DNA of 64,000 bases, taken from positions 1 to 64,000 of the forward strand of contig DASVWD010000004.1 in the NCBI GenBank assembly GCA_036389795.1, read 5' to 3'. Source of the stretch: Longimicrobium sp. GTDB lineage: Bacteria; Gemmatimonadota; Gemmatimonadetes; Longimicrobiales; Longimicrobiaceae. Positions 1 through 64,000 of this stretch are shown here, one piece after another (positions within the stretch are counted from its first letter, which is position 1; every line of letters starts with the position of its first letter). The position numbers and the translations under genes were made by a program. The notes under the pieces were generated by a model that was not told the DNA's origin, ran no database searches, and saw only the letters and a list, made by a program, of their open reading frames with translations.

Positions 1-145
1 GGGATGCGCGCCCGACAGGGCCGGGACGCCGCCGCCACAGGGGTTTCGTGGCGGCGGTGGCCCGGCGCCGTTGGCCTGCGTTGTTTGCAGGCCTACGGCG
101 CGCGCAGCCCGGCCCGGAGCGCAGCGGAGGGACACGCCCGAGCCC
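1..145 (+). repeat. Dispersed intergenic repeat, copy 1 (family A)
   Basis: GC-rich non-coding repeat. A closely matching copy lies at 19951-20091 on the same strand, and part of it recurs inverted at about 3531-3607. Shared landmarks are gggatgcgcgcccg at one end and ggcccggagcgcagcgg followed by agggacacgccc at the other. It is rich in inverted complementarity. It leads into the gene starting at 247; the open frame through it is not protein-like. Confidence 0.7.
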
Positions 146-246
146 GGGGTTCGCAGTTCCGCGGTTCGCCAGTGGCTGCGGCGCGCCCGGTCCTTTCCGT
201 GCGTATCGGGGTACGGGGGCGCGGAAAACCGACACGGAGAGGCGCG

Positions 247-864
247 GTGACACGGCTGGACGAGCTGGCGCGCGAGTACGAGGCGCGCCACTACCCGCCC
301 ACGCGGCGGCTGGACCTGCAGAGGGAGGGGCCCGATTCGGCGCGCGAGCGGGCGCTGCGCTGGATCCAGACCTTCGCGCACGAGGAGCCCGGCGCCGACC
401 TCCTGCTGGTCGTGGAGCGCGTCCGGCGGCACGGCCGGGGGAAGGGCCCGGTGCGCCTGGCGGTGGAGAAGCTGCTCGACGAGCTGAACGGCGGGCTGAT
501 CGACTGGTGGCAGCCGTTCGCCGACGGGAGCCTGGCGCTGCGCATCGCGCGCGACCCGCGGCGCTTCGCTCCCCCGCCCGCGCCGAAAGCGGTGGAGGGC
601 GACGGGCGCACGCCGGAGACCGCCGGCGCGCGCTGGCTGGCCCCGCAGGCCGACATCCCGCCCGAGCTCCTCTCCCTGGCCGAGCGCATCGCCGAGCTGC
701 GGCGCGTGCGCGAGGGGCTCCCCGCCGGCGCGCGCGACGTGCTCCTGCGCGGCATCTGGAACGAGGCCCAGGCCCGCGCCATGAGCGAGCGCGTCCCCTG
801 GGAGCGCGCCCTCCAGGAGACGTTCGAGGACGAGCAGGCCCGCATGTACGAGGACGACGACTGA
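247..864 (+). CDS. Smr-like domain hypothetical protein
   Basis: A protein of 205 residues from a GTG start with a purine-rich site (ggagagg) just upstream. Residues about 20-80 follow the Smr (MutS2 C-terminal) pattern: an LDL motif followed by a helix, a hydrophobic strand, HGRGKG and then a helix with the L...AV..LL spacing. The usual LDLHG is LDLQRE here, so a canonical His of Smr nucleases is missing. The C-terminal 100 residues are charged helices with an acidic tail and match nothing I know. Smr domains bind or nick branched nucleic acids; with the altered motif, catalytic activity is doubtful. It stands alone. The open frame extends upstream to position 4, but that part lies in repeat family A and is unlikely to be translated. 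Confidence 0.6.
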   Translation: MTRLDELAREYEARHYPPTRRLDLQREGPDSARERALRWIQTFAHEEPGADLLLVVERVRRHGRGKGPVRLAVEKLLDELNGGLIDWWQPFADGSLALRIARDPRRFAPPPAPKAVEGDGRTPETAGARWLAPQADIPPELLSLAERIAELRRVREGLPAGARDVLLRGIWNEAQARAMSERVPWERALQETFEDEQARMYEDDD

Positions 865-866
865 CC

Positions 867-905
867 AACGGCAAGTGCGAAAGTGCGTGAGTGCGTGAGT
901 GTGCG
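867..905. repeat. Stutter repeat (AGTGCG units)
   Basis: A short run of near-tandem 7-8 bp units (aagtgcg, aagtgcgt, gagtgcgt, gagtgtgcg) directly after the stop codon at 864. It is one arm of the stutter-palindrome family seen fully at 20098-20216 and 53412-53508. No clear inverted partner lies next to it here. Confidence 0.6.
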
Positions 906-940
906 CATCGGCGTGATGCCGGCCGGTGCGCGCGAAGCCC

Positions 941-1003
941 GCCCCACAGCCTCGCGGGGTTTGCGAGGCTTCCTGCCGTTGTTGCTGCGGCTTCAGCCGT
1001 CCG
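941..1003 (+). repeat. Dispersed intergenic repeat, copy 1 (family B)
   Basis: The segment around gggtttgcgaggcttcctg and gttgttgctgcggcttcag is found again, inverted and slightly diverged, at 16721-16793. Both copies are intergenic. The rest of 865-1061 holds only stutter repeat and the upstream region of the next gene. Confidence 0.55.
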
Positions 1004-1061
1004 CTAGATTGGCCCCGAAGCGCCCGCCGGCGGTATCCCCCACCCTTCCGCTCCACGTTCC

Positions 1062-2207
1062 ATGCGCGTGACAGCCCTGGCCCTGGGTGCCGTGTGCGCG
1101 GCCGCGCTCGCCGCGGCGCCGGCGGCGGCCCAGCAGTTCATCCGCGTCGGGCAGACGGTCTCCGGCCGGCTCGACGGCTCCGACCTTCGCCTGGACGACG
1201 GCTCGTACTACGAGGTGTGGAGCTACCGGGGCCGCGCCGGCGAGCGCCTGACCGTCACGCTCCGCTCCGGCGACTTTGACGCCTACCTGGCGTTCGGGCG
1301 CCTGAGCGGCGGCGAGTGCGAGGGCGACTGCGAGACCGACGACGACGGCGCCGGCGGCACCGACGCGCGCATCACCGCCACGCTCCCGGCCGACGGCGTC
1401 TACGGCATCCGCGTCAACACGCTCGGCGAGGGCGAGACGGGCGACTACACGCTCAGCGTCGAGGCCGCCGCCGCCCCCGCCGTGCGCGAGATCTCGCTGG
1501 GGCAGACGGTGACGGGCCGGCTGGACGAAGGCGACGCGCGCGACGAGGACGACGACTCGTTCTACGAGCTGTGGAGCTACCGCGGGCCGCCGGGGCAGCG
1601 CATCGTGGTCACCCTGCGCTCCGCCGACTTCGACGCGTACCTGGGGTGGGGGCGGCTCGCCGGCGGTGAGTGGGAGGAGATCGACAGCGACGACGACGGC
1701 GGCGGGGGGACCGACGCGCGGCTCCAGGTCACCCTGGGCGGCGAGGGCGAGTACGCCATCCGCGCCAACACCCTGGGCGCGGGCGAGACGGGGAGCTACA
1801 CGCTCAGCGTGGAGCCCGCGTCGGCTTCCGCGGCGCGCTCCCGCCCCCCGGCGCCCGACCTCTCGCGCGCCCGGCCCGTGCGCGCGGGCGAGACGGTCGC
1901 CGGCGCGCTGGAGGCGGGTGACCCGCAGACCGAGGAGGGAGCCTTCTACGACGTCTGGACCTACGAGGGCCGCGCGGGCGAGACGCTCACCCTGGCGCTG
2001 CGCTCCGACGAGGTGGACGCGGTGGTCTCCATCGGCCGGGTGGCGGACGGGCGCTTCGTGGAGATCGGCGCGTCCGACGACGGGTCCGACGGGACCAACT
2101 CGCTGCTGGTGGTGACGCTCCCGGCGGCGGGGGCCTACGTGATCCGCGCGAGCTCGTACGCGGCCGGCGAGACCGGCGCCTACACGCTGGAGGCGCGCTC
2201 GCGCTGA
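1062..2207 (+). CDS. Secreted protein with three PPC domains
   Basis: A 381-residue exported protein. Residues 1-24 form a signal peptide ending AAAQ. Three tandem bacterial pre-peptidase C-terminal (PPC, beta-jelly-roll) repeats follow, at about 26-135, 142-252 and 270-380. Each runs from a GQTV.G.L opening through a YxxWxYxGxAG segment and L.S..FDAYL to an acidic DDDG.GGTDAR loop and YTL. The acidic loops look like calcium-binding turns. PPC domains normally sit behind secreted proteases, but no catalytic domain is present. A paralogue starts 78 bp downstream on the same strand and the pair probably form one unit. Role unknown; an extracellular or periplasmic binding module is likely. Confidence 0.85.
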   Translation: MRVTALALGAVCAAALAAAPAAAQQFIRVGQTVSGRLDGSDLRLDDGSYYEVWSYRGRAGERLTVTLRSGDFDAYLAFGRLSGGECEGDCETDDDGAGGTDARITATLPADGVYGIRVNTLGEGETGDYTLSVEAAAAPAVREISLGQTVTGRLDEGDARDEDDDSFYELWSYRGPPGQRIVVTLRSADFDAYLGWGRLAGGEWEEIDSDDDGGGGTDARLQVTLGGEGEYAIRANTLGAGETGSYTLSVEPASASAARSRPPAPDLSRARPVRAGETVAGALEAGDPQTEEGAFYDVWTYEGRAGETLTLALRSDEVDAVVSIGRVADGRFVEIGASDDGSDGTNSLLVVTLPAAGAYVIRASSYAAGETGAYTLEARSR

Positions 2208-2284
2208 AGGCGGTGCGGGCCGGGCAGGGGCCGCGCGGAAACCCTTCCGCCGGCCGGGAACATCCTCACGACGGGGGGAAAGAC

Positions 2285-3424
2285 ATGAGACGGATCCTGT
2301 GCGGGGCGGCGCTCGCGGCGACCCTGGCGCCGCTCCTGGCGTCGCCGGCGCGGGCGCAGACCCCGCAGCCCATCCGGGTGGGGCAGACGGTGAGCGGCTC
2401 GCTGGCCGAGAGCGACCCCGCGCTCAGCGAGCGCGGCCGCTTCAAGGTCTACCGCTTCGACGCGCGCAAGGGGCAGCGCCTGGTGGCCACCATGCGCTCC
2501 GAGGCGTTCGACGCCTTCCTGACCGTGGCGCGCTCGGTGGGCGGGATCACCGACGCCTTCAAGACCGACGACGACCGCGGCGGCGGCACCGACGCGCGGG
2601 TGCGCTTCGTGGTCCCCGAAGACGGCCAGTACCTGCTGGTGGCGCAGTCGCTGGCCGAGGAGGGGGTGGGCGCCTACACCCTGGCGCTGGAGACCGCGCC
2701 CGAGCCCACCACCGCCCAGGCTCGCGAGGTGCGCCTGGGGCAGACCGTCACCGGCGCCCTGGCCGAGACCGATGCCATCCTGGAAGACGACGACACCTTC
2801 TACGACACCTGGGTGATCAGCGCGCGCGCCGGGCAGCGGCTCCTGATCGAGATGAAGTCCGACTCGTTCGACACCTTCCTCTCGTTCGGGCGGATGGAGG
2901 GCGACGAGTTCAACGCCACCGGCACCGACGACGACGGCGGCGACGACACCAACTCGCGGCTCCGGGTGACGGTCCCCGAGAACGGCGAGTTCCAGATCCG
3001 CGCCAACTCGATGGGCACCGCCACCGGCCCCTACACCCTCACCGTCACCGAGCGCCCGCCCCCGCCGCCCGCCCCCGCCCCGCGCCCGATCACCGTGGGG
3101 CAGGAGGTCAACGGCGAGCTCACCGACGAAGACGCGGCGATGGAGGACGACTCGTACTACGACCTCTACGCCTTCGAGGGGCGCGCGGGCGAGCGCCTGC
3201 GCATCACCATGCGCTCCGACGAGTTCGACACCTTCGTGGCGTTCGGGCGGATGGAGGGCGGCAGCTTCAGCGAGATCAGCAGCAACGACGACGGCGGCGA
3301 CGACGGCACCAACTCGCAGCTCGAGGTGACGCTCCCCGCGGCCGGCCGCTACGTGGTCCGCGCCAACTCGCTCTCGGGCGGCAACACCGGCAAGTACACC
3401 CTGAAGCTCGAGCGGATGCAGTAA
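2285..3424 (+). CDS. Secreted protein with three PPC domains (paralogue)
   Basis: A 379-residue paralogue of the preceding gene. It has a signal peptide (MRRILCG to PARAQ) and three PPC repeats with the same GQTV/GQEV openings and TDDDGG..TNS loops. The ATG at 2285 follows a strong ggggggaaag ribosome site; the frame is open upstream but lacks a signal-like start. A Pro-rich linker (about residues 257-266) separates repeats two and three. A strong hairpin at 3443-3478 ends the unit. Tandem duplication of the pair is evident. Confidence 0.85.
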   Translation: MRRILCGAALAATLAPLLASPARAQTPQPIRVGQTVSGSLAESDPALSERGRFKVYRFDARKGQRLVATMRSEAFDAFLTVARSVGGITDAFKTDDDRGGGTDARVRFVVPEDGQYLLVAQSLAEEGVGAYTLALETAPEPTTAQAREVRLGQTVTGALAETDAILEDDDTFYDTWVISARAGQRLLIEMKSDSFDTFLSFGRMEGDEFNATGTDDDGGDDTNSRLRVTVPENGEFQIRANSMGTATGPYTLTVTERPPPPPAPAPRPITVGQEVNGELTDEDAAMEDDSYYDLYAFEGRAGERLRITMRSDEFDTFVAFGRMEGGSFSEISSNDDGGDDGTNSQLEVTLPAAGRYVVRANSLSGGNTGKYTLKLERMQ

Positions 3425-3442
3425 CCCCACACCGCCGAGACG

Positions 3443-3478
3443 CGAGGCCCCGCCCGGACCCGTCCGGGCGGGGCCTCG
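3443..3478 (+). terminator. Terminator hairpin after PPC pair
   Basis: A perfect 16-bp stem (cgaggccccgcccgga pairs with its complement) closes a 4-nt loop, 19 bp after the stop at 3424. There is no strong T tract, but the position and stability fit a terminator for the two PPC genes. Confidence 0.7.
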
Positions 3479-3480
3479 TG

Positions 3481-3610
3481 CTTCCTGCCCACGCACTTCG
3501 CACTCGGGACTTAGCACTGCAGTTCTGGGCGTGTCCCTCCGCTGCGCTCCGGGCCGGGCTGCGCGCGCCCTGTCGGGCGCGCATCCCTCACGCGGGGTTT
3601 CGTCGCGCGG
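3481..3610. repeat. Stutter repeat plus inverted part of repeat family A
   Basis: Positions 3490-3526 carry cacttcgcactc and related units of the stutter family. Positions 3531-3607 read as the reverse complement of part of repeat family A, including gtgtccctccgctgcgctcc and gggcgcgcatccctc. The region lies between convergent genes and holds no gene. Confidence 0.6.
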
Positions 3611-3650
3611 CATGCGAGTTCGCGCGAAGGCCCTCCTCCGCACCAGACCG

Positions 3651-3717
3651 GCAAAGTACCCTCTCCCGAAGTTGGGAGAGGGTGGCGACGCGGTAGCGGC
3701 GCCGGGTGAGGGCCCCT
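3651..3717. repeat. Repeat family C with hairpin, copy 1
   Basis: The sequence from aaagtaccctctcccgaagt to gccgggtgaggg recurs at 61019-61080. In both places it ends within a few bases of the stop codon of a minus-strand gene. Here it contains a perfect 9-bp hairpin (ccctctccc, loop gaagtt, gggagaggg; 3659-3682), so it may act as terminator for the phosphatase gene ending at 3721. In the other copy the right arm is mutated. Confidence 0.6.
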
Positions 3718-3720
3718 CGC

Positions 3721-5307
3721 CTACCGCAGCGCCTCCTCCAGCACCCTCCCGTCCAGCGGCTCGCCGGGGGCCACGCGCAGCACGCGCGCCAGGGTGGGCG
3801 CGATATCGACCACGCGGGCGAAGCGGGCGTACTTCCCCGGCCGGAACGGCGCGCCGTAGAAGATCACCGGCACGCGCGTGTCGTAGTCGTGCGGCGAGCC
3901 GTGCTGGGCGTACGTGGCCGCCCCCCACACGTAGCCGGGGCGCAGCGTCACCAGCGCCCGCACCGGCAGGTCCGGCGGGAGCATGTGCACCCAGCGGCGC
4001 GCCACCGCGTCGTTCGCCGAGTCGCGCGCCAGGTCCGCCGGCTGGTCGGCGCGCAGCACCCCGGGGACGGTGCGCGCGTACTCCACGAAGGCGCGCGCCA
4101 GCGCCGCCGGGTCGCGTCCCGCGGCGGCGAAGGGCTCCGGGTCCATCAGCACCAGCCCGTCGTCGAACTCCACCGCCGAGGTGTCCACCCCCATCGGGCC
4201 GAGCGCGTCGTACAGCCAGCGGCGGAAGGGCTCGTGGCCCACCTTGTAGCGCGCCGCCGCCTCGGCGCCGAACGCCACCTCGGGGAGGCGGGCCACCCCG
4301 TGGTCCGCCGTGAGCGCGACGACCACCCGCGCCGGGTCGCGCCGCGCGTACAGCGAGTCCAGGAAGGCGCCCAGCATCCGGTCCAGCCGCAGCACGTGGT
4401 CGTGCAGTTCGCGCGAGTCGGGCCCGTAGCGGTGGCCGACCGCGTCCGTGGTCGACAGGGAGATCGCGAGCACGTCCGTCCACTCGCGGGTGCCCAGCCC
4501 CGTCTCGCGCAAGCCCTCCAGCGCCAGGTCCAGGATCATCTGGTCCATCCAGGGGAACTCCGTCACCAGGCGCACCGCCTGCGCCGAGTCGGCGGGGAGC
4601 ACGTGCGGGAAGGTGAAGTCCGTCCCCCGGCTCTCCGCCGGCACGCTGTCGGGCTCGGGGTACGCCGAGGCGGGGAGGAGCGGCGTCCAGCTCTGCCCCA
4701 TCAGCCGGCGCACCGCGGCGCGGGCGTTGAAGCGCCGCACCCACGCCGGCAGGGTGTCGGCGTAGTAGGTGCTGGTGGAGAAGCGGCCGTCGTACGCGTA
4801 CCAGAACACCTGCTGGTGCGCGCGGCCGAGCGGCAGGATGGCGCCGCGGTCCTTGCGCGAGACGGAGAGGGCGCGCGTGCGCGGGTCCTTCACCCGCAGC
4901 CAGTCGGTGAGCGTGCCGCCGCGGAAGCGGAACGGCGAGGCCCCCATCGCGCTGTCGCCGCCCACGATCGGCGCCTGGCGGTCCTGCACGCCCTCGATGT
5001 TGCGGACGATGCCGGTGCGCGCCGGGAAGCGCCCCGAGAGCATGCTGGCGTGCCCGGGCGCCGTCTCGGTGATCCCGTGGTCCTGGTGCGCGTCGGTGAA
5101 CACTGCGCCGCCGTTCCACAGCCGCGCCAGCCCGCCGGTGAGCTGCGGCCCCCAGCGCTCGAAGTAGTCGGGCCGCAGCTGGTCGACGGCGATGAACACC
5201 AGCAGCGTGGCCGCCGGCCGCTGCTGCGCGGCGGCGCTCCCCTGCGCGGGCGCGGGGGCGGCGGCGAACAGCGCGAGCGCCGCGGCGGCGTGGACGAGTC
5301 TGCGCAT
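3721..5307 (-). CDS. PafA-type alkaline phosphatase / phosphodiesterase superfamily protein
   Basis: A 528-residue exported enzyme of the alkaline phosphatase superfamily. The ATG at 5307 gives a clean signal peptide (MRRLVHAAAALALFAA... ending APAQ). Metal and nucleophile motifs appear in family order: AVDQLRPDY near the N-terminus (metal Asp), ITETAPGHASM with the nucleophile Thr, SRKDRGAILP (the Lys/Arg pair of PafA enzymes), LTADHGV (metal Asp-His) and YAQHGSPHDYDTRVPV (C-terminal metal His). PafA-like enzymes release phosphate from broad monoesters in the periplasm using two zinc ions. It is transcribed away from the acyl-CoA synthetase, with a 320-bp divergent region between them. Phosphate regulation is plausible but no Pho box was identified. 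Confidence 0.88.
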   Translation of the reverse strand: MRRLVHAAAALALFAAAPAPAQGSAAAQQRPAATLLVFIAVDQLRPDYFERWGPQLTGGLARLWNGGAVFTDAHQDHGITETAPGHASMLSGRFPARTGIVRNIEGVQDRQAPIVGGDSAMGASPFRFRGGTLTDWLRVKDPRTRALSVSRKDRGAILPLGRAHQQVFWYAYDGRFSTSTYYADTLPAWVRRFNARAAVRRLMGQSWTPLLPASAYPEPDSVPAESRGTDFTFPHVLPADSAQAVRLVTEFPWMDQMILDLALEGLRETGLGTREWTDVLAISLSTTDAVGHRYGPDSRELHDHVLRLDRMLGAFLDSLYARRDPARVVVALTADHGVARLPEVAFGAEAAARYKVGHEPFRRWLYDALGPMGVDTSAVEFDDGLVLMDPEPFAAAGRDPAALARAFVEYARTVPGVLRADQPADLARDSANDAVARRWVHMLPPDLPVRALVTLRPGYVWGAATYAQHGSPHDYDTRVPVIFYGAPFRPGKYARFARVVDIAPTLARVLRVAPGEPLDGRVLEEALR

Positions 5308-5359
5308 GCGGACCTGCGTCGGGGCGGATCGGGGAAGACGGAAATCGGCCCGGCAACGT

Positions 5360-5377
5360 ACGCATGCGAGCATGCGT
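5360..5377. promoter_or_regulatory. Palindrome in the divergent intergenic region
   Basis: acgcatgc and gcatgcgt form a perfect 8-bp inverted repeat with a 2-bp spacer, 53 bp upstream of the phosphatase start. It could be an operator; no regulator is known. The rest of 5308-5627 holds a GC-rich repeat-like stretch (about 5452-5501, ccctcccaccgcgcagcggg) and no gene. Confidence 0.3.
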
Positions 5378-5627
5378 CCGCCACGCCCTCCCAGGAGGGT
5401 CGACCGTGTGAGTCAGGGCGGTTGCATCGATCCGTGATCAAAGGGTGTTGCAGTTCTCCCTCCCACCGCGCAGCGGGGGGAGGGTCGGGGAGGGGGCTCA
5501 CCGCGGCCGCGCGAACGCAGGTCGAAGCGGGAGAGGTTTCGCGATTCTCCGCCCGACTGGAAGTCCTCCCGTCCCCGACATAGCTTGGCAAAGCTGCACT
5601 CTTCACCCCTCTCGCCGATCCCGCCCA

Positions 5628-7124
5628 ATGAACGTCGCGCAGAACCTGGAGCGCTCCGCCCGGCTCTTCCCCGACGCGCCCGCCCTGCTCTTCGAGGGGC
5701 GCGGCTGGACGTACCGCGAGCTGGAAGCGGAGGTGAGCCGCACCGCGCACGGACTGGAGGCGCTCGGCGTCGGCGCCGGGGACCGGGTGGCGCTCTTCCT
5801 CCCCAACGTCCCCGGCTTCGCCGTCGCCTACCTGGCGGCGCAGAAGGTGGGGGCCGTGGCGGTGTCGCTGAACGCGCTGCTGAAGACGGAGGAGCTGCGC
5901 TACCTGCTCGCGGACAGCGGCGCGGGCATCGTCTTCACCACCGCCGCGCTCCTCCCCGAGCTCCAGCCGCTCAAGGGCGACGTCGCCACGCTGCGCGAGG
6001 TGGTCGTCTGCGAGGGCGAGGCGCCGGGCGAGCGCACGCTGGCCGAGCTGGGCGAGGGGCGGCCGGAGCGCTACCGGTCGCGGGAGATGGAGCCACGTGA
6101 CCCGGCGGCGATCCTCTACACCTCCGGGACCACGGGGAAGCAGAAGGGGGCGGTGCTCTCGCACGGCAACGTGGTCTCCAACTACCACTCCACCTGCCAC
6201 TGCGTCGGCTCGCAGCCGGGCGACCGGCACGCGCTCTTCGTCCCGCTCTTCCACTGCTTCGGGCAGGACTTCATCCTCAACGCGGCGCTCAATTCCGGCG
6301 GCACCGTCCTCCTCCACCGCCGCTTCGACCCCGACGCCACCCCCGCGCTCCTCCGCGAGCAGGGGATGACGCACCTCTACGCCGTGCCGACGGTCTACAT
6401 CTACCTGCTGAACGCCGGCGTGGGCCCGGCGGACTTCCCCGCCCTGCGCTACTCCTTCTCGGCCGCGGCGACGCTGCCGGTGGAGGTGGCGCGGCGCTGG
6501 CGCGAGGTGTTCGCGATGCCGGTGCACGAAGGGTACGGGCTCACCGAGACCTCGCCCTTCGCGGCGTACAACCACGAGTACGCGCACCGCCCCGGCTCCA
6601 TCGGCACCCCGATCGAGAACGTGGAGATGCGCGTGGTGGGGCCGGACGACCGTGAGGTGGCCGACGGCGAGTGGGGGGAGATCTGCATCCGCGGGCCCAA
6701 CGTGATGCTGGGATACTTCAATCGCCCCGAGGAGACGGCCGAGGCGCTGCGCGGCGGGTGGTTCCACTCCGGCGACGTGGGCTACCGCGACGAGGACGGC
6801 TTCTTCTGGCTGGTGGACCGGGTGAAGGACATGATCAACGCGGCGGGCTTCAAGGTGTGGCCGCGCGAGGTGGAGGAGGTGCTGTACCTGCACCCGGCGG
6901 TGAAGGAGTGCGCCGTGGTGGGGCTGCCGGACCCGGTGAAGGGCGAGACAGTGGCCGCCTTCGTGGTGCCGCAGCCCGGCGCGGCGGCGAGTGAAGAGGA
7001 GATCGCGGCGTTCTGCCGCGAGCGGATGGCCGCCTACAAGGTGCCGCGCAGCGTGCGCCTGGTGGAGGCCATCCCCAAGAGCCCCACGGGGAAGATCCTC
7101 AAGCGCGTGCTGCGCGAGGGGTGA
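5628..7124 (+). CDS. Long-chain fatty acid--CoA ligase (AMP-forming)
   Basis: A 498-residue ANL-superfamily enzyme that activates a carboxylic acid as acyl-AMP and transfers it to CoA. Motifs in order: P-loop-like YTSGTTGKQKG (about residues 161-171), GYGLTETSP (A5), SGDVGY, the hinge region DRVKDMINAAGFKVWPREVE, and the C-terminal catalytic Lys in KSPTGKILKR. The length matches medium/long-chain acyl-CoA synthetases. ATG 5628 gives an N-terminus typical of the family (NLERSARLFPDAPAL). Substrate cannot be read from the sequence. No other beta-oxidation genes are nearby; a LuxC-type acyl-CoA reductase lies far away at 52.0-53.4 kb. Confidence 0.9.
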   Translation: MNVAQNLERSARLFPDAPALLFEGRGWTYRELEAEVSRTAHGLEALGVGAGDRVALFLPNVPGFAVAYLAAQKVGAVAVSLNALLKTEELRYLLADSGAGIVFTTAALLPELQPLKGDVATLREVVVCEGEAPGERTLAELGEGRPERYRSREMEPRDPAAILYTSGTTGKQKGAVLSHGNVVSNYHSTCHCVGSQPGDRHALFVPLFHCFGQDFILNAALNSGGTVLLHRRFDPDATPALLREQGMTHLYAVPTVYIYLLNAGVGPADFPALRYSFSAAATLPVEVARRWREVFAMPVHEGYGLTETSPFAAYNHEYAHRPGSIGTPIENVEMRVVGPDDREVADGEWGEICIRGPNVMLGYFNRPEETAEALRGGWFHSGDVGYRDEDGFFWLVDRVKDMINAAGFKVWPREVEEVLYLHPAVKECAVVGLPDPVKGETVAAFVVPQPGAAASEEEIAAFCRERMAAYKVPRSVRLVEAIPKSPTGKILKRVLREG

Positions 7125-7133
7125 CGCGGGAGC

Positions 7134-7388
7134 TCAGCCGTGGCGGAGCGTGGAGAGCCGGGCGCGGTGCCAGCGGGCGCGGACGGCGGTCCAGCCGGCG
7201 AACGGCTGGTAGCGGTGGATCGCCCACGCGAGGGCGAAGGCGAGGAGCAAGAGACCCTGCACGACCGTCTGCTCAGGGTCGACGGACCGCAGGCCCTGCA
7301 GGATGGCCTGCTCCACGTAGAGGGAGGGGCCGGATTCGACCGGCTCCATGATGACGCCCTGGCAGAACGCGAACGGCTCGCGGTCCAT
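7134..7388 (-). CDS. Small single-pass membrane protein (paralogue of next gene)
   Basis: An 84-residue protein. A hydrophobic segment (about residues 44-58, QGLLLLAFALAWAIH) is followed by a short basic tail with the pattern RYQPF..W..VRARWHRARL. The same tail pattern (KYEPY..W.RLRARWHRDHF) occurs in the neighbouring gene at 7426-7614, so these are tandem paralogues with a shared membrane-anchor plus Arg/Trp tail. ATG 7388 is preceded by gggaggcgggc; a later ATG at 7349 is possible. Function unknown; it lies convergent to the acyl-CoA synthetase. Confidence 0.55.
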   Translation of the reverse strand: MDREPFAFCQGVIMEPVESGPSLYVEQAILQGLRSVDPEQTVVQGLLLLAFALAWAIHRYQPFAGWTAVRARWHRARLSTLRHG

Positions 7389-7425
7389 GCCCGCCTCCCG
7401 GGTGTCGGTGGAACTGCGCGCGCCG

Positions 7426-7614
7426 CTACGGGCCTTTGAGCCGCAGGAAGTGGTCGCGGTGCCAGCGGGCGCGGAGCCGCTGCCACTGCTGGTAGGGCTC
7501 GTACTTCCGGAACGCCCAGGTGATCAGGAACGGCAGCGTCATCAGCCCCTGGAAGGCGGCGACGCGGACCATGTCGATCAGCTCCGCAAGGCGGGCCGCC
7601 AGTTCCGTCTGCAT
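7426..7614 (-). CDS. Small single-pass membrane protein
   Basis: A 62-residue protein from ATG 7614, chosen because a strong gagggggaggaaaa site lies just upstream; the longer frame to 7773 lacks such a site. It has a short amphipathic N-terminus (QTELAARLAELIDMV), one hydrophobic stretch (AFQGLMTLPFLITWAF), then a basic aromatic tail (RKYEPYQQWQRLRARWHR). It is a paralogue of the gene at 7134-7388. The similarity of two such short proteins side by side supports both being real. Function unknown. Confidence 0.6.
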   Translation of the reverse strand: MQTELAARLAELIDMVRVAAFQGLMTLPFLITWAFRKYEPYQQWQRLRARWHRDHFLRLKGP

Positions 7615-7776
7615 GATTTTCCTCCCCCTCGACTGAGGGCATCCCGGGTGCCCGTTGGCTGGAACGCGCGGGCCCGCCGCTTTCTGCCGTCCGCTGCACG
7701 CTCCGCGCCCGCGAAAGGCGCGGGACTTGTCGAAACACCTGTGTTTGTTTAGAATATTCGCCCCCGCGGGCAAGGG

Positions 7777-7804
7777 TTGACGCGTGGCGAAAACGTGTTA
7801 AATT
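7777..7804 (+). promoter_or_regulatory. Promoter for the tRNA cluster
   Basis: A TTGACG box at 7777-7782, a 16-bp spacer and TAAATT at 7799-7804 predict a start about 14 bp before tRNA-Lys at 7825. It lies in a locally AT-rich stretch. Confidence 0.6.
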
Positions 7805-7824
7805 ACTTGCCTGCAACGATTTAG

Positions 7825-7897
<73 letters not shown>

Positions 7898-7901
7898 CTG
7901 T

Positions 7902-7975
<74 letters not shown>

Positions 7976-7993
7976 CCTGGTTGGATGGAACAT

Positions 7994-8077
7994 GCTCCGG
8001 TGGCGGAACTGGTAGACGCGCTAGATTCAGGATCTAGTGGGGGCAACCCCGTGGAGGTTCGAGTCCTCTCCAGAGCA
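7994..8077 (+). tRNA. tRNA-Leu (CAG)
   Basis: An 84-nt class II tRNA with a long variable arm (tgggggcaacccc). The anticodon loop ttcagga gives CAG (reads CUG). The acceptor gctccgg pairs with ccagagc with one C-A mismatch at the fifth pair. Confidence 0.94.
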
Positions 8078-8084
8078 CTGTTGG

Positions 8085-8157
8085 GCCCCGTTCGTCTAGT
8101 GGCCTAGGACACAGCCCTCTCAAGGCTGAAACACGGGTTCGATTCCCGTACGGGGTA
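8085..8157 (+). tRNA. tRNA-Glu (CTC)
   Basis: A 73-nt cloverleaf with the typical ttcgtctagtggccta D-arm region of glutamate tRNAs. The anticodon loop ctctcaa gives CTC (reads GAG). The acceptor opens with a G-U pair. Confidence 0.95.
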
Positions 8158-8172
8158 CTGGTTGGAACATGT

Positions 8173-8246
<74 letters not shown>

Positions 8247-8249
8247 TAC

Positions 8250-8323
8250 GGTCGATTAGCTCAGCTGGTTAGAGCGCTCGCCTCACATGCGAGAGGTCCG
8301 GGGTTCGAGTCCCTGATCGACCA
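8250..8323 (+). tRNA. tRNA-Val (CAC)
   Basis: A 74-nt cloverleaf. The acceptor ggtcgat pairs with atcgacc. The anticodon loop ctcacat gives CAC (reads GUG). Confidence 0.95.
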
Positions 8324-8369
8324 CTGGAGGGACAGCCGACGCGGCGCGCGGGCTGTTCCTGCCGTTTCC

Positions 8370-8442
8370 GGGGATGTAGCTCAGCTGGGAGAGCGCTGCA
8401 ATCGCACTGCAGAGGTCAGGGGTTCGATTCCCCTCATCTCCA
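8370..8442 (+). tRNA. tRNA-Ala (CGC)
   Basis: A 73-nt cloverleaf. The acceptor ggggatg pairs with catctcc (one G-U pair). The anticodon loop atcgcac gives CGC (reads GCG). Last tRNA of the cluster; a strong hairpin follows 12 bp later. Confidence 0.95.
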
Positions 8443-8454
8443 CTGGATGAAACG

Positions 8455-8491
8455 CCGAGCCCCTCTTCCGCATCGCGGTAGAGGGGCTCGG
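8455..8491 (+). terminator. Terminator of the tRNA cluster (repeat family D, copy 1)
   Basis: A perfect 12-bp stem (ccgagcccctct / agaggggctcgg) just after tRNA-Ala. The element with its leading tggatga recurs at 9333-9380 and, degraded, at 11233-11285. Confidence 0.75.
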
Positions 8492-8494
8492 TGT

Positions 8495-8854
8495 TCGGCC
8501 GTGCCCAGTACCTCGCCGGCTACTCACAACGGATATATCCCAAGATCCGCGCTGCCGTTGCGGAGCAGCTTGACGTTCTGCCGGAAGTAGTCAACAGACG
8601 AATTGACCCGGAACGGCAACGGCGGGAGTCCCAACCCTCTCTGCACGCAACGCCCCGAGAGCTGGAATAGAAGGGATAAGACCTTCTTGTAGTGGACGAG
8701 AGTGATCCGGCGGCTCGGGTGGAGAACAACCGCCCGGTATTGTCTGTTGGAGGGAGCGTGCAGGGCGGATCTACTCTGGGCGATCGCCATTTGGCACCGC
8801 GCACGCGCCTCTGCGCATCAGCGACAAAGTCCAAACTCTGGTCGCGGAATAGGG
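8495..8854. other. Lower-GC stretch without a convincing gene
   Basis: About 360 bp with a base composition unlike the surrounding genes. A minus-strand open frame (8524-8790, 88 codons, with VHYKKVLSLLFQLSG and YFRQNVKLLRNG) looks weakly protein-like but overlaps another frame and has no clear ribosome site. It may be a gene remnant. Confidence 0.4.
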
Positions 8855-8855
8855 C

Positions 8856-8909
8856 ATGAAATCCGTCGAACAGGACGTGCTTGGGGATCAGCCCAAGGCT
8901 GGTGACTAG
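8856..8909 (+). CDS. Possible 17-codon leader ORF
   Basis: A short reading frame encoding MKSVEQDVLGDQPKAGD. Its stop TAG shares its last base with the GTG start of the next gene (TAGTG), an arrangement typical of translational coupling. No strong ribosome site is visible for either frame, and the peptide has no codon run that would suggest attenuation. Confidence 0.3.
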   Translation: MKSVEQDVLGDQPKAGD

Positions 8910-9298
8910 TGAGCGCTGAGATTCTAAGGCTCCTTAGCCAGTTCTCACCGCCGTTCGGAGGCGTCCTCGGAGCAGGCGTGGCCGGAATCCTGTGGGCCAC
9001 CGGTAGCGCGGCGACGGCCGACTTCTACCCGCTGCTAATTACGGGCGCGCTGCTGGGCACGGCACTGTGGCGCCCGGTGGAACTTGCGTGGGGTATCTTC
9101 ATACGTCCGCTGACTGGACGCATACGGGTCAGGAAAGAGGCACAGAAACTAATCGAGTATCGAAAGCGGTCGCTGATCACACAGGAGCAGTTCTATAGAC
9201 TAATGGGTCGCTTAGTGGAACAGGATCTCGGGTTCCAGCCCGAGTCTAACCAAGAAGCCCTTTTAGGCAGCAAACTCGTGCTTCCAAGTGAGGAGTGA
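8909..9298 (+). CDS. Hypothetical membrane protein
   Basis: A 129-residue protein from GTG 8909; an in-frame TGA just upstream fixes this as the earliest start. Two hydrophobic segments (about residues 18-35, VLGAGVAGILWATGSAA, and 41-56, YPLLITGALLGTALWR) are followed by a basic helical cytoplasmic part (RIRVRKEAQKLIEYRKRS). I recognise no family. Codon use is less GC-biased than in neighbours, consistent with recent acquisition next to the tRNA array. It ends 46 bp before a strong hairpin. Confidence 0.55.
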   Translation: MSAEILRLLSQFSPPFGGVLGAGVAGILWATGSAATADFYPLLITGALLGTALWRPVELAWGIFIRPLTGRIRVRKEAQKLIEYRKRSLITQEQFYRLMGRLVEQDLGFQPESNQEALLGSKLVLPSEE

Positions 9299-9344
9299 GG
9301 CGCAGCTTCGATGCCTTCCACTCCTCATGGAATGGATGAATTAC

Positions 9345-9379
9345 CGAGCCCCTCTCCCGCGCCGCGGGAGAGGGGCTCG
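9345..9379. terminator. Bidirectional terminator (repeat family D, copy 2)
   Basis: A perfect 15-bp stem (cgagcccctctcccg / cgggagaggggctcg) with a 5-nt loop between convergent genes ending at 9298 (+) and 9409 (-). Second copy of the element at 8455. Confidence 0.8.
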
Positions 9380-9408
9380 CGTCTATCCACCGAAACGGGG
9401 CGGCGGGA

Positions 9409-10059
9409 TCAGCGGCCCATCAGGGGGATCGCAATCCCAAGCATCACGGCGAACGCGCGGTTCTTCACGTCCGCGTCCAGATCCGAGTCGTCGATCGAGC
9501 TCAGGCCGAGCGTGTACCGCCCGTCGAGGGTGACGGTCGCGCGGCCGGCCGGGAAGTCCAGCCCGGCGCCGAAGGCGAGGCCGACGTCGGTGTCCTTGAC
9601 GGCGATGCCCTCCTCGTCGAGCTCGTCGCAGTCGACCTCGACGGAACCTCCGTTGAACTCGGCCTCGGCGCCGCAGCTCGCCCTCAGGCTGAACACGGGC
9701 CCGGCGAAGACCGACGGCCGGAGCGACGAGCCGGTGACCGGCACGTTCAGCCTGAGCAGGACCGGCACGTCGACGTAGTCCAGCTTGACCGTCAACTCCC
9801 CCTCTGTGTCGCTGAACGAGGCCCCCTTCTGCGAGTAGAGCACCTCCGGCTGGATGGCGAGCATGTCCGAGAAGCGGTAGACGAGGAAGGCACCCCCGAC
9901 CAGGCCGATGCGCGAGTCGGCGTCCTCGACGTCGTCGCCGCCGAGCGTCGCCACGTTGACGCCCGCCTTCACGCCGACCGAGATCCCCTGTGCGGCGGCC
10001 CCGGACGCGGCGCCGAGCACGAGCGCCGCCGCGACGGCGGTGGACCAGATCCCTCTCAT
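9409..10059 (-). CDS. Outer-membrane beta-barrel protein (porin/opacity-like)
   Basis: A 216-residue protein from ATG 10059, preceded by gaggagaaaacag, with a signal peptide ending AAAQ. The mature part alternates polar and hydrophobic residues as in an 8-stranded barrel: an opening GVKAGVNVATLGG strand, MLAIQPEVLYSQKGA, LDYVDVPVLLRLNVP, and a C-terminal strand FAVMLGIAIPLMGR. This is the pattern of the small 'porin family / outer membrane protein beta-barrel' group common in Bacteroidota and Gemmatimonadota. It contains an acidic loop with a Cys pair (about residues 130-150). Ligand unknown. Confidence 0.75.
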   Translation of the reverse strand: MRGIWSTAVAAALVLGAASGAAAQGISVGVKAGVNVATLGGDDVEDADSRIGLVGGAFLVYRFSDMLAIQPEVLYSQKGASFSDTEGELTVKLDYVDVPVLLRLNVPVTGSSLRPSVFAGPVFSLRASCGAEAEFNGGSVEVDCDELDEEGIAVKDTDVGLAFGAGLDFPAGRATVTLDGRYTLGLSSIDDSDLDADVKNRAFAVMLGIAIPLMGR

Positions 10060-10246
10060 TTTTCTGTTTTCTCCTCGATGGGTGGGTGGCGCGCCGCGCC
10101 GGGAGGCGCGGAGCGGCAGAATTTTAAACGGCCGTTCCCACCCACGCCATGGCGGCTGGCGTCGCACTTCGTCCCTGGACCGCCGTCGATCCGGATCCCC
10201 GCAGCACGTTAGCGCGTGGCGTTGTTACTTTGGAGGGAACAGTGTG

Positions 10247-11212
10247 TCAAGCGGACCAGAAAAAGGACCACGGGTCGGATGTCAGAGGTGCCGGTGAGGG
10301 GTTGATCTCCTCGATTCTGTGCCGGCACTCCCGAATGGTATGAAGCGCCACATGCAGCGAGAATTCGGCGCCGGGCGAGATCTTGTACTCACCACCTATT
10401 TCGCGGCGTTTCTGAGGCCACGCCGCCTCGCGCGCTCCAATCTGCGCAGGTAGGACGGAAGTGTGGTCCTTCCCATGAGCCACCTTGTTCCGAACCTGAA
10501 CGAGACGCTCTAGCTCTTGGAACGTCTCCTTTCCAATAATATCCCGCAAAGACTGTCCAACAACCGCGTCGATAAGCCTTGACCATGCCGCCGGGCGGCT
10601 GCCAGCCACTGTCCTACCTGATACAGTCTCAAAATACGAATCAAGTGCACTTACCGCGTGGATCGGGGCAAGGCGAGGGCTCTGGAATCCCGCAAGACGA
10701 GCTTCCAGAAACAGTTCGCGCCAAATCGGCACCGGTGGATCTGCGGGAGACTTGCCAACAATGACCAAGAACACGTGCAACGGTCGCTGCTCGGTGAGGT
10801 CGTATGGGGTTGCCCCAAGTGAGACAAGCGCGAGTCCCTGCAACATGTAATGGGTAGCCAGCCCGCCGGCTAAATAACTGCCACCTGTGGTATAAGCGAA
10901 AATCCGGTACACCTCCTCAAATTCGCCGCGAACGTCCACCACCTCCGCCCGCCCTGGTTGACAGAGCACAGAACGAACGATCCTCTTGCAGCCGAGGTAA
11001 TAGACGTAGCCTAGCTCATACCCCCTAATGAACATTTCGTCGGCAGCTTGTACGGGTGTAAATGTGCTTCCGCACTGGTGGCATGTGAGGTTACCCCATC
11101 GCCCTACCTGAAGGGCTTCGGCATAGAGCAGCTCAGATCCATTGGCGCACTCAGGACAGCATAGGGTGAGCGACGCTTCCCATACTGCGGCCACCTTTTG
11201 ATTCTGGTCCAC
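10247..11212 (-). CDS. Zinc-ribbon protein with HEPN-like domain
   Basis: A 321-residue protein of unknown function. The N-terminus has two CxxC knuckles (C19/C22 and C44/C47), a zinc ribbon. The C-terminal half has a helix IHAVSALDSYFET (about residues 184-196) and then VQVRNKVAHGK, where R241...H246 matches the Rx4H active-site motif of HEPN nucleases. HEPN RNases act in toxin-antitoxin, abortive-infection and CRISPR systems, so a defence role is plausible but not shown. It stands alone in a lower-GC stretch after the tRNA cluster. The motif alone could also be a non-catalytic HEPN dimerisation domain. Confidence 0.6.
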   Translation of the reverse strand: MDQNQKVAAVWEASLTLCCPECANGSELLYAEALQVGRWGNLTCHQCGSTFTPVQAADEMFIRGYELGYVYYLGCKRIVRSVLCQPGRAEVVDVRGEFEEVYRIFAYTTGGSYLAGGLATHYMLQGLALVSLGATPYDLTEQRPLHVFLVIVGKSPADPPVPIWRELFLEARLAGFQSPRLAPIHAVSALDSYFETVSGRTVAGSRPAAWSRLIDAVVGQSLRDIIGKETFQELERLVQVRNKVAHGKDHTSVLPAQIGAREAAWPQKRREIGGEYKISPGAEFSLHVALHTIRECRHRIEEINPSPAPLTSDPWSFFWSA

Positions 11213-11232
11213 CCGCCCCTCCTCAATCCCTC

Positions 11233-11285
11233 TGGATGATTAGACGCCGAGCCCCTCTTCCACATCGCGGCGGGGGGCGCTCAGC
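11233..11285. repeat. Repeat family D, degraded copy 3
   Basis: tggatgat followed by gccgagcccctcttccacat and gcgg matches the elements at 8444-8492 and 9333-9380, but the right arm has decayed. It lies just upstream of the zinc-ribbon gene. The rest of 11213-11445 shows no gene. Confidence 0.55.
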
Positions 11286-11445
11286 GGAGAGCGTCCTGGT
11301 CCATAATGCACCTCGCAAGAACGTGTGGACTCGATTCGATGGATATAACAAAGGAGTCGCCGTCCGGGGCAGACGGATTGCTCCACCAAGCCCTCAGGAC
11401 GCGACTCCCGATGCGCGCAATCCTAAACGAACGGCCCTGGCTCTG

Positions 11446-11823
11446 TCAAGCTGAAGGTCGACCAGGATCGCCGCGGCGCCAGCAGACGAACTTCGCGTTG
11501 GACGTCGACATCATCGCCTGGATGACGGCGTCGTTGTCGAAGCCGGGAAGCTGCTGCAGGCGGTCCAGCAGCCGGTTGGAGCCCTCGGCTCCCTGCGGCA
11601 CCGCGCACCCGCCCTTCCCCTCCCCGGCGGCCAGCATCCAGTAGACGTCCTCCACGAACGGCCCCTCGTCGGTGGTCAGGATGAAGACCTCCTCCAGCTC
11701 GTCCCAGCGCACGGTCTCGGTGCTCCCGTCCGCCATCCGCCGCGTGACCGCCTCGTCGTCGAAGGTGACCCGCTCCCGCTCCGGGGGCGGCTGCTTCCCG
11801 CGAAAGGCGTCGAGCAGTCCCAT
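11446..11823 (-). CDS. Conserved hypothetical protein (uncharacterised small family)
   Basis: A 125-residue soluble protein. The pattern resembles an uncharacterised family in many proteobacteria: VRWDELEEVFILTTDEGPF, EDVYWMLAAGEGKGGCAVPQ, LPGFDNDAVIQAM and a terminal FVCWRR. No catalytic residues are known; a PH-like or immunity-like fold is possible. ATG 11823 lies 13 bp after the stop of the upstream hydrolase gene on the same strand, so the two are probably co-transcribed. Confidence 0.6.
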   Translation of the reverse strand: MGLLDAFRGKQPPPERERVTFDDEAVTRRMADGSTETVRWDELEEVFILTTDEGPFVEDVYWMLAAGEGKGGCAVPQGAEGSNRLLDRLQQLPGFDNDAVIQAMMSTSNAKFVCWRRGDPGRPSA

Positions 11824-11835
11824 CGTCGTCCTCCC

Positions 11836-13476
11836 TCAGCGCGAGGTGCGGTCGAAGCGGAGCCCGCGGACGCGGTCGAGCCAGACGCTCAGCCCGTCCA
11901 CGCGCCCCGAGGCGTCGCGGCTGAAGCGCACGATCCACCCGCGCGGCGCGGTGAAGGCGTCGACGTACGCCGGCGTCAGCTCGACGCGCGCGTCGGGGCG
12001 GCGGCGCAGCACCAGCTTCCCGTCCTCGACGGCGGCCGTGTAGGCCACCTCGGCCTCCTCGCTCCGGTACTCGCCCGCGAACTCGTCCAGCCGGTCCGCG
12101 CCCGGCGCCCAGTCGTCCACCGGGTCGTAGACGAAGGTGTCGCCGTCCGCTGCCAGCAGCCGCAGCGCGGCGCGGCCGGCGGGGGCGGGATCGAACTCCA
12201 GCCGCGGCCAGCCGCTCGGCGCCTGGAAGACCGTGGCCGAGAGCGGAACCAGCGGCGGCGCGTTCTCGGCCGCCAGCTTCCCGTCGCGCACCGCCAGCCG
12301 GACCGGCTCGCTCGTGCGGCGGTTGCGGTAGAGCCCCGCGCGGGCCGTGAGCGCCTCGGCGGAGAGGGTGACGGGCGCCGGCGCGTCCGCCGCGGCGGAG
12401 ACGGGGAGGAAGACGTCGGCCACGCGGCGGCCGAGCGCCACGGGGTTGGCCTGCGCGGCGTTGCAGAGGACCGCCACCGAGAGCCGCTGCTCGGGGTAGC
12501 GCGCCAGCCAGGCGCGGTAGCCGGCGGTGGCGCCGCTGTGGTTGACCTCCGGGATCCCGCGGTGGCGGGCGACGACCAGCCCCTCGGCGTACTGGATCCG
12601 CCGCCCGCTGGTGAGCACCCCCTGCCGCTGCAGCTCGTCCACCAGCACGCGCCCGCCTACCCGCGCGTCCGCGAAGTTCTCGTTCCAGCGCAGCAGGTCG
12701 CCCACCGTGGTCAGCAGCCCGCCGTTGCCGTGCACGTTCTCGAACGGCATCTGGCTGTGGAAGGTGCTGTCGCGCCCCAGCTCGTAGGCGACCGCGCGGC
12801 CCTTCACCACGCGGGTGAAGTCGTCGCGCCACCCGGTGCGCGCCATCCCCAGCGGCTGGAAGAGGCTCCGGCGCGTGAACTCCGCGAACGGCTCGCCCGC
12901 CACGCGGTCGACGATCACGGCCAGCAGGTTGTAGCCCGTGTTGCTGTAGAGGTACTCGGAGCCCGGCGGAAAGTTGAGCGCGCGCTGCCGCGCCGCGATG
13001 TCCAGCACGTGCGCGTGCGTGTGGGTGCGCGTCCCCCGCGGCCACCCGGCGATCTCCTGCACCGTCCCCCAGTCGCGCAGCCCGCTGGTGTGGTTCAGCA
13101 GGTGGCGGACGGTGAGCGGCGCGCCGTAGTCCGGCAGCTCCGGCACGTGCTTCCGCACCGGGTCGTCCAGCGAGAGGCGCCCCTGCTGGGCCAGGAGGAC
13201 GACGGCCGCCGCGGTGAACTGCTTGGAGACGGAGCCCGCCTCGAACACCGTCTCCGGCGTGTTCGGCACGTCGTGCTCCAGGTCCGCCATCCCGTAGGCG
13301 CGGGTGAGCAGCGTGCGCCCGCCGCGCCCCACTCCCACCGTGCACCCCGGCGTCTCCCGCGAATTCCACCGCACGAAGAGGCTGTCGACGCGCGCGGCGG
13401 AGTCGGCGGCCTGGGCCGCTGCGAGCGTCGGCAGGAAGAGGAGGGCGACGCTCGTGAAGGATCGAGACAGCTTCAT
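11836..13476 (-). CDS. Serine hydrolase (class C beta-lactamase / penicillin-binding-like)
   Basis: A 546-residue exported protein of the beta-lactamase superfamily. The signal peptide is MKLSRSFTSVALLFLPTLAAAQ. Residues about 60-350 form the serine hydrolase domain: SVSK (SxxK nucleophile, inside FEAGSVSKQFTA), YSNTGYNLL (YxN) and a later HSG triad region (NHSGATAGYRAW). The C-terminal 180 residues form a beta-rich accessory domain typical of esterase/peptidase members. ATG 13476 was preferred to the in-frame ATG at 13485 because the signal peptide is tighter; the ribosome site is weak for both. Substrate unknown: cell-wall peptides or esters rather than antibiotics is usual for this subgroup. 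Confidence 0.85.
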   Translation of the reverse strand: MKLSRSFTSVALLFLPTLAAAQAADSAARVDSLFVRWNSRETPGCTVGVGRGGRTLLTRAYGMADLEHDVPNTPETVFEAGSVSKQFTAAAVVLLAQQGRLSLDDPVRKHVPELPDYGAPLTVRHLLNHTSGLRDWGTVQEIAGWPRGTRTHTHAHVLDIAARQRALNFPPGSEYLYSNTGYNLLAVIVDRVAGEPFAEFTRRSLFQPLGMARTGWRDDFTRVVKGRAVAYELGRDSTFHSQMPFENVHGNGGLLTTVGDLLRWNENFADARVGGRVLVDELQRQGVLTSGRRIQYAEGLVVARHRGIPEVNHSGATAGYRAWLARYPEQRLSVAVLCNAAQANPVALGRRVADVFLPVSAAADAPAPVTLSAEALTARAGLYRNRRTSEPVRLAVRDGKLAAENAPPLVPLSATVFQAPSGWPRLEFDPAPAGRAALRLLAADGDTFVYDPVDDWAPGADRLDEFAGEYRSEEAEVAYTAAVEDGKLVLRRRPDARVELTPAYVDAFTAPRGWIVRFSRDASGRVDGLSVWLDRVRGLRFDRTSR

Positions 13477-13518
13477 GCCTGGCATACTCGAGGAGTGGAG
13501 GAGGGTACGAATGCGAGT

Positions 13519-13690
13519 CTAGCGGCGGCGCCCGCGTACGTTGACGACGGTCAGACCGGCGAGACCGACGGCGACCAGCGCGAGGCGGAAAGGCGGTCTG
13601 TAGTGTGTTCGGCTCGGGACGCACCAGGAAGAGCGCGGCGCCGAAGACGACGAGGAAGCCGAAGATGAGAGTCAGCGCGTCTCTGTTCAC
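13519..13690 (-). pseudogene. Frameshifted two-helix small membrane protein
   Basis: The GTG start at 13690 overlaps the toxin stop (GTGA). One frame gives an N-terminal helix (ALTLIFGFLVVFGAALFLV) ending in RPEPN. The +1 frame then gives RPPFRLALVAVGLAGLTVV and NVRGRRR before a stop at 13519. Joined, the two frames make a sensible 56-57 residue hairpin membrane protein. Either a one-base change near 13610-13625 has broken the gene or the sequence has an indel. The long uninterrupted frame through the hydrolase is a GC artefact. Confidence 0.5.
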
Positions 13691-14064
13691 TGCTTCTCGG
13701 TGTTTCCAGCTCCTGCTCGATCGGTACCGGCGCCGCCACGGAGAATCGCGACCACCTGATCTATGATGCGACTCAGCGCCGCGGGCGCGAGTTGTCCCAC
13801 CTGCCGTGCGATGAGCGTTCCGTTCGCCGTGAAGAGCTTTCCGGGCCGCACGTAGCTGGTTTGCTGCAGTGATCCAGCGACGAAATCGCGGGACGTCAGC
13901 GTGATCGCGAGTGGATCCGCGAACGCATTGCTGGTGACCTGTGCGAGGATGAAATCACCGCGCCCGGCGTTTGCCAGAACGACGGCCGGGCGCAGTTTCA
14001 CCTGGGAGAGGTCCGAGAACGGAAATGTGACGAAGACTACGGCTCCGGCTGAAAGCGCTGCCAC
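13687..14064 (-). CDS. MazF/PemK-type toxin (type II toxin-antitoxin)
   Basis: A 125-residue protein from a GTG start with an excellent gaggagg site 7 bp upstream. The N-terminal GAVVFVTFPFSDLSQVKLRP and AVVLANAG are the PemK/MazF SH3-like beta-barrel signature, followed by FILAQVTS. The family cleaves mRNA; the conserved Arg before P and the downstream Thr/Ser are visible. The tail beyond residue 105 is low-complexity. It overlaps the upstream antitoxin by 28 bp, the usual TA architecture. Confidence 0.82.
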   Translation of the reverse strand: MAALSAGAVVFVTFPFSDLSQVKLRPAVVLANAGRGDFILAQVTSNAFADPLAITLTSRDFVAGSLQQTSYVRPGKLFTANGTLIARQVGQLAPAALSRIIDQVVAILRGGAGTDRAGAGNTEKQ

Positions 14065-14255
14065 GCAGCATCCTCCTCTTCACGATTCCAGTCTTCTGCA
14101 AGCGCTGCCTCGCTGAGCAGCGCAGTCAGATTCGGCTCCTCTGCCGTCTCGTCCAGGATTGTGACGAGGGCGCGGCGCGGCTCGCTCACGTCCACCTGTT
14201 CAAGCAGGCGCACGTGGCCTCCCGCCTCGATGACGGCTTCGACGGTTCGCAGCAT
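14037..14255 (-). CDS. Antitoxin partner of the MazF-type toxin
   Basis: A 72-residue acidic protein. ATG 14255 is chosen over the start at 14315 because gaggaag lies 5 bp upstream. An N-terminal AbrB/RHH-like stretch (VEAVIEAGGHVRLLEQVDV) resembles the DNA-binding half of small antitoxins. The C-terminal half is Glu-rich (LSEAALAEDWNREEEDAAWQ), like a toxin-wrapping helix. It overlaps the toxin gene by 28 bp and precedes it. Family assignment rests on context plus composition. Confidence 0.72.
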   Translation of the reverse strand: MLRTVEAVIEAGGHVRLLEQVDVSEPRRALVTILDETAEEPNLTALLSEAALAEDWNREEEDAAWQRFQPEP

Positions 14256-14347
14256 GACTTCCTCGCTTTCCCTCAGGTCTTCTGAAAGAATGCCGAAATC
14301 CCATCCGGCGAGCAAGCCGCCGACCCGCCCCGATGCCGGATCGGCAC

Positions 14348-14376
14348 TTGCGGTTCCTCGTCGCCCCGATTAGCCT
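14348..14376 (+). promoter_or_regulatory. Promoter for the Cys-leader transcript
   Basis: TTGCGG at 14348-14353, a 17-bp spacer and TAGCCT at 14371-14376. The predicted start falls on or next to the A of the ATG at 14384, so the leader would be translated as a leaderless message. Confidence 0.5.
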
Positions 14377-14383
14377 TGGGCCT

Positions 14384-14488
14384 ATGACCACGCAGACCCG
14401 CGCCGCGATGATGATGTGCTGTCCCTGTGCTCTCCTCACGCGAGGGAGTAGAGACGGCGTCCGCGCGCGCGAAACCGGGTCGGCATGA
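14384..14488 (+). CDS. Cys-rich leader peptide (candidate attenuator peptide)
   Basis: A 34-codon frame. After MTTQTRAA come three ATG codons and then TGC TGT CCC TGT (14417-14428), that is MMMCCPCALLTRG. Three Cys codons in four positions is far from chance in a leader this short. The frame starts at the predicted transcription start and has no ribosome site, as in leaderless ORFs. A 15-bp terminator follows 26 bp after its stop, and the operon beyond encodes an ATP-grasp enzyme and a flavin monooxygenase of the organosulfur type. This matches the logic of poly-Cys attenuator ORFs known from mycobacteria. Confidence 0.7.
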   Translation: MTTQTRAAMMMCCPCALLTRGSRDGVRARETGSA

Positions 14489-14514
14489 TCTGAAGTCACG
14501 CGAACACGAGCGGA

Positions 14515-14550
14515 AAAGGCCGCGACTCCCTCGCCGGAGTCGCGGCCTTT
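14515..14550 (+). terminator. Attenuator hairpin
   Basis: A perfect 15-bp stem (aaaggccgcgactcc / ggagtcgcggccttt) with a 6-nt loop at 14530-14535, ending in TTT. Its left arm can alternatively pair with leader-ORF sequence: ggga gt at 14444-14449 with actccc at 14525-14530, and cggc at 14455-14458 with gccg at 14519-14522. That gives mutually exclusive structures. I see no known riboswitch in 14551-14691. Confidence 0.7.
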
Positions 14551-14691
14551 CGCCGTCTGGGGTTCCCGATGCGGCTCACCGACGAGGGCGCGGTGAGCTC
14601 CGAACAGCTTCCGACAGAGGTGAGAATCTGTTGGAACAGGATTCTGGCGACCCGGTATCAGGCCGCTTCCATCGGAGGACAAGGAGACGAG

Positions 14692-15651
14692 ATGTCCGCA
14701 ACCGCCGAGCGCCCGATCGCGCTCTTTCACGAGCACCCGGACTGGTTCCGCCCGCTCTTCGCCGAGCTGGACCGGCGCGGCACGCCTTACGTGCGCATCC
14801 CCGCCGGGAGCCACCGCTACGACCCCACCGAGGAGCCCGGCTACTCGCTGGTGTTCAACCGCATGAGCCCGTCGGCGTACCTGCGCGGCGCGGGGAACGC
14901 CATCTTCTACACGCAGAGCTGGCTGGACTACCTGGAGCGCGCCGGCGTGCGCGTGGTGAACGGCCGCGCCGCCTACGCCGTCGAGACCTCCAAGGCCGCG
15001 CAGATCGCCCTGCTGCACCAGCTCGGCCTTCCCCACCCGGCCACGCGCGTGATCAACCACCCCTCCGAGGCCCCCGCGGCCGCCGAGGGGCTGCGCTTCC
15101 CCGTGGCCGTCAAGCCCAACATCGGCGGGAGCGGCGCGGGGGTGCGGCGCTTCGACACCCCCGGGGCGCTCCGCGCGGCCGCCGAAGCCGGGGAGCTGGA
15201 CCTCGGTATCGACTCCACCGCGCTGGTGCAGGAGTTCGTCCCCGCCGAGGCGGGGCGCATCACCCGCGTGGAGGTGCTGGGCGGGAAGTACCTGTACGCC
15301 ATCCGCATCTACACCACCGGCGAGAGCTTCGACCTCTGCCCGGCCGACGTCTGCCTGCGCGCCGACGGGGCCGAGCTCGCCCGCGCCGCCTGCGCCGTCG
15401 ACGCGCCGAAGAACGGGCTGCGCGTGGAAGCGTACGAGCCGCCGGCCGAGATCGTCGCGCAGGTGGAGCGGATCATGGCCGCGGCGGGGATCGAGGTGGG
15501 CGGCGTCGAGTACTTCGTCGACGCCCGCGACGGCCGGCACTACTTCTACGACGTCAACGCGCTGTCGAACTTCGTGGCCGACGCCCCCCGCGTGGTGGGC
15601 TTCGACCCGTTCGCGCGCCTGGCCGACTACCTGGAAGGGGAGGCGCGCTGA
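14692..15651 (+). CDS. RimK-like ATP-grasp ligase
   Basis: A 319-residue enzyme from ATG 14692 with an aaggagac site. The middle and C-terminal parts show ATP-grasp features: FPVAVKPNIGGSGAGVRRF (nucleotide-binding Lys and Gly-rich loop), ALVQEFVPAE, and the Mg-binding end VGGVEYFVDARDG...FYDVNALSNF. ATP-grasp ligases couple a carboxylate to an amine or thiol via acyl phosphate. The N-terminus (ALFHEHPDWFRPLFAELDRRG) is the substrate-side Rossmann-like domain. The next gene starts 2 bp after the stop, so the enzyme acts with the flavin monooxygenase. Expression is likely set by the Cys leader upstream. Substrate unknown; not glutathione synthetase by sequence. Confidence 0.8.
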   Translation: MSATAERPIALFHEHPDWFRPLFAELDRRGTPYVRIPAGSHRYDPTEEPGYSLVFNRMSPSAYLRGAGNAIFYTQSWLDYLERAGVRVVNGRAAYAVETSKAAQIALLHQLGLPHPATRVINHPSEAPAAAEGLRFPVAVKPNIGGSGAGVRRFDTPGALRAAAEAGELDLGIDSTALVQEFVPAEAGRITRVEVLGGKYLYAIRIYTTGESFDLCPADVCLRADGAELARAACAVDAPKNGLRVEAYEPPAEIVAQVERIMAAAGIEVGGVEYFVDARDGRHYFYDVNALSNFVADAPRVVGFDPFARLADYLEGEAR

Positions 15652-15653
15652 CC

Positions 15654-16703
15654 ATGCGATTCGGATACTGGCTCCCCGTCTTCGGCGGCTGGCTCCGCAA
15701 CGTGGACGACGAGGGGATGGAGGCCTCGTGGGAGTACGTGAGCCGCCTGGCGCGGCAGAGCGAGGAGATCGGCTTCGACCTCACGCTGGTGGCCGAGCTG
15801 TTCCTGAACGACATCAAGGGGCAGGACGCGCCCACCCTGGAGGCGTGGTCCACCGCGGCGGCGCTGGCGGCGGTCACCCGGCGGCTGGAGATCATGGTGG
15901 CGGTGCGCCCCACCTTCCACCCGCCGGTGATCTTCGCCAAGCAGGCGGCCAACATCGACCGCATCGGCGGCGGGCGGTTGTCGCTGAACGTGGTGTCGAG
16001 CTGGTGGGCCACCGAGGCGAAGAAGTACGGCGTGCAGTTCGACGTGCACGACGACCGCTACGCCCGCACGCGCGAGTGGCTGGAGGTGGTCGACGGCGTG
16101 TGGAGCCAGCCGCGCTTCAGCTACGCCGGGCGCTACTACACGGTGGACGAGGCGGTGCTGGAGCCCAAGCCGGCCGCCCGCCCGCGGCCCACGATCTACG
16201 CCGGCGGCGAGTCGCCCGCGGCCAAGGAGCTGATCTCGGCCCGCTGCGACGGCTACCTGATGCACGGCGACCCGCCGGAGAACATCGCGCCGAAGGTGGC
16301 CGACATGCGCGCCCGCCGCCAGGCGCTGGGCCTGCCGCCGATGGTGTACGGCGCAGCCGGCTACGTGGTCTGCCGCGACACCGAGGCCGAGGCGCGCCGC
16401 GAGCTGCAGCGCATCACCGACGTGGGGAGCGGCGCCGCCTACCACAACTACCGGGAGTGGCTGGCGAACACGCAGCTCGAGCAGCGGGTGAGCCTGGAGG
16501 ACTACTCGGTGTCGAACCGGGGCCTGCGCAGCGGCCTGGTGGGCACCCCCGAGCGGATCGCCGAGCGGCTGATCGAGCTGGAGGCCGCCGGGCTGGACCT
16601 GGTGCTCCTGCAGTTCTCGCCGCAGCTCGAGGAGATGGAGCGCTTCGCCGAGCAGGTGATCCCGCTGGTGAACGGGGCGCGGGAGCAGAGGACGGCGGCG
16701 TAG
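15654..16703 (+). CDS. LLM-class flavin-dependent monooxygenase (organosulfur type)
   Basis: A 349-residue luciferase-like TIM barrel. It opens with FGYWLPVFGGWLRN, close to the SsuD/SfnG group that cleaves sulfonates or sulfones with FMNH2 and O2. Other landmarks are LEIMVAVRPTFHPPVIFAKQ, IGGGRLSLNVVSSWW (flavin phosphate region), YAGGESPAAKEL, and SGLVGTPERIAERL near the C-terminus. These enzymes need a separate flavin reductase, which is not in the window. The tight coupling to the ATP-grasp gene and the cysteine leader suggest sulfur scavenging under cysteine limitation; the exact substrate is not deducible. Confidence 0.85.
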   Translation: MRFGYWLPVFGGWLRNVDDEGMEASWEYVSRLARQSEEIGFDLTLVAELFLNDIKGQDAPTLEAWSTAAALAAVTRRLEIMVAVRPTFHPPVIFAKQAANIDRIGGGRLSLNVVSSWWATEAKKYGVQFDVHDDRYARTREWLEVVDGVWSQPRFSYAGRYYTVDEAVLEPKPAARPRPTIYAGGESPAAKELISARCDGYLMHGDPPENIAPKVADMRARRQALGLPPMVYGAAGYVVCRDTEAEARRELQRITDVGSGAAYHNYREWLANTQLEQRVSLEDYSVSNRGLRSGLVGTPERIAERLIELEAAGLDLVLLQFSPQLEEMERFAEQVIPLVNGAREQRTAA

Positions 16704-16720
16704 TTCGAAGTCGATCTGGG

Positions 16721-16793
16721 GAAGGCGGCTGAAAGCCGCGGCAACAACCGCAGAAAGCCTCGCAAACCGCGCGAGGCTTCAACGGCAACGTCC
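16721..16793 (-). repeat. Dispersed intergenic repeat, copy 2 (family B, inverted)
   Basis: The reverse complement matches 941-1003 with a few differences (gcctcgc, gggtttgcgaggctt, gttgttgccgcggct). It lies in the gap after the monooxygenase gene. Confidence 0.55.
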
Positions 16794-16841
16794 CACGTCG
16801 GGGATTTGCCGGGGCGCGCCGGGGCGCGTAGCTTCCCGACC

Positions 16842-16884
16842 CGGCGCCGGGCTGGACCGAGGTCCGGCCCGGCGCCGTCGTTTT
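16842..16884 (+). terminator. Terminator hairpin with T tract
   Basis: A long stem (cggcgccgggctggacc against ggtccggcccggcgccg, one G-U pair) followed by tcgtttt. It ends 36 bp before the GNAT start, so it ends the ATP-grasp/monooxygenase operon or attenuates the GNAT gene. Confidence 0.65.
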
Positions 16885-16920
16885 CGCTTCCGACGATCGA
16901 CGTCTCGCGAGCCTGGAACG

Positions 16921-17412
16921 ATGTCCGACGGAGTCGTGGTCCGTCCCGCCAGCGAGGCGGACGGCGAGGTCTGGCTGGGGCTGGTGGACGCGCTGGCCGA
17001 CTACGAGAAGCTCGACCGACCCTCGCCCGAGGCGCGGGGGCGGCTGCTGGCGGACGCGTTCGGGCCCCGGCCGCGCATCCAGGTCTACATCGGCGAGATG
17101 GAGGGCCGGCCGGTCGCGTACGCCATCACCCTGGAGACGTACTCCTCGTTCCTGGCCCTGCCGACGCTCTACCTCGAAGACCTCTTCGTCGTCCCCGAGG
17201 CGCGCAGGCACGGGCTCGGCCGCGCGATGATCCGCTTCCTGGCCGGCGAGGCGGTGCGCCGCGGGTGCGGGCGGATGGAGTGGGTGGTGCTGGACTGGAA
17301 CCGGCTCGCCATCGACTTCTACGAGCGCCTGGGCGCGCGGCACATGAAGGAGTGGTACACCTACCGCCTCACCGCCGACCAGCTCCGGGAGATCGCGGAC
17401 GCTCCGGCCTGA
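16921..17412 (+). CDS. GNAT family N-acetyltransferase
   Basis: A 163-residue single-domain acetyltransferase. The acetyl-CoA motif A is YLEDLFVVPEARRHGLGRAM (R/Q-x-x-G-x-G/A as RRHGLG, about residues 84-100). Motif B, LDWNRLAIDFYERLGARHMKEW, gives the usual DFY..LGA ending. The N-terminal VRPASEADGEVWLGLV is typical of the spermine/diamine acetyltransferase-like subgroup. Substrate unknown. It is a monocistronic gene with a strong hairpin before it. Confidence 0.85.
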   Translation: MSDGVVVRPASEADGEVWLGLVDALADYEKLDRPSPEARGRLLADAFGPRPRIQVYIGEMEGRPVAYAITLETYSSFLALPTLYLEDLFVVPEARRHGLGRAMIRFLAGEAVRRGCGRMEWVVLDWNRLAIDFYERLGARHMKEWYTYRLTADQLREIADAPA

Positions 17413-17807
17413 GTCTCGAGCGGGCCGCCTCCCTGGCGCACTTTTCGCAAAGACGCTCGCCCCTTTTGCCGCGAGGGACGGGCGTTCTTAATTTCACCTT
17501 CCGCATATACTTACGGCCACAACACTCCCCCGATCTTTCATCTGGAGGGAATTTACCAGCAGCCACCTCGGTTTTCATCTAAATATCGTTTGCACAACAG
17601 GTTGGGCAGCCATGAACAAACGAACAAAGCACCACTTTCGGACGCGAATTGGTCCGCAACTTGCCAGACCCCTTCACGCCACGATCCGCCGCGGAGGAGC
17701 GCGGTGGGTCGCACCGGGCCCGGTGAGGATCGGCGGGACGCCGCCGGTCGGACGAGGAAGAGGATTCGACGACGAAGCACGGGACTCACTGACCTGGAGG
17801 AACGCAG
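17413..17807. other. Intergenic region, partly AT-rich
   Basis: About 395 bp. Positions 17480-17600 are unusually AT-rich for this genome (ttaatttcaccttccgcata, catctaaatatcg), suggesting promoter or regulatory DNA for the lipoprotein gene downstream. I found no clear -35/-10 pair, RNA gene or convincing reading frame. Confidence 0.4.
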
Positions 17808-18263
17808 ATGTACGGGAAGATCAAGGGCCTGTTCACGGTCGCCGCACTCGCCGCCACCGCCGCGTGCAACTCCGGCTCGCCCACGGAGGCCTCGTTCCTG
17901 GCGCCGCCGGACGAGCCCATGGCGGCCCGGGCCGAGAGCCAGCTCACCTTCTCGTCTTCGCAGAGCTACGACACTGCGACGCCGCAGACCTCCACGGGCG
18001 GCGTGGGCGTCATCGGCTTCACCGGCAGCCTGACCACCGGCAACCCGTGCGTCGACGTCACGGCCAGCCACAGCAGCCGTTCGGGGAGCGTGACGGTGAC
18101 GGTCACGGCCGCGCCGAACGGCAGCGCCTGCATCCAGGTGATCACGAACAACAACTACCAGGGCCAGGTGTCGAACCTGGCGCCCGGCACCTACACCTTC
18201 ACCGTGGTCCACGACGTGGGGACCCGCACCACCGCGCACACCAGCACCGTCGTGGTGCAGTAG
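17808..18263 (+). CDS. Putative lipoprotein with beta-sandwich domain
   Basis: A 151-residue protein from an ATG with a strong ggaggaac site. A signal peptide runs to an AATAACNSG lipobox-like Cys at residue 20, so it is likely anchored to a membrane. The mature part is Ser/Thr-rich with alternating strands and two Cys (C64 and C104) that could form a disulphide; SVTVTVTAAPNGSACIQVI and YTFTVVHDVGTRTTAH resemble Ig/fibronectin-like strands. No family recognised. Confidence 0.65.
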   Translation: MYGKIKGLFTVAALAATAACNSGSPTEASFLAPPDEPMAARAESQLTFSSSQSYDTATPQTSTGGVGVIGFTGSLTTGNPCVDVTASHSSRSGSVTVTVTAAPNGSACIQVITNNNYQGQVSNLAPGTYTFTVVHDVGTRTTAHTSTVVVQ

Positions 18264-18454
18264 CCCACGGCCCACCGCCGGGCCCGCGCCGACGCGGCGC
18301 GGCCCGGACGGCCGCGGGGCTCCCCGGACCGGGCGAGCCTCGCGGCCGAGCGCTTTCCCCCGCTCTCCCGCTCGGAACGTGACGCGCGCCACTACACCCC
18401 GGACGGCGCGAGGTGTAGATTGCGCGCAGCCATCACTTTGCTCCGAGGGGAACG

Positions 18455-18970
18455 ATGCCCGCTTTCGACTTCGACCGCATGCCCGACGACGCCCGCGTGT
18501 GGGTGTTCGCCGCCTCCCGCGACCTGTCGCCGGACGAGTCGGCGGCGCTGCTGCGGCACGTGGACGGCTTCCTGGCGCACTGGCACGCGCACGGCGCGCC
18601 GGTGGCCGGGGCGCGCGAGCTTCGCCACGGCCGCTTCCTGCTGGTGGCCGCCGACGAGCGCGCCACGGGGGTGTCGGGGTGCTCGATCGACTCGCTCACC
18701 CGCGCGCTGAAGGACGCGGAGGCCGAGCTGGGCCTGTCGCTGCGCGAGGCGGCGTCGCTGGTGTTCTACCGCGGCGCGGACGGCGCCGTGCGCGGGGTGC
18801 CCCGCCCCGAGTTCCGCCGGCTGGCCCAGTCCGGCGAAGTGGGCGAGGACACGGTGGTCTTCGACAACACGGCGGCCAGCGTGGGCGACGTGCGCGCCGG
18901 GCGCTGGGAGCGGCCGCTGCGCGAGTCGTGGCACGCGCGGGCGTTTCCGGTCGGCGCGCCCGCTGCGTGA
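18455..18970 (+). CDS. Conserved hypothetical protein
   Basis: A 171-residue soluble protein with gagggg before the ATG. The pattern VWVFAASRDLS, FLAHWHAHG, RFLLVAADE and SGCSIDSLTRAL, followed by FYRG, matches a small family that databases often label 'ABC transporter ATPase'. It has no Walker motifs, so that label is misleading. The conserved Cys in SGCSID and the His residues could be functional. Role unknown. It is followed by a promoter-terminator pair that does not belong to it. Confidence 0.7.
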   Translation: MPAFDFDRMPDDARVWVFAASRDLSPDESAALLRHVDGFLAHWHAHGAPVAGARELRHGRFLLVAADERATGVSGCSIDSLTRALKDAEAELGLSLREAASLVFYRGADGAVRGVPRPEFRRLAQSGEVGEDTVVFDNTAASVGDVRAGRWERPLRESWHARAFPVGAPAA

Positions 18971-18989
18971 GGGGGCGGAACGTACGCTC

Positions 18990-19018
18990 TTGACAGGGCG
19001 AGGGGGTTCGGTTATACT
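18990..19018 (+). promoter_or_regulatory. Near-consensus sigma-70 promoter
   Basis: Perfect TTGACA at 18990-18995, a 17-bp spacer and TATACT at 19013-19018. It is the best promoter in the window. It drives transcription toward a terminator only about 40 bp away, with no gene between. Confidence 0.8.
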
Positions 19019-19025
19019 TCGGCCC

Positions 19026-19092
19026 AAGCAGTTGGACTGGGAACACCCGGTCGGCGACTGGCCTCGGCGAAATGCCGGGGCCTTTCGTTTTT
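19026..19092 (+). ncRNA. Candidate small RNA, about 67 nt
   Basis: Bounded by the near-consensus promoter (predicted start about 19025-19026) and an intrinsic terminator: ggcctcggc / gccggggcc (one G-U pair), loop gaaat, then tttcgttttt (19060-19092). The DNA between has no reading frame with a ribosome site. The next gene, at 19109, is convergent, so the promoter serves nothing else. No known RNA family is recognised. Confidence 0.6.
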
Positions 19093-19108
19093 CCGGCCCG
19101 TCCCTCCC

Positions 19109-19849
19109 TCAGGGAAAGACCTTCAGCCCCCACCCCTCCTTCCGACCGGACGGGCTGCGGCGGAACTTGGGCTCCAGCAGGTCGCAGGCGCGGTTGGGCT
19201 GCGCGGGGTCCAGCACCTTGCGCCCGATCGGCCGCGCGACCAGATCGGCGAGCTGGAGCCCGGCCGAGTTCGCCTTCTTGTCGGTCATCACGATCTCGAA
19301 CGGGAGCGCCCGGCGCAGGTGGTTGTCGCCGCCGCAGACGCGGCGGAAGGCCTCCTCCAGCCGGGCGTCTTCCTTCGCCCCGCGCCGCTCGAACAGCAGG
19401 TGCGTGACGCCGCCGCTGCACCCGCGCCCGCACAGGTGCTGGTAGATGCGCTCCAGGCCGAAGCCCATGGCCACGTGGTAGGGATCGGCCGGGCGGCGGT
19501 AGCGCTCGCGGTGGCGCTGCTTGTGGATGGCGCTGGCGACCAGCGTGAACGGCGCCTCCACCATCAGCCGGTCGAGGTCGGCGAAGAAGGCGTCGCGCCG
19601 CGCGGCGTCGAAGAGGAAGGCGAACGGGCCCTTGCTCTTGCGGATGTCGTGCTCGTGCAGGATCACCTGGTCGTGTCCGAAGTGGCGGTACTTGAAGCGC
19701 AGCACCGCGGGCGCGGCGGCGGACGCGTACGCTTCCTTCTCGAAGACGAGGAAGGCCAGGACGAACACGGGGTAGCTGGCGTCGATCGACTCCATGCCGT
19801 GGTCGCCGCTCTCGTCGACGAAGACCACGTAGTCGCTGAAGGCGGGCAA
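19109..19849 (-). CDS. DUF3800 domain protein
   Basis: A 246-residue protein of the DUF3800 family, an RNase H-like fold common on mobile and defence-rich DNA. Conserved elements are VFVDESGDHG near the N-terminus (acidic metal ligands), HEHDIRKSKG around residue 67, and near the C-terminus TDKKANSAGLQLADLVARPIG, where the LQxADL Asp is the third acidic site. The start is a TTG at 19849 with a weak ribosome site; a later GTG (about residue 8) is possible. No partner gene is adjacent. Activity unproven for the family. Confidence 0.8.
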   Translation of the reverse strand: MPAFSDYVVFVDESGDHGMESIDASYPVFVLAFLVFEKEAYASAAAPAVLRFKYRHFGHDQVILHEHDIRKSKGPFAFLFDAARRDAFFADLDRLMVEAPFTLVASAIHKQRHRERYRRPADPYHVAMGFGLERIYQHLCGRGCSGGVTHLLFERRGAKEDARLEEAFRRVCGGDNHLRRALPFEIVMTDKKANSAGLQLADLVARPIGRKVLDPAQPNRACDLLEPKFRRSPSGRKEGWGLKVFP

Positions 19850-19950
19850 GCGGGACGGGGCAGGTGGGAGAAGAAGGGAATGGAGGAAAGTGGACGAAGG
19901 GTACGGCTTCGGGACGCGTTCCGCAACCCCCTGTGAGAGACTCGCGTGAG

Positions 19951-20091
19951 GGATGCGCGCCCGGAGGGCCGGGACGGCGCCGCGACACGGGGTATCGTCG
20001 CGGCGGTGGCCCGGCGCGGTTGGGCAACGTTGTTTGTTGCCCTACCGCGCGCGCAGCCCGGCCCGGAGCGCAGCGGAGGGACACGCCCCAA
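19951..20091 (+). repeat. Dispersed intergenic repeat, copy 2 (family A)
   Basis: A close copy of 1-145 with the same order of landmarks (gggatgcgcgcccg, cggcggtggcccggc, gcgcgcagcccggcccgg, agggacacgcccc). It lies between two minus-strand genes and is followed directly by a stutter palindrome. Confidence 0.7.
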
Positions 20092-20097
20092 ACCGCA

Positions 20098-20216
20098 GTG
20101 CGAAGTGCTGAGTGCGAAGTGCTAAGTGCTTGTCTGCGTACGAAGGCAATCGCCGCTCGGCTTCGCACTTCGCACTTCGCACTTCGCACTTCGCACTTCG
20201 CACTTCGCACTTCGCA
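20098..20216. repeat. Stutter palindrome with eight 7-bp units
   Basis: Right arm: eight perfect tandem copies of cttcgca (20161-20216), ending 2 bp before the stop codon at 20219. Left arm: agtgcgaagtgctgagtgcg and related units (20098-20130), complementary to the right arm. Together they can form a long imperfect hairpin, likely terminating the transporter gene. Confidence 0.75.
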
Positions 20217-20218
20217 AG

Positions 20219-20920
20219 TTACTCCACCGCGATCGAGAACGGGGTGAAGTCGGTGTCACGGTCGTAGTAGTCCTCGTGCTCCACGCGCTTGAGGAAGCCC
20301 ACCACCCGGTAGGTGAGCGGCGTGGCGATCACCTCCCAGAGCACCTTGAGGACGTAGTTGCTGAGCGTGACCCGGAGCACCGTCTGCGTCTCCCACACGC
20401 CCAGGAAGGCCACCGGGTAGAAGACGGCCGAATCGACGCCCGCGCCCACGATCGTCGAGCCGATGGTGCGGGTGAAGAGCCAGCGGCCCTCGGTGAAGAG
20501 CTTCATCTTGGCCAGCACGTACGAGTTGGCGAACTCGCCCACCCAGAACGCCGCCAGCGAGGCGAGCACGATGCGCGGCGTCTGCCCGAACACGCTCACC
20601 AGCGCGGCCTGCCCCTTCCAGGTGGGGTCGGGCGGCAGCGCGAGCACCACCACGCTCATCAGCGAGGCGAAGGCCAGCGCCGCGAACCCCGCCCAGATCA
20701 CGCGGCGCGAGCGCGCGTAGCCGTACACTTCGGTGAGGATGTCGCCGAAGAGGTAGGCGATCGGGAAGAACAGGATCCCCGCCCCGAAGCTCACCGGACC
20801 GATCCGCGCCGGCTTCCCCGGCCCGATCAGGTTGGAGCAGAGCAGCACGGTCACGAACGCCGCCATGATCAGGTCGAAGTACTTGTACCGGCGGTGCGGA
20901 TGAGGAACGGCTGCCTGCAT
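20219..20920 (-). CDS. yhhQ: Queuosine precursor transporter (YhhQ/DUF165)
   Basis: A 233-residue inner-membrane protein with about six hydrophobic segments. Family landmarks are YKYFDLIMAAFVTVLLCSNL, then FFPIAYLFGDILTEVYGY (the DILTEVYGY signature) with the following RR, and GAGVDSAVFYPVAF. YhhQ-type proteins import 7-deazaguanine precursors (preQ0/preQ1) for queuosine tRNA modification. ATG 20920 gives a short cytoplasmic lead ending RRYKYFD; the ribosome site is weak. Its stop lies against the stutter palindrome. Confidence 0.85.
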   Translation of the reverse strand: MQAAVPHPHRRYKYFDLIMAAFVTVLLCSNLIGPGKPARIGPVSFGAGILFFPIAYLFGDILTEVYGYARSRRVIWAGFAALAFASLMSVVVLALPPDPTWKGQAALVSVFGQTPRIVLASLAAFWVGEFANSYVLAKMKLFTEGRWLFTRTIGSTIVGAGVDSAVFYPVAFLGVWETQTVLRVTLSNYVLKVLWEVIATPLTYRVVGFLKRVEHEDYYDRDTDFTPFSIAVE

Positions 20921-21054
20921 GGGGATGCGCGCGGGTGGGGCGGCCGCGAGGCAGTCCGCGGCCGCGAGGGTGAGCGTGGAACGTGCGCCGAAGGCCTCCA
21001 GTCTACCCGGAAACGCCGCGGCTGTCGAGAGGAAGGGGCCGCATCCGCGGCAGG

Positions 21055-21561
21055 TCAGCGCTGGGCCAGGCGGCGCATCACGCGCCGGCGCGGCAGCCCG
21101 TACCAGAGGAGGACGAAGACGCCGAAGAGCACGCCGGCCAGCGCGAGCGCGCCGGTGGACGAGCGGAGGATCACGCGGCTCACCAGGAAGACGTCGAGCG
21201 AGATCCCCAGCGCCAGCGGGAGCATGCTCCAGAGCAGCAGGCGCGAGGAGACGGCCAGGAAGTTCTCGCTGACGGAGCGCGGCTCGCGCTGGCGGTGCAG
21301 CGCGGCGGGCGCCATCACCAGCGCGATGGAGACCACCACCAGCACGATGGCGCCCAGGTGCAGCTTCTGCTCGAACCCGCTGAGCCGGGTGGAGAACGCC
21401 TGGTTGAAGACGGCGATGAGCTGGAAGCCGAAGAGGCTCTGGATCCCCGGGAGCACCATGCGGCACTCCTCCAGCATGTAGCTGGCGGCGTCTTCCAGCG
21501 AGAGGTTCCCTTCGCTCTCGGCGGGGGGCATCCTGCTGGGGTGCGACGGCTGGGTGCTCAC
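21055..21561 (-). CDS. Multi-pass membrane protein (DUF6328-like)
   Basis: A 168-residue protein from a GTG start. Four hydrophobic segments are visible (IQSLFGFQLIAVFNQAF; LHLGAIVLVVVSIALVMAP; LLLWSMLPLALGISLDVFLV; ALALAGVLFGVFVLLWYGLP). The opening EDAASYMLEECRMVLPGIQSL and RLSGFEQKLHLG match my memory of the DUF6328 group. No function is known. It may share a transcript with the transporter downstream (134 bp gap). Confidence 0.65.
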   Translation of the reverse strand: MSTQPSHPSRMPPAESEGNLSLEDAASYMLEECRMVLPGIQSLFGFQLIAVFNQAFSTRLSGFEQKLHLGAIVLVVVSIALVMAPAALHRQREPRSVSENFLAVSSRLLLWSMLPLALGISLDVFLVSRVILRSSTGALALAGVLFGVFVLLWYGLPRRRVMRRLAQR

Positions 21562-21681
21562 GCGCTGGTCGGAATCTGGTGACGGCGAAACAGGCCGGCC
21601 CCGGCCTTCGCCGCACGCCGATTACCAGATTCGTGCCGATACGTCACACACCTCCCCCGGCCGTCGGCAGGTCCGCCGTCC

Positions 21682-23361
21682 TCAGCGCTCGTGGACCACG
21701 CGCCCGCCGACCACCGTCATCGCCACCCGCGCGTCGCGGATGGTCTCGGGCGGCACGCGGCGCAGGTCGCGGTCGAGCACCACGAAGTCGGCGAGCTTCC
21801 CCGGCTCCAGCGTCCCCTTCTCGCGCTCCTCGAACGCCGCGTGCGCCGCGCCGGAGGTGTAGGCCCGGAGCGCCTCCTCCACGGTGATCTTCTGCTCCGG
21901 CACCCAGCCGCCGGGGTTGCGGTCGTCCAGCGTCCTGCGGGTGGCGGCGGCGTAGATCCCCTCCAGCGGCGTGGGCGGCGCCACGTACCAGTCGCTCCCG
22001 AACGCCGGGCGGGCGCCCGCGTCCAGCAGCGAGCGGAAGGCGTAGGTGGTGCGGATGCGCTCGGGGCCGATCACCCGCTCGGCCCAGCGCCCGTCGTCGA
22101 TGGCGTGGTACGGCTGCATGCTGGGGATCACGCCCAGCGCGGCGAAGCGGGGGATGTCGCGCGGGGCCAGGTGCTGCGCGTGCTCCACGCGGAAGCGCCG
22201 GTCTCGCGCGCCGTTTTCACTGGCTACGCGGGCGAAGACGTCCAGGAGGATCGTGTTCGCCCGGTCACCGATGGCGTGCACCATCACCTGCAGCCCGGCG
22301 CGGTCGGCGCCCGCGGCCCAGCGGTGGAGGCTGTCCGGCGGGGTGACCAGGAGGCCGGAGTCGGCCGGCGCGTCGGTGAACGGCTGGTGGAAGGCGGCGG
22401 TGTGCGAGCCGAGCGAGCCGTCCACGTACCCCTTGAGCCCGCCGATGCGCAGCCACTCGTCGCCCCGGCCGCGGGCGGCCACGGTGTCGCGCAGCAGTTC
22501 CCAGCCGTCGAGCGGGACGGCGGCGTAGATGCGCGTCCCGAGCCGCCCGGCGGCGTGCGCGCGGCGGAACGCGGCCAGGTCCGCCCAGCTCCCCATGTGG
22601 TGCACCGAGGTGACGCCCTGCTCCGCCACGAAGCGCATGGCGGCGGCGAGCGCCCGGTCCTGCATCTCCGGCGACGGCGGCGGGACCACGCGGTCCACCA
22701 GCGCCATGGCGTTGTCCTTGAGCACGCCGGCCGGCTCGCCCCCCGGGCCGCGGACGATGGTGCCGCCCTCCACCTCGCGGGTGTCGCGGGTGACGCCGGC
22801 GGCGCGCAGGGCGGCGGAGTTGGCCAGCGCCATGTGCCCGTCCAGCCGGCTCACCCACACGGGGTTGTCGGGCGTGACCGAGTCGATCCACTCCTTCCTC
22901 GGCAGCTCGCCGCCCCAGAGCGAGTGGTCCCAGTTCCCCTCGGTGATCCAGGCGCCCGGCGGCAGCGTGCGCGCGAAGTCGCGGATGCGTCGGGTGAACT
23001 CCTCCGGCGTGCGCGCGTCGCGGAGCTGCACCGAGGCCAGCGAGTACCCGCCGCCCAGGAAGTGGATGTGCGAGTCGATGAACCCCGGCACCACCATCCG
23101 CCCCACCGCGTCGACCACCCGCGTCCCCGGCCCGGCCAGCCGCTCCACTTCGCGGTCCGACCCGACCGCGACGATCCGCCCCCCGCGCACCGCCAGCGCC
23201 TGCGCGTCGCGCGCGCCGGCCACGCCCGTCCAGACGGTCGCGTGGAGGACGACCAGCTCGGCGGGCTCCTGGGACGCCACCCGCGTCCCCTGCGCGTACG
23301 CGGCCAGGAGCAAAGGCCCGCCGAGGACGACGGTGCGGCGGAGGAGAGGGTGCCGGTTCAT
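21682..23361 (-). CDS. Exported amidohydrolase (YtcJ-like, metal-dependent)
   Basis: A 559-residue amidohydrolase-superfamily enzyme with a signal-like N-terminus (RRTVVLGGPLLLAAYAQG). Metal motifs are PGFIDSHIHFLGGG (HxH), MVHAIGDRAN (His), FRVEHAQHL (His) and FGSDWYV (Asp). The layout, with a composite beta-sandwich built from both termini and the long W-rich insert (WDHSLWGGELPRK), is that of YtcJ/N-substituted formamide deformylase-like proteins. Substrate unknown. It has its own upstream region and ends 120 bp from the DUF6328-like gene. Confidence 0.85.
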   Translation of the reverse strand: MNRHPLLRRTVVLGGPLLLAAYAQGTRVASQEPAELVVLHATVWTGVAGARDAQALAVRGGRIVAVGSDREVERLAGPGTRVVDAVGRMVVPGFIDSHIHFLGGGYSLASVQLRDARTPEEFTRRIRDFARTLPPGAWITEGNWDHSLWGGELPRKEWIDSVTPDNPVWVSRLDGHMALANSAALRAAGVTRDTREVEGGTIVRGPGGEPAGVLKDNAMALVDRVVPPPSPEMQDRALAAAMRFVAEQGVTSVHHMGSWADLAAFRRAHAAGRLGTRIYAAVPLDGWELLRDTVAARGRGDEWLRIGGLKGYVDGSLGSHTAAFHQPFTDAPADSGLLVTPPDSLHRWAAGADRAGLQVMVHAIGDRANTILLDVFARVASENGARDRRFRVEHAQHLAPRDIPRFAALGVIPSMQPYHAIDDGRWAERVIGPERIRTTYAFRSLLDAGARPAFGSDWYVAPPTPLEGIYAAATRRTLDDRNPGGWVPEQKITVEEALRAYTSGAAHAAFEEREKGTLEPGKLADFVVLDRDLRRVPPETIRDARVAMTVVGGRVVHER

Positions 23362-23515
23362 GGGAGCGCGGGGAGCGAGGCCGGGATGAGCGGTGTGGGT
23401 GAGCGGGAGATCTAGCCGCGCCGGAAGCCGGAAGGCAATGGCCGGTGGATGCGGTCGCGTCAGGACGGGTTATCTTCCCCTCCCCGGTTCCACTCACCCC
23501 AGCCCGGTGCTCGTC

Positions 23516-23974
23516 GTGAAGCTCTGGATCGATGCGGACGCCGCGCCGCGCGACGTGAAGGAGATCGTCTTCCGCGCGGCCAGGCGCCTGGAGCTGGAGA
23601 CGCTGCTCGTGGCCAACCAGCGGCTCCAGGTGCCGCCCGGCAACGCGTTCGTGGCCGCCGTGCGGGTGGAGGGCGGCCCCGACGCGGCCGACCGCCACAT
23701 CGCCGAGGCCGCCCTGCCGGGCGACGTGGCCGTGACGGCCGACATCCCCCTCGCGGCCGCGCTGGTGGAGAAGGGCGTGAGCGTGATCGACCCGCGCGGC
23801 GAGGAGTACACGCCCGAGAACGTGGGCGAGCGCCTGGCCGTGCGCGACTTCATGGACGGGCTGCGGGGCTCTGGCGTGGAGACGGGCGGCTCGCGGCCCT
23901 ACGGCGCGAAGGAGAAGCAGGCGTTCGCGGCGGCGCTCGACCGCGTGCTCACCCGGGCGCTGCGCCGCCGCTGA
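23516..23974 (+). CDS. yaiI: YaiI/YqxD family protein (DUF188)
   Basis: A 152-residue protein. GTG 23516 gives [15 protein letters not shown], the family's N-terminal WxDADAxP signature. An in-frame GTG 9 bp upstream is possible. Later conserved blocks are [32 protein letters not shown] and [19 protein letters not shown]. The fold is PIN-like, suggesting nucleic-acid contact, but the function of the family is unknown. Length is normal. Confidence 0.85.
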
Positions 23975-24127
23975 GCCGTCCGCATGGCGGTGGGTACGCG
24001 GGCGGCGGCAGACCGGGTTTTCCGGACAGCCGCTCCGGGCGATCCCCCCTGCGCGCGGCTGCGCGGCAGTGTATTATGACGCGCCGATCTGTGCCTGCCT
24101 CCCCACCCGTTCCCCGAGGGAAGCACG

Positions 24128-24577
24128 ATGCGAGTGATGGATGTGATGGCTCAGCAGCCTTACGTCGTCACGGCGTCCGACCCGGTCGCCCGCGTCGCCC
24201 GGACGATGCGCGACTTCAACCTGGCGCTGGTCCCGGTGGTCGACGACCGCCGCGGGATGCGCGTGCGCGGCGTGATCACCGAGCGCGACCTGGTGGTGCG
24301 GCACGTGGCCGCCGGCTGCCCGCCGGGCCACCGCGCGCAGGACGTGATGACGCGCTACGCCTGGGCCACCCTCCGTCCGGACGACGGGATTGAGGACGCT
24401 CTCGCCCGGATGCTGGGCGCGGACGTGCAGCAGGCCCTGGTCACCGACGGCGAGGAGCGCCTGCTCGGGATCGTCTCCGCGCGCGACCTCCTGCGCGCGC
24501 GCTCCGACCGGGAGCAGGCGGGAGTCGAGAAGCTGCTCCGGGAGGTGATGGAAACGCCGATGCTGGTGGAGAGTTGA
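24128..24577 (+). CDS. CBS-pair domain protein
   Basis: A 149-residue stand-alone tandem CBS protein. The first CBS is VMDVMAQQPYVVTASDPVAR through VRGVITERDLVVR; the second is AQDVMTRYAWATLRPDDGIE through LLGIVSARDLLRA. Such Bateman modules bind adenine nucleotides and regulate partners or sense energy state. No partner is linked. The ATG follows a gaggg purine site. Confidence 0.85.
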   Translation: MRVMDVMAQQPYVVTASDPVARVARTMRDFNLALVPVVDDRRGMRVRGVITERDLVVRHVAAGCPPGHRAQDVMTRYAWATLRPDDGIEDALARMLGADVQQALVTDGEERLLGIVSARDLLRARSDREQAGVEKLLREVMETPMLVES

Positions 24578-24595
24578 AAAACCGGAGGATGGAGA

Positions 24596-25021
24596 TCAGC
24601 TGGCACTCAGGAGCGGGCGGAAGCCTGCCTGGCGGAAGTGATCGTCCGCTGTCAGTGCGTCCGTAATTCCACGCTGGCGCATCACCACGAACGACATGCA
24701 GTCCGTCAGGCTCCATTCCTTGTCACCTCGAGCCCGGAAAAGCGCAAAGGACTCTTCGACGAGCCGCTCCGAGAACGGGACGATCTCGAGGTCACGGTTC
24801 TCCGCTATGCTGTCGAGGAGCGAAACGGCGACGGACCGGTAGCGCGCCTTCGAGAGAGCGTTCCCGATCTCCAGAATGACAGCCCATGTCGTGATCATCC
24901 GGGTCCGTTCGGACCTGAGCTGATTGGCGACGTTGACAGCTGCGGCGTGAAGTGCGTCACGAGGAACAACGAGTGCGATGGCGAACGCAGTGTCGAGGAA
25001 CACTTCACTCGTCTTCGTCAT
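24596..25021 (-). CDS. vapC: VapC-like PIN-domain toxin
   Basis: A 141-residue PIN nuclease. VFLDTAFAIALV carries the first acidic residue, then VILEIGNALSKARYR (central Glu), and SLTDCMSFVVMRQRG with the LTDxxSF acidic motif, followed by ALTADDHFRQAGF (the last Asp pair). PIN toxins cleave RNA, often tRNA. ATG 25021 is used; a TTG six bases earlier is in frame. It overlaps the antitoxin gene by 17 bp. Base composition is lower in GC than its neighbours, suggesting acquisition. Confidence 0.85.
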   Translation of the reverse strand: MTKTSEVFLDTAFAIALVVPRDALHAAAVNVANQLRSERTRMITTWAVILEIGNALSKARYRSVAVSLLDSIAENRDLEIVPFSERLVEESFALFRARGDKEWSLTDCMSFVVMRQRGITDALTADDHFRQAGFRPLLSAS

Positions 25022-25250
25022 CGACAAGGTCGCCGTAGAGGTATTCGTCGAGACGGGTCGAGAAGTCTTCCGGACCGTCGACGCTCAACGAAAGCGCAGT
25101 TTCAAGGAATGACTTCTCGCCTTTCCGAACAGCCTCGCCCGGATCGACGGTGACAAACACGCGCGTGTTCGGCGGCAGCGGCAACGGCTCGTCTAGGCGG
25201 ATCACCTCGCCGTCATAGGTCGCGGGGATGCGTGTCATCTTCGTCTCCAT
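25005..25250 (-). CDS. Antitoxin of the AF2212/DUF104-like group
   Basis: An 81-residue protein with ATYDGEVIRLDEPLPLP followed by NTRVFVTVD. This is the beta-barrel signature of AF2212-like antitoxins found upstream of PIN toxins. The acidic C-terminus (STRLDEYLYGDLVDDEDE) would contact the toxin. Clear gagg site before ATG 25250. Together with the next gene it forms a VapBC-like operon. Confidence 0.8.
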   Translation of the reverse strand: METKMTRIPATYDGEVIRLDEPLPLPPNTRVFVTVDPGEAVRKGEKSFLETALSLSVDGPEDFSTRLDEYLYGDLVDDEDE

Positions 25251-25421
25251 GTGATGCCTCGTTCGCGCACGGTTCGTCCAGTTTGATACGATTGCGCTGC
25301 CCCGTCAAGGGATACACGCGAAAGCGGCCACCGGTCGGACGCTCCTGTTTGCCACCTGCCCTTCGACTGAGACGACTGCCCTTTCCATCTTTCCATCGCA
25401 GCCCGCGAGACCTCGCCGGGC

Positions 25422-26147
25422 TCACTCCCGCGGTGGAGCGCTCGCTTCCGCCCGCAGCACCGGCTCCAGCACCCTCCAGACGTTCTCGGCGAGGATGCGG
25501 TGGCCGCGCTCGTTGGGGTGGATGCCGTCGCCCAGGTTGAGCTCGGGGTTGCCGGCCACGCCCTCCAGGAGGAAGGGGACGAGCGGCAGGGTGTCCTCCC
25601 GCGCGACGTCGGCGTAGACGGCGCGGAAGTCCCGGCCGTAGCGCTCGCCCAGGTTGGGCGCGGCCACCATCCCCGCCAGCACGATGCGCGCTCCCGGCCG
25701 CGCCTCCTTCACCGTGTCGACGATCGCCTCGAGGTTCTCGCGCAGCCGGCGCAGGCTGGTGCCGCGCAGCATGTCGTTGGCGCCCGTCTCCAGCACCAGC
25801 ACGTCGAAGGGCTGGTTGAGCAGCCAGCGCATCCGGCCGCGCGCGCCGGTCGACGTCTCGCCGCTCACGCCCGCGTTCACCACCTCGAAGGGGAGCCCCG
25901 CGGAGTCGATCTTCTCCTGGATGAGCGCGGGGAAGCCCTGCTCGGGCTCCAGCCCCAGCGCGGCGGTGAGGCTGGTCCCCACGAAGAGCACCACCCTGCG
26001 CTCCCCGGCCGGGGCGGCGGGCGGCTCGGGGTCGGCGGCGCCGCGGGCGCCGTCCGCGGGCTGGCGCTCCCCGGCGCGGCAGCCGATGATGAAGAAGGCC
26101 GGTACCAGGACTCTCAGGGACCAGCGGGACACGGATCCAGTGCTCAT
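25422..26147 (-). CDS. TesA-like GDSL esterase/lysophospholipase, lipoprotein
   Basis: A 241-residue SGNH hydrolase. VVLFVGTSLTAALGL is block I (GDSL as GTSL, nucleophile Ser); LVLETGANDMLRG gives the GxND block; GDGIHPNERGHRIL gives the catalytic Asp-x-x-His. The N-terminus has a lipobox (VPAFFIIGC), so the enzyme is membrane-anchored. An in-frame GTG at 26132 would give a shorter, equally good lipoprotein signal. It is divergent from a YbbA/YbbP-type ABC system, the same gene order as tesA-ybbA-ybbP in E. coli. Confidence 0.87.
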   Translation of the reverse strand: MSTGSVSRWSLRVLVPAFFIIGCRAGERQPADGARGAADPEPPAAPAGERRVVLFVGTSLTAALGLEPEQGFPALIQEKIDSAGLPFEVVNAGVSGETSTGARGRMRWLLNQPFDVLVLETGANDMLRGTSLRRLRENLEAIVDTVKEARPGARIVLAGMVAAPNLGERYGRDFRAVYADVAREDTLPLVPFLLEGVAGNPELNLGDGIHPNERGHRILAENVWRVLEPVLRAEASAPPRE

Positions 26148-26814
26148 CGCGGAGAATCTGTCCAAGACGTACAGGAGCGGCGGCCAGCAGCTGGCCGCCG
26201 TGAGAAACGTAAGCTTCCGGGTGGAGCCGGGGGAGACGGTGGCAATCGTCGGGCCGTCCGGGAGCGGGAAGACCACGCTGCTGGGGCTCCTGGCCGGGCT
26301 CGACCGCCCCAGCGGCGGCGCCGTGCGGCTGGACGGCACCGACCTGGGCGCGCTCAGCGAGGACGCCCGGGCGCGGCTCCGGCGCGAGCGGATCGGCTTC
26401 GTCTTCCAATCGTTCCAGCTCATCCCCACCCTTACCGCGCGAGAGAACGTGGAGGTCCCCCTGGAGCTGCGCGGCGAGCGCGCGGGCGGGCGGGCGGACG
26501 AGCTGCTGGCGCGGGTGGGGCTCGGCGGGCGCGGGCACCACTTCCCCGCCCAGCTCTCCGGCGGCGAGCAGCAGCGGGTGGCGATCGCGCGGGCGTTCGT
26601 GCACCGGCCGTCGATCCTCTTCGCCGACGAGCCCACGGGGAACCTGGACGCGGCCACCGGCGGGCGGATCATCGAGCTGCTGACGGAGCTGAACCGCGAG
26701 CTGGGGACCACGCTGGTGCTGGTCACCCACGACCCCGACCTGGCGGCGCGCGCCCGGCGGGTGATCCGGCTGGCGGACGGCGTGGTGGTGTCGGACGAGC
26801 GGGGCGGCTCGTGA
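26140..26814 (+). CDS. ABC transporter ATP-binding protein (YbbA/LolD-like)
   Basis: A 224-residue ATPase of the MacB/LolD class. Walker A is GPSGSGKTT, the Q-loop is in FVFQSFQLIPTLTARENVEVP, the signature is LSGGEQQR, Walker B is ILFADEPTGNLD and the H-loop is VTHDPD. The GTG at 26140 overlaps the 5' end of the divergent esterase gene if that starts at 26147; an upstream ATG (26086) would overlap it more. It is translationally coupled to the permease (GTGA overlap). Confidence 0.88.
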   Translation: MLIAENLSKTYRSGGQQLAAVRNVSFRVEPGETVAIVGPSGSGKTTLLGLLAGLDRPSGGAVRLDGTDLGALSEDARARLRRERIGFVFQSFQLIPTLTARENVEVPLELRGERAGGRADELLARVGLGGRGHHFPAQLSGGEQQRVAIARAFVHRPSILFADEPTGNLDAATGGRIIELLTELNRELGTTLVLVTHDPDLAARARRVIRLADGVVVSDERGGS

Positions 26815-29447
26815 CGCGCTCCGGCCCGCTGCTGGCGCTGGCCTGGCGGGAGAGCCGCTTCGCGCGCCGGCGGCTCCTCCTCTTCCTTTCCTCGATCTCC
26901 CTCGGCGTGGCGGCGCTGGTGGCCACGCAGTCGTTCGCGGCCAACCTGGCGGCGGGGGTGCGCGACCAGTCGCGCGCGCTGCTGGGCGCGGACGTGGCCT
27001 TCTCCAGCAACCGCGCCTTCGGGCGGCGCGCGGAGGCGCTGCTCGACTCGCTCCGGCGCGCGCGCGTCCCCGTCGCCCGCGTCACCTCGTTCGGCTCGAT
27101 GGCGCTGGTGGAGCGCACGGGGGGGACGCGGCTGGCGCAGGTGCGCGCGGTGGAGCCGGGCTACCCCTTCTACGGCGAGATCGTGACCGCGCCCGCGGGG
27201 GGCTGGCGCACCCTGCACGGGGGACGCAACGCGCTGCTGGACCCGGCGCTGCTCACCGCGCTCGGCGCCCGCGTGGGCGACTCGGTGTCGGTCGGCGAGG
27301 CGCGCTTCCGTGTCGCGGGGACGCTGGAGAAGGTGCCGGGCGACGTGAACGTGGCGGCGCTCTTCGCCCCGCGGCTGGTGATCCCGGCGCGCTACGTGGG
27401 CGAAACGCGGCTGATCCGCTTCGGCAGCCGGGTGGAGTACGAGGCGTACGTGCGCCTCCCGCGGGCGGACGCGGCGCAGCGGCTGGTGGACGCGCACCGG
27501 CCGGCGCTGCGCCGCGAGCGGGTGGGGGTGCGGACGGCGGGCGAGCAGCAGCGCGACCTGGACGAGGCGCTGGGCCGACTGGGCTCGTTCCTGGGGCTGG
27601 TGGGCACCTTCGCGCTGCTGCTGGGCGGGATCGGGGTGGCGAGCGCGATGGGCGCGTACATGGCCCAGAAGCGCGAGACGGTGGCCACGCTGCGCTGCTT
27701 GGGCGCCACCGCCCCGCAGGTGATCGCCGTCTACCTCCTGCAGGCGGGGGCGATGGGGCTCGCGGGGGCAGCGCTCGGCGCGCTCGGCGGCGTCGCCGTG
27801 CAATGGATCCTGCCGCGGCTGCTGGCGGACCTGCTCCCGGTGGACGTCAGCACGACCGTCGATCCGCTGGCGGTGGCGACCGGGGTCGGCGTGGGCGTGT
27901 GGGTGGCGCTCGCCTTCGCGCTGCTGCCGCTGCTGGCGACGCGGCGCGTCTCGCCGCTGGAGGCGCTGCGCCGGCGGGTGGAGGCGGCCGGGCGCGCGGG
28001 GCGCGACCCGTGGACGCTGGGCGCGTGGCTCCTCCTCTTCGCCAGCGTCGCGGCGCTGGTGGTGCTGCAGGCGGGCGAGGCGGCGACGGGGATCGGCTTC
28101 GTGGCGGGGATCGGCGCGACGCTGCTGGCGCTGTGGGCGGCGGCCTGGCTGGTGACGCGCGCGGTGCGCCGGGCGCGGACGGCGGGGCTGCCGTACCCGG
28201 CCCGGCAGGGCGTGGCCAACCTGCACCGGCCGGGGAACCAGACGCGCGTGGTGGTGCTCGCCCTCGGCTTCGGCGTGTTCCTGCTGGCGACGCTCTATCT
28301 CGCGCAGCACAACCTGCTGCGCCCCCTGCGGATCAACGCGGCCCAGACGCGGGCCGACCTCCTCCTCTTCGACGTGCAGGAGCAGCAGGAGGCGGGCGTC
28401 GCCGGCGCGCTGGCCGCCGAGCGGGTCCAGGTGCTCCAGCGCGCGCCGATCGTCCCCATGCGCATCCACTCGATCAACGGGAAGACGGCCGCGCAGCTCG
28501 TCCCGCTCGCGCCGGAAGCGGACACGGCCGAGGCGGGAGATCAGGCTCCTTCCGGGCGCGAGGGGCGGCCGGAGCGGGACGGAGACCGGGACGGCGAGCG
28601 GCGCGGGCCCGAAGGGTGGGCGGTGCGGCGCGAGTACCGCTCGACCTTCCGCGACACGCTGGTGGGCTCAGAGCGGATGCTGGAGGGCGGGCTGTGGCGG
28701 CCGGGCGGCGGCGGGTCGCGGGGCGGGCGGCCGGCGGAGGTGTCGCTGGACGTCGCGATCGCGGAGGACCTGGCGGTGGGGCTGGGCGACACCATCACCT
28801 GGGACGTGCAGGGGGTGCGCATCCCCACGCGGGTGACGTCGATCCGCGAGGTGGACTGGCGGCGGCTGGAGCCCAACTTCTTCGCCGTCTTCCCCACGTC
28901 CGTCCTCGCGGGCGCGCCGCAGACGTGGGTGCTGCTGGCGCGCTCTCCCGGCGCGGCCGCGCGGGCGCGGGTGCAGCGCGACGTGGTGGCGCGCTGGTCG
29001 AACGTGGCGATCCTGGACCTCACGCAGGTGCAGGCGGCGGTGGACGAGGTGCTGGGGCGCGTGGCGGCGGTGATCCGCTTCCTGGCCGCGTTCAGCGTGG
29101 CGACGGGGTTCGTCGTGCTGCTGGGCGCGGTGCTCACCAGCCGCCTGCAGCGCATCCGCGAGAGCGTGCTGCTGCGGACGCTCGGCGCCACGCGGCGGCA
29201 GATCGGCGCCATCCTGCTCGCCGAATACCTGGCGCTGGGCCTGCTGGCGAGCCTCGCCGGCGTCCTGCTGGCCACGGCGGCCGGGTGGGCGCTGTCGAAA
29301 TGGGTGTTCGAGGTGGACTTCGCCGTGCCCGTCTCGCCGCTCCTCGTCCTCGCCGCGGCGGTGACGGCGCTGGCGGGAGCGGTGGGGCTCTGGGCCAGCC
29401 GCGAGGTGTTCCGGCACACGCCGCTGGAGGCGCTGCGCGAGGAGTGA
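26811..29447 (+). CDS. FtsX-like ABC permease (YbbP-like)
   Basis: An 878-residue double-FtsX permease. The N-terminal helix (RRLLLFLSSISLGVAALVATQ) is followed by a large extracytoplasmic domain. FtsX blocks start near residue 255 (FLGLVGTFALLLGGIGVASAMG, YMAQKRETVATLRCLGAT) and near residue 750 (VATGFVVLLGAVLTSRLQRI, LLRTLGATRRQIGAILLAEY). A central helix pair and a second periplasmic region lie between. The length suits YbbP. The charged segment around residues 575-610 is unusually Glu/Gly/Arg-rich. With the ATPase it probably extracts or moves a lipid or hydrophobic compound at the inner membrane; the exact substrate is unknown for the family. Confidence 0.87.
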   Translation: MTRSGPLLALAWRESRFARRRLLLFLSSISLGVAALVATQSFAANLAAGVRDQSRALLGADVAFSSNRAFGRRAEALLDSLRRARVPVARVTSFGSMALVERTGGTRLAQVRAVEPGYPFYGEIVTAPAGGWRTLHGGRNALLDPALLTALGARVGDSVSVGEARFRVAGTLEKVPGDVNVAALFAPRLVIPARYVGETRLIRFGSRVEYEAYVRLPRADAAQRLVDAHRPALRRERVGVRTAGEQQRDLDEALGRLGSFLGLVGTFALLLGGIGVASAMGAYMAQKRETVATLRCLGATAPQVIAVYLLQAGAMGLAGAALGALGGVAVQWILPRLLADLLPVDVSTTVDPLAVATGVGVGVWVALAFALLPLLATRRVSPLEALRRRVEAAGRAGRDPWTLGAWLLLFASVAALVVLQAGEAATGIGFVAGIGATLLALWAAAWLVTRAVRRARTAGLPYPARQGVANLHRPGNQTRVVVLALGFGVFLLATLYLAQHNLLRPLRINAAQTRADLLLFDVQEQQEAGVAGALAAERVQVLQRAPIVPMRIHSINGKTAAQLVPLAPEADTAEAGDQAPSGREGRPERDGDRDGERRGPEGWAVRREYRSTFRDTLVGSERMLEGGLWRPGGGGSRGGRPAEVSLDVAIAEDLAVGLGDTITWDVQGVRIPTRVTSIREVDWRRLEPNFFAVFPTSVLAGAPQTWVLLARSPGAAARARVQRDVVARWSNVAILDLTQVQAAVDEVLGRVAAVIRFLAAFSVATGFVVLLGAVLTSRLQRIRESVLLRTLGATRRQIGAILLAEYLALGLLASLAGVLLATAAGWALSKWVFEVDFAVPVSPLLVLAAAVTALAGAVGLWASREVFRHTPLEALREE

Positions 29448-29471
29448 GTTGCCCCGTCGAGGGGGAGAAAC

Positions 29472-29510
29472 GCGGGCGACCCCGGGACGGTTCGTCCCGG
29501 GGTCGCCCGC
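29472..29510. terminator. Strong bidirectional terminator (shared with RHS module)
   Basis: A perfect 17-bp stem (gcgggcgaccccgggac and complement) with a 5-nt loop. It lies between the permease stop and the companion pseudogene stop at 29570. A slightly diverged copy with the same flank (gaggg.gagaaa) is at 32028-32058, after another companion gene. Confidence 0.8.
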
Positions 29511-29569
29511 TTCATGATCCCGCGTAGTCCGGCGCGGAGCCTCGCCCGTGGAAGGCGCTTCGGTCCTTC

Positions 29570-30263
29570 TTACCGGGAGTCCACCCGGACGGCGGTGACG
29601 GGTGCCGGACTGAAGCGTACGAGCCATGCCGCATCCGGCGGGTCGTACCCGAGCTTCGCGGGCGTCCCGGTGACGACGGAATAGCTCGCGTCGAACTCGA
29701 ACTCTCGCTCCAGCCTTTCCACGTCCGCCGTGCGCAGGAGAACCTCTTCGCCGCGGCCGACGATCAGGATCCCGTCCCTGCCACTCTCTCGGACGGCCCG
29801 CAAACCGGCCCGTTCGAGCAGCCCGCCTCTTTCCCGGCGATCCCGGAGCCGCCATTCGTAGACGACCAGGCTCCCGGGAGAAAGCGGCCCGCAGGCGAGC
29901 TCGAGGACGCCGGCGGCGGCGGACGGCCGGCACTCCAGCGGCCTGGCCATCCCCGCCAGGCGCTCCGCGGCGAGCCGGTCGGTCAGCACGTCCGCGTCCG
30001 GCAGGATGCGGACGCGATCGGGAGCGACCCCCGCGTCGGCGGGAAGGAGCGTGCGCAGGATCAGCACGGCGGCGCGTGCGACCGCGTCCTCGCCGGGGCT
30101 CGACGACGACCCGGTGCTGCCCGCCGGATACGGCGGCACGGCCCGGAGCGGCCTGCCGCGCGCGGCCCGCGCCGGACGCGCCGCGCCCGAGCTTCGCCGC
30201 CACCACCAGCACGACCGCGGCTGCACCGAGCGCGAGCAGCAGGACCTTCAGCCGCTTCTCCAT
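29570..30263 (-). pseudogene. RHS-companion paralogue 1, frameshifted
   Basis: From ATG 30263 one frame reads MEKRLKVLLLALGAAAVVLV and continues to QHRVVVEP, matching the N-terminal membrane anchor of the intact paralogue at 32116-32793. The rest of the homology (GEDAVARAAVLILRTLLP, VRILPDADVLTDRLAAERLA, ILIVGRGEEVLLR, ERLEREFEFDASYSV) is in the +1 frame. The switch lies at a GGGG run, 30095-30098 (CCCC on the coding strand). Removing one C restores a single frame of about 230 residues. This is either a real inactivating mutation or a homopolymer error. Function unknown. Confidence 0.7.
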
Positions 30264-30555
30264 GATGTCCTGCACGGATCCAACGAGGTTCAAGTCACCC
30301 GTAGTCACCCGTGGTCGGAGGAGAATCGCGCGACATCAGGGCCGATTCCCTCCCGTGGGTGCGCACAGGTGTACGTCTCATGTCACAGATCACCCACTCT
30401 GAGACGAAGCGGCTGGCTTGACGGCTCCTGTGCTCTGTCTTGACGACACCCATCCCCCTGGTCTCGGTCTCCATGCGTCGTCCCGCATTCCTCGGCCGGA
30501 GGCAAACAGAACGCCCCTCGCACTGCCCGGCGTCGACGCTGCGGTCCTGTATTCC

Positions 30556-31239
30556 TTATTCGCTTTCGGTCTGATCATGCATTTCGACCAACTCTCGAAA
30601 GCTCTCGAACGCAACTGGCCCATCCGAAGAATCCAGAAGTCGTTGCACGCTCTCGTCCAGCCTCCGCGTATGCTCCCACCTGATCCGATCCGGTTCAGAG
30701 AGCGAGGCAAGGTACTCTGGAGTAACCAGCTCTGCACGTCCGACATGCACGACCCATTGGATGCCCCGCTCCCGTTCCGCAGCATCGGGAAGTCGGCCAT
30801 CGATACAAAACCCGTCGATGGTGATCACATACTCCGCGAACGAACGCTTGAGTGTCTCCGTATCGACCACCATCGTTTCGCCCCGTCCGATCAGCAGGAT
30901 CTGCGGATGGCCGCCCGCTTCCGTCGACGCCTCGAGCTGAGCGGGTATACAGCCGCCCGCATCCCGCAGGCTGCTTCTGGCGAACTCAGCCTCCTCCTCC
31001 GATAGGGGAGCGGTCTCGATCACCAGAACGCCGCTCCGCACCTCGGGCACGCATTGGACCGGTCTCATCGCCGCCAGAACGGCAGCAGCTTCCCGATCGT
31101 TGAGCACGGCGTCATCAGGAGGCAAGATCACCCGGTCCACATCGACGGGAACGCGCCGCGGCAGCGAAGCTCGCAGGGCGAACACCGCGACGTGCGCGGC
31201 GCTCAGGTCGGACGGACTCGCTGGAATCGTGTCGATCAC
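30556..31239 (-). CDS. RHS-companion paralogue 3 (unknown function, candidate immunity)
   Basis: A 227-residue cytoplasmic protein, GTG 31239 with an agggaaggt site. It shares the core of the two other companions (RVILPPDDAVLNDREAAAVLAAM, SGVLVIETAPLS, ILLIGRGETMVV, then TETLKRSFAEYVITIDGF) but lacks the N-terminal membrane helix. It carries an extra C-terminal helical extension (EPDRIRWEHTRRLDESVQRL). Its GTG overlaps the likely stop of the displaced RHS tip (GTGA), as expected of a toxin/immunity pair. No enzyme motif is seen. The immunity role is inferred from position. Confidence 0.65.
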   Translation of the reverse strand: MIDTIPASPSDLSAAHVAVFALRASLPRRVPVDVDRVILPPDDAVLNDREAAAVLAAMRPVQCVPEVRSGVLVIETAPLSEEEAEFARSSLRDAGGCIPAQLEASTEAGGHPQILLIGRGETMVVDTETLKRSFAEYVITIDGFCIDGRLPDAAERERGIQWVVHVGRAELVTPEYLASLSEPDRIRWEHTRRLDESVQRLLDSSDGPVAFESFRELVEMHDQTESE

Positions 31240-31956
31240 GGTTCACCTTCCCTGCGCGGGGTTTGCAATCCGGTCGTCGGCAAAAAAAAGTTCCCCATCC
31301 CGTTTGGCAATCGACATAGCCCCATGCGGGAATCAGGGGAGTTTCGGGCCCGCCTAACCCCACCAGCCTTCCCTGGTAAAGCGCTCTGTCCCCCACCCTG
31401 GCGGTCTGCTGCAGGTTCCAACGCACCCTCTCGAACCGGATATGGATCGGGATCGGGTAACCACGCTGAAACTCTATGTGTAACGGCCTGCTCACGAAGT
31501 TTATCGTTTGCAGATGGCAGTTGCGCCAGTCGTCCCGCTGTCGCCGGGTTGTAACCGTTCGCACACCCGGCTGAGCAAACGCATTCGCATCGCCACCCCC
31601 ACCGCGGGCCACCTGGAGGATTTCCGACAAGGAATACCCACCCAACCCCCAATCCACGGGCCGGGCGGTCCCGGTGACGCCGTCGAGCCCAATGTCGCAG
31701 TACTCGTCCAGTCCCTTGGCCACTCGTTTGTGGTCCTTGTCTGTCGCACCCCCGAACTCGACGCACAGCCCGAACGGGTCCGTGGTGTTGGTCGGGCTGT
31801 TCCCCGCGTACGCGTACGGGTTGATCCCTCCTTCCAGGCCGATCGGGTCTTCGCTGACGAAGCGGGCCAGGGAGGGGTCGTACCAGCGGTTGCGGACGTA
31901 GTACAGCTGCGTGCCCGGGTCCAGCTCGCGCGCCATGTAGCGCAGCGGCTGCTGCA
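31236..31956 (-). pseudogene. Displaced RHS tip (orphan C-terminal cassette)
   Basis: The segment starts inside the RHS core (QPLRYMARELDPGTQLYYV, then FVSEDPIGLEGGINPY and NSPTNTTDPFGLC) with near-identical DNA to the full RHS gene at 33410-33606. It then has its own variable tip of about 165 residues containing GGATDKDHKRVAKGLDEYC, HLQTINFVSRPLHIEFQRG and WGYVDCQTGWGTFF. It has no start codon or signal. At a run of eight T (coding strand, 31282-31289) the homologous frame runs on out of register; the -1 frame stops at 31236, overlapping the next gene. It looks like a silent tip for recombination with the full gene. Confidence 0.75.
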
Positions 31957-32027
31957 CGCCGGCTTCTCGATTGAGGATGCAGGAACTCCCTATCGTGGCT
32001 TCGCTGCGCCGAGGGAGAAAGATGCGA

Positions 32028-32058
32028 GCGACCCCGGGACGATTCGTTCCGGGGTCGC
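32028..32058 (-). terminator. Terminator of the RHS/companion unit (copy of 29472)
   Basis: gcgaccccgggac pairs with gttccggggtcgc (one G-U), loop gattc. It follows the stop of companion 2 by about 58 bp and matches the element after companion 1, showing that companion plus terminator was duplicated as a block. Confidence 0.7.
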
Positions 32059-32115
32059 CAGGTTCCTTGATACCCTGCGCGGCCTGGAGCCAGAAGCGCC
32101 GAGGCACACGCCGGT

Positions 32116-32793
32116 CTACGAGATCCTCACCACACGAGTGACGCCGGACGTCGGCCCGTATTCCTCAACCCATGCCGCTTCCCGAGGGTCGTACCCGAAC
32201 TCCGCCGCTGGACCGGCGGCGACGGCGTAGTTCGCTGCGAAAACGAACTCCCGCTCCAGTCTCTCAAAGTCGGCCGGGCGCAATGCGACTTCTTCGCTGC
32301 GGCCGACGACCAGGATGCGCCCGTCGCTACTCTCGCGAAGCGCCCGCAGGCCGGCGGGGCCGAGCGTGCCGCCTCTCTCCTGGTGCAACTTCTGTTCATG
32401 GAGGCGCAAGGCCCTGGACGACAGCGGAGAGCAAGCAAGCTCGAGGACTCCGTCAGCCGCGGCCGGCCTGCACTTCAGCGGCTTGTCCATGCTCGCGAGG
32501 CGCGCGGCGGCGAGTTGGTCCGTCAACACTTCCGCGTCCGGAAGGATGCGGACGCGATCCGGCGAGACGCCCGCGTCGGCGGGAAGGACCGCGCGCAGGA
32601 TCAGCACAGCCGTGCGCGCCACCACGTCGTCGCTGGGGGCGACGGCGAGCCGCTTCCGTCCTTCGGATGCTGCGGCCGAGCTCACGCCGGCTTCCTGCGG
32701 CCGGCCCGCGCCGGACCGGAACTGCGACGAGAGGGCTCGGACCAGTGCAACTACCCCGAGCGACAGCAGCAGGACCTTCAGCAGCGTGGCCAT
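32116..32793 (-). CDS. RHS-companion paralogue 2 (membrane-anchored, unknown function)
   Basis: A 225-residue intact member of the companion family. ATG 32793 has a ggag site and gives an N-terminal anchor (MATLLKVLLLSLGVVALVRA), then a linker, then the conserved core (DDVVARTAVLILRAVLPADA, RILPDAEVLTDQLAAARLA, DGVLELACSPLSS, ILVVGRSEEVALRP, ERLEREFVFAANYAV). It starts 97 bp after the stop of the full RHS gene on the same strand, so they are likely co-transcribed. Most plausible roles are immunity to, or a membrane partner of, the RHS tip. No known immunity family is recognised. Confidence 0.7.
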   Translation of the reverse strand: MATLLKVLLLSLGVVALVRALSSQFRSGAGRPQEAGVSSAAASEGRKRLAVAPSDDVVARTAVLILRAVLPADAGVSPDRVRILPDAEVLTDQLAAARLASMDKPLKCRPAAADGVLELACSPLSSRALRLHEQKLHQERGGTLGPAGLRALRESSDGRILVVGRSEEVALRPADFERLEREFVFAANYAVAAGPAAEFGYDPREAAWVEEYGPTSGVTRVVRIS

Positions 32794-32889
32794 GAGCTCC
32801 GGCTCCTTCCTCTGGTTGGTTGAACTGTGCAGTTCCGGATGCTTCTGCAAGGAGTCGACCCGGCGGAGCGCGAGCCCGGGACGACGCGC

Positions 32890-35800
32890 TCAAGGCGGTG
32901 ACAGTGTCACGAAGAACGGCGGCGTTGTCCACTTCACTCCCCCGGTCGTGCAGTTCACCCAGCCCCTTGCCTGGTGCGTCCCATATTCCTCGGTGTATAC
33001 CTGCCCAGCGTACCAGACTTTCCGGTTGACAGACATGGTGTGGAAGCTGAAGATCTGGAGTTCCGTATCCGTCCGGTACATGTACCACTCCCCGTAAATG
33101 CCTCCGTATTCCGCAGAGATGTAGTACTTCTCCTTGCAGCCGATGAACCGCTCGGCAAGCTCGTTATCGCGAAACTGTTCGAACTCGATGTACATCTTGA
33201 TTCGTTCTTGCCCGCCCCCGCCGCCACCCTCCCCGCGTCCGACCGGATTCGCCGCGAAGTACGTCCCGGAGTATGCCGTGAAGTATCCACTCCATCCCCG
33301 CCCCCCCGACCGGCTGGTCGCGGTGATCACCTCAAGCCCGATGGGACAGTACTCGTCCAGTCCCTTGTTCACTCGCGCGTGGTCCTTGTCCGTGGCACCC
33401 TTGAACACGACGCACAGGCCGAACGGGTCCGTGGCGTTGGTCGGGCTGTTCCCCGCGTACACGTACGGGTTGATCCCTCCTTCCAGGCCGATCGGGTCTT
33501 CGCTGACGAAGCGGGCCAGGGCCGGGTCGTACCAGCGGTTGCGGACGTAGTAGAGCTGCGTGCCCGGGTCCAGCTCGCGCGCCATGTAGCGCAGCGGCTG
33601 CTGCACCCCCGCCGCGTACTCGGACTCGCCCCAGGGCGCGTACTCGTACTGCGCGGCGAGCTGGTTCCCCGGGCCGATCAGCCCGGCCACGTGTCCCGGG
33701 TGCTCCATGGCGTAGTGGTAGACCACGCCCCCGGCCCCGTTCGCCCACACGCGCACGCTGTGCGGGTTGTCGACGCCCGGGTAGTAGGTGTACTCGCGCA
33801 GCACGCTCCCCGCGCCGTCCAGCTCCATCAGCAGGTCGTCGCCGTCGTACAGGTACCGGACGGTGCCCTCGGGACCGCCGCTGCGCCGGACGCGCCGACC
33901 GAAGCCGTCGTAGCCGTAGCTCACGCCCACCCCGTTCGTGGTGGCGCCCTCCAGCTCGCCCAGGCTGTTCCAGTACAGGACCTGGTTGAACTGCGCCGGG
34001 ACGGTCCTGGACTTCTGCACCAGGTTGCCGTCCGCGTCGTACTGGAGCGCGTAGCCGTTGAACTGCGTCAGCCGGTTCCCGGTCTCGATCACCGCGCCGC
34101 CGTCGGTGCGGTTGCCCACCTTGTCGTAGGTGTAGCTGAGCGCGCCGAAGAACTGCGACGTCCCCGCGGGGACGCACGCGCCGTTGTCCGGGTCCATGTC
34201 CTGCCCGCCGGGACAGACCTGGTCCTGGTCGTAGAAGGCCTCGTCGCTGAACCCCAGGAGCCGCCCGAGCCGGTCGTAGCTGTACTCGCGCACCAGGTCG
34301 CCCGAGCCCTGGTAGTCGCTGTACGGGGTCAGCCGGGCGGCGACCAGCCCGTTGGCGTCGTAGCCGAAGCGGCTGTCCAGCGGGCCGTACAGCGAGAGGT
34401 GGGCGTAGTGGACGTCCGTGGGGGTGTGCAGCGACGTGTGGCCCCCGCTGATCCAGACGCCGGAGGGGAGCGTGCGCATCACCTCCAGCCCGTCCTGGTC
34501 GTGCTCGATGACGGTGCGGCCGCCCCCGAAGTCGATGAGCGTGTCCAGCTGCATGCGGGCGTTGTAGCGGAAGCCCGCCGTGTGGGCGCCGGACCAGGGC
34601 CCCGTGACGGAGAGCCCCGTGCGCAGCCCGCGGGCGTCGAAGGCGTTCTCGACGGTGTAGGTGACGCCCGCCCGGGTGGTCACCGTGCGCAGCGGCCGCC
34701 CCGCCGCGTCGAGCTCGACGCGGTCGGTGCTCTCCGGGTTCGAGGCCTGCACCCACCGGTCCGCGGGGTCGTAGCTCCAGGTGGTGGTGACGCCGCCCGC
34801 CACCCGGGAGGTCATGCGGCCCAGGGCGTCGTAGCCGAACTCCACCGCCTGGCCCCGGCGGTTGGTGACGCCGGTGCGGTTGCCCGCGCGGTCGTAGCGG
34901 TACTGGAGCACCCCGCCGCGGGGGTCCACCTCGCTCTCCACCCAGCCGAGCGCGTTGCGGTTGAACTGGTAGGCCTGCCCCCTGGGGTCGGTCACCCGCC
35001 ACACGTCCACGGGGCCGTACTCGTACCTCGTGGTGTCGTTCTCCGCACCCACCGCCAGGGTCGGCCGGTTCAGCAGGTCGTAGAAGGTCCGCGTCACGTC
35101 GTTGTTCGGGGAGACGCTCACCGCCTCGCGCCCGTAGTCGTCGAAGGTGCGGGTGGCCACGCGCCGGCTGGTGGTCTCCACGCTCCCCGTGGCGACGGAG
35201 GACAGGTTCTGCCAGGTGTTCCCCGAGTAGTCGTAGAACACCCCGTGTCCCTCCGGGTCGGTCTCTGAGGCGACCCGCCCGTCGGGAGTGTAGGTGAAGG
35301 CCGTGCGGGGCGCCGTGGCCGTGCCCACGCGCGTGCTGTCCAGCCGGCCCTGCGCGCCGTAGTAGTTCCACACCTCGGTGGTGCTCCCCCAGACGTGCGT
35401 GGGCTGGTGGTACGTCGGCTCGTACGAGGCCCGCACCTCGGCGCCCGTGGTCTCGTCGCGCCGCAGGACGACGTCCTCGCCCCGGCGCGCCTCCCACACC
35501 GTGTGCCCCGAGGGAGAGACCGTGCGCACCGCGTGGCCCGCCCCGTCCCGGTCGATCACCGTCGCGCGCCCGAGCGGATCCTCGACGCGGGTGGGGTTCC
35601 CGAAGCGGTCCACCGCCACGCGCGTGGTGTTCCCCCGCGGGTCCGTGATGGTCACGCGCACCTCGTGCGGCTGCACGCGCGCGGCGGGCGCGGCCCAGGT
35701 GCCGGCGCCCGGCGCCGGGAGCACCGCCTTCTGCAGCGAGCCGTGCGCGGCGACCGGCCGGGTGACGCCCGCGTCGGTGGTGCTCACCTGCGGGGCGGTC

Positions 35801-37254
35801 ACGCTGGCCAGGGCGCCCGTGTGGTCGTACGCCACGTCCCAGGCGGCGCCGGCCCGGTCGGCCCAGGCGGCCAGCCGCTTGTCCGAGTTCCGCACGACGG
35901 CCAGGAGCGCGCGCGTGCCCGTGGGGTCGCGGAACTCGAGGTTCTCCGACTGGCTGTCGCCGGAGTAGAAGACGCTGCTGGTGCGCCCCGCCGGGTCGGT
36001 GATGGTGGCCAGCACGTCGCAGCACGCGTAGTAGCCGAAGGTGATCACCTTCCCCGCCGGGTCGGTGATGCTGGTCACCTTCCCCGACGCGCTGTACGCG
36101 AAGGTGGTCGCGTTGCCGAAGCGGTCCTCCACCTTCCAGAGCTTCCCGTCGCCGTGGAAGACCGCGGTGGAGCCGTCGAGCCAGCGGCGCCGGAAGTGGG
36201 TCCCGTCGAAGCCGAGCGTGCTGGTCTCGCCGGCGGGCGAGGCGTAGCCCGCGCCGCTGCTCGCGAAGAACACCGCGGAGCCGTCGCCGTTGGTCGCCAG
36301 GATCCCGTCCGCCTGCGCGTACAGCCGCTGCAGGCCCGGGATGCTCCACCCCGCCCCGTAGGGACCCCACCTCTCGTTGATGATGATCACCCGGGTGCCG
36401 ACCGCGGTCTCCGTGAAGGTGCCGTCGCCCCGGTAGACGCGGACCACCGCCGTGTAGAGGTAGGCGCCCGTGGGAGTGAAGGTGGCGTCCCACTGCGCGG
36501 CCACCCGGTTCGCCCCGCCGCCGGCCGCGTAGAACACCTCGTCGGTTACCCAGGCGCCGCCGGGGTCCTTCACCCGGATCGACACCTTCGCGGGCGGCGA
36601 CGGCGAGTTGTCGACCACGTCGAGCTGCACGAAGCCCCGTGGGGCGGCCTGCCCGCTGGCGTAGAAGAGCGTCACCGACCGGGGCACGTCCCTGCTCACG
36701 TACGCCGGGGTGGTGTAGGCCGCCGTCGCGCTCCCCTGCGCCACGTTCCTCACCGCGCCGGAGTGGCCCGCGGGGGTGACGAGCGTGGTCACGCGGGCGC
36801 AGTCCCACGCGGTGACCGGGTCGCCGGGGACCGCGTGCTCCCCGAAGCGGTCCGCGTACTCCTGGCTGCCGAGGAAGCCGTCGATCACCGCGTCCCACCC
36901 CGCGGACTGCCCGTAGCTCACCCACCCCGAGGCGCCGGGGTCCGGCTCGCGCGCCAGCAGGTGCCGGTACAGGTTGGCGACGATGGTGGGGCCGTCGTAC
37001 GGGGTGATGTAGCTGACCCGGTACTCTTCGCTGTGCGCGAGTGCGGAGACGAGCTGCTTCACCGTCATCCCGTTCTGCAGCTGCGCCCCCCAGTAACCGA
37101 TGGCCGAGGCGTCCGCCCCCCGCTCCATGACCTGCGGGTACACGGCCGCGACGACCTGCTGGTAGGTCGGGCTGCAGCTCTGGGCGGCGGCCCGTTCGGC
37201 GGCCGCCCCGGCGAGCAGGAGCGCAGCCAGGCACCACCTGACGGCTGTGGACAT
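32890..37254 (-). CDS. Secreted RHS-repeat protein with DUF4214-like N-terminus and variable tip
   Basis: 1454 residues. The signal peptide ends ERAAAQ. Residues about 30-145 resemble DUF4214 (LYRHLLAREPDPGASGW, GFLGSQEYADRFG). A beta-rich region follows, then a long series of RHS/YD repeats (YDHTGALASVT, YDRAGNRTGVTNRRGQ, YDADGNLVQKS, YDGFGRRVRRSGG, YDKVGNRTDGG). The RHS core, ARELDPGTQLYYVRNRWYD to NSPTNATDPFGLC, ends near residue 1285. The last 170 residues form the variable tip, with TDKDHARVNKGLDEYCPIGL, a Gly run, EFEQFRDNELAERFIGCKEK and a Cys-containing end. RHS shells enclose C-terminal toxins; the activity of this tip is not recognisable. It uses a signal peptide rather than a type VI adaptor. 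Confidence 0.88.
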   Translation of the reverse strand: MSTAVRWCLAALLLAGAAAERAAAQSCSPTYQQVVAAVYPQVMERGADASAIGYWGAQLQNGMTVKQLVSALAHSEEYRVSYITPYDGPTIVANLYRHLLAREPDPGASGWVSYGQSAGWDAVIDGFLGSQEYADRFGEHAVPGDPVTAWDCARVTTLVTPAGHSGAVRNVAQGSATAAYTTPAYVSRDVPRSVTLFYASGQAAPRGFVQLDVVDNSPSPPAKVSIRVKDPGGAWVTDEVFYAAGGGANRVAAQWDATFTPTGAYLYTAVVRVYRGDGTFTETAVGTRVIIINERWGPYGAGWSIPGLQRLYAQADGILATNGDGSAVFFASSGAGYASPAGETSTLGFDGTHFRRRWLDGSTAVFHGDGKLWKVEDRFGNATTFAYSASGKVTSITDPAGKVITFGYYACCDVLATITDPAGRTSSVFYSGDSQSENLEFRDPTGTRALLAVVRNSDKRLAAWADRAGAAWDVAYDHTGALASVTAPQVSTTDAGVTRPVAAHGSLQKAVLPAPGAGTWAAPAARVQPHEVRVTITDPRGNTTRVAVDRFGNPTRVEDPLGRATVIDRDGAGHAVRTVSPSGHTVWEARRGEDVVLRRDETTGAEVRASYEPTYHQPTHVWGSTTEVWNYYGAQGRLDSTRVGTATAPRTAFTYTPDGRVASETDPEGHGVFYDYSGNTWQNLSSVATGSVETTSRRVATRTFDDYGREAVSVSPNNDVTRTFYDLLNRPTLAVGAENDTTRYEYGPVDVWRVTDPRGQAYQFNRNALGWVESEVDPRGGVLQYRYDRAGNRTGVTNRRGQAVEFGYDALGRMTSRVAGGVTTTWSYDPADRWVQASNPESTDRVELDAAGRPLRTVTTRAGVTYTVENAFDARGLRTGLSVTGPWSGAHTAGFRYNARMQLDTLIDFGGGRTVIEHDQDGLEVMRTLPSGVWISGGHTSLHTPTDVHYAHLSLYGPLDSRFGYDANGLVAARLTPYSDYQGSGDLVREYSYDRLGRLLGFSDEAFYDQDQVCPGGQDMDPDNGACVPAGTSQFFGALSYTYDKVGNRTDGGAVIETGNRLTQFNGYALQYDADGNLVQKSRTVPAQFNQVLYWNSLGELEGATTNGVGVSYGYDGFGRRVRRSGGPEGTVRYLYDGDDLLMELDGAGSVLREYTYYPGVDNPHSVRVWANGAGGVVYHYAMEHPGHVAGLIGPGNQLAAQYEYAPWGESEYAAGVQQPLRYMARELDPGTQLYYVRNRWYDPALARFVSEDPIGLEGGINPYVYAGNSPTNATDPFGLCVVFKGATDKDHARVNKGLDEYCPIGLEVITATSRSGGRGWSGYFTAYSGTYFAANPVGRGEGGGGGGQERIKMYIEFEQFRDNELAERFIGCKEKYYISAEYGGIYGEWYMYRTDTELQIFSFHTMSVNRKVWYAGQVYTEEYGTHQARGWVNCTTGGVKWTTPPFFVTLSPP

Positions 37255-37304
37255 ACGGGAACTCCAGACATGCGGTAGAGAGAAGACCAGGAGGGTTTGA
37301 CAGC

Positions 37305-37333
37305 ATATTTAAGGACACTTCGTCCACTAGCAA
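37305..37333 (-). promoter_or_regulatory. Candidate promoter of the RHS gene
   Basis: Read on the minus strand: TTGCTA (37333-37328), a 17-bp spacer and AAATAT (37310-37305), in an AT-rich patch about 50 bp before the ATG at 37254. Confidence 0.45.
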
Positions 37334-37556
37334 GGCTCTCCCTGCGGAGAGGGAATCCCGGGTGCACCCGGGGGCGCTCGCAATTCGCCCCGTGCTGGAT
37401 GTATGGACAAATTGCGGACTTGGCCGGATGGATGGACCCGGCCTCGGGCGGACTGCCACGTGTCCGCTCAGATCCCGTGCCTGGCTTCCGGGAATGCTAC
37501 AGGCCGTTTGGGGACAATGGTCGCAAGACCGCGGTCCATGCCAACGCGCACCCGGT

Positions 37557-37586
37557 TTGTGAGCGAAGGCCGGCCGACGCTATACT
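37557..37586 (+). promoter_or_regulatory. Promoter of the flavin-binding protein gene
   Basis: TTGTGA at 37557-37562, an 18-bp spacer and TATACT at 37581-37586, about 58 bp before the ATG at 37645. The remainder of 37334-37556 shows no gene. Confidence 0.6.
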
Positions 37587-37644
37587 CCGCGCGTCCCGCC
37601 GCCGGAGCTCCGGCGGCTCGCGTACTTCGACGGAGGACCGTCGC

Positions 37645-38229
37645 ATGGGAAAGACGCTTCCCTCCATCACCGACGAGCTGGCGGAGTTCATCCGCGCGCA
37701 ACCGGTGTTCTTCGTGGCCACGGCGCCGCTGGCGGAAGACGGGCACGTGAACCTCTCGCCCAAGGGGCTGGACAGCTTCCGCGTGCTGTCGCCGCACCGG
37801 GTCGCCTACCTGGACCTGACGGGGAGCGGGAACGAGACCTCGGCGCACCTGGCCGAGAACGGCCGCGTCACCTTCATGTTCTGCGCGTTCCAGGGGGCCC
37901 CGCGCATCCTGCGCCTCTTCGGCCGCGGCCGCGCGGTGCTGCCGGGCGACGGGGAGTGGGACCAGCTCCGGCCGCTCTTCCCCGACTTCCCCGGCGTGCG
38001 GCAGATCGTGGCGGCGGACGTCACGCGGGTGCAGACGTCGTGCGGCTTCGGCGTGCCGCGGATGGACTTCGCCGCCGAGCGCGACCAGCTGCCGCGCTGG
38101 GCGGAGAGGAAAGGCGAGGACGGGATCGCCGTCTACCAGCGCGAGAAGAACGCGGCGAGCATCGACGGGCTGCCGACGCCGCTGGGGATGCGCCTGGCGG
38201 AGCCGGTGAATCAAACCGGCGGCCGGTGA
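37645..38229 (+). CDS. Pyridoxamine 5'-phosphate oxidase-family flavin-binding protein
   Basis: A 194-residue split-barrel protein. ITDELAEFIRAQPVFFVATAPL, then GHVNLSPKGLDSFRVLSPH and VAYLDLTGSGNETSAHLAEN match the PNPOx-like group that binds FMN or F420. The C-terminus has VQTSCGFGVPRMDF and a basic tail seen in this subgroup. The ATG follows cggagga. It probably reduces or binds a small substrate; it lacks features needed to call it a true PdxH. Confidence 0.82.
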   Translation: MGKTLPSITDELAEFIRAQPVFFVATAPLAEDGHVNLSPKGLDSFRVLSPHRVAYLDLTGSGNETSAHLAENGRVTFMFCAFQGAPRILRLFGRGRAVLPGDGEWDQLRPLFPDFPGVRQIVAADVTRVQTSCGFGVPRMDFAAERDQLPRWAERKGEDGIAVYQREKNAASIDGLPTPLGMRLAEPVNQTGGR

Positions 38230-38310
38230 CGTAGCACCTGCCGCGGAGAGCGCCGCCGGAGCGCTCCCGCATCAGACTCGTGATCCGGACGACAAACCGA
38301 GAGGTGATCG

Positions 38311-38397
38311 ATGACGCGCTTCCCCGCCATTCCGTTCCGCATGGGAGCGCCGTTCCTCGCGAGAGGGGCGGCGGGGCGGGCGCATTCCCGGGCTTGA
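38311..38397 (+). CDS. Possible 28-codon leader peptide
   Basis: ATG 38311 has a gagaggtg site and encodes MTRFPAIPFRMGAPFLARG and nine more residues before a TGA. It ends 23 bp before a strong terminator that precedes an acetyltransferase gene. The order leader ORF, hairpin, acetyltransferase resembles translation-controlled attenuators of resistance genes, but the peptide shows no diagnostic stalling motif. Confidence 0.35.
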   Translation: MTRFPAIPFRMGAPFLARGAAGRAHSRA

Positions 38398-38420
38398 GTC
38401 CCGGGAAGTCAGGCGATCCC

Positions 38421-38465
38421 GGACCCCGGCCGCTCCCCGCGAGCGGCCGGGGTCCTTCGTTTTCC
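38421..38465 (+). terminator. Terminator/attenuator before the GNAT gene
   Basis: A perfect 14-bp stem (ggaccccggccgct and complement), a 7-nt loop, then ttcgtttt. It ends only 14 bp before the ATG at 38479, so it either ends a short leader transcript or attenuates the GNAT gene. Confidence 0.7.
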
Positions 38466-38478
38466 CCCAGAGGAGTTC

Positions 38479-38997
38479 ATGTGCGAGCGATTCGAATGGG
38501 AGCTGCGAGCCTTCGCCGACCCGCACGGGCGCGAGGGCGTGGTGAGGCTGTACGAGCCGCGCGACCACGGGCCGCTGCTGGCGATGTACGCCGCGCTGGG
38601 CGCGGACGACGGCCGGGCGGGGCGCGGCGAGGCGGCGCGGTGCGCGTGGATGGCGCGGCTGGCGGGGCGCGGGATCAACGCGGTGGGCTCGCTGGGCGGG
38701 GCGCTGGCGGGGCACGCGGTGCTGCTGCCGGACGGGAGGCACGACTGCGAGATCGCGGTCTTCGTCCACCCGGACTTCCGCCGCCTGGGGCTCGGCGCCG
38801 AGCTGGTGCGCGGCGTGCTGGGCTTCGCGGCGGAGTGCGGCTTCCGCCGGGTGTGGTCGGCCGCCGACACGGAAAACGAGGCCGCGGCGCGCCTGGCCGG
38901 CCGCACGGGGTTCGCGCCGCGGGCGGACGGGCGCTGGTGGACGGACCTGGAGCCGCTACCCCTCTACGCGAGGCCGCTGGTGGCGCGGGCTCGCTGA
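38479..38997 (+). CDS. GNAT family N-acetyltransferase
   Basis: A 172-residue acetyltransferase with an agaggag site. Motif A is CEIAVFVHPDFRRLGLGAEL (RRLGLG, about residues 94-113). Motif B, WSAADTENEAAARLAGRTGF, precedes FAPRADG. The N-terminus (VRLYEPRDHGPLLAMYAAL) is the usual GNAT start. The context of leader and hairpin hints at inducible expression; substrate unknown. Confidence 0.82.
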   Translation: MCERFEWELRAFADPHGREGVVRLYEPRDHGPLLAMYAALGADDGRAGRGEAARCAWMARLAGRGINAVGSLGGALAGHAVLLPDGRHDCEIAVFVHPDFRRLGLGAELVRGVLGFAAECGFRRVWSAADTENEAAARLAGRTGFAPRADGRWWTDLEPLPLYARPLVARAR

Positions 38998-39031
38998 ACG
39001 CGCGCCGGGCGTGCATCTTGTCGGGCGACTG

Positions 39032-39160
39032 AAAGTGCCCAGTGCCCAGTGCCCAGTGCCCAGTAACAGCAGTGTTACTCTCGCACTTTCGCACTTTCGC
39101 ACTCTCGCACTTTCGCCCGTTGTTCCTGGGCCCTGGGGACTGGGCACTGGGCACTCCTCC
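39032..39160. repeat. Stutter palindrome (GTGCCCA and TTCGCAC units)
   Basis: Left arm: four tandem agtgccc units (39035-39062). Centre: five ctcgcac/ttcgcac units (39074-39113). Right arm: actgggcactgggcact (39136-39153), the inverse of the left arm. It fills the gap between the GNAT and RNB genes. Confidence 0.7.
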
Positions 39161-39180
39161 CCTTCCCTCCACGCCGCCCG

Positions 39181-40665
39181 ATGACGACCCGCCCGATGAC
39201 GACCCGCCCGAACCCCGACCCCGCCGCCGCGACCATCGAGCGCGCCTTCGACCGCCAGCGCGAGGAGCTGGGGATCCGCCGCGGCTTCCCGCCCGAGGTG
39301 GAGGCGGAGGCGCGCGAGGCGGCCGCGCGCGACCCCGCCGCCGACGCCTCGCGGGCGGACCGCACCGCCATCCCCTTCGTCACCATCGACCCGCCGGGGA
39401 GCCGCGACCTGGACCAGGCGCTCTGCATCCAGCGCAGCGGCGAGGGCTTCCGCCTCTGGTACGCCATCGCCGACGTGGGCTTCTTCGTGGACCGCGGCGG
39501 GGCGGTCGAGCGCGAGGCGTGGCTGCGCGGCGAGACCTTCTATGCCCCCGACTGCAAGGAGCCGCTCTACCCGCCGGCGCTCAGCGAGGGCCCCGCCAGC
39601 CTGCTGCCCGAGGAGGACCGCCCCTCGGTCCTCTTCGGCTTTGAGCTGGACGGGCGCGCGGAGATCGTCTCGTCGAGCATCGAGCGGGCGCGGGTGAGGA
39701 GCCGGGCGCAGCTCACCTACGCGCAGGCGCTGGAGCACGTGGAGGGCGGCGGGGCGCTCTTCCGGGACCGGGAATGGGCGGAGTCGCTGGTGCTGCTGAA
39801 GGAGTTCGGCGAGCAGCGGCGCCGGCGCGAGGCGGAGCGCGGGGGCGTGTCGCTGCCGATCCTCTCGCAGCACGTGCAGCGCTCGGCCACGGCCAGGCTG
39901 GGCTACGCGCTGGAGTACGAGCGGCCGGTGGCGTCGGAGGACTGGAACGCGCAGGTGTCGCTCCTCACCGGGCACCTGGCGGCGCTCCGGATGAGCGCGG
40001 CGAAGGTGGGCATCCTGCGCGTGCTCCCGCCGGCGGACCCGGAGCGCATCGAGCACTTCCGCCGCGTGGCCCGGGCGCTGGGGTTCCAGTGGCCCGACGG
40101 CGTGGGGTACGGCGACTTCCTCCGCTCGCTCGACCCCGACCACCCGCGCGTGACCCCGCTGGTGTGGCAGGCGCGGCGGGTGATGGCGGGCTCGGACTAC
40201 GTGGCCTTCGACGGCGAGCTTCCCGCCCAGCCGCTGCACCACGCGCTGGCGTTCGCCTACGCGCACGTGACCGCGCCCCTGCGCCGCCTGGCCGACCGCT
40301 ACGTGCTGGACCTGCTGGTGCAGCTGGAGACGGGCGGCAGGCCGTCGCCCGTGGAGGTGGAGACGCTGGCGAAGGTGGCGGAGGTGATGAACCAGGCGGA
40401 GACGAAGAGCAGTCGCCTGGACCGCCGCGTGGTGGACGTGGCCGAGGCGTGGACGCTGCGCGGCCGCGTGGACGAGCGCTTCCCCGCCGTGGTGCTGGGA
40501 GTCCGCGGGCGCGAGGTGGAGGTGCAGATCGAGGAGCCGCCCGTGCGCGCCGACGCCGCCCGGCCCGAGCACGGCCGCTGGCTGGAGCTGGGCGAGCGCG
40601 TCCAGGTGCGGCTCGCCAGTGTCGACCCGGAGGAGGGGAAGCTCGCCTTCACGCTGGAGGAGTGA
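39181..40665 (+). CDS. RNB-domain ribonuclease (RNase II/VacB family)
   Basis: A 494-residue RNB exonuclease. The catalytic block is FVTIDPPGSRDLDQAL (acidic metal ligands), with CKEPLYPPALSEGPASLLPE downstream. Near the C-terminus, HHALAFAYAHVTAPLRRLAD corresponds to the YTHFTSPIRR block of RNase II. A short C-terminal OB/S1-like tail follows (VVLGVRGREVEVQIEE ... RVQVRLASVDPEEGKL). N-terminal cold-shock domains of RNase R are absent, as in the compact actinobacterial form. The start has a duplicated atgacgacccgcccg, so either of two ATGs (39181, 39196) may be used. Confidence 0.87.
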   Translation: MTTRPMTTRPNPDPAAATIERAFDRQREELGIRRGFPPEVEAEAREAAARDPAADASRADRTAIPFVTIDPPGSRDLDQALCIQRSGEGFRLWYAIADVGFFVDRGGAVEREAWLRGETFYAPDCKEPLYPPALSEGPASLLPEEDRPSVLFGFELDGRAEIVSSSIERARVRSRAQLTYAQALEHVEGGGALFRDREWAESLVLLKEFGEQRRRREAERGGVSLPILSQHVQRSATARLGYALEYERPVASEDWNAQVSLLTGHLAALRMSAAKVGILRVLPPADPERIEHFRRVARALGFQWPDGVGYGDFLRSLDPDHPRVTPLVWQARRVMAGSDYVAFDGELPAQPLHHALAFAYAHVTAPLRRLADRYVLDLLVQLETGGRPSPVEVETLAKVAEVMNQAETKSSRLDRRVVDVAEAWTLRGRVDERFPAVVLGVRGREVEVQIEEPPVRADAARPEHGRWLELGERVQVRLASVDPEEGKLAFTLEE

Positions 40666-40818
40666 CGGAAGTCGGGACGCAGATCGCCGCATCTTATGCG
40701 CCACGGGTGGCCGGGCAACCGTGACGAACGCGCCGGGGTCCTACCACAGCGTTGCCGCCGGTGGCGCGCAGGTGGCGCCGCCCGCGATCGACCCCACATC
40801 AACCCACCGACCCTCCCG

Positions 40819-42072
40819 ATGATCCCCAGGAAGTCTCTCGCGCTGGCGCTGCTGCTGGGCGCCGCGCCGCTGGCCGCGCAGCCCACCGTCCGCCTCCCCG
40901 CCGCCGACCGCCCGCTCGCCGGAGCCCCCACCAACGTCTTCAGCATCGGCGCCGAAGAGGGGCAGAGCTGGGAGCTGCTGGCGAACGTGGAGCAGGTGGC
41001 GTTCGACCGCAACGACAACCTGTACGTGCTGGACCGCGGCAACCAGCGCGTGCTCGTCTTCGACCGGAGCGGCCGCTTCGTCCGCCAGCTCGGCAGGAAG
41101 GGCGATGGACCGGGCGAGTTCCAGATCCCGGTGGGCTTGGCCGTGCTGGGCAACGGCAGGGTCGCGGTGCTCGACCTCTTGCACGGCAACATCACCGTGC
41201 TCACTCCCGAAGGCGAGGTCGTCGGCACCACCCCTCTGGGCGAGGAATGGTTCCCGGCCATGCGGATCGAGGCGCACCCCAGCGGCAGCGTGCTCGCCGT
41301 GCTCCGGCCACGCATCATGCCGGAGATGCTGCGGGGAGGCACCGTTCCGCCGCAGAACCAGACGTTCGCGCTGATGCCGCTCGACGGTCGCGGGGAGCTG
41401 CGCCGGCTCTTCGAGATCCCCGATCCCGCGAGCGTGCGGGGATCGACCTCGGGAGGCGGCAACCAGCGGCGGTTCAACCTCCGGATGAGCTCGAAGGAGT
41501 TCGCGCCGCTCACCCTCTGGGATGTGCTGCCCGACGGTGGAACGGCGCTCTCGCACACCACGCTCTACACCATCAAGATCCAGGACGCGAGCGGCAGGAC
41601 CGTCCGCTTCCTGCAACGCCCCGTGCCCGTCCGCCGCACCACGCAGGCGGACCGGGACCGCATCCTCGCGCAGCGCCGCGAGCAGTTCCGCACCGGCCGG
41701 GGCGGCGGGATCATCATGATGCGGACGGAGGGTAGAGGCGGCACCACCCGCAGCTCGCCCCCTCGTGAGCTGTCGCCGCAGCAGATCGAGGAGCAGCTCC
41801 GCGACGTCGAGTTCGCCGACACCATCCGCGCGATCCAGGGGATGACGGTGGCGCCCTCGGGGAAGCTGTGGATCGAGCGCACGGCGCGGAACGTGGGCGA
41901 CCCGGGCCCGATCGACGTGGTGACGCCGCAGGGGCAGTACCTCGGGACGATCGCCGGGCAGCGCCTTCCCCGCGCCATCAGCGCCAGCGGCCGCGCGGCT
42001 TATGTCGAGCGCGACGACCTCGGCGTCGAGCGCGTGATCGTCCGCCAGCTGCCGCGAAACTGGTACGACTGA
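40819..42072 (+). CDS. Secreted six-bladed beta-propeller (NHL-like) protein
   Basis: A 417-residue exported protein. ATG 40819 gives the signal peptide MIPRKSLALALLLGAAPLAA. The propeller blades include FDRNDNLYVLDRGNQRVLVF and DRSGRFVRQLGRKGDGPGEF, then PVGLAVLGNGRVAVLDLLHG and MTVAPSGKLWIER. The GDGPGEF motif is typical of the 6-bladed 'BF3870-like' propellers of Bacteroidota and Gemmatimonadota. A charged insert (about residues 265-325) interrupts the blades. It probably binds a ligand in the periplasm. Confidence 0.82.
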   Translation: MIPRKSLALALLLGAAPLAAQPTVRLPAADRPLAGAPTNVFSIGAEEGQSWELLANVEQVAFDRNDNLYVLDRGNQRVLVFDRSGRFVRQLGRKGDGPGEFQIPVGLAVLGNGRVAVLDLLHGNITVLTPEGEVVGTTPLGEEWFPAMRIEAHPSGSVLAVLRPRIMPEMLRGGTVPPQNQTFALMPLDGRGELRRLFEIPDPASVRGSTSGGGNQRRFNLRMSSKEFAPLTLWDVLPDGGTALSHTTLYTIKIQDASGRTVRFLQRPVPVRRTTQADRDRILAQRREQFRTGRGGGIIMMRTEGRGGTTRSSPPRELSPQQIEEQLRDVEFADTIRAIQGMTVAPSGKLWIERTARNVGDPGPIDVVTPQGQYLGTIAGQRLPRAISASGRAAYVERDDLGVERVIVRQLPRNWYD

Positions 42073-42094
42073 TCAGGGAAATACCGCGCAGAGA

Positions 42095-42127
42095 CGAGGG
42101 AGGAGCCGGTCACGGACTCCTCCCTCG
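42095..42127. terminator. Bidirectional terminator
   Basis: An 11-bp perfect stem (cgagggaggag / ctcctccctcg) between the convergent propeller gene and the small secreted protein gene. A moderately T-rich stretch (cttcgttctt) follows on the plus side. Confidence 0.7.
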
Positions 42128-42143
42128 CTTCGTTCTTCACCGA

Positions 42144-42356
42144 TCAGTTGAGACGGATGGCGACGAGCATCCACGCACCCGTGTTGAACTCCTCGCAGTA
42201 CGCATCCTGAACGACCCCATCCACCACCCAGCGGCCCTGGTACCAGCAGTACCAGACCTCGTCGTCGGGATCCTGGGCACGGAGCGGGAGCGCGCTGCCG
42301 ACCGTCAGGAAGAGCGCCAAGAGCATTGTGAGGACGCGTCTGGCACGCTGGTACAT
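42144..42356 (-). CDS. Small secreted protein with Cys pair
   Basis: A 70-residue protein with a clear signal peptide (RRVLTMLLALFLTVGSALPL, cleavage after RAQ). A 42-residue mature peptide rich in Trp/Tyr follows (EVWYCWYQGRWVVDG, then AYCEEFNTGAWM). Two Cys could form a disulphide. A strong ggagg site precedes the ATG. No family recognised. It lies 240 bp from, and divergent to, the candidate RiPP precursor. Confidence 0.6.
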   Translation of the reverse strand: MYQRARRVLTMLLALFLTVGSALPLRAQDPDDEVWYCWYQGRWVVDGVVQDAYCEEFNTGAWMLVAIRLN

Positions 42357-42596
42357 GGGACCTCCATGATGAGGGGCTACCGTTCATTCCAGCCATACGC
42401 GCACGGTGGCGCGCCAGACCGCTTCTGCCAAGACATTTTTCAGGCCCGTGCTCGTGCGACCCGATCCTACCTCGGTCACGCCGCAGGTTCAGCGCTGACA
42501 GGTCTCCACGATATCCACCTTGTTACACGTCTCTGAATCCGCCACTTTGAGCATCGATTATTATCCCTGTTTCACCCCAACGACGGAGGAAGCGCC

Positions 42597-42773
42597 ATGA
42601 AGCTCAGGATCGAGGACCTCCAAGTCGACTCGTTCGCCACCGCGGAAGCGGGTGCGGACGCGCGCGGGACCGTCCAGGCGCACGAGGTCACGCCGCTCCG
42701 CTCGTGCCAGCCGCGCTACACCTGCCCGGAGTGTGCCTCGCCCGTGTTCGAGCCGGGCGAGCAGAAAGACTGA
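42597..42773 (+). CDS. Candidate RiPP precursor (pinensin-like leader)
   Basis: A 58-residue peptide with a strong ggaggaag site. The leader MKLRIEDLQVDSFATAEAG matches the LxxxDLxVxSFxT pattern of pinensin-type lanthipeptide and related Bacteroidota/Gemmatimonadota precursors, followed by ARGTVQAHE. The C-terminal core holds three Cys and several Ser/Thr (PLRSCQPRYTCPECASPVF). No lanthionine synthetase, protease or ABC exporter of the usual RiPP type is adjacent, so modification enzymes would act in trans. Assignment rests on the leader pattern. Confidence 0.6.
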   Translation: MKLRIEDLQVDSFATAEAGADARGTVQAHEVTPLRSCQPRYTCPECASPVFEPGEQKD

Positions 42774-42965
42774 GCCGGAGCGGTTCACGGCGAGCGGCGT
42801 CCGCGAGCGATTCGCGGGCGCCGTTCCGCGTTCCGGGGCGCCTGCGGGCGCGGGGCCTCTTTCGCCGCGCGGGCGGGGCGAGTACCGTGTCGGGCGCGCC
42901 GCTTGCAGGCGCCGCGCTGCGTCTTCGCGCGTCCGACTCGTCTACAGCGCCCGTCCGGAGAGCCC

Positions 42966-43685
42966 GTGCACCGCGAGCATCACCGCTGGTTCAGCCCCTC
43001 GCTGCAGCGCGACATGGAGCTGCTGGTGTTCGGCCACGGGGGGGCGCGCGTGCTGGTGTTCCCCACCTCGATGGGGCGCTTCTTCGAGTGGGAGGACCGG
43101 GGGATGATGCACGCGCTCGGCGAGCACCTGGAGCGCGGCTGGCTCCAGGTGTTCTGCGTCGACAGCGTGGACGCCGAGAGCTGGTACGCCAGGGGGAAGC
43201 ACCCGCGCGACCGGGCGCTGCGCAACTTCCAGTACGAGGACTACGTCGTCCGCGAGGTGCTCCCCTTCAGCCAGTCGCAGAACGGCAACCCCTTCCTGAT
43301 CGCCGCCGGCGCCAGCTTCGGCGCCTACCACGCCGTCAACATCGCCTTCCGCAACCCCTGGCTCTTCGGCCGCGTGGTCGGGATGAGCGGCCTCTACGAC
43401 ATCCGCGAGCAGACCGACGGCTACTACGACGCCGAGATCGCCGCGCAGAACCCCTCGCACTACGTCAGCCAGATCGACGACCCCGGCCGGCTGGAGGCGC
43501 TGCGCCGCATGGACATCATCCTGGCGACGGGGCAGGACGACTCGTTCGTGGAGAACAACCGCTACCTCTCCCGCGCGTTGTGGGAGAAGGGCGTGGGCAA
43601 CGCGCTGCGCCTGTGGGACGGCTGGGCGCACGACTGGCCGTGGTGGAAGGACATGATCCGCCTCTACGTCGGCGGGCACGACTGA
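42966..43685 (+). CDS. Alpha/beta hydrolase-fold esterase-like protein
   Basis: A 239-residue protein from GTG 42966 (ggag upstream). It resembles the esterase D / trehalose mycolyltransferase-like group: ARVLVFPTSMGRFFEWEDRG near the N-terminus, nucleophile elbow AAGASFGAYHA (Ser in GASFG), the acid in ATGQDDSFVENN, and the His in WDGWAHDWPWW. It is the first gene of an amidoligase neighbourhood; related hydrolases often accompany ATP-grasp/GCS2 gene sets. A stutter palindrome separates it from the next gene. Substrate unknown. Confidence 0.8.
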   Translation: MHREHHRWFSPSLQRDMELLVFGHGGARVLVFPTSMGRFFEWEDRGMMHALGEHLERGWLQVFCVDSVDAESWYARGKHPRDRALRNFQYEDYVVREVLPFSQSQNGNPFLIAAGASFGAYHAVNIAFRNPWLFGRVVGMSGLYDIREQTDGYYDAEIAAQNPSHYVSQIDDPGRLEALRRMDIILATGQDDSFVENNRYLSRALWEKGVGNALRLWDGWAHDWPWWKDMIRLYVGGHD

Positions 43686-43689
43686 ACGG

Positions 43690-43783
43690 CAGTGCCCAGT
43701 CCCGAGTGCCCAGTGCCCAGGAACGGCACGACGGCGCTTCGAACTGGGCACTGGGACTGGGCACTGGGCACTGGGCACTCGGG
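43690..43783. repeat. Stutter palindrome (GTGCCCAG units)
   Basis: Left arm: gtgcccagt, gagtgcccagtgcccag. Right arm: ctgggcactgggactgggca followed by more ctgggca units. The arms are complementary around cacgacggcgcttcg. It fills the gap between the hydrolase and ATP-grasp genes and ends against the latter's start, so it may affect its translation. Confidence 0.7.
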
Positions 43784-43785
43784 GG

Positions 43786-45264
43786 ATGACGATGACGCTG
43801 AAAGTGGGGTTGATCGTGGGGCGGGAGTGGTCGTTCCCGCCGGCCTTCATCGAGGAGGTGAACCGGCGGGGCGAGGGCGTCACGGCCGAGTACGTGAAGC
43901 TGGGCGCCCCCGCCATGGACGATCCCTGCGAGTACGCCGTCATCATCGACCGCATCTCGCACGAGGTGCCGTTCTACCGCACCTACCTCAAGCAGGCCGT
44001 GCTGCAGGGGTGCGCGGTGGTCAACAACCCCTTCATGTGGACGGCCGACGACAAGTTCTTCGGCGCCGCGCTGGCCACGAAGCTGGGGATCGCGCACCCG
44101 AAGACCGTCGTCCTCCCCAACAAGGAGTACATCCCCGGCGTCGTCCACGACGAGTCGCTGCGCAACCTCCAGTATCCGCTGGACTGGCAGGGGATCGTCG
44201 ACCACGTGGGGCTGCCCTGCGTGCTCAAGGACGCGCACGGCGGCGGGTGGAAGGACGTCTACGTCTGCCGCTCGCTGGAGGAGCTCATCCACCACTACGA
44301 CACGTCGGGGCTCCTGACGATGGTGGTGCAGGAGTTCATCGAGTGGGACCACTTCATCCGCTGCATCTGCATCGGGCAGCAGGTGGTGATGCCGATCAAG
44401 TACGACCCGCGCGAGCGCCGCTACCACGTGGAGCACGAGCACATGAGCCCCGAGCTGGGCAGCCGCGTGGTGGAGGACTCGCTGAAGCTGGTGCGGGCGC
44501 TGGGCTACGACATGAACTCGATGGAGTGGGCGGTGCGCGACGGCGTCCCCTACGCCATCGACTTCATGAACCCCGCGCCCGACATGGACATCTACTCGCT
44601 CACCCCCCACTACTTCGAGTGGGCCGTGCGCGCCATGGCCGACATGGCCATCGAGCTGGCGAAGAACCCGCGCGGGCAGGCCGCGGCGCTGCGGTGGGAC
44701 GGGCTCTTCACCGGCTCGCGCCTGGCCGCCGCGCCGCCGCCGTACATGGGCTCGGGCAACCGCGGCGAGGACGAGGAGAGCGCCCCGAGCGGAGGCGGCA
44801 CCATCGTCCCGGGCGGCACCGGGAACACGGGCGGGGTCGCCGTGGCCTCCACCCGGGGCGGCGGCCAGCCGGGCACCGCCGCGGCCGACGGAGGCGATCT
44901 CGGCTCGGGCGGCCCGGAGAGCGGAGGCGGGGCCGACTCCACCGGCGGGGCGACGGAGGCGGGCGGCGGGACGACGGGCGCTTGGGGCGGCGGGGGGGCG
45001 GGGGGAAGTGCATCCGGGTCGATCCCCGAGCCCCCGACGCACGCCTCGCCCGGCATCTACGTCGACGAGCTGCCGGGGACGCACGCGGGACCGCCGTCCG
45101 CGGGCTCGGCGGGCGCGGGCGACGCGGGGCACGAGTCCCACGGGAGGAGCGCCGCGGGCGACGCGGGAGCCGAAGGCCACGGGCGCGCCGCGGGCGACGC
45201 GGCCCGCGCGGGCGAGGACACCTCGGCGCGGGCGGCGTCGGACTCCACGCTCGAGCAGGCGTGA
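43786..45264 (+). CDS. RimK-like ATP-grasp ligase with long low-complexity tail
   Basis: 492 residues. Residues about 1-310 form an ATP-grasp enzyme: KVGLIVGREWSFPPAF start, VLKDAHGGGWKDVYV (Gly-rich nucleotide loop), VVQEFIEWDHFIRCI, and a metal-binding end GVPYAIDFMNPAPDMD. Residues about 310-492 are Gly/Ala/Ser-rich and likely disordered, with semi-repeats such as SAGAGDAGHESHGRSAAGDA. Such a tail is unusual for the family. The gene overlaps the following permuted ATP-grasp gene (GTGA), so the two are co-translated. ATP-grasp pairs of this kind are known near YbdK-type ligases in predicted peptide-tag or metabolite synthesis clusters. Confidence 0.82.
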   Translation: MTMTLKVGLIVGREWSFPPAFIEEVNRRGEGVTAEYVKLGAPAMDDPCEYAVIIDRISHEVPFYRTYLKQAVLQGCAVVNNPFMWTADDKFFGAALATKLGIAHPKTVVLPNKEYIPGVVHDESLRNLQYPLDWQGIVDHVGLPCVLKDAHGGGWKDVYVCRSLEELIHHYDTSGLLTMVVQEFIEWDHFIRCICIGQQVVMPIKYDPRERRYHVEHEHMSPELGSRVVEDSLKLVRALGYDMNSMEWAVRDGVPYAIDFMNPAPDMDIYSLTPHYFEWAVRAMADMAIELAKNPRGQAAALRWDGLFTGSRLAAAPPPYMGSGNRGEDEESAPSGGGTIVPGGTGNTGGVAVASTRGGGQPGTAAADGGDLGSGGPESGGGADSTGGATEAGGGTTGAWGGGGAGGSASGSIPEPPTHASPGIYVDELPGTHAGPPSAGSAGAGDAGHESHGRSAAGDAGAEGHGRAAGDAARAGEDTSARAASDSTLEQA

Positions 45265-46637
45265 GCGCGCACGCCGAGGCCGCCTCGCTGCGGGGCGCCA
45301 TCGACGCCTGGCACGCCCTGCTGGAAGACGAGGCGCTCGCGGCGGGGACGGCCGCGCGGATGGACGACGAGCACCGGCGCCGGGGGATGTACTTCGGCGA
45401 CCGCCCGCTCTGCAGCGTGCTGCGGCCGCGCTTCCTCACCCCCGCCCAGTACCGGGAGCTGCGCCGCGGGATCGGCACCCTCATGCGCGCCTTCCTCCGC
45501 GCGCACGAGGCCGCCATGGCCGACCCGGCCTTCCGCGCCCAGTTCCACCTGCTGGACTGGGAAGAGGAGCTGGTGGCGCACGACCCCGGCTTCCGCTCCC
45601 CCTGCCCCACCTCGCGGCTGGACGCCTTCTACGACCCCGCGGACGCCTCGCTGCGCTTCACCGAGTACAACGCCGAGACGCCGGCCGCCCCCGCGTACAT
45701 GGACGTGCTCACGGAGGTCTTCCTCGCCCTGCCGGTGATGGGCGAGTTCCTCCGCACCCACGTGGTGCACCCGCTCCCCGCCCGCCACGGGGCGCTGCAC
45801 GCGCTGCTCAGGGCGTACCGCGAGTGGAGCGGCCGGCGCGAGACGCCCCGCATCGGCATCCTGGACTGGTCCGAGGTGCCCACCTACAGCGAGTTCGTCT
45901 TCTTCCGCGACTACTTCCGCTCGCACGGCATCCCCTGCGAGATCGCCGACCCGCGCGAGGTGGAGTACCGCGATGGGAAGCTCCTGGCGGGCGACTTCCA
46001 CGTGACGCTCGTCTACAAGCGCGTGCTGATCGACGAGCTGGTGCTCCGGATGGGGATGGACAATCCGGTCGTGCGGGCGGTGCGCGACGGAGCCGTCTGC
46101 ATGGTGAACCCCTTCCGCTGCAAGGTGCTCTACAAGAAGGCGAGCCTGGCCGTGCTGGGCGACGAGCGCAACGCGCACCTCTTCACCCCCGACGAGCGCG
46201 CCGTGGTCGAGGCCTGCGTGCCGTGGACGCGCATCGTCGAGGAGCGGCGGACGGAGAAGGACGGAGAGCAGGTCGACCTGGTGCCGTGGATCGCCGCCAA
46301 CCGCGAGCGGCTGGTGCTCAAGCCCAACGACGACTACGGCGGCCGCGGGATCGTGCTCGGCTGGCTGGTGTCGGACGACGAGTGGCAGGCGGCCGTGCGG
46401 ACGGCGCTGGAGCAGCCGTACGTGGCGCAGGAGCGCATCGTCCTCCCCGGCGAGCCGTTCCCCAGCTGGGTGGACGGGCGGGTGCAGGTGTTCGACCGCA
46501 TGCTGGACCTGGCGCCCTTCGTCTCGCACACCACCGAGGTCAACGGCGCGCTCACCCGGCTGGCGACGGACCCGCTGCTGAACGTGACCGCCGGCGGCGG
46601 CTCCAGCGTGGCCACCATGCTGGTCGAGCCGCGATAG
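45261..46637 (+). CDS. Circularly permuted ATP-grasp protein
   Basis: A 458-residue protein, GTG 45261 overlapping the previous stop. It has the permuted ATP-grasp layout: [17 protein letters not shown] near residue 130, [16 protein letters not shown] (substrate side), [33 protein letters not shown], and the ATP loop [18 protein letters not shown] near residue 355, then EVNGALTRL and the GGGSSVATM end. The last 31 codons lie within a 94-bp sequence found again 2.1 kb downstream, beyond an inserted two-gene module. The gene is still complete. Confidence 0.83.
46540..46633 (+). repeat. 94-bp direct repeat, left copy (3' end of ATP-grasp gene)
   Basis: From tcaacggcgcgctcacccgg to gtcgagccgcg. 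It matches 48695-48788 at 93 of 94 positions (ggctccagc here, ggctcgagc there). It encodes the last 31 codons of the permuted ATP-grasp protein up to the stop. Confidence 0.95.
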
Positions 46638-46744
46638 ACCTCTTCTCGCCCCGGTTGAGGGTATCGGTTATTATCGTAACTGCGTTGTCTGCTACCTGGG
46701 ATCAGGTGTGGACTACAGCCCCATACATCAACCGGTGAGCCGAA

Positions 46745-48052
46745 ATGTCGCGGGAGGAACACACCTTGTCGTTCGAAAGCACCGAGGCGATGAATGGCGA
46801 TGACGTCGAAGGTCGAGCCACCGCCTCCTCTCAGTCAAGCGGAAATTCGATACACCCGCGTTTCATTGAACGCGTTGTAATCCGAAATTATAAGAGTATT
46901 GCCGGATGTGACGTGTCTCTGTCGAACCTAACTTTTCTAGTTGGTCCGAATGGATCCGGGAAGAGCAACTTTCTAGATGCTATCCGCTTCATTACGGATT
47001 CGCTCCGAAATTCATTGGATCACGCTCTGCGAGATCGTGGCGGGGTCAAGGAAGTCAGGCGTCGGTCGAGTGGTCACCCGACGCACTTTGGAATTCGCCT
47101 AGACTTTCGTTTGCCTGATCGCGCTTATGGGCATTATTCGTTCGATGTAGCATCAAAAATACAAGGAACCTACAGTGTTCAACATGAGGAATGTACGATC
47201 CGTCACGGGATCACAGGAACTATAATCGGACGTTACTCTGTCGAAGAGGGGCGTGTAACTTCAAGCAGTGTTACGTCACCTCCTGCTGCAAGTCGAGATC
47301 GTTTGTATCTAGTGAATGTCTCGGGCCTCCATGAGTTCCGCCCCATATATGACGCACTTTCCAATATGGGTTTTTACAATCTGAATCCGGACGTAATCCG
47401 CGAACTTCAATCGCCCGATCCAGGTTTGATCTTGTCGCGGGACGGGAGTAACATCGCGAGTGTGCTGAAGACACTCACCACGAGAAACCCACAAGTAAAG
47501 GAGAGGATTGAGGAATACCTGTCTAAGATAGTATCGAGTATCTCCGGAGTGGACGCGATTCCGGTTGGTCCGAAAGAAACTCTCCAGTTTCGTCAGGACG
47601 TTAGCGGAGCGAAGTATCCGTGGCGATTTATTGCCGCAAATATGTCAGACGGTACCCTACGCGCTTTAGGAAACTTGGTTGCCCTGTTCCAGAGCGGAAG
47701 TGACAGTATCGTTCCGTTTGTCGGGATTGAAGAACCTGAAACGGCGTTGCACCCGGCAGCTGCCGGAATTCTGACAGATGGACTGGCGGATGCAAGCGAA
47801 CATACGCAAGTCGCTGTGACTAGCCACAGCCCGGATCTTCTTGACAATGAGAAAATCCCGGATGAGTCGCTTCTGGCAGTCATCTCGGAACGCGGAGAGA
47901 CAAAAATAGGCCCGCTCGATCCAGCGGGTCGATCTGCACTGCGAGATCACCTTTTTACTGCTGGGGACCTCCTTCGAATGGATCAATTGAGGCCGGATCC
48001 GCGAGCAATTAATTTGCGGCCGGAGCAATTGCCGCTTTTCGGGGAGGACTGA
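46745..48052 (+). CDS. AAA_21-type ATPase of the OLD/RecF-like class (candidate defence gene)
   Basis: 435 residues. IERVVIRNYKSIAGCDVSLS then LTFLVGPNGSGKSNFLDAIR gives the Walker A (residues 67-74). The ABC-type end is PFVGIEEPETALHP (Walker B, about 328-332) and VAVTSHSPDLLDN (switch His). This is the SMC/RecF-like AAA_21 group found with TOPRIM or nuclease partners in anti-phage systems. A DUF4276 gene begins 4 bp after the stop. ATG 46745 has a weak ribosome site; ATG 46790 is an alternative. Codon use is far less GC-rich than neighbours. A defence function is inferred from gene pairing. Confidence 0.85.
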   Translation: MSREEHTLSFESTEAMNGDDVEGRATASSQSSGNSIHPRFIERVVIRNYKSIAGCDVSLSNLTFLVGPNGSGKSNFLDAIRFITDSLRNSLDHALRDRGGVKEVRRRSSGHPTHFGIRLDFRLPDRAYGHYSFDVASKIQGTYSVQHEECTIRHGITGTIIGRYSVEEGRVTSSSVTSPPAASRDRLYLVNVSGLHEFRPIYDALSNMGFYNLNPDVIRELQSPDPGLILSRDGSNIASVLKTLTTRNPQVKERIEEYLSKIVSSISGVDAIPVGPKETLQFRQDVSGAKYPWRFIAANMSDGTLRALGNLVALFQSGSDSIVPFVGIEEPETALHPAAAGILTDGLADASEHTQVAVTSHSPDLLDNEKIPDESLLAVISERGETKIGPLDPAGRSALRDHLFTAGDLLRMDQLRPDPRAINLRPEQLPLFGED

Positions 48053-48056
48053 AGGA

Positions 48057-48680
48057 GTGCGTATAGCTTGCATCGTGGAGGGGCACGGAGAAGTCGAAGC
48101 AGTGCCGATCTTGCTGCGACGACTTCGTGACCGTATCGCACCAGGACTTCCGCTTGAGGTGGGAAAACCGATTCGTGTCCCGCGATCGTCACTCGTAATC
48201 GAAGAAGAACTCTCGAAGTACGTTGAGTTGGCTGCAAGGCAGGTTGGAGAGGATGATGGTATTTTCGTCCTGATCGATGCTGATGATGACGCTGCATGTC
48301 TTCTGGGTCCTAAACTGTTGAAGGTTTGCGAGGAAGCAAGGCGCGACCGGCTATCCCGGGTTGTAATTGCTGTTCGAGAGTACGAATCGTGGTTTCTTGC
48401 TGCCGCAATTTCGCTCCGGGGCCGGCGAGGCTTGTCGGAAGAGTTGACTCCTCCGAAGGAGCCGGAAGCAATCCGAGACGCAAAGGGTTGGTTGTCCAGA
48501 CATAACGTTGAAGGTCGATCCTATAAAGAGACCCTAGACCAACCCGCACTGACAGCGGTGTTCGACATTGATGCTGCGCTTGCGGCTCCGTCCTTCGCAA
48601 AACTATATCGAGATGTGCAGAAGCTCCTGCGCGACACGTCGGCAACGGAAAGGGCATACCCGGAGGCAGATGGCCGATAA
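48057..48680 (+). CDS. DUF4276 (TOPRIM-like) protein, partner of the AAA ATPase
   Basis: A 207-residue protein from GTG 48057 with a gaagga site. It opens with IACIVEGHGEVEAVPILLRR (the TOPRIM-like Glu), then FVLIDADDDAACLLG (DxD) and VVIAVREYESWFLAAA, the DUF4276 signature. TOPRIM folds coordinate Mg2+ for DNA cleavage; OLD proteins fuse ATPase and TOPRIM, whereas here they are separate genes. AT-rich like its partner. The C-terminus ends 14 bp before the right direct repeat. Confidence 0.85.
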   Translation: MRIACIVEGHGEVEAVPILLRRLRDRIAPGLPLEVGKPIRVPRSSLVIEEELSKYVELAARQVGEDDGIFVLIDADDDAACLLGPKLLKVCEEARRDRLSRVVIAVREYESWFLAAAISLRGRRGLSEELTPPKEPEAIRDAKGWLSRHNVEGRSYKETLDQPALTAVFDIDAALAAPSFAKLYRDVQKLLRDTSATERAYPEADGR

Positions 48681-48694
48681 CGAACCTCTTGCCT

Positions 48695-48788
48695 TCAACG
48701 GCGCGCTCACCCGGCTGGCGACGGACCCGCTGCTGAACGTGACCGCCGGCGGCGGCTCGAGCGTGGCCACCATGCTGGTCGAGCCGCG
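48695..48788 (+). repeat. 94-bp direct repeat, right copy
   Basis: The second copy of the ATP-grasp 3' end, in frame with a short remnant ([15 protein letters not shown]...) and followed by a stop (cgctga). Downstream sequence is ordinary GC-rich flank, so this copy probably lay at the original gene end. Confidence 0.95.
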
Positions 48789-48824
48789 CTGAGGCGCCCG
48801 GCACCGCTCTCCACCGCCCCGGCC

Positions 48825-49391
48825 ATGTTCCCCTTCCGGGTCGACTCCGAGCTGACGCTGGCGCTGCTGGAGCCCCGGCACGCCGCGGAGCTCTTCCAGG
48901 TGACGGACGAGAACCGGGCGCACCTGCGGCGCTGGCTCCCCTGGCTGGACGGCGTGCGCTCGGAGGACGACACGCTAGCGTTCATCCAGGGCACCCGCGC
49001 GCAGCTCGCCGCCAGCAACGGCTTCCAGTGCGCCATCCTGCTGGACGGGCGCATCGCCGGGGTGATCGGGCACCACGCGATCGACTGGGGGAACCGCGCC
49101 ACCTCGCTCGGCTACTGGCTCGCCGAGCGCCACCAGGGGCGCGGCGCCATGACCCGGTCGTGCGCGGCCTTCCTCGACCACGCCTTCGGCGAGCTGGGGC
49201 TGAACCGGCTGGAGATCCGCTGCGCCACCGGGAACGAGCGCAGCTGCGCCATCCCCGAGCGGCTGGGGTTCAGGCTGGAGGGCGTGGCGCGCGAGCCCGA
49301 GTGGCTCTACGACCACTTCGTGGACCACCGCATCTACGCCATCCTGGCGCGCGAGTGGCGGGGGACCGCGAGGCCCGGCGCGGAGCGGTAA
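48825..49391 (+). CDS. GNAT acetyltransferase (RimJ/RimL-like)
   Basis: 188 residues. [29 protein letters not shown] matches RimJ-type acetyltransferases. Motif A is [20 protein letters not shown] (about residues 97-116), and motif [24 protein letters not shown] precedes [20 protein letters not shown]. RimJ/L-like enzymes acetylate amino groups of proteins or peptides. Before the AAA/DUF4276 insertion it would have followed the permuted ATP-grasp gene directly, so it may belong to the amidoligase pathway. Confidence 0.83.
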
Positions 49392-49491
49392 ACATCTTGC
49401 TGCCACGCGCCTGAACGCCGCGGGCCGGCGTGGACCCGGCCCGCCCGCCGTCGACCGACCGTTCGTCCGACCAACTGCCGGGAGCCGCCCC

Positions 49492-50637
49492 ATGAAGCAG
49501 CCTTCGCTCACCGTCGGCATCGAGGAAGAGTACCAGATCATCGACCCGGAGACGCGGGAGCTGCGCTCCTACATCACCGAGATCCTGGACCACGACCACC
49601 TGATCCTGGGCGAGATCAAGCCCGAGCTGCACCAGTCGATCGTGGAGGTGGGCACCACCGTCTGCCAGACGCCGGCCGAGGCGCGCGCCGAGCTCCGGCG
49701 GCTGCGGCGGATGGTGATGGAGCTGGCGGCGCGCAAGGGGCTCAAGGTGGTGGCCGCGGGGACGCACCCCTTCAGCTCGTGGATGACGCAGGAGATCACG
49801 CCGCTGGAGCGCTACCTGGGCGTCAAGCAGGACATGCAGGACCTGGCGCAGCAGCTGCTGATCTTCGGCACGCACGTGCACGTGGGGATCGAAGACCGCG
49901 AGTTCCTGATCGACGCCTTCAACGTCAGCCGCTACTTCCTCCCCCACATCCTCTGCCTGTCGTCGAGCTCGCCGTTCTGGATGGGGCGGAACACGGGGCT
50001 CAAGAGCTACCGCAGCGTGGTGTTCCGCAACTTCCCGCGCACGGGGGTGCCCCGCATCATGCGCGGCTGGGCGGACTTCGACGAGCTGCAGGGAACGCTG
50101 GTGGGCACGCGCTGCATCCCCGACGGAAGCAAGATCTACTGGGACGTGCGCCCGCACCACAAATACCCCACGCTGGAGTTCCGCTTCCTGGACGTGTGCA
50201 CGCGCGTGGAGGAGGCGGTGTGCGTGGCGGCGCTGCTGCAGGCGGTGGTGGCGAAGCTCTGGAAGCTCCGGCGCGACAACCTGACCTTCCGCGTCTACCC
50301 GTCGGACCTGATCGAGGAGAACAAGTGGCGCTCGGTGCGCTACGGCTTCGACGGCAACCTGATCGACTTCGGCAAGCAGGAGGAGTGCCCGGCGCGCGAG
50401 CTGATCCGCGAGATGCTGGAGTGGTTCGTGGACGACGTGGTGGACGAGCTGGGGAGCCGCCGCGAGGTGGAGTACGCCTTCCGCATCATGGACGAGGGCT
50501 CCAGCGCCGACCGCCAGCTCGCCGTCTACGAGCGCACCGGCGACTTCAAGGCCGTCGTCGACCACCTGATCGCGGAGACGGAGGAGGGCGTGTTCCCGGC
50601 AGCGGAGGCGCAGGCGGAGGCCGGCGCGCGGGCGTGA
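49492..50637 (+). CDS. ybdK: YbdK-type carboxylate-amine ligase (GCS2 family)
   Basis: A 381-residue glutamate-cysteine-ligase-2 family enzyme. It opens with [20 protein letters not shown] (the GxEEE metal motif), then [26 protein letters not shown] (HVHVG) and [10 protein letters not shown] near residue 230. The family forms gamma-glutamyl-like amide bonds using ATP. Here it sits among two ATP-grasp enzymes, a GNAT and an amide hydrolase, pointing to assembly and removal of a gamma-glutamyl-type peptide bond on an unknown compound. Length is typical. Confidence 0.88.
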
Positions 50638-50678
50638 GCGCCGTCTCCACTCACCTCTCGATCCACTCTCGATCCAAG

Positions 50679-50716
50679 ACCGCGCTCCCCCGGCCTGTTT
50701 CGCCGGGGAGCGCGGT
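50679..50716 (+). terminator. Terminator after the YbdK-type gene
   Basis: A 12-bp perfect stem (accgcgctcccc / ggggagcgcggt), loop of 14 nt containing cggcctgtttcgcc that can extend the pairing. It starts 42 bp after the stop. Confidence 0.65.
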
Positions 50717-50744
50717 CGCGTTCGGGGAAGCTTCGATGAATGAT

Positions 50745-50825
50745 CACACAGAGGACACGGAGGACACGGAGAACTTCTGCTGGTCTGGCTGTTTCTCTGT
50801 TTCTCCAGCCCTCCGTGTGAGTTGA
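50745..50825. repeat. Stutter-type inverted repeat (ACACGGAGG units)
   Basis: acacagaggacacggaggac followed by another acacggag unit is matched in inverse by cctccgtgtga at 50810-50820. The order, tandem short units followed by an inverse partner, is the same as in the other stutter palindromes, with a different word. Confidence 0.55.
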
Positions 50826-50898
50826 GCTGTTCCGCGGTCGCGCGCGACGTGGATCGGACCGGCCCGGAACGCATGGCGGGTCAGGTTGTATACAGGCG

Positions 50899-50927
50899 TT
50901 GTGAATCCGCGGCGAGCAGGATATCTT
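50899..50927 (+). promoter_or_regulatory. Possible promoter of the amidotransferase-like gene
   Basis: TTGTGA at 50899-50904, a 17-bp spacer and TATCTT at 50922-50927. The predicted start is very close to the hairpin at 50936. Confidence 0.4.
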
Positions 50928-50935
50928 TGGTCGCG

Positions 50936-50975
50936 CGGTCCCGTTCTTGCCACTCGCAGCGGGACCGTTTTTCTT
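50936..50975 (+). terminator. Leader terminator/attenuator
   Basis: An 8-bp stem cggtcccg / cgggaccg with a 16-nt loop, then ttttttctt-like T tract (50968-50975). It lies 20 bp before the ATG at 50996, so it either ends an upstream transcript or attenuates this gene. Confidence 0.6.
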
Positions 50976-50995
50976 ATCGTGCAAGAGGTTACCGG

Positions 50996-51769
50996 ATGCA
51001 CCAGCGCCCTGTCGTCGGGATCCCCACGCAGACCCTCCAGTCCATCGACCGCATCCCCGCGGACCTGCCGGACTCGTGGGTGATGAACCAGCGGTACTAC
51101 CTGGCCTGCACCGAGGTGGGGGCGATCCCCTGGATGGTGCCGCTGCTGGACCAGGACCCCGAGACGCTCAGGGCCATCTACGACCGGCTGGACGGCATCT
51201 TCATCGCCGGCGGGGTGGACATGGACCCGGTCAGCTACGGCGAGGAGCGCCACGAGCTGTGCGGCCGCACCGACCCGCCGCGCGACCGCGTGGAGCTGGC
51301 CTTCACGCGCTGGGCGCTGGAGGACGGCAAGCCGGTCTTCGGCGTGTGCCGGGGGATGCAGGTGATCAACGTGGCCGCGGGCGGCACCCTGGTGCAGGAC
51401 TGCACCCTCTTCCCCGGCGCCATCAAGCACGACTACTTCCCCGGGGCGGGGTGGGCGCGCGACCACCTGGCGCACGACGTCCGCCTGGCCGAGGGCTCGC
51501 GCCTGCACCGGGCGTTCGGCGCCACCGGGGCGAAGGTCAACTCCATGCACCACCAGGGGGTCGCCCGCCTGGGCGACGGGCTGGCGGCGGCGGCGTGGGC
51601 GCCGGACGGGCTGCTGGAGGCGGTGGAGAGCGCGCGCGAGGACCACTGGCTGGTGGGCGTGCAGTGGCACCCCGAGATGCTGATCGACACGCACGCGGGG
51701 ACGCGGCGGCTCTTCGAGGAGTTCATCGAGGCCGCCAACCAGTACCACAACGCGACGGCGCTGGTCTGA
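50996..51769 (+). CDS. Class I glutamine amidotransferase-like hydrolase (PuuD/gamma-glutamyl hydrolase family)
   Basis: 257 residues with a gagg site. VVGIPTQTLQSIDRIPADLP opens the peptidase C26-type fold. GIFIAGGVDMDPVSYGEE, the nucleophile elbow VFGVCRGMQVINVAAGG (Cys), MHHQGV and the final GVQWHPEML (catalytic His-Pro-Glu) are all present. PuuD-type enzymes hydrolyse gamma-glutamyl amides such as gamma-glutamyl-GABA. Next to a YbdK-type ligase this suggests the reverse step or trimming of a gamma-glutamyl intermediate. Confidence 0.87.
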   Translation: MHQRPVVGIPTQTLQSIDRIPADLPDSWVMNQRYYLACTEVGAIPWMVPLLDQDPETLRAIYDRLDGIFIAGGVDMDPVSYGEERHELCGRTDPPRDRVELAFTRWALEDGKPVFGVCRGMQVINVAAGGTLVQDCTLFPGAIKHDYFPGAGWARDHLAHDVRLAEGSRLHRAFGATGAKVNSMHHQGVARLGDGLAAAAWAPDGLLEAVESAREDHWLVGVQWHPEMLIDTHAGTRRLFEEFIEAANQYHNATALV

Positions 51770-51865
51770 CTCCGCCGGCCGATCCGGGAGATGCGAAAAG
51801 GGCGCGAGAGATCGCGCCCTTCGTCGTCTCGGCCCGTCATATGCAAATCCGCAAAAACATCAAGC

Positions 51866-51992
51866 CTCACGCAGAGTCAGCAGAGTCAGCAGAGTCAGCA
51901 GAGTCAGCAGAGTCAGCAGAGTCAGCAGAGTCAGCAGAGTCAGCAGAGTCAGCAGAGGAACCCCTCCGTCGACTCTGCTGACTCTGCGTGAG
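51866..51992. repeat. Stutter palindrome with nine 9-bp units
   Basis: Nine perfect tandem copies of gcagagtca (51871-51951). The left end ctcacgcagagtcagcag (51866-51887, 22 bp) is exactly complementary to 51971-51992. It lies between convergent genes ending at 51769 and 52016 and would form a large hairpin in both transcripts. Confidence 0.8.
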
Positions 51993-52015
51993 AAAAGTCT
52001 TTTGCCGGTCTCGGC

Positions 52016-53407
52016 TCACTCCTCCAGGTCGCACCAGCGGACGAGGTCCCCGAGCGGGGGCCGGCCGTCGTGGTGCCAGTGGGGCGGCGGCCAGGCCATC
52101 CGCCCGAGCGGGGCGACGCGGCTGGCGCCCAGCCGGCCGAGCGCCGCCGCCAGCTCCCGCCCCTCGTCCTCCGCGGCGGAGAGGCCGACGGTCTGCAGGA
52201 CGGACGCGTACGACTCCACCAGGGCCGCGACGTCCGTGAGCGAGGGGACCGGCTTCACCCGCACCACGCGGTTCAGGCACGAGGCGGTGAAGGCGGGGTC
52301 CGGGTCGAAGACGACCGTCCAGGCCGTCCCCTCGGCCGAGGCGTGCAGCTCCGTCCCTTCGGCGAACTCGGCCTCGGCGCGGAGCTGGCGGATGGCGGAC
52401 GACTCGCCGGGGGCCAGGGCGCCGCGCGGCAGCTCGCGCTCGACGGCCTCCATCTCCGCCGCCAGGAGCCGCGCCCACTCGCGCGGGTCCACCTTGCCGC
52501 CCTCCTCCACGTAGAAGAGGTGGGGCGAGACGCACCCCTGCTGGTCGAAGGTGGAGGCGTCGAGCGCCGCCGCCCGCGCCGCCTCCGCCGCCCGCTCCCC
52601 GTCCAGCCAGCCGCGCCCGACCACGCCGAAGGAGAGCCTGGACCCGTAGCCGAGGAAGCGCGCCCCGGGCGGCGTGCGCGAGCGGACCGCCGCGACCGCG
52701 TCCGCGCCGCCGTAGACGATCACCGCGTCGGCGCGCTCCTGGGCGGCGCGCTCCATCTCCTCGTCGCCGCCGGGCCAGTAGGTGACGGCCAGGCAGGCGC
52801 CGAGCCCCGCGTCCTCCTCGGCGATCCCACGGGCGAAGAGGGCGGCCAGGAGCGGCTCGCCGGCGGCGGTCTTCCCCAGCGTGGCCGCCTTCACCAGCAG
52901 CGAGCGGACGATGGAGGTGACCGCCACGCCGGGGACGTTGCCGCTGAAGACGTGCGCCGCCAGCCGCGGCCCGAACGCCGCCCGCAGCCCCCTCCCGACG
53001 GGGTTCGGACGGAACCCGTCCAGCACCCCCGGGTCGCCGAGATCGGCGCGCAGCAGGTCGAAGAGCGGCTCCGCGCGCCAGTCCGCCGCCATGCGGTCCA
53101 GCACCCGCCGGATCATCGGCGCCGAGTAGCCGGTGACCGCCGGGAGCGCGCGCTCCGCCGCCGCCCTCAGCTCGTCCCCCGAGTCCAGCAGCCGCGCCGC
53201 GACCCGGTCGACCACCTCCACGACCTCCGCGACGGACCGCCGCGCCAGGTGCCGCTCGCGCATCTCGACCAGCTCCGTCACCTGCGCGCGCAGCATCTCC
53301 GGCGTCAGCCGCGGCACCCGCAGCTCCACCGCGTCGTCCCCCTTGCCGAACGACCACACCGTCGTCGGGGGATCACGGAGCGCGGGGAGGTGGAAGGCGT
53401 CGATCAA
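52016..53407 (-). CDS. LuxC-type acyl-CoA reductase
   Basis: A 463-residue NAD(P)H-dependent fatty acyl-CoA reductase (PF05893-like). VFSGNVPGVAVTSIVRSLL followed by VKAATLGKTAAGEPLLAALF is the nucleotide-binding LuxC signature. STFDQQGCVSPHLFYVEEGG carries the active-site Cys. The family reduces acyl-CoA to aldehyde, in luminescence and in other lipid pathways; no luciferase pair or LuxD/LuxE is here. The start is a TTG at 53407, adjacent to a stutter palindrome, with a poor ribosome site, so the true start is uncertain. Confidence 0.8.
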   Translation of the reverse strand: MIDAFHLPALRDPPTTVWSFGKGDDAVELRVPRLTPEMLRAQVTELVEMRERHLARRSVAEVVEVVDRVAARLLDSGDELRAAAERALPAVTGYSAPMIRRVLDRMAADWRAEPLFDLLRADLGDPGVLDGFRPNPVGRGLRAAFGPRLAAHVFSGNVPGVAVTSIVRSLLVKAATLGKTAAGEPLLAALFARGIAEEDAGLGACLAVTYWPGGDEEMERAAQERADAVIVYGGADAVAAVRSRTPPGARFLGYGSRLSFGVVGRGWLDGERAAEAARAAALDASTFDQQGCVSPHLFYVEEGGKVDPREWARLLAAEMEAVERELPRGALAPGESSAIRQLRAEAEFAEGTELHASAEGTAWTVVFDPDPAFTASCLNRVVRVKPVPSLTDVAALVESYASVLQTVGLSAAEDEGRELAAALGRLGASRVAPLGRMAWPPPHWHHDGRPPLGDLVRWCDLEE

Positions 53408-53411
53408 GGGA

Positions 53412-53508
53412 AGTGCGAGAGTGCGAGAGTGCGAAAGTGCGAAAGTGCGAAAGTAAGCGTAGAGGCTGACTCACGCACTCACGCACTTCCGCACTCACGC
53501 ACTGCGGT
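53412..53508. repeat. Stutter palindrome (AGTGCGA units)
   Basis: Left arm: agtgcgagagtgcgagagtg and further gcgaaagt units (53412-53455). Right arm: cgcactcacgcacttccgca and cactcacgcactg (53474-53504), largely complementary. It occupies the whole gap between the LuxC gene and the stop of the next minus-strand gene. Confidence 0.7.
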
Positions 53509-53509
53509 T

Positions 53510-55585
53510 CTACAGGAAATCCCAGAACGAGGGGTTCGCCTCGATGATCAGCTCCCAGCGGCCGGCGTCCGTCAGGCCGCGGGCGAAGTCGACGCGCAGG
53601 ATGTCGTAGAAGATCCCCACGCCCGCACCGACGGAGAAGAGCGGGTCGCGGGCCGTCTCGGCGCCCCAGAGGAGGAGGGAGGGGCGCCCCACCGAGCCCA
53701 CGTCCGCCCACCCCGCCGCGCCCAGGAGGCGGCCGCGGACGAACGGCGCCGCCAGGTCCGCCGAGTACGTGGCCCGCAGCGTCGCGAACTTGTCGCCGCC
53801 GTAGGCGCGGAAGGCGTAGCCCGGCACCGTCCCCCGCCCGCCGATCAGGTACAGCCCCTCGCGCGGCAGGTCGCCGAACGCCGTTCCCGCCGCCAGGCCC
53901 ACCTCCAGCCGGGCGTCGCGCGGCGACCAGCGGCGCGCGTACCCCAGGTCCAGCCGCGGACGGACGAAGGTGAAGTCGCCCACCCCCGCGTCGTCGTCGC
54001 CCAGCAGCCGGCCGCCGTCGGCCGCGAGCGCCGCGCTCCAGGCCACCGCCTTCCCCGCGGGGGAGCCGCGCGAGAGGGCGAGCGAGCCGCCCAGCAGGAG
54101 CCCCTCGTCGATCTCGCGCACCGGGCGGAAGTCGCCGAACGCCGACACGTCCGCCTCGAACGCCGCACTCTCGTGGTCCTCCGCCCGCGCGCCCACGCCC
54201 AGCTGCCACCCGCGCCCCAGCGGCCGCTCCAGCCGGAGCGCCCCGCCCGTGGCGTAGAAGAGGTCCGTGTAGTCGCGGCCGGCGACCAGCGAGGTGAGCG
54301 AGTTCATCGCCCCCGAGATCACCGGGCCCACGCCCACGTCGCGCGGCTGGTTGAGGTATGCGCCGCCGGTGATCCGCAGGCGCGGGCGGGTGAGCGTGGC
54401 CTCGGCCGCGCCCAGCGGGTGCATCGGCCCGAACGCCCAGCCGCCCTCCAGCGAGAGCGCCACCTGCTCGCGCGGCGTGGAGCGCACCCCGAAGCCGAAC
54501 GCCGGCCCCTCCGCCCGGTTGTAGCGGGCGATCGTGGACGCCGCGGGGACGTCCAGCCGCGTCCCCGGCAGCCCCGAGAGCATGCGGCGGCGGATCAGCT
54601 CGGCCGCCTGCCGGCGCACCTCGGCCAGCTCCACCTCGGGGCCGATCCCCTCCTCCTTCAGCTCCGCGTCGATCGGCTGCTCGAAGGCGAAGGCGCGCCG
54701 CTGCCGGTCGGGGACGGAAACGACGCGGCGGCCGGCGAAGAGCGCATCGGGGAGCCCCTGGTTGAAGCGGTAGTTCTCGATCCGCATGTTGCCGCGGATC
54801 ACCCCGCCCGCCGGGAAGCCCAGCTCCGGCAGCTGGCGGCGGATCTCCACCCGCTGCTGGTTGGGGAGCCAGAAGCGCCCCTTCCACAGCCCGTTGTCCA
54901 GCGAGATGTTGATGTAGTCCAGCTGCCGGTCCACGTAGGAAGCGGCGGTGAAGGTGAACTCCATCCGCACGATGTCGCCGGCGCGCTGGTCCAGGTAGAT
55001 CGACCCCAGCAGCGCGGGCTGACTCGGGTCCTTCGGCCGCACCTGCACCTGGTAGACGCGCACCGGCTCCTGGTTGCCGGGAAGCCGGATGGCCAGCGAG
55101 TCGGCCAGGCGGAAGTCGTAGAACCCCAGCGAGTTGGGCGCGGCCGGGTGCAGCACGTCGCGCACCTCGTCGCCGTCGCCCAGGCGGATCAGGTCGCCGA
55201 AGTTGTCCTGCACCACCGTCAGGTGGTCTTCGTGGTAGCGGATGTTGGTGGGGAGCGTCTTCTGGTCGCGCAGCCCCACGATGCGCTGCTTGGTGCGGTC
55301 GGGCGCCTTCCAGAGCACCTCCAGCGCCACCTGGTCGGTCTTTACCAGCGTGCGCTCGTCGATGTCGCGGCGGTCCAGGTAGAAGTAGATGAACCCCCGC
55401 GCGTCGGCCTGGTAGTCCACCAGCCCCGTGTCGCTGAGCGCCACCGCGCGCCGCTCCTGCGCCCGCCGCACCAGGTCCAGCGCGCGCGCGGCGTTCCAGC
55501 CCCCGTCCCCCTCCTGCGCCGGGGCGGGCGGCCCGAAGAGCGCCGCCGCGAGCGCGGCGGCCAGTGCGAGCGTCGTCCTTCTCAT
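53510..55585 (-). CDS. Omp85-like surface antigen / outer-membrane barrel protein
   Basis: 691 residues from ATG 55585 with a signal peptide (MRRTTLALAAALAAALF...APAQ). Residues about 25-270 form a periplasmic beta-rich region with YIFYFLDRRDID-like strands and a conserved YVDRQLDYINISLDNG. The C-terminal 350 residues form a barrel, including the Omp85-type motif GGRGTVPGYAFRAYGG and a terminal strand ending FWDFL. The layout resembles TamA/BamA relatives or the DUF5686-type proteins of Bacteroidota. POTRA domains are not clearly recognisable. Role probably in outer-membrane assembly or transport. Confidence 0.72.
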   Translation of the reverse strand: MRRTTLALAAALAAALFGPPAPAQEGDGGWNAARALDLVRRAQERRAVALSDTGLVDYQADARGFIYFYLDRRDIDERTLVKTDQVALEVLWKAPDRTKQRIVGLRDQKTLPTNIRYHEDHLTVVQDNFGDLIRLGDGDEVRDVLHPAAPNSLGFYDFRLADSLAIRLPGNQEPVRVYQVQVRPKDPSQPALLGSIYLDQRAGDIVRMEFTFTAASYVDRQLDYINISLDNGLWKGRFWLPNQQRVEIRRQLPELGFPAGGVIRGNMRIENYRFNQGLPDALFAGRRVVSVPDRQRRAFAFEQPIDAELKEEGIGPEVELAEVRRQAAELIRRRMLSGLPGTRLDVPAASTIARYNRAEGPAFGFGVRSTPREQVALSLEGGWAFGPMHPLGAAEATLTRPRLRITGGAYLNQPRDVGVGPVISGAMNSLTSLVAGRDYTDLFYATGGALRLERPLGRGWQLGVGARAEDHESAAFEADVSAFGDFRPVREIDEGLLLGGSLALSRGSPAGKAVAWSAALAADGGRLLGDDDAGVGDFTFVRPRLDLGYARRWSPRDARLEVGLAAGTAFGDLPREGLYLIGGRGTVPGYAFRAYGGDKFATLRATYSADLAAPFVRGRLLGAAGWADVGSVGRPSLLLWGAETARDPLFSVGAGVGIFYDILRVDFARGLTDAGRWELIIEANPSFWDFL

Positions 55586-55616
55586 GAACGGCAAGATAAT
55601 CGGTCGTGGTGCCCGG

Positions 55617-55650
55617 GACGAAAAGGGGTCCGGCCGGATCGGCCGGACCC
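55617..55650 (-). terminator. Terminator for the minus-strand lipoprotein gene
   Basis: gggtccggcc / ggccggaccc with a 5-nt loop. On the minus strand it is followed by cctttt. It lies 40 bp after the stop at 55690 and just before the Omp85-like gene. Confidence 0.75.
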
Positions 55651-55689
55651 GTGCGCGGGCCTGTTACCCCGGACGTCGCCCCGCGCTCC

Positions 55690-56277
55690 TCAGGGGCAGG
55701 CGCCCTCCTGGAAGCGCGCGGAGAGCTGGCCCTCGATGCGCTCCGAGAGGTTCTGCTCGGAGATCCCCGCCGCGCGCGCGTAGTCGGCGCGCCGCACCGA
55801 GTAGTTGAGGTTGCCCGCGCCCGACGAGGTGAGCCGCCGCGGGGCCGCCTGGAACGCCAGGGTCAGCTCGTCGGGGAGCAGCAGCTCGGCCGCGGCGCCG
55901 GTCGGCGTGTCGCCCGAGAAGAAGCGCAGCTCGATCTCGTTGGAGCCGTAGGCGACCGCGCCCCGCAGCTGCTGGAGGAAGTTGTCGGACTTGCGCGTGT
56001 AGACCAGGTCGTACTGGAATCCCCCCACCGCCAGCGAGGGCGCCTGCCGCGGCGCCGGCGGGGCGGGGTTCATCACCGCCGTGCGCAGGTCCGCCGCCGG
56101 GAGCACCGTCTGGCTGGGCACGAAGCGCAGCTCGCAGACGTTGTAGACCGCGGCCACGTCGTCGGGCGTCAGCCGGTTGGGGTTGAAGCCGTTGCCGCCG
56201 TCGCAGGCCGGCAGCGCCATCACGGCGGCGGCGAGCGGGAGCGTGCGGGCGAGGGCGGGCCACCTGCGCATCATCAT
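55690..56277 (-). CDS. Putative lipoprotein
   Basis: 195 residues. The N-terminal signal has a lipobox (AVMALPAC, Cys about 25). The mature region contains YNVCELRFVPSQTVLPAADL, FQYDLVYTRKSDNFLQQLRG and NEIELRFFS, a beta-rich arrangement. Three Cys remain (one near the C-terminus, GACP). No family recognised. It stands upstream of the Omp85-like gene but is separated by a terminator. Confidence 0.65.
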   Translation of the reverse strand: MMMRRWPALARTLPLAAAVMALPACDGGNGFNPNRLTPDDVAAVYNVCELRFVPSQTVLPAADLRTAVMNPAPPAPRQAPSLAVGGFQYDLVYTRKSDNFLQQLRGAVAYGSNEIELRFFSGDTPTGAAAELLLPDELTLAFQAAPRRLTSSGAGNLNYSVRRADYARAAGISEQNLSERIEGQLSARFQEGACP

Positions 56278-56410
56278 CCTCCGGGGCGTTCTCGTGGGGT
56301 TCGGCGGCGAGCGGCAACCGTTTACCCGCGTACGCGCGAGTTCGTTTCACCGTATCAGTTCGCCCGCGATCCAGTCCTCTGAACCAGCACTTCGCACCTC
56401 GCGCTTCGCA

Positions 56411-58069
56411 CTACACCACCTCGACGTGCTGGCCGGCCTGGACCCGGTACACTTCCTGGAACACCCCGTCAAGCGTGAGCATGAACACCGGCACGATCGG
56501 GTTGAACCACCCGGCGAATTGCAGCGCGATCTCCTTCTTGCGCGCGAGCCATCCCTCACGGTCGATCGCGCCGGCGCCGTCGTTCTGGTCTCGCCCCGAG
56601 TCGGCCTGCGAGTAGAACACGCCCGCCACGTCGCCCCCGACGACGTCGATGGTGACCTCCGTGTACTTGAGGGACGCGTCCAGGGCCGCGTGCTCTCCCT
56701 TCGCCATGAGCCGCGCCAGCTCCACGCAGCGGTCGATGCAGGCGTCCCGGGTGACGTCGTAGGCCTGGTCCCGGCCGGCGATCCGGGCGTTGAGCTTCGC
56801 GGTCAGCAGCCGCCGGTACTCGTGCGCGGCCAGCTGCCGGGCCGCGTCCGAGCACTCGGCCAGCGCGATCGACAGGCACTTCCGGAAGCGCGAATACACC
56901 ACTCCGGCGATGCTGTCCGGCTGGTTCCAGAAGCCGAACTCGACCGTGATCCCGGTATCCGCCGCGCGATTCCCCTGCTCGTCGATCTCGATGTCCAGCA
57001 CGGCCTGCCAGTTCGCGATCGCCGGCCCGCGCGATGCGAAGTTCGCGGCGAGGAACTCCTTCATCTCCCAGACGAGGTCGCACTCCTGCTGGGCCGTGAG
57101 CCCGGTCGGCGTGCTCGCGTCGCGCCAGTTGTAGGCGCGGATGCGGGGCGAGTCTTCCGCCGGCGCCAGGATGTAGCCGACGTCGCTGTAGAAGCTCGTC
57201 ATCCCGTCGACGTGCATCGAGCACGCCCGGATCGGGTTCCCCAGGTCCCACCCGGCGGTCCAGGCCAGGGCGTCGGCCTTGGCGGCGTTCGCGTCGAAGG
57301 TCCGGCACGCCAGCCAGGCCTCGATCCGCGCCTTCGTCCACCCGACATCGGCTCCCTCCGGGAGCTGGGCGGGCACCGTCGTGGGGTCCGAGACGCAGCG
57401 GATGAAGCGCGGGGGACCCGACACGCACACGGCTTTCGCGCCGATCTGGTTCTCTCCGCTGCGCAGGGCGACCTCCACCAGCCCCAATCGCCTCCCTCTC
57501 CCGTAGACGACCCTGCGGTCCGCGACGTCCGCCTTCGCGATCGTGACGGCGTGCTGCTCGTCCAGCGCGAGCTCCTGGGCGAGGTGGGCGTTGGCGAACA
57601 GCTCGAGGCGCTCGTGGCCGATGGAGAGGACCAGCTGGGGGTCCGCCGCGGTGAAGACCGGGTCGTCGCCGTCCCCGAAGAGACTGATCCGCACGATCCC
57701 GTCGACCGCGATCCGGCTCTGGTCCCGGTCCAGGCTCAGCTTCCTGGGCCTGAACTCCGCCTGGATCGTCTCGCTCTCGCCGATGACCAGCACCTCGACG
57801 ACGGTCCGCCAGACGACGACGTCGTCGTGCAGCTCCACCTGGAGCGTGTAGCCGCCCTCCCGCAGATGGTGGTAGGTGAAGGCCCAGGTGGCGCCCTGGG
57901 ACTCCAGGACGTTCGGGTCGCGCAGCATCCCTTCGCCGTCCTTGAGCACGTCCCGCACCCTGTAGTCGGCGTCGTCGGAGGCCCGGATCACCACCTTCAG
58001 GTCGCTCAGCGGGCAGGGCTGGTCCACCTGGCCGATCGCGCGTCCCCGCGCCTGTCTCTCCACTCGCAA
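56411..58069 (-). CDS. Large hypothetical protein, unknown function
   Basis: A 552-residue soluble protein without signal peptide. The N-terminal third is beta-rich (LKVVIRASDDADYRVRDVL, WAFTYHHLREGGYTLQVELH), like an Ig/CARDB-type sandwich. The middle and C-terminal parts have conserved-looking Trp/Cys-rich segments (ARIEAWLACRTFDANAAKAD, AWTAGWDLGNPIRACSMHVD, QPDSIAGVVYSRFRKCLSIA) and a helical stretch near the end. The start is TTG 58069 (gggag upstream) or GTG 58063. It begins 3 bp after a small gene and both form one unit. I cannot assign a family. Confidence 0.6.
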   Translation of the reverse strand: MRVERQARGRAIGQVDQPCPLSDLKVVIRASDDADYRVRDVLKDGEGMLRDPNVLESQGATWAFTYHHLREGGYTLQVELHDDVVVWRTVVEVLVIGESETIQAEFRPRKLSLDRDQSRIAVDGIVRISLFGDGDDPVFTAADPQLVLSIGHERLELFANAHLAQELALDEQHAVTIAKADVADRRVVYGRGRRLGLVEVALRSGENQIGAKAVCVSGPPRFIRCVSDPTTVPAQLPEGADVGWTKARIEAWLACRTFDANAAKADALAWTAGWDLGNPIRACSMHVDGMTSFYSDVGYILAPAEDSPRIRAYNWRDASTPTGLTAQQECDLVWEMKEFLAANFASRGPAIANWQAVLDIEIDEQGNRAADTGITVEFGFWNQPDSIAGVVYSRFRKCLSIALAECSDAARQLAAHEYRRLLTAKLNARIAGRDQAYDVTRDACIDRCVELARLMAKGEHAALDASLKYTEVTIDVVGGDVAGVFYSQADSGRDQNDGAGAIDREGWLARKKEIALQFAGWFNPIVPVFMLTLDGVFQEVYRVQAGQHVEVV

Positions 58070-58072
58070 GGC

Positions 58073-58423
58073 TCAGCTCCCTTCCGCGGCGAGCATCCGG
58101 CGGACCCGCTGGACCTTCGCGAACCCCGCCAGGAACGGATCCTCCAGCACGGCGCGGATTTCGGCGCGGCTTTCGTCCAGGTGGAACCCCGGCCCGAGCG
58201 CCTGCCGCCATTCCAGGAGCGTCCGGACCTCGGCCTCGCCGCCGATCCCCCACCCCCGGGCTTCTTCGATGTCCTCCTTCACGAAGCGAAGCAGCTCCGC
58301 CCCGTCGTCATCATCGCCGGTGTCGCCCGCGAGTGAGCGCAGGTGCGCGACCATCTTGGCCTCGAAGCGCTGGACGGCCAGCGCCGCGAAGGCATCCATC
58401 TGTGCCTTGCGGATGACTAACAA
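58073..58423 (-). CDS. Small protein of the 'MxIRxxQMxAF' type, unknown function
   Basis: A 116-residue protein. A TTG at 58423 with a ggagg site 6 bp upstream gives MLVIRKAQMDAFAALAVQRF, followed by EAKMVAHLRSL, an acidic stretch, RFVKEDIEEARGWGIGGEAE and a C-terminal helix (DPFLAGFAKVQRVRRML). I recall similar short proteins with this opening paired with large effector- or lipase-like proteins in myxobacteria, but this is weak recollection. Co-transcribed with the 552-residue gene 3 bp downstream. Confidence 0.55.
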   Translation of the reverse strand: MLVIRKAQMDAFAALAVQRFEAKMVAHLRSLAGDTGDDDDGAELLRFVKEDIEEARGWGIGGEAEVRTLLEWRQALGPGFHLDESRAEIRAVLEDPFLAGFAKVQRVRRMLAAEGS

Positions 58424-58614
58424 CCTGTTCCTCCGGGATGGGAATGACGTGCGTGGAGAGCGGGGGGAACGAATGCGGAGTGATCGAGAAGGGGCGCCGG
58501 CGGTCTGAGGTCCAGCATGCGGAGCCGGCATCCACGCGAGCCTGGAAGGCCAAACCAATATAACCGGGTGTCAAGATGAGGCGTGCCGCGTGGGGGCGAG
58601 GCGGCCGGCTCCGG

Positions 58615-59289
58615 CTACGGGTCCGCGGCCACCAGCGCGATCGCGAAGCCGTCGTACCCCTTCACCCCCACCGTCTGGAGCGCCGTGGCGATCACGCGCG
58701 GCTCGGCCGCGGCCATCTCGTAGAAGCGGCGGACGCCCCGGACGGCGGGATCGTCGCTCCCGGCGTCGAGGATCGCTCCGTCGCGCACCACGTTGTCGGC
58801 GACGATCAGGCTGCCGCGGCGGGAGAGCCGGAGCGCCCAGGCGAAGTACTCCGGCATGTTCGCCTTGTCGGCGTCGATGAAGGTCAGGTCGAACGGGCCC
58901 AGGCCCTCGGCCTCGACCTGTGGCAGCGTCTCCAGCGCCGGCCCGACGCGCACGTCGACGACGTCCGCCAGGCCGGCGCGCGCGAAGTTGGCGCGGGCGA
59001 CCTCGGCGTGCTTCGGGTCGGCCTCCAGCGTCACCAGGCGGCCGCCCGCGGGGAGCGCCCGCGCCAGCCAGATGGTGCTGTAGCCCCCCAGCGTGCCGAG
59101 CTCCAGGACGCTCTGCGCCCCCTGAACCCGCGCCAGCAGGTGCAGCAGCATCCCCTGGTTCGGCGCCACGGCGATCTGCGGCAGGCCGGCCGCGTCGCTG
59201 GCCTGGAGCGCCGCCTCCAGCGCCGGGTCCGGCGGCACCAGCAGGTCCGCGATGTACCGGTCGACCTCCGTCCACAGCTCCTGGTTCAT
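58615..59289 (-). CDS. Class I SAM-dependent O-methyltransferase (COMT/CCoAOMT-like)
   Basis: A 224-residue methyltransferase. SVLELGTLGGYSTIWLARAL is motif I (SAM binding), LVTLEADPKHAEVARANFAR motif II, FDLTFIDADKANMPEYFAWA the metal-binding Asp block, and IVADNVVRDG the next. It matches the small, divalent-metal-dependent O-methyltransferases acting on catechol-like compounds. ATG 59289 is used. An insertion sequence begins about 30 bp upstream and has probably replaced its native promoter. Confidence 0.88.
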   Translation of the reverse strand: MNQELWTEVDRYIADLLVPPDPALEAALQASDAAGLPQIAVAPNQGMLLHLLARVQGAQSVLELGTLGGYSTIWLARALPAGGRLVTLEADPKHAEVARANFARAGLADVVDVRVGPALETLPQVEAEGLGPFDLTFIDADKANMPEYFAWALRLSRRGSLIVADNVVRDGAILDAGSDDPAVRGVRRFYEMAAAEPRVIATALQTVGVKGYDGFAIALVAADP

Positions 59290-59322
59290 CGATCCTGATT
59301 CATGGGTTGAGAGCCTGATCTG

Positions 59323-60781
59323 GACTTTATCCAAAAGTAAACAAAGGTGGCAGGCGAGTTGCGAACATGGGCTTGCATTCTTCCGCCAAGAAGAGGAGCA
59401 AGCCATGATCGAACTGCCTGCCACCATGCAGCGGGTCCTGGAGAGTTTCGCGCCGCTCTTCCGACCCGGAATCTGGCAGCGAGCCCGACTGCTGCTGATC
59501 GGAGCGCTGCTCTGCCCGGGCACTCGCACGGTGAGCGCGGCGCTGCGGGTGCTGGGACTGGCCCAGGAGCGCCACTTCCAGAACTACCACCGGATCCTGA
59601 GCCGCGTGCGCTGGTCGGCGCGCGAAGCCAGCCGAATCCTCCTTCTGCTCTTGGTCGCAGCCTTCGTGCCGCAGGACCAGCCGCTCATGCTCGGCATCGA
59701 CGAGACGCTGGAGCGACGGCGAGGCAAGAAGATCACCGCCAAGGGGCTCTACCGCGACGCGGTGCGCTCCAGCCGCAGCGTGCTGGTGAAAAGCCACGGC
59801 CTGCGCTGGATCAGCGTGATGCTGCTGGCGCCCATTCCCTGGGCGAATCGCGTCTGGGCGTTGCCTTTCCTGACGCTGCTGGTGCCCTCGGAACGCTACT
59901 GCCAGGAGCGGGGCCTGAGGTACAAGCGGCTCAGCCATTGGGGTTGGCAGGCACTCCTGTTGGTCCGGCGCTGGATCAAGAAGCGGCCGATCGTCGCCGT
60001 GGGAGACCAGAACTACAGCGCCATCGAGCTGCTCCACGCTACGTGGCGCGTGTGTGTGACGGTCGTCACCCGCCTGCGCATGGACGCAGCCCTCTACGAT
60101 CCGGCTCCATCGCCCGAAGAATTCCGCAAGCGGCATCCCCGCGGCCGGCTCCCGAAGAAGGGCGCACGCCAGCCCACGCCGCAGGAACGGCTGCACGATC
60201 CCAACACCCGCTGGCAGACGCACCGGGTGCGCTGGTACGCAGGCGAGGAGCGCGAGGTGGAGATCGCCACGGGCACGGCCGTCTGGTTCCACAACGGGCT
60301 TCCCCCCGTGCCGGTGCGCTGGGTGCTGGTGCGCGATCCGCAAGGGGAGTTCGAGCCCGTGGCCCTGGTTTGCAACGACCAGGCGGTCACGGCCGAGCAG
60401 ATCGTGGAGTGGTTCGTCCTGCGCTGGCAGGTGGAAGTCACCTTCCAGGAGGTGCGGGCTCATCTGGGCGTGGAGACTCAGCGCCAGTGGTCCGAGCCCG
60501 CCATCGCCCGCACCACCCCCGTGCTGATGGGCCTGTACTCCCTGACCGCCCTCCTCGCCCACGCCGACCTCGGTACGGCTGCCCTGCCCGTGCGCCGCGC
60601 TGCCTGGTACCACAAGCAGAGCGCCACCTTCTCCGACACCCTCGCCTGGGTCCGGCAGAGATTCTGGCCGGCAACGATCAACCTCACATCCCACTGCGGA
60701 ACGGATGTCTTGATGATTCCGCGAAGTTTGCTTGAACGCTTCACAGACACCCTCGCCTTTGCGGCGTAAAGGGATAAAGTC
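59323..60781 (+). mobile_element. Insertion sequence (DDE, IS4/IS701-like)
   Basis: Terminal inverted repeats gactttatcc (59323-59332) and ggataaagtc (60772-60781), extending outward with interruptions to tct/aga. One transposase gene fills the element. I could not identify a clear target-site duplication, so the outer limits may be a few bases off. Confidence 0.8.
59405..60769 (+). CDS. DDE transposase (IS4/IS701-like)
   Basis: A 454-residue transposase; the ATG at 59405 follows agaggagcaag. The RNase H-like fold shows LMLGIDETLERRRGKKI (first Asp), PIVAVGDQNYSAIELLHATW (second Asp) and WQVEVTFQEVRAHLGVETQR (Glu). The N-terminal helices (FAPLFRPGIWQRARLLLIGA) resemble the IS701-related group. 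Length and frame are intact, so the element could be active. It is placed in the upstream region of the methyltransferase gene. Confidence 0.88.
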   Translation: MIELPATMQRVLESFAPLFRPGIWQRARLLLIGALLCPGTRTVSAALRVLGLAQERHFQNYHRILSRVRWSAREASRILLLLLVAAFVPQDQPLMLGIDETLERRRGKKITAKGLYRDAVRSSRSVLVKSHGLRWISVMLLAPIPWANRVWALPFLTLLVPSERYCQERGLRYKRLSHWGWQALLLVRRWIKKRPIVAVGDQNYSAIELLHATWRVCVTVVTRLRMDAALYDPAPSPEEFRKRHPRGRLPKKGARQPTPQERLHDPNTRWQTHRVRWYAGEEREVEIATGTAVWFHNGLPPVPVRWVLVRDPQGEFEPVALVCNDQAVTAEQIVEWFVLRWQVEVTFQEVRAHLGVETQRQWSEPAIARTTPVLMGLYSLTALLAHADLGTAALPVRRAAWYHKQSATFSDTLAWVRQRFWPATINLTSHCGTDVLMIPRSLLERFTDTLAFAA

Positions 60782-60789
60782 GAGATGAT

Positions 60790-61078
60790 ACTAGATCCGG
60801 ATAAACAGCTTGGCTATCGGGGGATGAAGCGAGCAGGCATCCGTGCCGCTACCGCGCCCAACCTACCTGGCAGGGTGAGAAGATTCTTCGGCCCTGCGGT
60901 CATCCGTGCGAATGCCGGTCCTGTGTGATCGGGCCTCAGAATGACAGCAAACACCAACTGATTTTCCGGATTCCGTATGACTGGTCGCGCAAGCGTGGGC
61001 CATGGCACTGAGCCTCAGTAAAGTACCCTCTCCCGAAGTTGGGTTGGGTGGCGGCGCGGCAGCGGCGCCGGGTGAGGG
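60790..61078. other. Intergenic repeat-rich region
   Basis: No gene. Positions about 60885-60945 hold gagaagattcttcggccctg and cctcagaatgacagc, words of a repeat common between genes of high-GC soil bacteria. Positions 61019-61080 are repeat family C copy 2 with a mutated hairpin arm. Confidence 0.5.
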
Positions 61079-61816
61079 CTACCCCCCGCCCTGCGTGACG
61101 ATCAGGAACACGTCGTAGAGCGCGTGCGTCCAGGCGGCGATCCCGAAGCCGCGGGCGATGAAGAGCACGCTGAAGGCGAGCCCGGCCAGGAAGCGGAAGG
61201 TGAAGGACGAGAGCTCCCACGGGTAGGCGTACGGCCCCACGTAGTGGAACGCCGAGAAGAGCAGCGCCGCCAGGAGCGCCGCGTACACCCGCGACGGCGT
61301 CCTGCCGAGCCCCGCGTGCAGGAACACGTACAGCAGCCCGCCCACCAGCAGCACGCGGAACACCAGCTCCTCGTAGATCCCCGCCCCCAGCGACAGCACG
61401 ACGCCCTGCGCGAGCGGCAGCCGCTGCATGGCGCCGCCGTCCGCCGCCAGGCCCAGGCCCCCCATCCCCAGCACCCAGCTGGTGAGCCCGCCCACCACGA
61501 AGCCGAAGAGCAGCGCGTACACCACGCTCTCCGCCAGCATCCCGGCGAACACGTGCCCCTCCAGCGGCACCCGCGCGCGCCGCCGCTCCCTGGCGATCAG
61601 CACCGCCGCGCCCAGGGCCAGGAGCGCGGTGAGCGCCAGGGTGCCGTGCAGGCCGCCCGCCCCCAGCAGGGTGCGCAGCAGCACGTCGGCCCCGTTGCGC
61701 ATCCCGCCGGCGCGGTCGGCCATCAGCGCCGCGCCGGCCTCGTAGAGCACCAGCAGCGGCAGCGCGAACAGCAGCGAGTAGCTGTGCTTCCGGGTGAGCT
61801 CGAAGTAGCCGGGCAT
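61079..61816 (-). CDS. CPBP-family intramembrane metalloprotease
   Basis: A 245-residue membrane protein with six or more hydrophobic segments. Glutamic-type CPBP motifs are GAGIYEELVFRVLLVGG (EExxxR), LLFSAFHYVGPYAYP (FxxxH) and AAWTHALYDVFLI (HxxxD/N). ATG 61816 gives the typical start YFELTRKHSYSLLFALP; the upstream ATG at 61864 adds residues without a membrane role. CPBP proteases act on prenylated or bacteriocin-related substrates in some systems; no linked substrate is evident. Confidence 0.83.
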   Translation of the reverse strand: MPGYFELTRKHSYSLLFALPLLVLYEAGAALMADRAGGMRNGADVLLRTLLGAGGLHGTLALTALLALGAAVLIARERRRARVPLEGHVFAGMLAESVVYALLFGFVVGGLTSWVLGMGGLGLAADGGAMQRLPLAQGVVLSLGAGIYEELVFRVLLVGGLLYVFLHAGLGRTPSRVYAALLAALLFSAFHYVGPYAYPWELSSFTFRFLAGLAFSVLFIARGFGIAAWTHALYDVFLIVTQGGG

Positions 61817-61962
61817 GGGCGGAAAGCTAGCGGGAGCGCCGCCCTCGCGCGACGCGGCGGGCATAACTGGCCTGCCGATTGCGAGTTGCGGCGCGCGTGA
61901 AGACTCGTCGCGTGGCGGTGTTGAACGCCGCGCGGCCTCGAAAAGTTTCCCGGAGCGGCCGT

Positions 61963-62364
61963 TTGGGTGGAACGAGAGGTGAGGGGCGCGGCGTCTCGCG
62001 CACTGGGATTCTGGTCGTCGTGGCGGCGCTGGCGGGCGGCTGCGGCCTGCTCGGCGGCGCCGAGCCGCAGGAGTCGCCTGCCGAAATCGCCGCGCGCACC
62101 GAGGCCGACGAGCGCATCCAGCGCGAGGTGGAGGCGCGCCTGGCCGCCGAGCCCTCCCTCGGCGCCGGCCGGGTGCGCGTGGACGTGCAGCGTGGCGAGG
62201 TGGGGCTCCACGGCGAGGTCGTCGGGATGGGCGCCCTCCAGTGCGCCGTCGCCAACGCCGAGCTGGTGCGCGGCGTCCGTCTCGTCATCGACCACATGGT
62301 GCTGCGCCCCGGCCCCCGCACCGTGCAGTGCCTGGCCCCCCGCAACTTCGCCGCGACCCGATGA
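61963..62364 (+). CDS. BON-domain lipoprotein
   Basis: A 133-residue protein. TTG 61963 with a ggag site 7 bp upstream gives a short lipoprotein signal (GILVVVAALAGGCGLLGG). The frame also opens at ATG 61879 without a ribosome site. Residues about 50-115 resemble a BON domain (DERIQREVEARLAAEPSLGA, VRVDVQRGEVGLHGEV, NAELVRGVRLVIDHM), which binds phospholipids in periplasmic proteins such as OsmY. Two Cys are in the mature part. Confidence 0.65.
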   Translation: MGGTRGEGRGVSRTGILVVVAALAGGCGLLGGAEPQESPAEIAARTEADERIQREVEARLAAEPSLGAGRVRVDVQRGEVGLHGEVVGMGALQCAVANAELVRGVRLVIDHMVLRPGPRTVQCLAPRNFAATR

Positions 62365-62383
62365 CCGAATACAAGTCGGCAGG

Positions 62384-62411
62384 TTGACCCGACGTTGTCT
62401 TGCTGTATAAT
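62384..62411 (+). promoter_or_regulatory. Promoter of the MNT/HEPN operon
   Basis: TTGACC at 62384-62389, a 16-bp spacer and perfect TATAAT at 62406-62411. Predicted start about 62418, inside the operator. Confidence 0.75.
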
Positions 62412-62412
62412 A

Positions 62413-62430
62413 CCATAGGTTTTGCTATGG
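62413..62430. promoter_or_regulatory. Operator-like inverted repeat
   Basis: ccatag and ctatgg form a perfect 6-bp inverted repeat with a 6-bp spacer. It covers the predicted transcription start of the toxin-antitoxin operon, a natural site for autorepression by the HTH part of the first protein. Confidence 0.6.
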
Positions 62431-63110
62431 TGATGATTCTCATGATGTCTATGAACGAATCCACTCTTGACCCGGACCTGGCGGAGCTGATTGCCGAGGC
62501 ATCGGACACCTACGCTCCGTCTCAGGCCGAGCTCGCGGCAGAGATCGGCGTGCGACCGCTGGCGCTCACCACCTGGCGCCGCGGTCGGAGCCGGCCTACC
62601 GCGGAACACCTGCGCGGAATGGCGAACGCGCTGGAAAGCCGCAGTGAGCGGCTACGAAATCTCGCTGCCCGGCTCGCCGCGCGCGCCGCAGGGCAAGGGA
62701 AGCTCACGCGCCCGCGGCGCCGGATGCCCGGCGAACGCCGCGAGGCCGACCTGCGGACGGCCGAGCTACTCGCTTCGCGGATCGTGGCCGAGGGGGGAGG
62801 CCGGGTGCTGCGGGTGATCTTCTACGGCTCCCGCGCGCGGGGCGCGCCTCGTTCGCCCGCGAGTGACTGGGACTTCCTGGTGGTGCTGAAAGACGGGATC
62901 GGCGACGTCGAGGCGGAGGAGCGCCGGTTGAAGCAGGCGGCGCTCAGTGCGCTCGAGGCGACCGGCACCTCGGCGGCAGGCGCGGAACGGGACGTCCGCC
63001 TGGACATCTGGCCGATCGAACGGGGCGAGTGGGAAACCGCGCGCCGCCTGCCCGGCCACACGGCTCGCACCGCGGACCGGGAGGGGGTGGTGCTGTATGC
63101 CGCTGGATGA
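62427..63110 (+). CDS. HTH-MNT nucleotidyltransferase (antitoxin of HEPN/MNT pair)
   Basis: About 219-227 residues depending on start; ATGs at 62427, 62442, 62445 and 62451 are all in frame and none has a clear ribosome site. The N-terminal HTH is SQAELAAEIGVRPLALTTWR followed by RPTAEHLRGMANAL. The MNT domain is VIFYGSRARGAPRSPASDWD with FLVVLK, the GSxxxG...SDxD polymerase-beta motif, and a third acidic site in RDVRLDIWP. MNT antitoxins AMPylate or otherwise neutralise HEPN toxins. The gene overlaps the HEPN gene by 14 bp. Confidence 0.83.
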   Translation: MVMILMMSMNESTLDPDLAELIAEASDTYAPSQAELAAEIGVRPLALTTWRRGRSRPTAEHLRGMANALESRSERLRNLAARLAARAAGQGKLTRPRRRMPGERREADLRTAELLASRIVAEGGGRVLRVIFYGSRARGAPRSPASDWDFLVVLKDGIGDVEAEERRLKQAALSALEATGTSAAGAERDVRLDIWPIERGEWETARRLPGHTARTADREGVVLYAAG

Positions 63111-63567
63111 CGCCCTCCGGGCCTGGGTCCAGCGGTGGGTCAGGCTGGCGGAGGGTGACCTGGAGATGGCCCGACTGGGCCTCGGCAGCGACACCTTCGA
63201 CGTGTACGAGCTGGTCGGCTTCCACGCGCAACAGGCGGTGGAGAAGTTCGTCAAGGCGTACCTAGCCGGAAACGCGGTCGAGTTCGAGGACCAGCACGAC
63301 ATCGACTACCTCCAGCGCCTGGTCCGGAGCGTCGACGTCGGCCTGGCCGCGAAGATCGACCCCGCCGCCGCGCTGAACCGCTATGCCGTCGGAACGCGCT
63401 ATCCCGGGCGGTATCCGGTGGTGACACGCGAGCAAGCGGAAGCCGCGATCAGGATCGCCGAGTCCGTGCGGGCGGAAATCCTGCCGCTCCTCGATGCGCT
63501 CGGCCAGCCTCCGCGTGGATCGCTGCGGGACCGGCCGCGCCGGAAGCGGAGCGGAGGAGATGCGTGA
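63097..63567 (+). CDS. HEPN-domain toxin of the HEPN/MNT pair
   Basis: 156 residues with a gaggggg site. YELVGFHAQQAVEKFVKAYL is the HEPN helix signature, followed by DQHDIDYLQRLV and, further on, RYAVGTRYPGRYPVVTREQA. A strict Rx4-6H pair is not obvious, as in the DNA-binding-type HEPN subgroup. The C-terminal tail is basic (RDRPRRKRSGG). The tandem order and overlap with the MNT gene mark a type VII-like toxin-antitoxin operon. Confidence 0.8.
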   Translation: MPLDDALRAWVQRWVRLAEGDLEMARLGLGSDTFDVYELVGFHAQQAVEKFVKAYLAGNAVEFEDQHDIDYLQRLVRSVDVGLAAKIDPAAALNRYAVGTRYPGRYPVVTREQAEAAIRIAESVRAEILPLLDALGQPPRGSLRDRPRRKRSGGDA

Positions 63568-63624
63568 CCGGCGGCCCGAACGTCGTTAGATTCGAGGCGT
63601 TCCCGCCACCCCGGAGCCGTCCGC

Positions 63625-64000
63625 TTGCCCGCACGCCGCACCCGCCGCTCGTCCATCCGCCGCTCCGTGGCCCGCCGCAAGAGCCGGCGCGCGCCGCGGC
63701 TGCGTATCGGTAGACGCGGGTGGATGCTCATCGCGCTGATCGCGCTGGTGGCGGCGATCCCGCCCGCGCGGCACGTGGCGCTGAGGGTGGCGGAGGCGGT
63801 CGGCGAGGCGGTGGAGACGGCGCGGGCGGCCGAGGCGCGCGAGCGAGTGGTGGACGCGTACGCGCGGCGCTACGGGATCGAGCGGGAGCTGGCGGGCGCC
63901 ATCGAGCGCGCCGCGCGGACCGAGGACGTGCCGGTGGACCTGGCGTTCCGGCTGGTGCGGGTGGAGAGCGCCTTCCGCGAGCGCGCGGTGAGCCCGGTGG
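63625..64000 (+). CDS. Lytic transglycosylase-like protein, truncated by window end
   Basis: A partial protein of about 125 residues from TTG 63625 (ggag 9 bp upstream). A very basic N-terminus (RRTRRSSIRRSVARRKSRR) precedes one membrane helix (WMLIALIALVAAIPPA), a coiled helical linker, then YARRYGIERELAGAIERAA and VDLAFRLVRVESAFRERAVS, the beginning of an SLT domain with the catalytic Glu in RVESAF. It continues beyond 64000. Confidence 0.72.
   Translation, partial: MPARRTRRSSIRRSVARRKSRRAPRLRIGRRGWMLIALIALVAAIPPARHVALRVAEAVGEAVETARAAEARERVVDAYARRYGIERELAGAIERAARTEDVPVDLAFRLVRVESAFRERAVSPV

Follow-up and report, generated by a model that had tools for sequence, protein, structure and literature searches.

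The sequence upstream of an operon for an ATP-grasp protein and a flavin monooxygenase in Longimicrobium sp. is best explained as a ribosome-mediated transcription attenuator that senses the supply of cysteine and methionine, a reading to which we give a probability of about 0.87. The window (the whole stretch of DNA analysed, 64,000 nucleotides) was compared with orthologous loci, and at the level of sequence this comparison establishes the leader, its codons, the promoter geometry, the terminator, the alternative pairing and, in relatives, the predicted sulfur-amino-acid control of the same operon. Translation of the leader, ribosome stalling and the direction of the response are inferred, there being no expression data. 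Leaderless, dual Met/Cys, terminator-based attenuators of this kind probably occur widely across a poorly studied phylum; induction by starvation has not been shown. The features of the locus are the following.

14348–14353, + strand: −35-like element TTGCGG, 17 nt from the −10-like element.
14371–14376, + strand: −10-like element TAGCCT, 7 nt 5' of the leader ATG; a leaderless transcript is predicted.
14384–14488, + strand: leader peptide ORF, 34 codons and stop (direct reading; orthologous Cys/Met leaders).
14408–14428, + strand: regulatory codons Met-Met-Met-Cys-Cys-Pro-Cys, ATG ATG ATG TGC TGT CCC TGT (direct reading; Cys and Met enrichment).
14429–14449, + strand: hairpin 1:2, CTCTCCTC with GAGGGAGT, the first pairing state (folding).
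14440–14449, + strand: segment 2, the 5' strand of the antiterminator, GCGAGGGAGT, pairing with 14525–14534 (permutation tests; fold).
14515–14550, + strand: intrinsic terminator hairpin (3:4), 15 bp (direct reading; similarly placed terminators in most relatives).
14525–14534, + strand: segment 3, the 3' strand of the antiterminator, ACTCCCTCGC, formed by the terminator left arm and loop (pairing with segment 2; fold).
14692–15651, + strand: gene for the ATP-grasp (RimK-like) protein, first of the operon (orthologs across Gemmatimonadota and other phyla).
15654–16703, + strand: gene for the LLM-class (SfnG/SsuD-like) flavin monooxygenase, the conserved partner (profile scores; conserved pairing).

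The leader ORF runs from the ATG at 14384 to the stop codon at 14486–14488 and encodes the peptide MTTQTRAAMMMCCPCALLTRGSRDGVRARETGSA. That the leader of the window locus has, in all, no more than three Cys codons and three internal Met codons was counted against its role as a sensor. Segment 1, CTCTCCTC, was read directly at 14430–14437 and GAGGGA at 14442–14447, and the terminator hairpin, AAAGGCCGCGACTCC-CTCGCC-GGAGTCGCGGCCTTT, has 15 perfect pairs (−29.7 kcal/mol). A first-pass annotation of this DNA, made from the letters alone, had described the 34-codon ORF with its run of Met and Cys codons, the perfect 15-bp terminator and these two short segments, all of which were found exactly where it had put them. 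It had also supposed that transcription starts at or beside 14384, without a 5' UTR, and the promoter geometry, itself a prediction, agrees: the geometry of the arrangement TTGCGG-17 nt-TAGCCT-7 nt-ATG is shared by all six distinct same-genus sequences tested, and a leaderless start is likely on this basis, in the absence of 5' end mapping. The U-tract of the terminator is short (TTTCG) in the window genome and longer in several genus mates. By folding, the leader RNA is more stable than shuffled sequence (z = −3.2), and no Rfam covariance model, those of the SAM riboswitches included, matched at the window locus. As to the surroundings, a divergent gene resembling PemK/MazF-type toxins (13687–14064, − strand) lies upstream, and the interval separating it from the leader promoter holds a probable partner ORF; the same-genus locus L003 has a similar gene in the same position. 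Farther upstream, seven tRNA genes are clustered at 7825–8442 (+ strand).

For the comparison, orthologous regions were defined as the sequence upstream of the ATP-grasp start, and upstream ORFs (uORFs) were scanned for the number of Cys per 8 codons. In the initial set of loci, 13 of 89 had a uORF with at least four Cys in 8 codons, with approximately 0.2 expected from dinucleotide shuffles and two on the reverse strand. The pattern was repeated in 60 additional orthologs, among which all ten of the added family f3 loci conformed to it. When the upstream regions were pooled and de-duplicated, at least three Cys in 8 codons were present in 45 of 136 (7.7 expected) and at least four in 29 (0.37 expected), which bears out the recurrence of Cys codons in orthologous loci on which the original proposal depended. 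A Cys leader is present in every one of the eight same-genus genomes searched (MPNHACTMRMRCCWC, MANHASMRMCCCPC and MQMTSRAQMMCCCMC among them). Outside the Met/Cys run the peptides diverge, with little sequence shared among orthologous leaders, as expected of a leader that works via its codons. Of 44 leaders, 24 have a sigma70-like TTGnnn-16/18-TAnnnT element 5–9 nt 5' of their start codon (background at random positions, 0.55%), and leaderless transcripts are likely from this spacing. Strong hairpins with U-tracts follow the Cys codons by approximately 60–105 nt in most Gemmatimonadota leaders and at somewhat shorter distances in Acidobacteriota. No terminator was recognised for the leaders L027, L028, L130, L131, L149, L179 and L182, and some orthologs lack a riboswitch as well as a recognised leader.

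The leader runs are typically of the kind MCMCMCC or MMMCCCCMC, and the identity of the sensed residue, which had been taken to be cysteine alone, was revised. The Cys codons are indeed enriched, but this description is incomplete in that Met codons also appear to be part of the sensor: non-start ATG accounts for 14.8% of the leader core codons, versus 1.1% in Cys-matched shuffles, in loci that had been selected by Cys alone. GTG, CTG and TTG are depleted in the same cores, so that the ATG enrichment does not merely reflect TG-richness. Furthermore, the rare TGT makes up 45% of the Cys codons in leaders versus 13% in the operon genes. It is inferred from these codon frequencies that the leader senses both sulfur amino acids, Met and Cys. 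In the open-access literature searched, no attenuator that senses Met, or Met and Cys together, was found described, nor any from Gemmatimonadota.

The antiterminator of the window consists of 10 perfect base pairs, GCGAGGGAGT (14440–14449) with ACTCCCTCGC (14525–14534), lengthened by CGGC/GCCG. Outside the helices the leaders align too poorly for a covariance model, and its conservation was assessed with a permutation test that requires no alignment, in which the duplex energy between the 50 nt after the Cys codons and the left arm plus loop of the terminator of the same locus is compared with that of permuted partners. The summed energy over the first set of 22 loci was −569.8, versus −483.6 (sd 14.5) for permuted partners (z = −5.9; 0 of 20,000 permutations); an independent set of 17 loci gave z = −3.7 (2 of 20,000), and all 39 loci together z = −7.1 (0 of 20,000), relatedness being uncorrected throughout. 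The control with the right arm gave z = −1.2; that with the reversed left arm was somewhat better than random (z = −2.7), indicating that a minor part of the pairing signal is due to composition. The alternative pairing originally suggested is, therefore, kept by locus-specific complementarity, with its register corrected to 14440–14449 with 14525–14534.

By taking these elements together, the following course of events is proposed. RNA polymerase would begin transcription at the leader ATG or immediately beside it; a ribosome would load on the 5' AUG and translate MTTQTRAAMMMCCPC... With ample charged tRNA-Cys and tRNA-Met the ribosome would run through, allowing hairpin 1:2 (14429–14449) to form behind it, the terminator (14515–14550) to form in turn, and transcription to stop. 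With Cys or Met in short supply, the ribosome would stall on the Met/Cys codons and cover segment 1; segment 2 (14440–14449) would then pair with the left arm and loop of the terminator (14525–14534), and the resulting antiterminator would allow the polymerase to continue into the genes for the ATP-grasp protein and the flavin monooxygenase. Folding of the RNA of the window locus is consistent with both end states: when segment 1 is masked and the right arm has still to be transcribed, it adopts the antiterminator (−46.5 kcal/mol), while the full leader folds into hairpin 1:2 and the terminator. However, as long as the right arm is unmade, the antiterminator remains the energetically preferred fold when segment 1 is free as well (−46.8), so that hairpin 1:2 must win kinetically. 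Moreover, the stop codon lies approximately 37 nt past segment 2, unlike in trp, and the off state must therefore depend on hairpin 1:2 forming again in the wake of the ribosome. Hairpin 1:2 is seen in the folds, but it is not energetically favoured alone and clearly beats shuffles in only a minority of loci. Kinetic pre-emption by this hairpin is the least secure step of the mechanism.

The ATP-grasp and monooxygenase genes are adjacent in nearly every sufficiently long locus, in Gemmatimonadota, Bacteroidota, Acidobacteriota and other groups. Identification of the monooxygenase as SfnG or SsuD proper was dropped because its scores with the NCBIfam equivalog models are below both cut-offs (249.8 bits versus 382.95 for SfnG; 174.4 bits versus 518.2 for SsuD), leaving superfamily membership only. 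In one Gemmatimonadota family the pair is preceded by the gene of an SsuE-type NADPH:FMN reductase, and in several members of this family the leader sits upstream of the reductase gene, which then separates it from the ATP-grasp gene. The reductase beside the pair indicates that the operon monooxygenase may be of the two-component FMNH2 type, and release of sulfur from an organic compound by such an enzyme, as in sulfonate or sulfone use, is the most likely function of the operon, the substrate being inferred. Of the attenuator controlling sulfonate/sulfone use envisaged in the first-pass annotation, the attenuator logic and the control by sulfur are supported; the substrate is no more than a family-level guess. 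A gene for a GNAT-family acetyltransferase lies downstream (16921–17412, + strand); its conservation with the operon was not found.

In relatives, the same operon is preceded by SAM riboswitches, which strengthens the reading of sulfur control. Of 31 Gemmatimonadaceae orthologs in which no leader was recognised, 19 (14/20 and 5/11) carry SAM-II (RF00521) immediately 5' of the ATP-grasp gene, as does none of the nine leader-bearing loci scanned alongside; many of the matches are slightly below the Rfam gathering cut-off, yet all are at the same place. The loci with SAM-II (SAM_alpha) are L139, L140, L144, L145, L151–L154, L159–L161, L164–L166, L170, L175, L178, L184 and L187. The leader and the SAM riboswitches would appear to trade places before the operon, SAM-II often being predicted where the leader is absent. 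In Bacteroidota, SAM-I (RF00162) is found immediately upstream of a terminal poly-Cys uORF (e.g. CCCCCC-stop) in all six loci that have one, in an apparent tandem of SAM and Cys control. These loci (L036, L044, L060, L062, L075 and L083) carry the arrangement approximately 340–500 nt before the ATP-grasp gene. As predicted from these matches, one operon is tied to the supply of Met/SAM and Cys by three different RNA devices.

The leader is not confined to this operon. When 390 genomes were searched for ATGTGYATGTGYTGY and ATGATGTGYTGYTGY, the same leader with a terminator was also retrieved upstream of metY (four genomes) and of thrC (one genome); the downstream gene was identified as metY at L198 (TIGR01326, 649 bits versus a cut-off of 495), and the thrC gene that follows the leader at L200 matches TIGR00260. 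When 30 metY loci were examined, approximately half had Met/Cys-rich uORFs (e.g. MSMCMCMC or MCMCMMCQC), many with terminators, and SAM-II was present in other metY loci as well as in two having the leader. Met/Cys-rich leaders, most with terminators, are found at the metY loci L198, L199, L204, L205, L226, L228, L229, L234, L254 and L255; at L226 and L228 both the leader and the SAM-II riboswitch are apparently near metY. Other pattern matches (L191–L194, L201–L203, L209–L221 and L223–L225) had no terminator and no sulfur gene; they fall within other genes or next to them and were set aside as chance. No close metY was found in the window's own genome, nor any convincing case of a similar leader near its genes for PAPS reductase (PF01507) or those of PF00291, PF01053 and PF03358. 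We regard it as probable that these leaders form a phylum-wide class of leaderless attenuators that read Met and Cys codons as one sulfur-amino-acid sensor and govern a regulon (the ATP-grasp/flavin monooxygenase operon, metY and sometimes thrC), and that the class has been exchanged in evolution for SAM-II or replaced by SAM-I followed by a poly-Cys uORF.

Among other explanations, control of translation, with the stalled ribosome altering access to the ATP-grasp ribosome-binding site, is proposed for mycobacterial poly-Cys leaders, where leaderless poly-Cys ORFs are reported to act on downstream translation (PMC9031893, citing Canestrari et al. 2020). It would also suit the Bacteroidota leaders, which end in poly-Cys right before the stop codon and after which no recognised strong terminator was found. 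For the window locus it is unlikely: most Gemmatimonadota and Acidobacteriota leaders have strong intrinsic terminators at the distances given above, co-variation links the terminator left arm to the stretch that follows the Cys codons, and the ATP-grasp Shine-Dalgarno sequence (14681–14686) lies approximately 130 nt downstream of the terminator. The initial supposition of transcription termination, unlike the mycobacterial case, is upheld by the presence of the terminator and by this co-variation.

Motifs rich in Met and Cys, such as MCMCMCC, are in general good ligands for soft metals, and the uORF product might itself be functional, for example as a small peptide binding or sensing copper, with the terminator incidental. 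Such a function is hard to reconcile with the scarcity of common sequence outside the Met/Cys run, with the over-use of rare TGT, which is a codon-level signal, with SAM riboswitches at the same operon and at metY in relatives, and with co-variation of the antiterminator, and it is considered quite improbable. An ordinary terminator next to a chance uORF, with no regulation at all, would account for the weak U-tract, and hairpins of high GC content are frequent where the genome itself is GC-rich. This explanation, which we hardly credit, is contradicted already by the enrichment of Cys uORFs and Met codons and by the permutation tests of pairing. Also against it, the codons, the promoter spacing, the terminator and the alternative pairing are all conserved from family to family, and the nearest upstream gene has the other orientation. 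Attenuation of transcription by a ribosome reading Cys and Met codons is, thus, retained.

In the literature found, Cys-sensing leaders have so far been described mainly in Actinobacteria, without terminators, and at cysS of Rhodobacterales. The present comparison would add, for Gemmatimonadota and Acidobacteriota, a complete transcription attenuator with a leaderless start and with Met as a further probable sensed residue. It would also link an operon for an ATP-grasp protein and a probable two-component monooxygenase, whose substrate is unknown, to the supply of sulfur amino acids. One operon under either codon-based or SAM-based RNA switches also offers a natural series for the direct comparison of the two strategies. 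SAM-I and SAM-II (RF00162, RF00521), which relatives carry at this operon and, for SAM-II, at metY as well, sense SAM directly and have no match at the window locus. Leader peptides with Cys runs precede actinobacterial cys operons without terminators (Seliverstov 2005, PMC1262725), and mycobacterial leaderless poly-Cys short ORFs are reported to attenuate translation or possibly to act through Rho (Canestrari et al. 2020, as given in PMC9031893 and PMC13236596). The window leader has in common with them the run of Cys codons, the leaderless start and the sulfur genes downstream; it differs in its intrinsic terminator with a co-varying antiterminator, its interleaved Met codons, its operon and its phylum. 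The Rhodobacterales uORFC-8-2, in which a terminator stem follows a uORF with Cys codons in tandem, has likewise been proposed to act by ribosome-mediated attenuation (PMC8632094). It is found only upstream of cysS, and not before ATP-grasp and flavin monooxygenase genes, it belongs to a different phylum and, unlike the window leader, it has not been reported as leaderless or Met-rich. The 1-2-3-4 logic is that of the trp, his and ilv attenuators, from which the window leader differs in sensing Cys and Met, in having no Shine-Dalgarno sequence and in placing its stop codon beyond segment 2. In classical leaders for branched pathways, too, codons for two or more amino acids occur together.

Follow-up and report, generated by a model that had tools for sequence, protein, structure and literature searches.

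Organization of the locus

The window (the whole 64,000-nucleotide stretch analysed here) is part of a 7.5-Mb draft genome in 285 contigs, and homologous loci in the closest named genomes (L100 and L066) are labelled Gemmatimonadetes. Between a short gene on the forward strand (18455-18970) and a convergent gene on the reverse strand (19109-19849) lies a promoter, TTGACA-17-TATACT (18990-19018, + strand), which matches 11 of 12 consensus positions and is followed by the gene for a small RNA of about 67 nt (19026-19092, + strand) of a family that we designated R1. The convergent gene encodes a 246-amino-acid DUF3800 protein with a predicted RNase HII-like fold, the proposed protein partner of the RNA. 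An earlier sequence-only reading of this DNA had described the promoter, a T-tract terminator and the convergent gene and had proposed a discrete RNA of about 67 nt; each of these was borne out, and the homology model placed the RNA at the same coordinates. That reading had also called the promoter the strongest in the window. The score of 11/12 is indeed the highest, but it is shared with a second forward-strand site at 62384 (TTGACC-16-TATAAT); 0.1 sites of this score are expected per window. Two promoter-like sites, including that at 18990, occurred in 8 kb, compared to 0.2 in shuffled sequence. The RNA scored 72.7 bits with the R1 model (cmsearch, E 4.7e-15), a self-score that is not independent since the window sequence is part of the R1 training set.

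Elsewhere in the window, seven tRNA genes (Lys, Arg, Leu, Glu, Met, Val and Ala) are clustered within 620 bases (7825-8443), and an array of GTGCGAA/TTCGCAC heptamers in both orientations lies upstream of the DUF3800 gene (20097-20216). A Thr tRNA called by ARAGORN (18155-18246, - strand) is probably false; it lies within an open frame and is without an Rfam match.

The 5' end of the RNA was placed by inference from the -10 box. Hairpin 1 (19035-19052, + strand; GACUGGG-AACA-CCCGGUC) holds a conserved U-G pair at 19038/19049, which is U-G in 46 of the 48 sequences of the R1 alignment. A basal helix with an internal loop (19053-19089, + strand), formed by GGCG (19053-19056) and CGUU (19086-19089), encloses the terminator hairpin; support for this helix is weaker than for the hairpins, and some of its cells are unpaired. 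Hairpin 2 (19060-19082) and the T-rich tail (19083-19092) form an intrinsic terminator on the + strand with covarying pairs, in which a 10-pair stem is followed by TTTCGTTTTT. The fold energy of the 68-nt strand was -37.2 kcal/mol, compared to -22.5 for shuffled sequences (z -4.9). The only start codons within the RNA interval are TTG 19032 and ATG 19072. Neither has a Shine-Dalgarno-like stretch upstream and the frames from both extend into the opposite-strand gene, indicating that the interval holds no plausible reading frame, as the sequence-only reading had stated.

Conservation and structure of the R1 RNA family

A BLASTN search of 99 genomes, the source genome included, turned up unambiguous homologues (E at most 1.5e-5) in five further genomes (G009, G004, G015, G002 and G005), and G014 had a weaker match. 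The conserved part was the RNA, from about 19033 onward, and in four of these six genomes (G009, G004, G015 and G002) the RNA lay convergent at the end of a DUF3800 gene. Named genomes were searched with a five-protein DUF3800 alignment (A1), which returned 213 relatives, 80 of which were kept (L039-L118) with a bias to proteins containing F(VAG)DESGDH or GWGL(KN)(VI)FP. The kept relatives showed 45-67% identity and were labelled Proteobacteria, Verrucomicrobia, Nitrospira, Acidobacteria, Planctomycetes, KSB1, Krumholzibacteriia and others. On the opposite strand past the DUF3800 stop codon, the same RNA was present at the junction in nearly all of them. Some loci were apparently reached through two collections (L100/L011, L066/L012 and L046/L123).

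For the R1 alignment 87 regions were entered, of which nine were missed by the extraction pattern, five were dropped by hand (L082, L013, L118, L094 and L107), one had unknown bases (L087) and five more had a T tract that was not recognised; 67 remained, and 48 after near-copies were removed. All of the dropped loci were later recovered by the R1 model. The 48 RNAs were aligned with MAFFT, structure not being used (A2). In this alignment the 22-pair structure had 95.4% standard cells (85.3% in shuffled alignments), 15 pairs changed on both sides (8.6 shuffled) and 107 double-change cells (28.2 shuffled), and 0 of 500 shuffles, which ignore relatedness, reached any of the five covariation measures. 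When the structure was slid along the alignment, the paired fraction fell to 61% or less. Hairpin 1 was the best-supported element (99.7% of cells), and the basal GGCG helix was the least supported, three of its four pairs showing 5-10 unpaired cells.

The paired columns on the RNA strand comprised 788 Watson-Crick, 216 G-U and 4 C-A cells. Because these columns had been picked on the RNA strand, the reverse complement was folded as well. The consensus fold was -32.15 kcal/mol on the RNA strand versus -4.41 kcal/mol on the reverse complement, and each of the 48 sequences, folded singly, also reached a lower energy as the RNA strand. The fold, together with the strand bias of G-U over C-A cells, indicated that the + strand, and not the one encoding DUF3800, is functional.

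Promoters and loops were tabulated for 109 RNAs from DUF3800 loci and from plasmid, phage and viral loci, leaving out some duplicates, the second L094 copy, L087, L154 and L180. A promoter score of at least 9/12 was found in 50 of the 109, compared to 4.3% of shuffles, the mean best score at homologous loci was 8.4/12 (6.8 shuffled), and the -10 box lay at a similar distance in most of them. The promoter thus belongs to the mobile unit. The sequence-only reading had tied its small RNA to conservation of the hairpin and promoter in relatives, and both are conserved.

The hairpins of some RNAs carry the same loop twice, with ACUA in L065, L068, L107, L114 and L108, and GAUU in L055, L098 and L047. 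Apical loops differ among lineages, and the two loops of the window RNA differ from each other (AACA and AAA). Of 68 non-redundant RNAs, 14 had the same sequence in loops 1 and 2, where 1.6 were expected (0 of 20000 shuffles, relatedness uncontrolled), which gives a hint of one protein surface reading both RNA loops.

R1 is linked to one DUF3800 subfamily

R1 matched at 80 of the 80 kept DUF3800 loci, 46 of which are in the model, in the kind of covariance search of relatives that the sequence-only reading had recommended. That reading had called the promoter and terminator an orphan, a description that does not hold, for the R1 RNA is a fixed companion of this DUF3800 subfamily and the linkage is near obligate. 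Of 77 loci measured, 51 have the RNA directly against the DUF3800 stop codon or sharing a single base with it, and another 16 have an overlap of 2 to 51 bases between RNA and gene. At L043 the two genes are 1.9 kb apart due to a 568-aa gene between them, transposase-like as read from its translation, and both RNA and DUF3800 are intact. Two tandem R1 copies (71.0 and 42.5 bits) lie beside one DUF3800 gene at L094 (3235-3372).

Loci on plasmids, phages and viral contigs were outside the R1 model set. R1 was present at 9 of 9 plasmid loci examined, drawn from 45 plasmid records with a DUF3800 match, in Pseudomonas phage JBD68 (69.8 bits) and, at the expected position, in Paracoccus phage Pkon1 (26.7 bits). 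Among 11 viral contigs, eight had R1 at 53-76 bits and two more at 33-35 bits. R1 was not matched at L155 (33% identity) or in Latilactobacillus phage L171 (28%). Whole-genome searches of 25 carrier genomes (E<=1e-5) yielded 26 R1 hits, one beside each of 26 subfamily genes (335-400 bits) and none elsewhere, and two distant DUF3800 genes in these genomes (181 and 51 bits) were without R1. Since the genomes were selected as carriers, this one-to-one result tests specificity, not frequency.

Distribution, co-inheritance and mobility

In a survey of 395 genomes of the phylum, DUF3800 was found at E<=1e-10 in 11. Nine of these belonged to the subfamily and had R1 at the 3' end (9/9), and the two distant ones were without it. 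R1 scored above 50 bits at 12 places in 11 genomes, three of which (G005, G014 and the second copy of G009, on C29) had no detectable DUF3800 nearby. A second survey covered 297 genomes of the order of the Microvirga carrier G403. There R1 occurred in five genomes, comprising one intact pair, two pairs cut by contig ends, G522, in which R1 is kept and DUF3800 is split in two frames, and G455, in which R1 is kept and DUF3800 is reduced to a 49-aa remnant. DUF3800 was found in 9 of the 297, and the five without R1 were all distant (46-193 bits). The RNA was therefore seen without an intact neighbouring DUF3800 gene in five cases, all in draft assemblies in which frameshifts may be assembly errors, and a subfamily DUF3800 gene without R1 was not seen in the 80 loci, the genome surveys or the 25 carriers. 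The RNA can outlast the DUF3800 gene, and the reverse was not seen. This asymmetry suits an antitoxin-like RNA, but would also suit a necessary cofactor.

The phylum survey also returned R1 hits of 30-35 bits in G307, G201 (twice), G006, G152, G369, G345 and G220. These were rejected as chance GC-rich hairpins, DUF3800 being absent from the stretches around them, and hits at 42769 (16.9 bits) and 38383 (14.8 bits) in the window were likewise taken to be chance hairpins.

Protein and RNA distances were correlated across 77 of the 80 loci (r 0.68, 0 of 2000 permutations; L066, L087 and L100 were left out), and r was 0.41 for distant pairs. Two units occur in Xanthomonas arboricola CFBP3123, and in each of them the RNA is nearest to the RNAs of its own protein clade. 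The distribution of the module is patchy and takes in conjugative and other plasmids, temperate phages and chromosomes.

In JBD68 (L169, 4306-5780) an S24 repressor gene lies directly upstream of DUF3800 and the convergent R1 RNA lies behind it. The unit stands in an apparent lysogeny region with proteins annotated as hypothetical. In Pkon1 a CI-like repressor gene is followed by one small gene and then DUF3800, and in two viral contigs the module lies behind hsdS, with a PtuA-like ATPase following in one of them. PADLOC matched four of ten neighbours, a small chosen sample (two hsdS, the ATPase and a Bradyrhizobium plasmid helicase). Other loci, the window included, have ordinary gene surroundings.

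The DUF3800 protein is predicted to resemble RNase HII

The window protein matched Pfam PF12686 at 58.9 bits (cut-off 21, E 1.2e-15), its only Pfam match. Searched by sequence, solved structures gave no match, and 0 families of the PADLOC defence profiles matched the protein at E up to 1. The AlphaFold2 model had a pLDDT of 96.2 and a pTM of 0.92. The best solved matches of this model in Foldseek were RNases HII (E 4.7e-5 for 2dff), and VIA-align gave Z 11.2 and an rmsd of 3.4 over 167 residues with RNase HII 1eke_B, with ranks 1-17 all taken by RNases HII, H2 and HIII and Argonaute PIWI regions coming next. Identity to RNase HII was about 13% over the aligned part. Residues D12, E13, E154 and D202 were invariant in 54 DUF3800 sequences and may correspond to the RNase HII catalytic set. 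The modelled protein is thus predicted, with high confidence, to have an RNase HII-like fold. It resembles RNase HII in predicted fold and in having a set of four invariant acidic residues, which start with Asp-Glu, and is unlike it in coming with a dedicated RNA and in being only a predicted nuclease.

Excerpts of PMC10910872 and PMC12669027 report an RNase H fold for DUF3800 and describe DUF3800 proteins that accompany some Cas12a2 and VI-F systems, and an association of DUF3800 with putative ncRNAs had already been noted in work cited in the former. The one functional datum on DUF3800 in the literature surveyed comes from an excerpt of PMC7811196, in which a DUF3800 gene specific to the Legionella pneumophila strain HL77S scored as essential by Tn-seq and is listed beside antitoxins. 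This speaks against that DUF3800 protein, which may belong to another subfamily, being a plain toxin.

Comparison with known RNAs

No Rfam 15 family reached its cut-off for this RNA or the relatives scanned. The DUF3800-named families were unmatched at E up to 10 in the window, up to 1 in seven relatives and up to 3 in ten relatives. We take DUF3800-I (RF02969), DUF3800-IX (RF02968) and their siblings to lie near PF12686 genes, and the first description of DUF3800-associated RNA motifs is reportedly that of Weinberg et al. 2017. Like these motifs, the window RNA is structured, lies beside a gene for a PF12686-domain protein and is likewise of no known function, but R1 has 68 positions and DUF3800-I has 115. 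DUF3800-I and DUF3800-IX are named as Rfam RNA families in an excerpt of PMC11701678, and DUF3800-IX also in one of PMC7657543. DUF3800-I gave no hit in 61 relatives or in the 25 carriers, and since the control searches were silent as well, this result does not bear on DUF3800-I gene order. The best weak Rfam match was BjrC68 (RF02353), which like R1 consists of two hairpins, the second a terminator. It scored 19.5 bits in the window and at most 26.6 bits in relatives (cut-off 39), and it was rejected because a true BjrC68 (54 bits, L181) is without a nearby DUF3800 gene and is not detected by R1.

Discussion

The window very likely holds a real small-RNA gene of about 67 nt that travels with DUF3800 between very different bacteria. 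We are confident that this small RNA gene is conserved, is a partner of DUF3800 and has no Rfam family, and that DUF3800 has in it a conserved RNA partner gene is close to certain. The evidence bears directly on the conservation of the RNA, its structure, strand and promoter, its linkage, its patchy spread through plasmids and phages, and the predicted RNase-HII-like fold of the protein. Together these results suggest a module of RNA plus protein that has yet to be studied and that may be a toxin-antitoxin pair or serve in phage defence.

Our preferred reading is a mobile module of RNA and nuclease, where the RNA would most likely act as an inhibitor of the nuclease, similar to type III toxin-antitoxin systems; we put its chances at about even. 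The near-consensus promoter would give rise to a two-hairpin RNA of about 67 nt, independent of the convergent DUF3800 gene and ended by hairpin 2 as terminator, and the folded RNA would be bound by DUF3800, a putative RNase HII-like nuclease. Direct binding of the RNA by the protein is probable. The RNA may then restrain the nuclease, as type III RNA antitoxins restrain RNases, and the nuclease would act when the RNA becomes scarce, for example upon phage infection or loss of the element. We infer each of these steps: transcription, binding, nuclease activity, inhibition and trigger. For inhibition rather than activation of DUF3800 by the RNA, the balance is about level.

The module is like the type III systems ToxIN, CptIN and TenpIN in pairing a mobile nuclease-like protein with a small structured RNA, in its prophage and plasmid settings and in that the RNA can outlast the protein. 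It is unlike them in its protein, which is RNase HII-like and has DUF3800 as its sole Pfam match, unlike ToxN, CptN and TenpN. In known type III systems the antitoxin precedes the toxin within a single operon and is often tandemly repeated, whereas the R1 gene is convergent, mostly single copy and has its own promoter, a layout that counts against the type III-like reading. Other observations also run against inhibition. The cases of RNA without an intact gene number five and come from drafts. Essentiality of the L. pneumophila HL77S gene, as given in the excerpt of PMC7811196, would fit DUF3800 as the protective partner, and an RNA that is indispensable as a cofactor would give the same asymmetric loss pattern.

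The latter possibility, an RNA that is needed for or directs a nuclease against invaders as part of a ribonucleoprotein with DUF3800, is the leading alternative, though we consider it unlikely. It draws on the close linkage, on the RNase H-like fold with Argonaute PIWI regions among the next matches, on the settings among defence genes and prophages, and on the DUF3800 proteins that accompany some Cas12a2 and VI-F systems in the excerpts of PMC10910872 and PMC12669027. However, the RNA consists of a short leader and two conserved hairpins, with no variable guide segment, and RNA genes beside broken or lost DUF3800 genes are less expected of a pure cofactor, although such remnants could be transient.

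Essentiality of the HL77S gene (PMC7811196, in the same excerpt) would also be explained if the roles were inverted, the small RNA being harmful and DUF3800 degrading or trapping it. This is improbable, as RNA genes persist where DUF3800 is absent or broken (five cases) and subfamily DUF3800 was never found without the RNA (80 loci and 25 carriers).

Slightly less probable again is a type I-like, cis-antisense role, in which the RNA would pair with a read-through 3' end of the DUF3800 mRNA, a purpose that the sequence-only reading had raised. The genes are convergent, the RNA abuts or overlaps the stop codon by one base in 51 of 77 loci, and the hairpin on the DUF3800 strand, judged by eye, has no T-run after it; the type I antisense RNAs RatA and SR4 are likewise convergent small RNAs at the 3' end of a partner gene. 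R1, unlike RatA and SR4, has little overlap with its partner gene and a covarying structure, and its partner is a 246-aa enzyme-like protein. The data make such pairing an unlikely purpose. The compensatory changes preserve the fold of one strand only and antisense pairing needs none, the transposase-like gene at L043 separates an RNA and a DUF3800 gene that are both kept, and copies of the RNA occur elsewhere without a DUF3800 gene.

An independent small RNA that acts in trans on host mRNAs by base pairing and hitch-hikes near DUF3800 would have its own promoter and terminator, as many bacterial small RNAs do. This is very improbable given that the apical loops, the usual pairing segments, vary between lineages, that hosts in many phyla would not be expected to share a target, and that the sample shows complete linkage to a single protein family. 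A chance promoter-like site and terminator with no functional RNA is scarcely credible; short length is the one point for it, and covariation, strand bias, promoter conservation and linkage all speak against it.

DUF3800 is a domain without known function, and one widespread subfamily of it now has a near-obligate RNA linkage. RNA strand, promoter and structure are fixed, the protein is a predicted nuclease, and the pattern of losses gives a hint as to which partner is in control. The two-part system is small (246 aa and 67 nt), and cognate pairs are available from many phyla. Should the RNA inhibit, the pair would amount to a toxin-antitoxin system whose genes converge and whose nuclease fold is different; with an activating RNA, it would be a compact RNA-dependent nuclease.

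RNA-like elements at distant DUF3800 genes

In small samples of distant DUF3800 genes, read by eye, the position of R1 was taken by different RNA-like elements, again convergent. We tentatively propose that the DUF3800 class is the protein half of many undescribed RNA-controlled RNase-HII-like modules, in which each subfamily would have its own convergent structured RNA at its 3' end (R1 and at least three other types), the RNA would keep the nuclease inactive, and the pair would serve phages, plasmids and chromosomes as an addiction or anti-phage device; we hold this a little less probable than its opposite. No comparable element was recognised by eye at L200 or L171, and Rfam gave no near-cut-off match at the elements of L167, L168, L197, L198 and L193. 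A DNA pattern for the L167/L168-type RNA was unmatched in viral contigs. L256, L199 and L155 have a terminator-like hairpin, with no sequence in common with the others established. At the 3' end of DUF3800, L167 and L168 have in common GGAGGUGGAUGGC-n-GCCAUCGGA followed by a terminator, L197 and L198 share ACCCGGUGCU...GAUGGUnCAnAAUCCAUCGA, also followed by a terminator, and a single hairpin with GGGCUGG(U/C)CACUGCGUAGCGGGGGCUGGCCC is common to L193 and L255.
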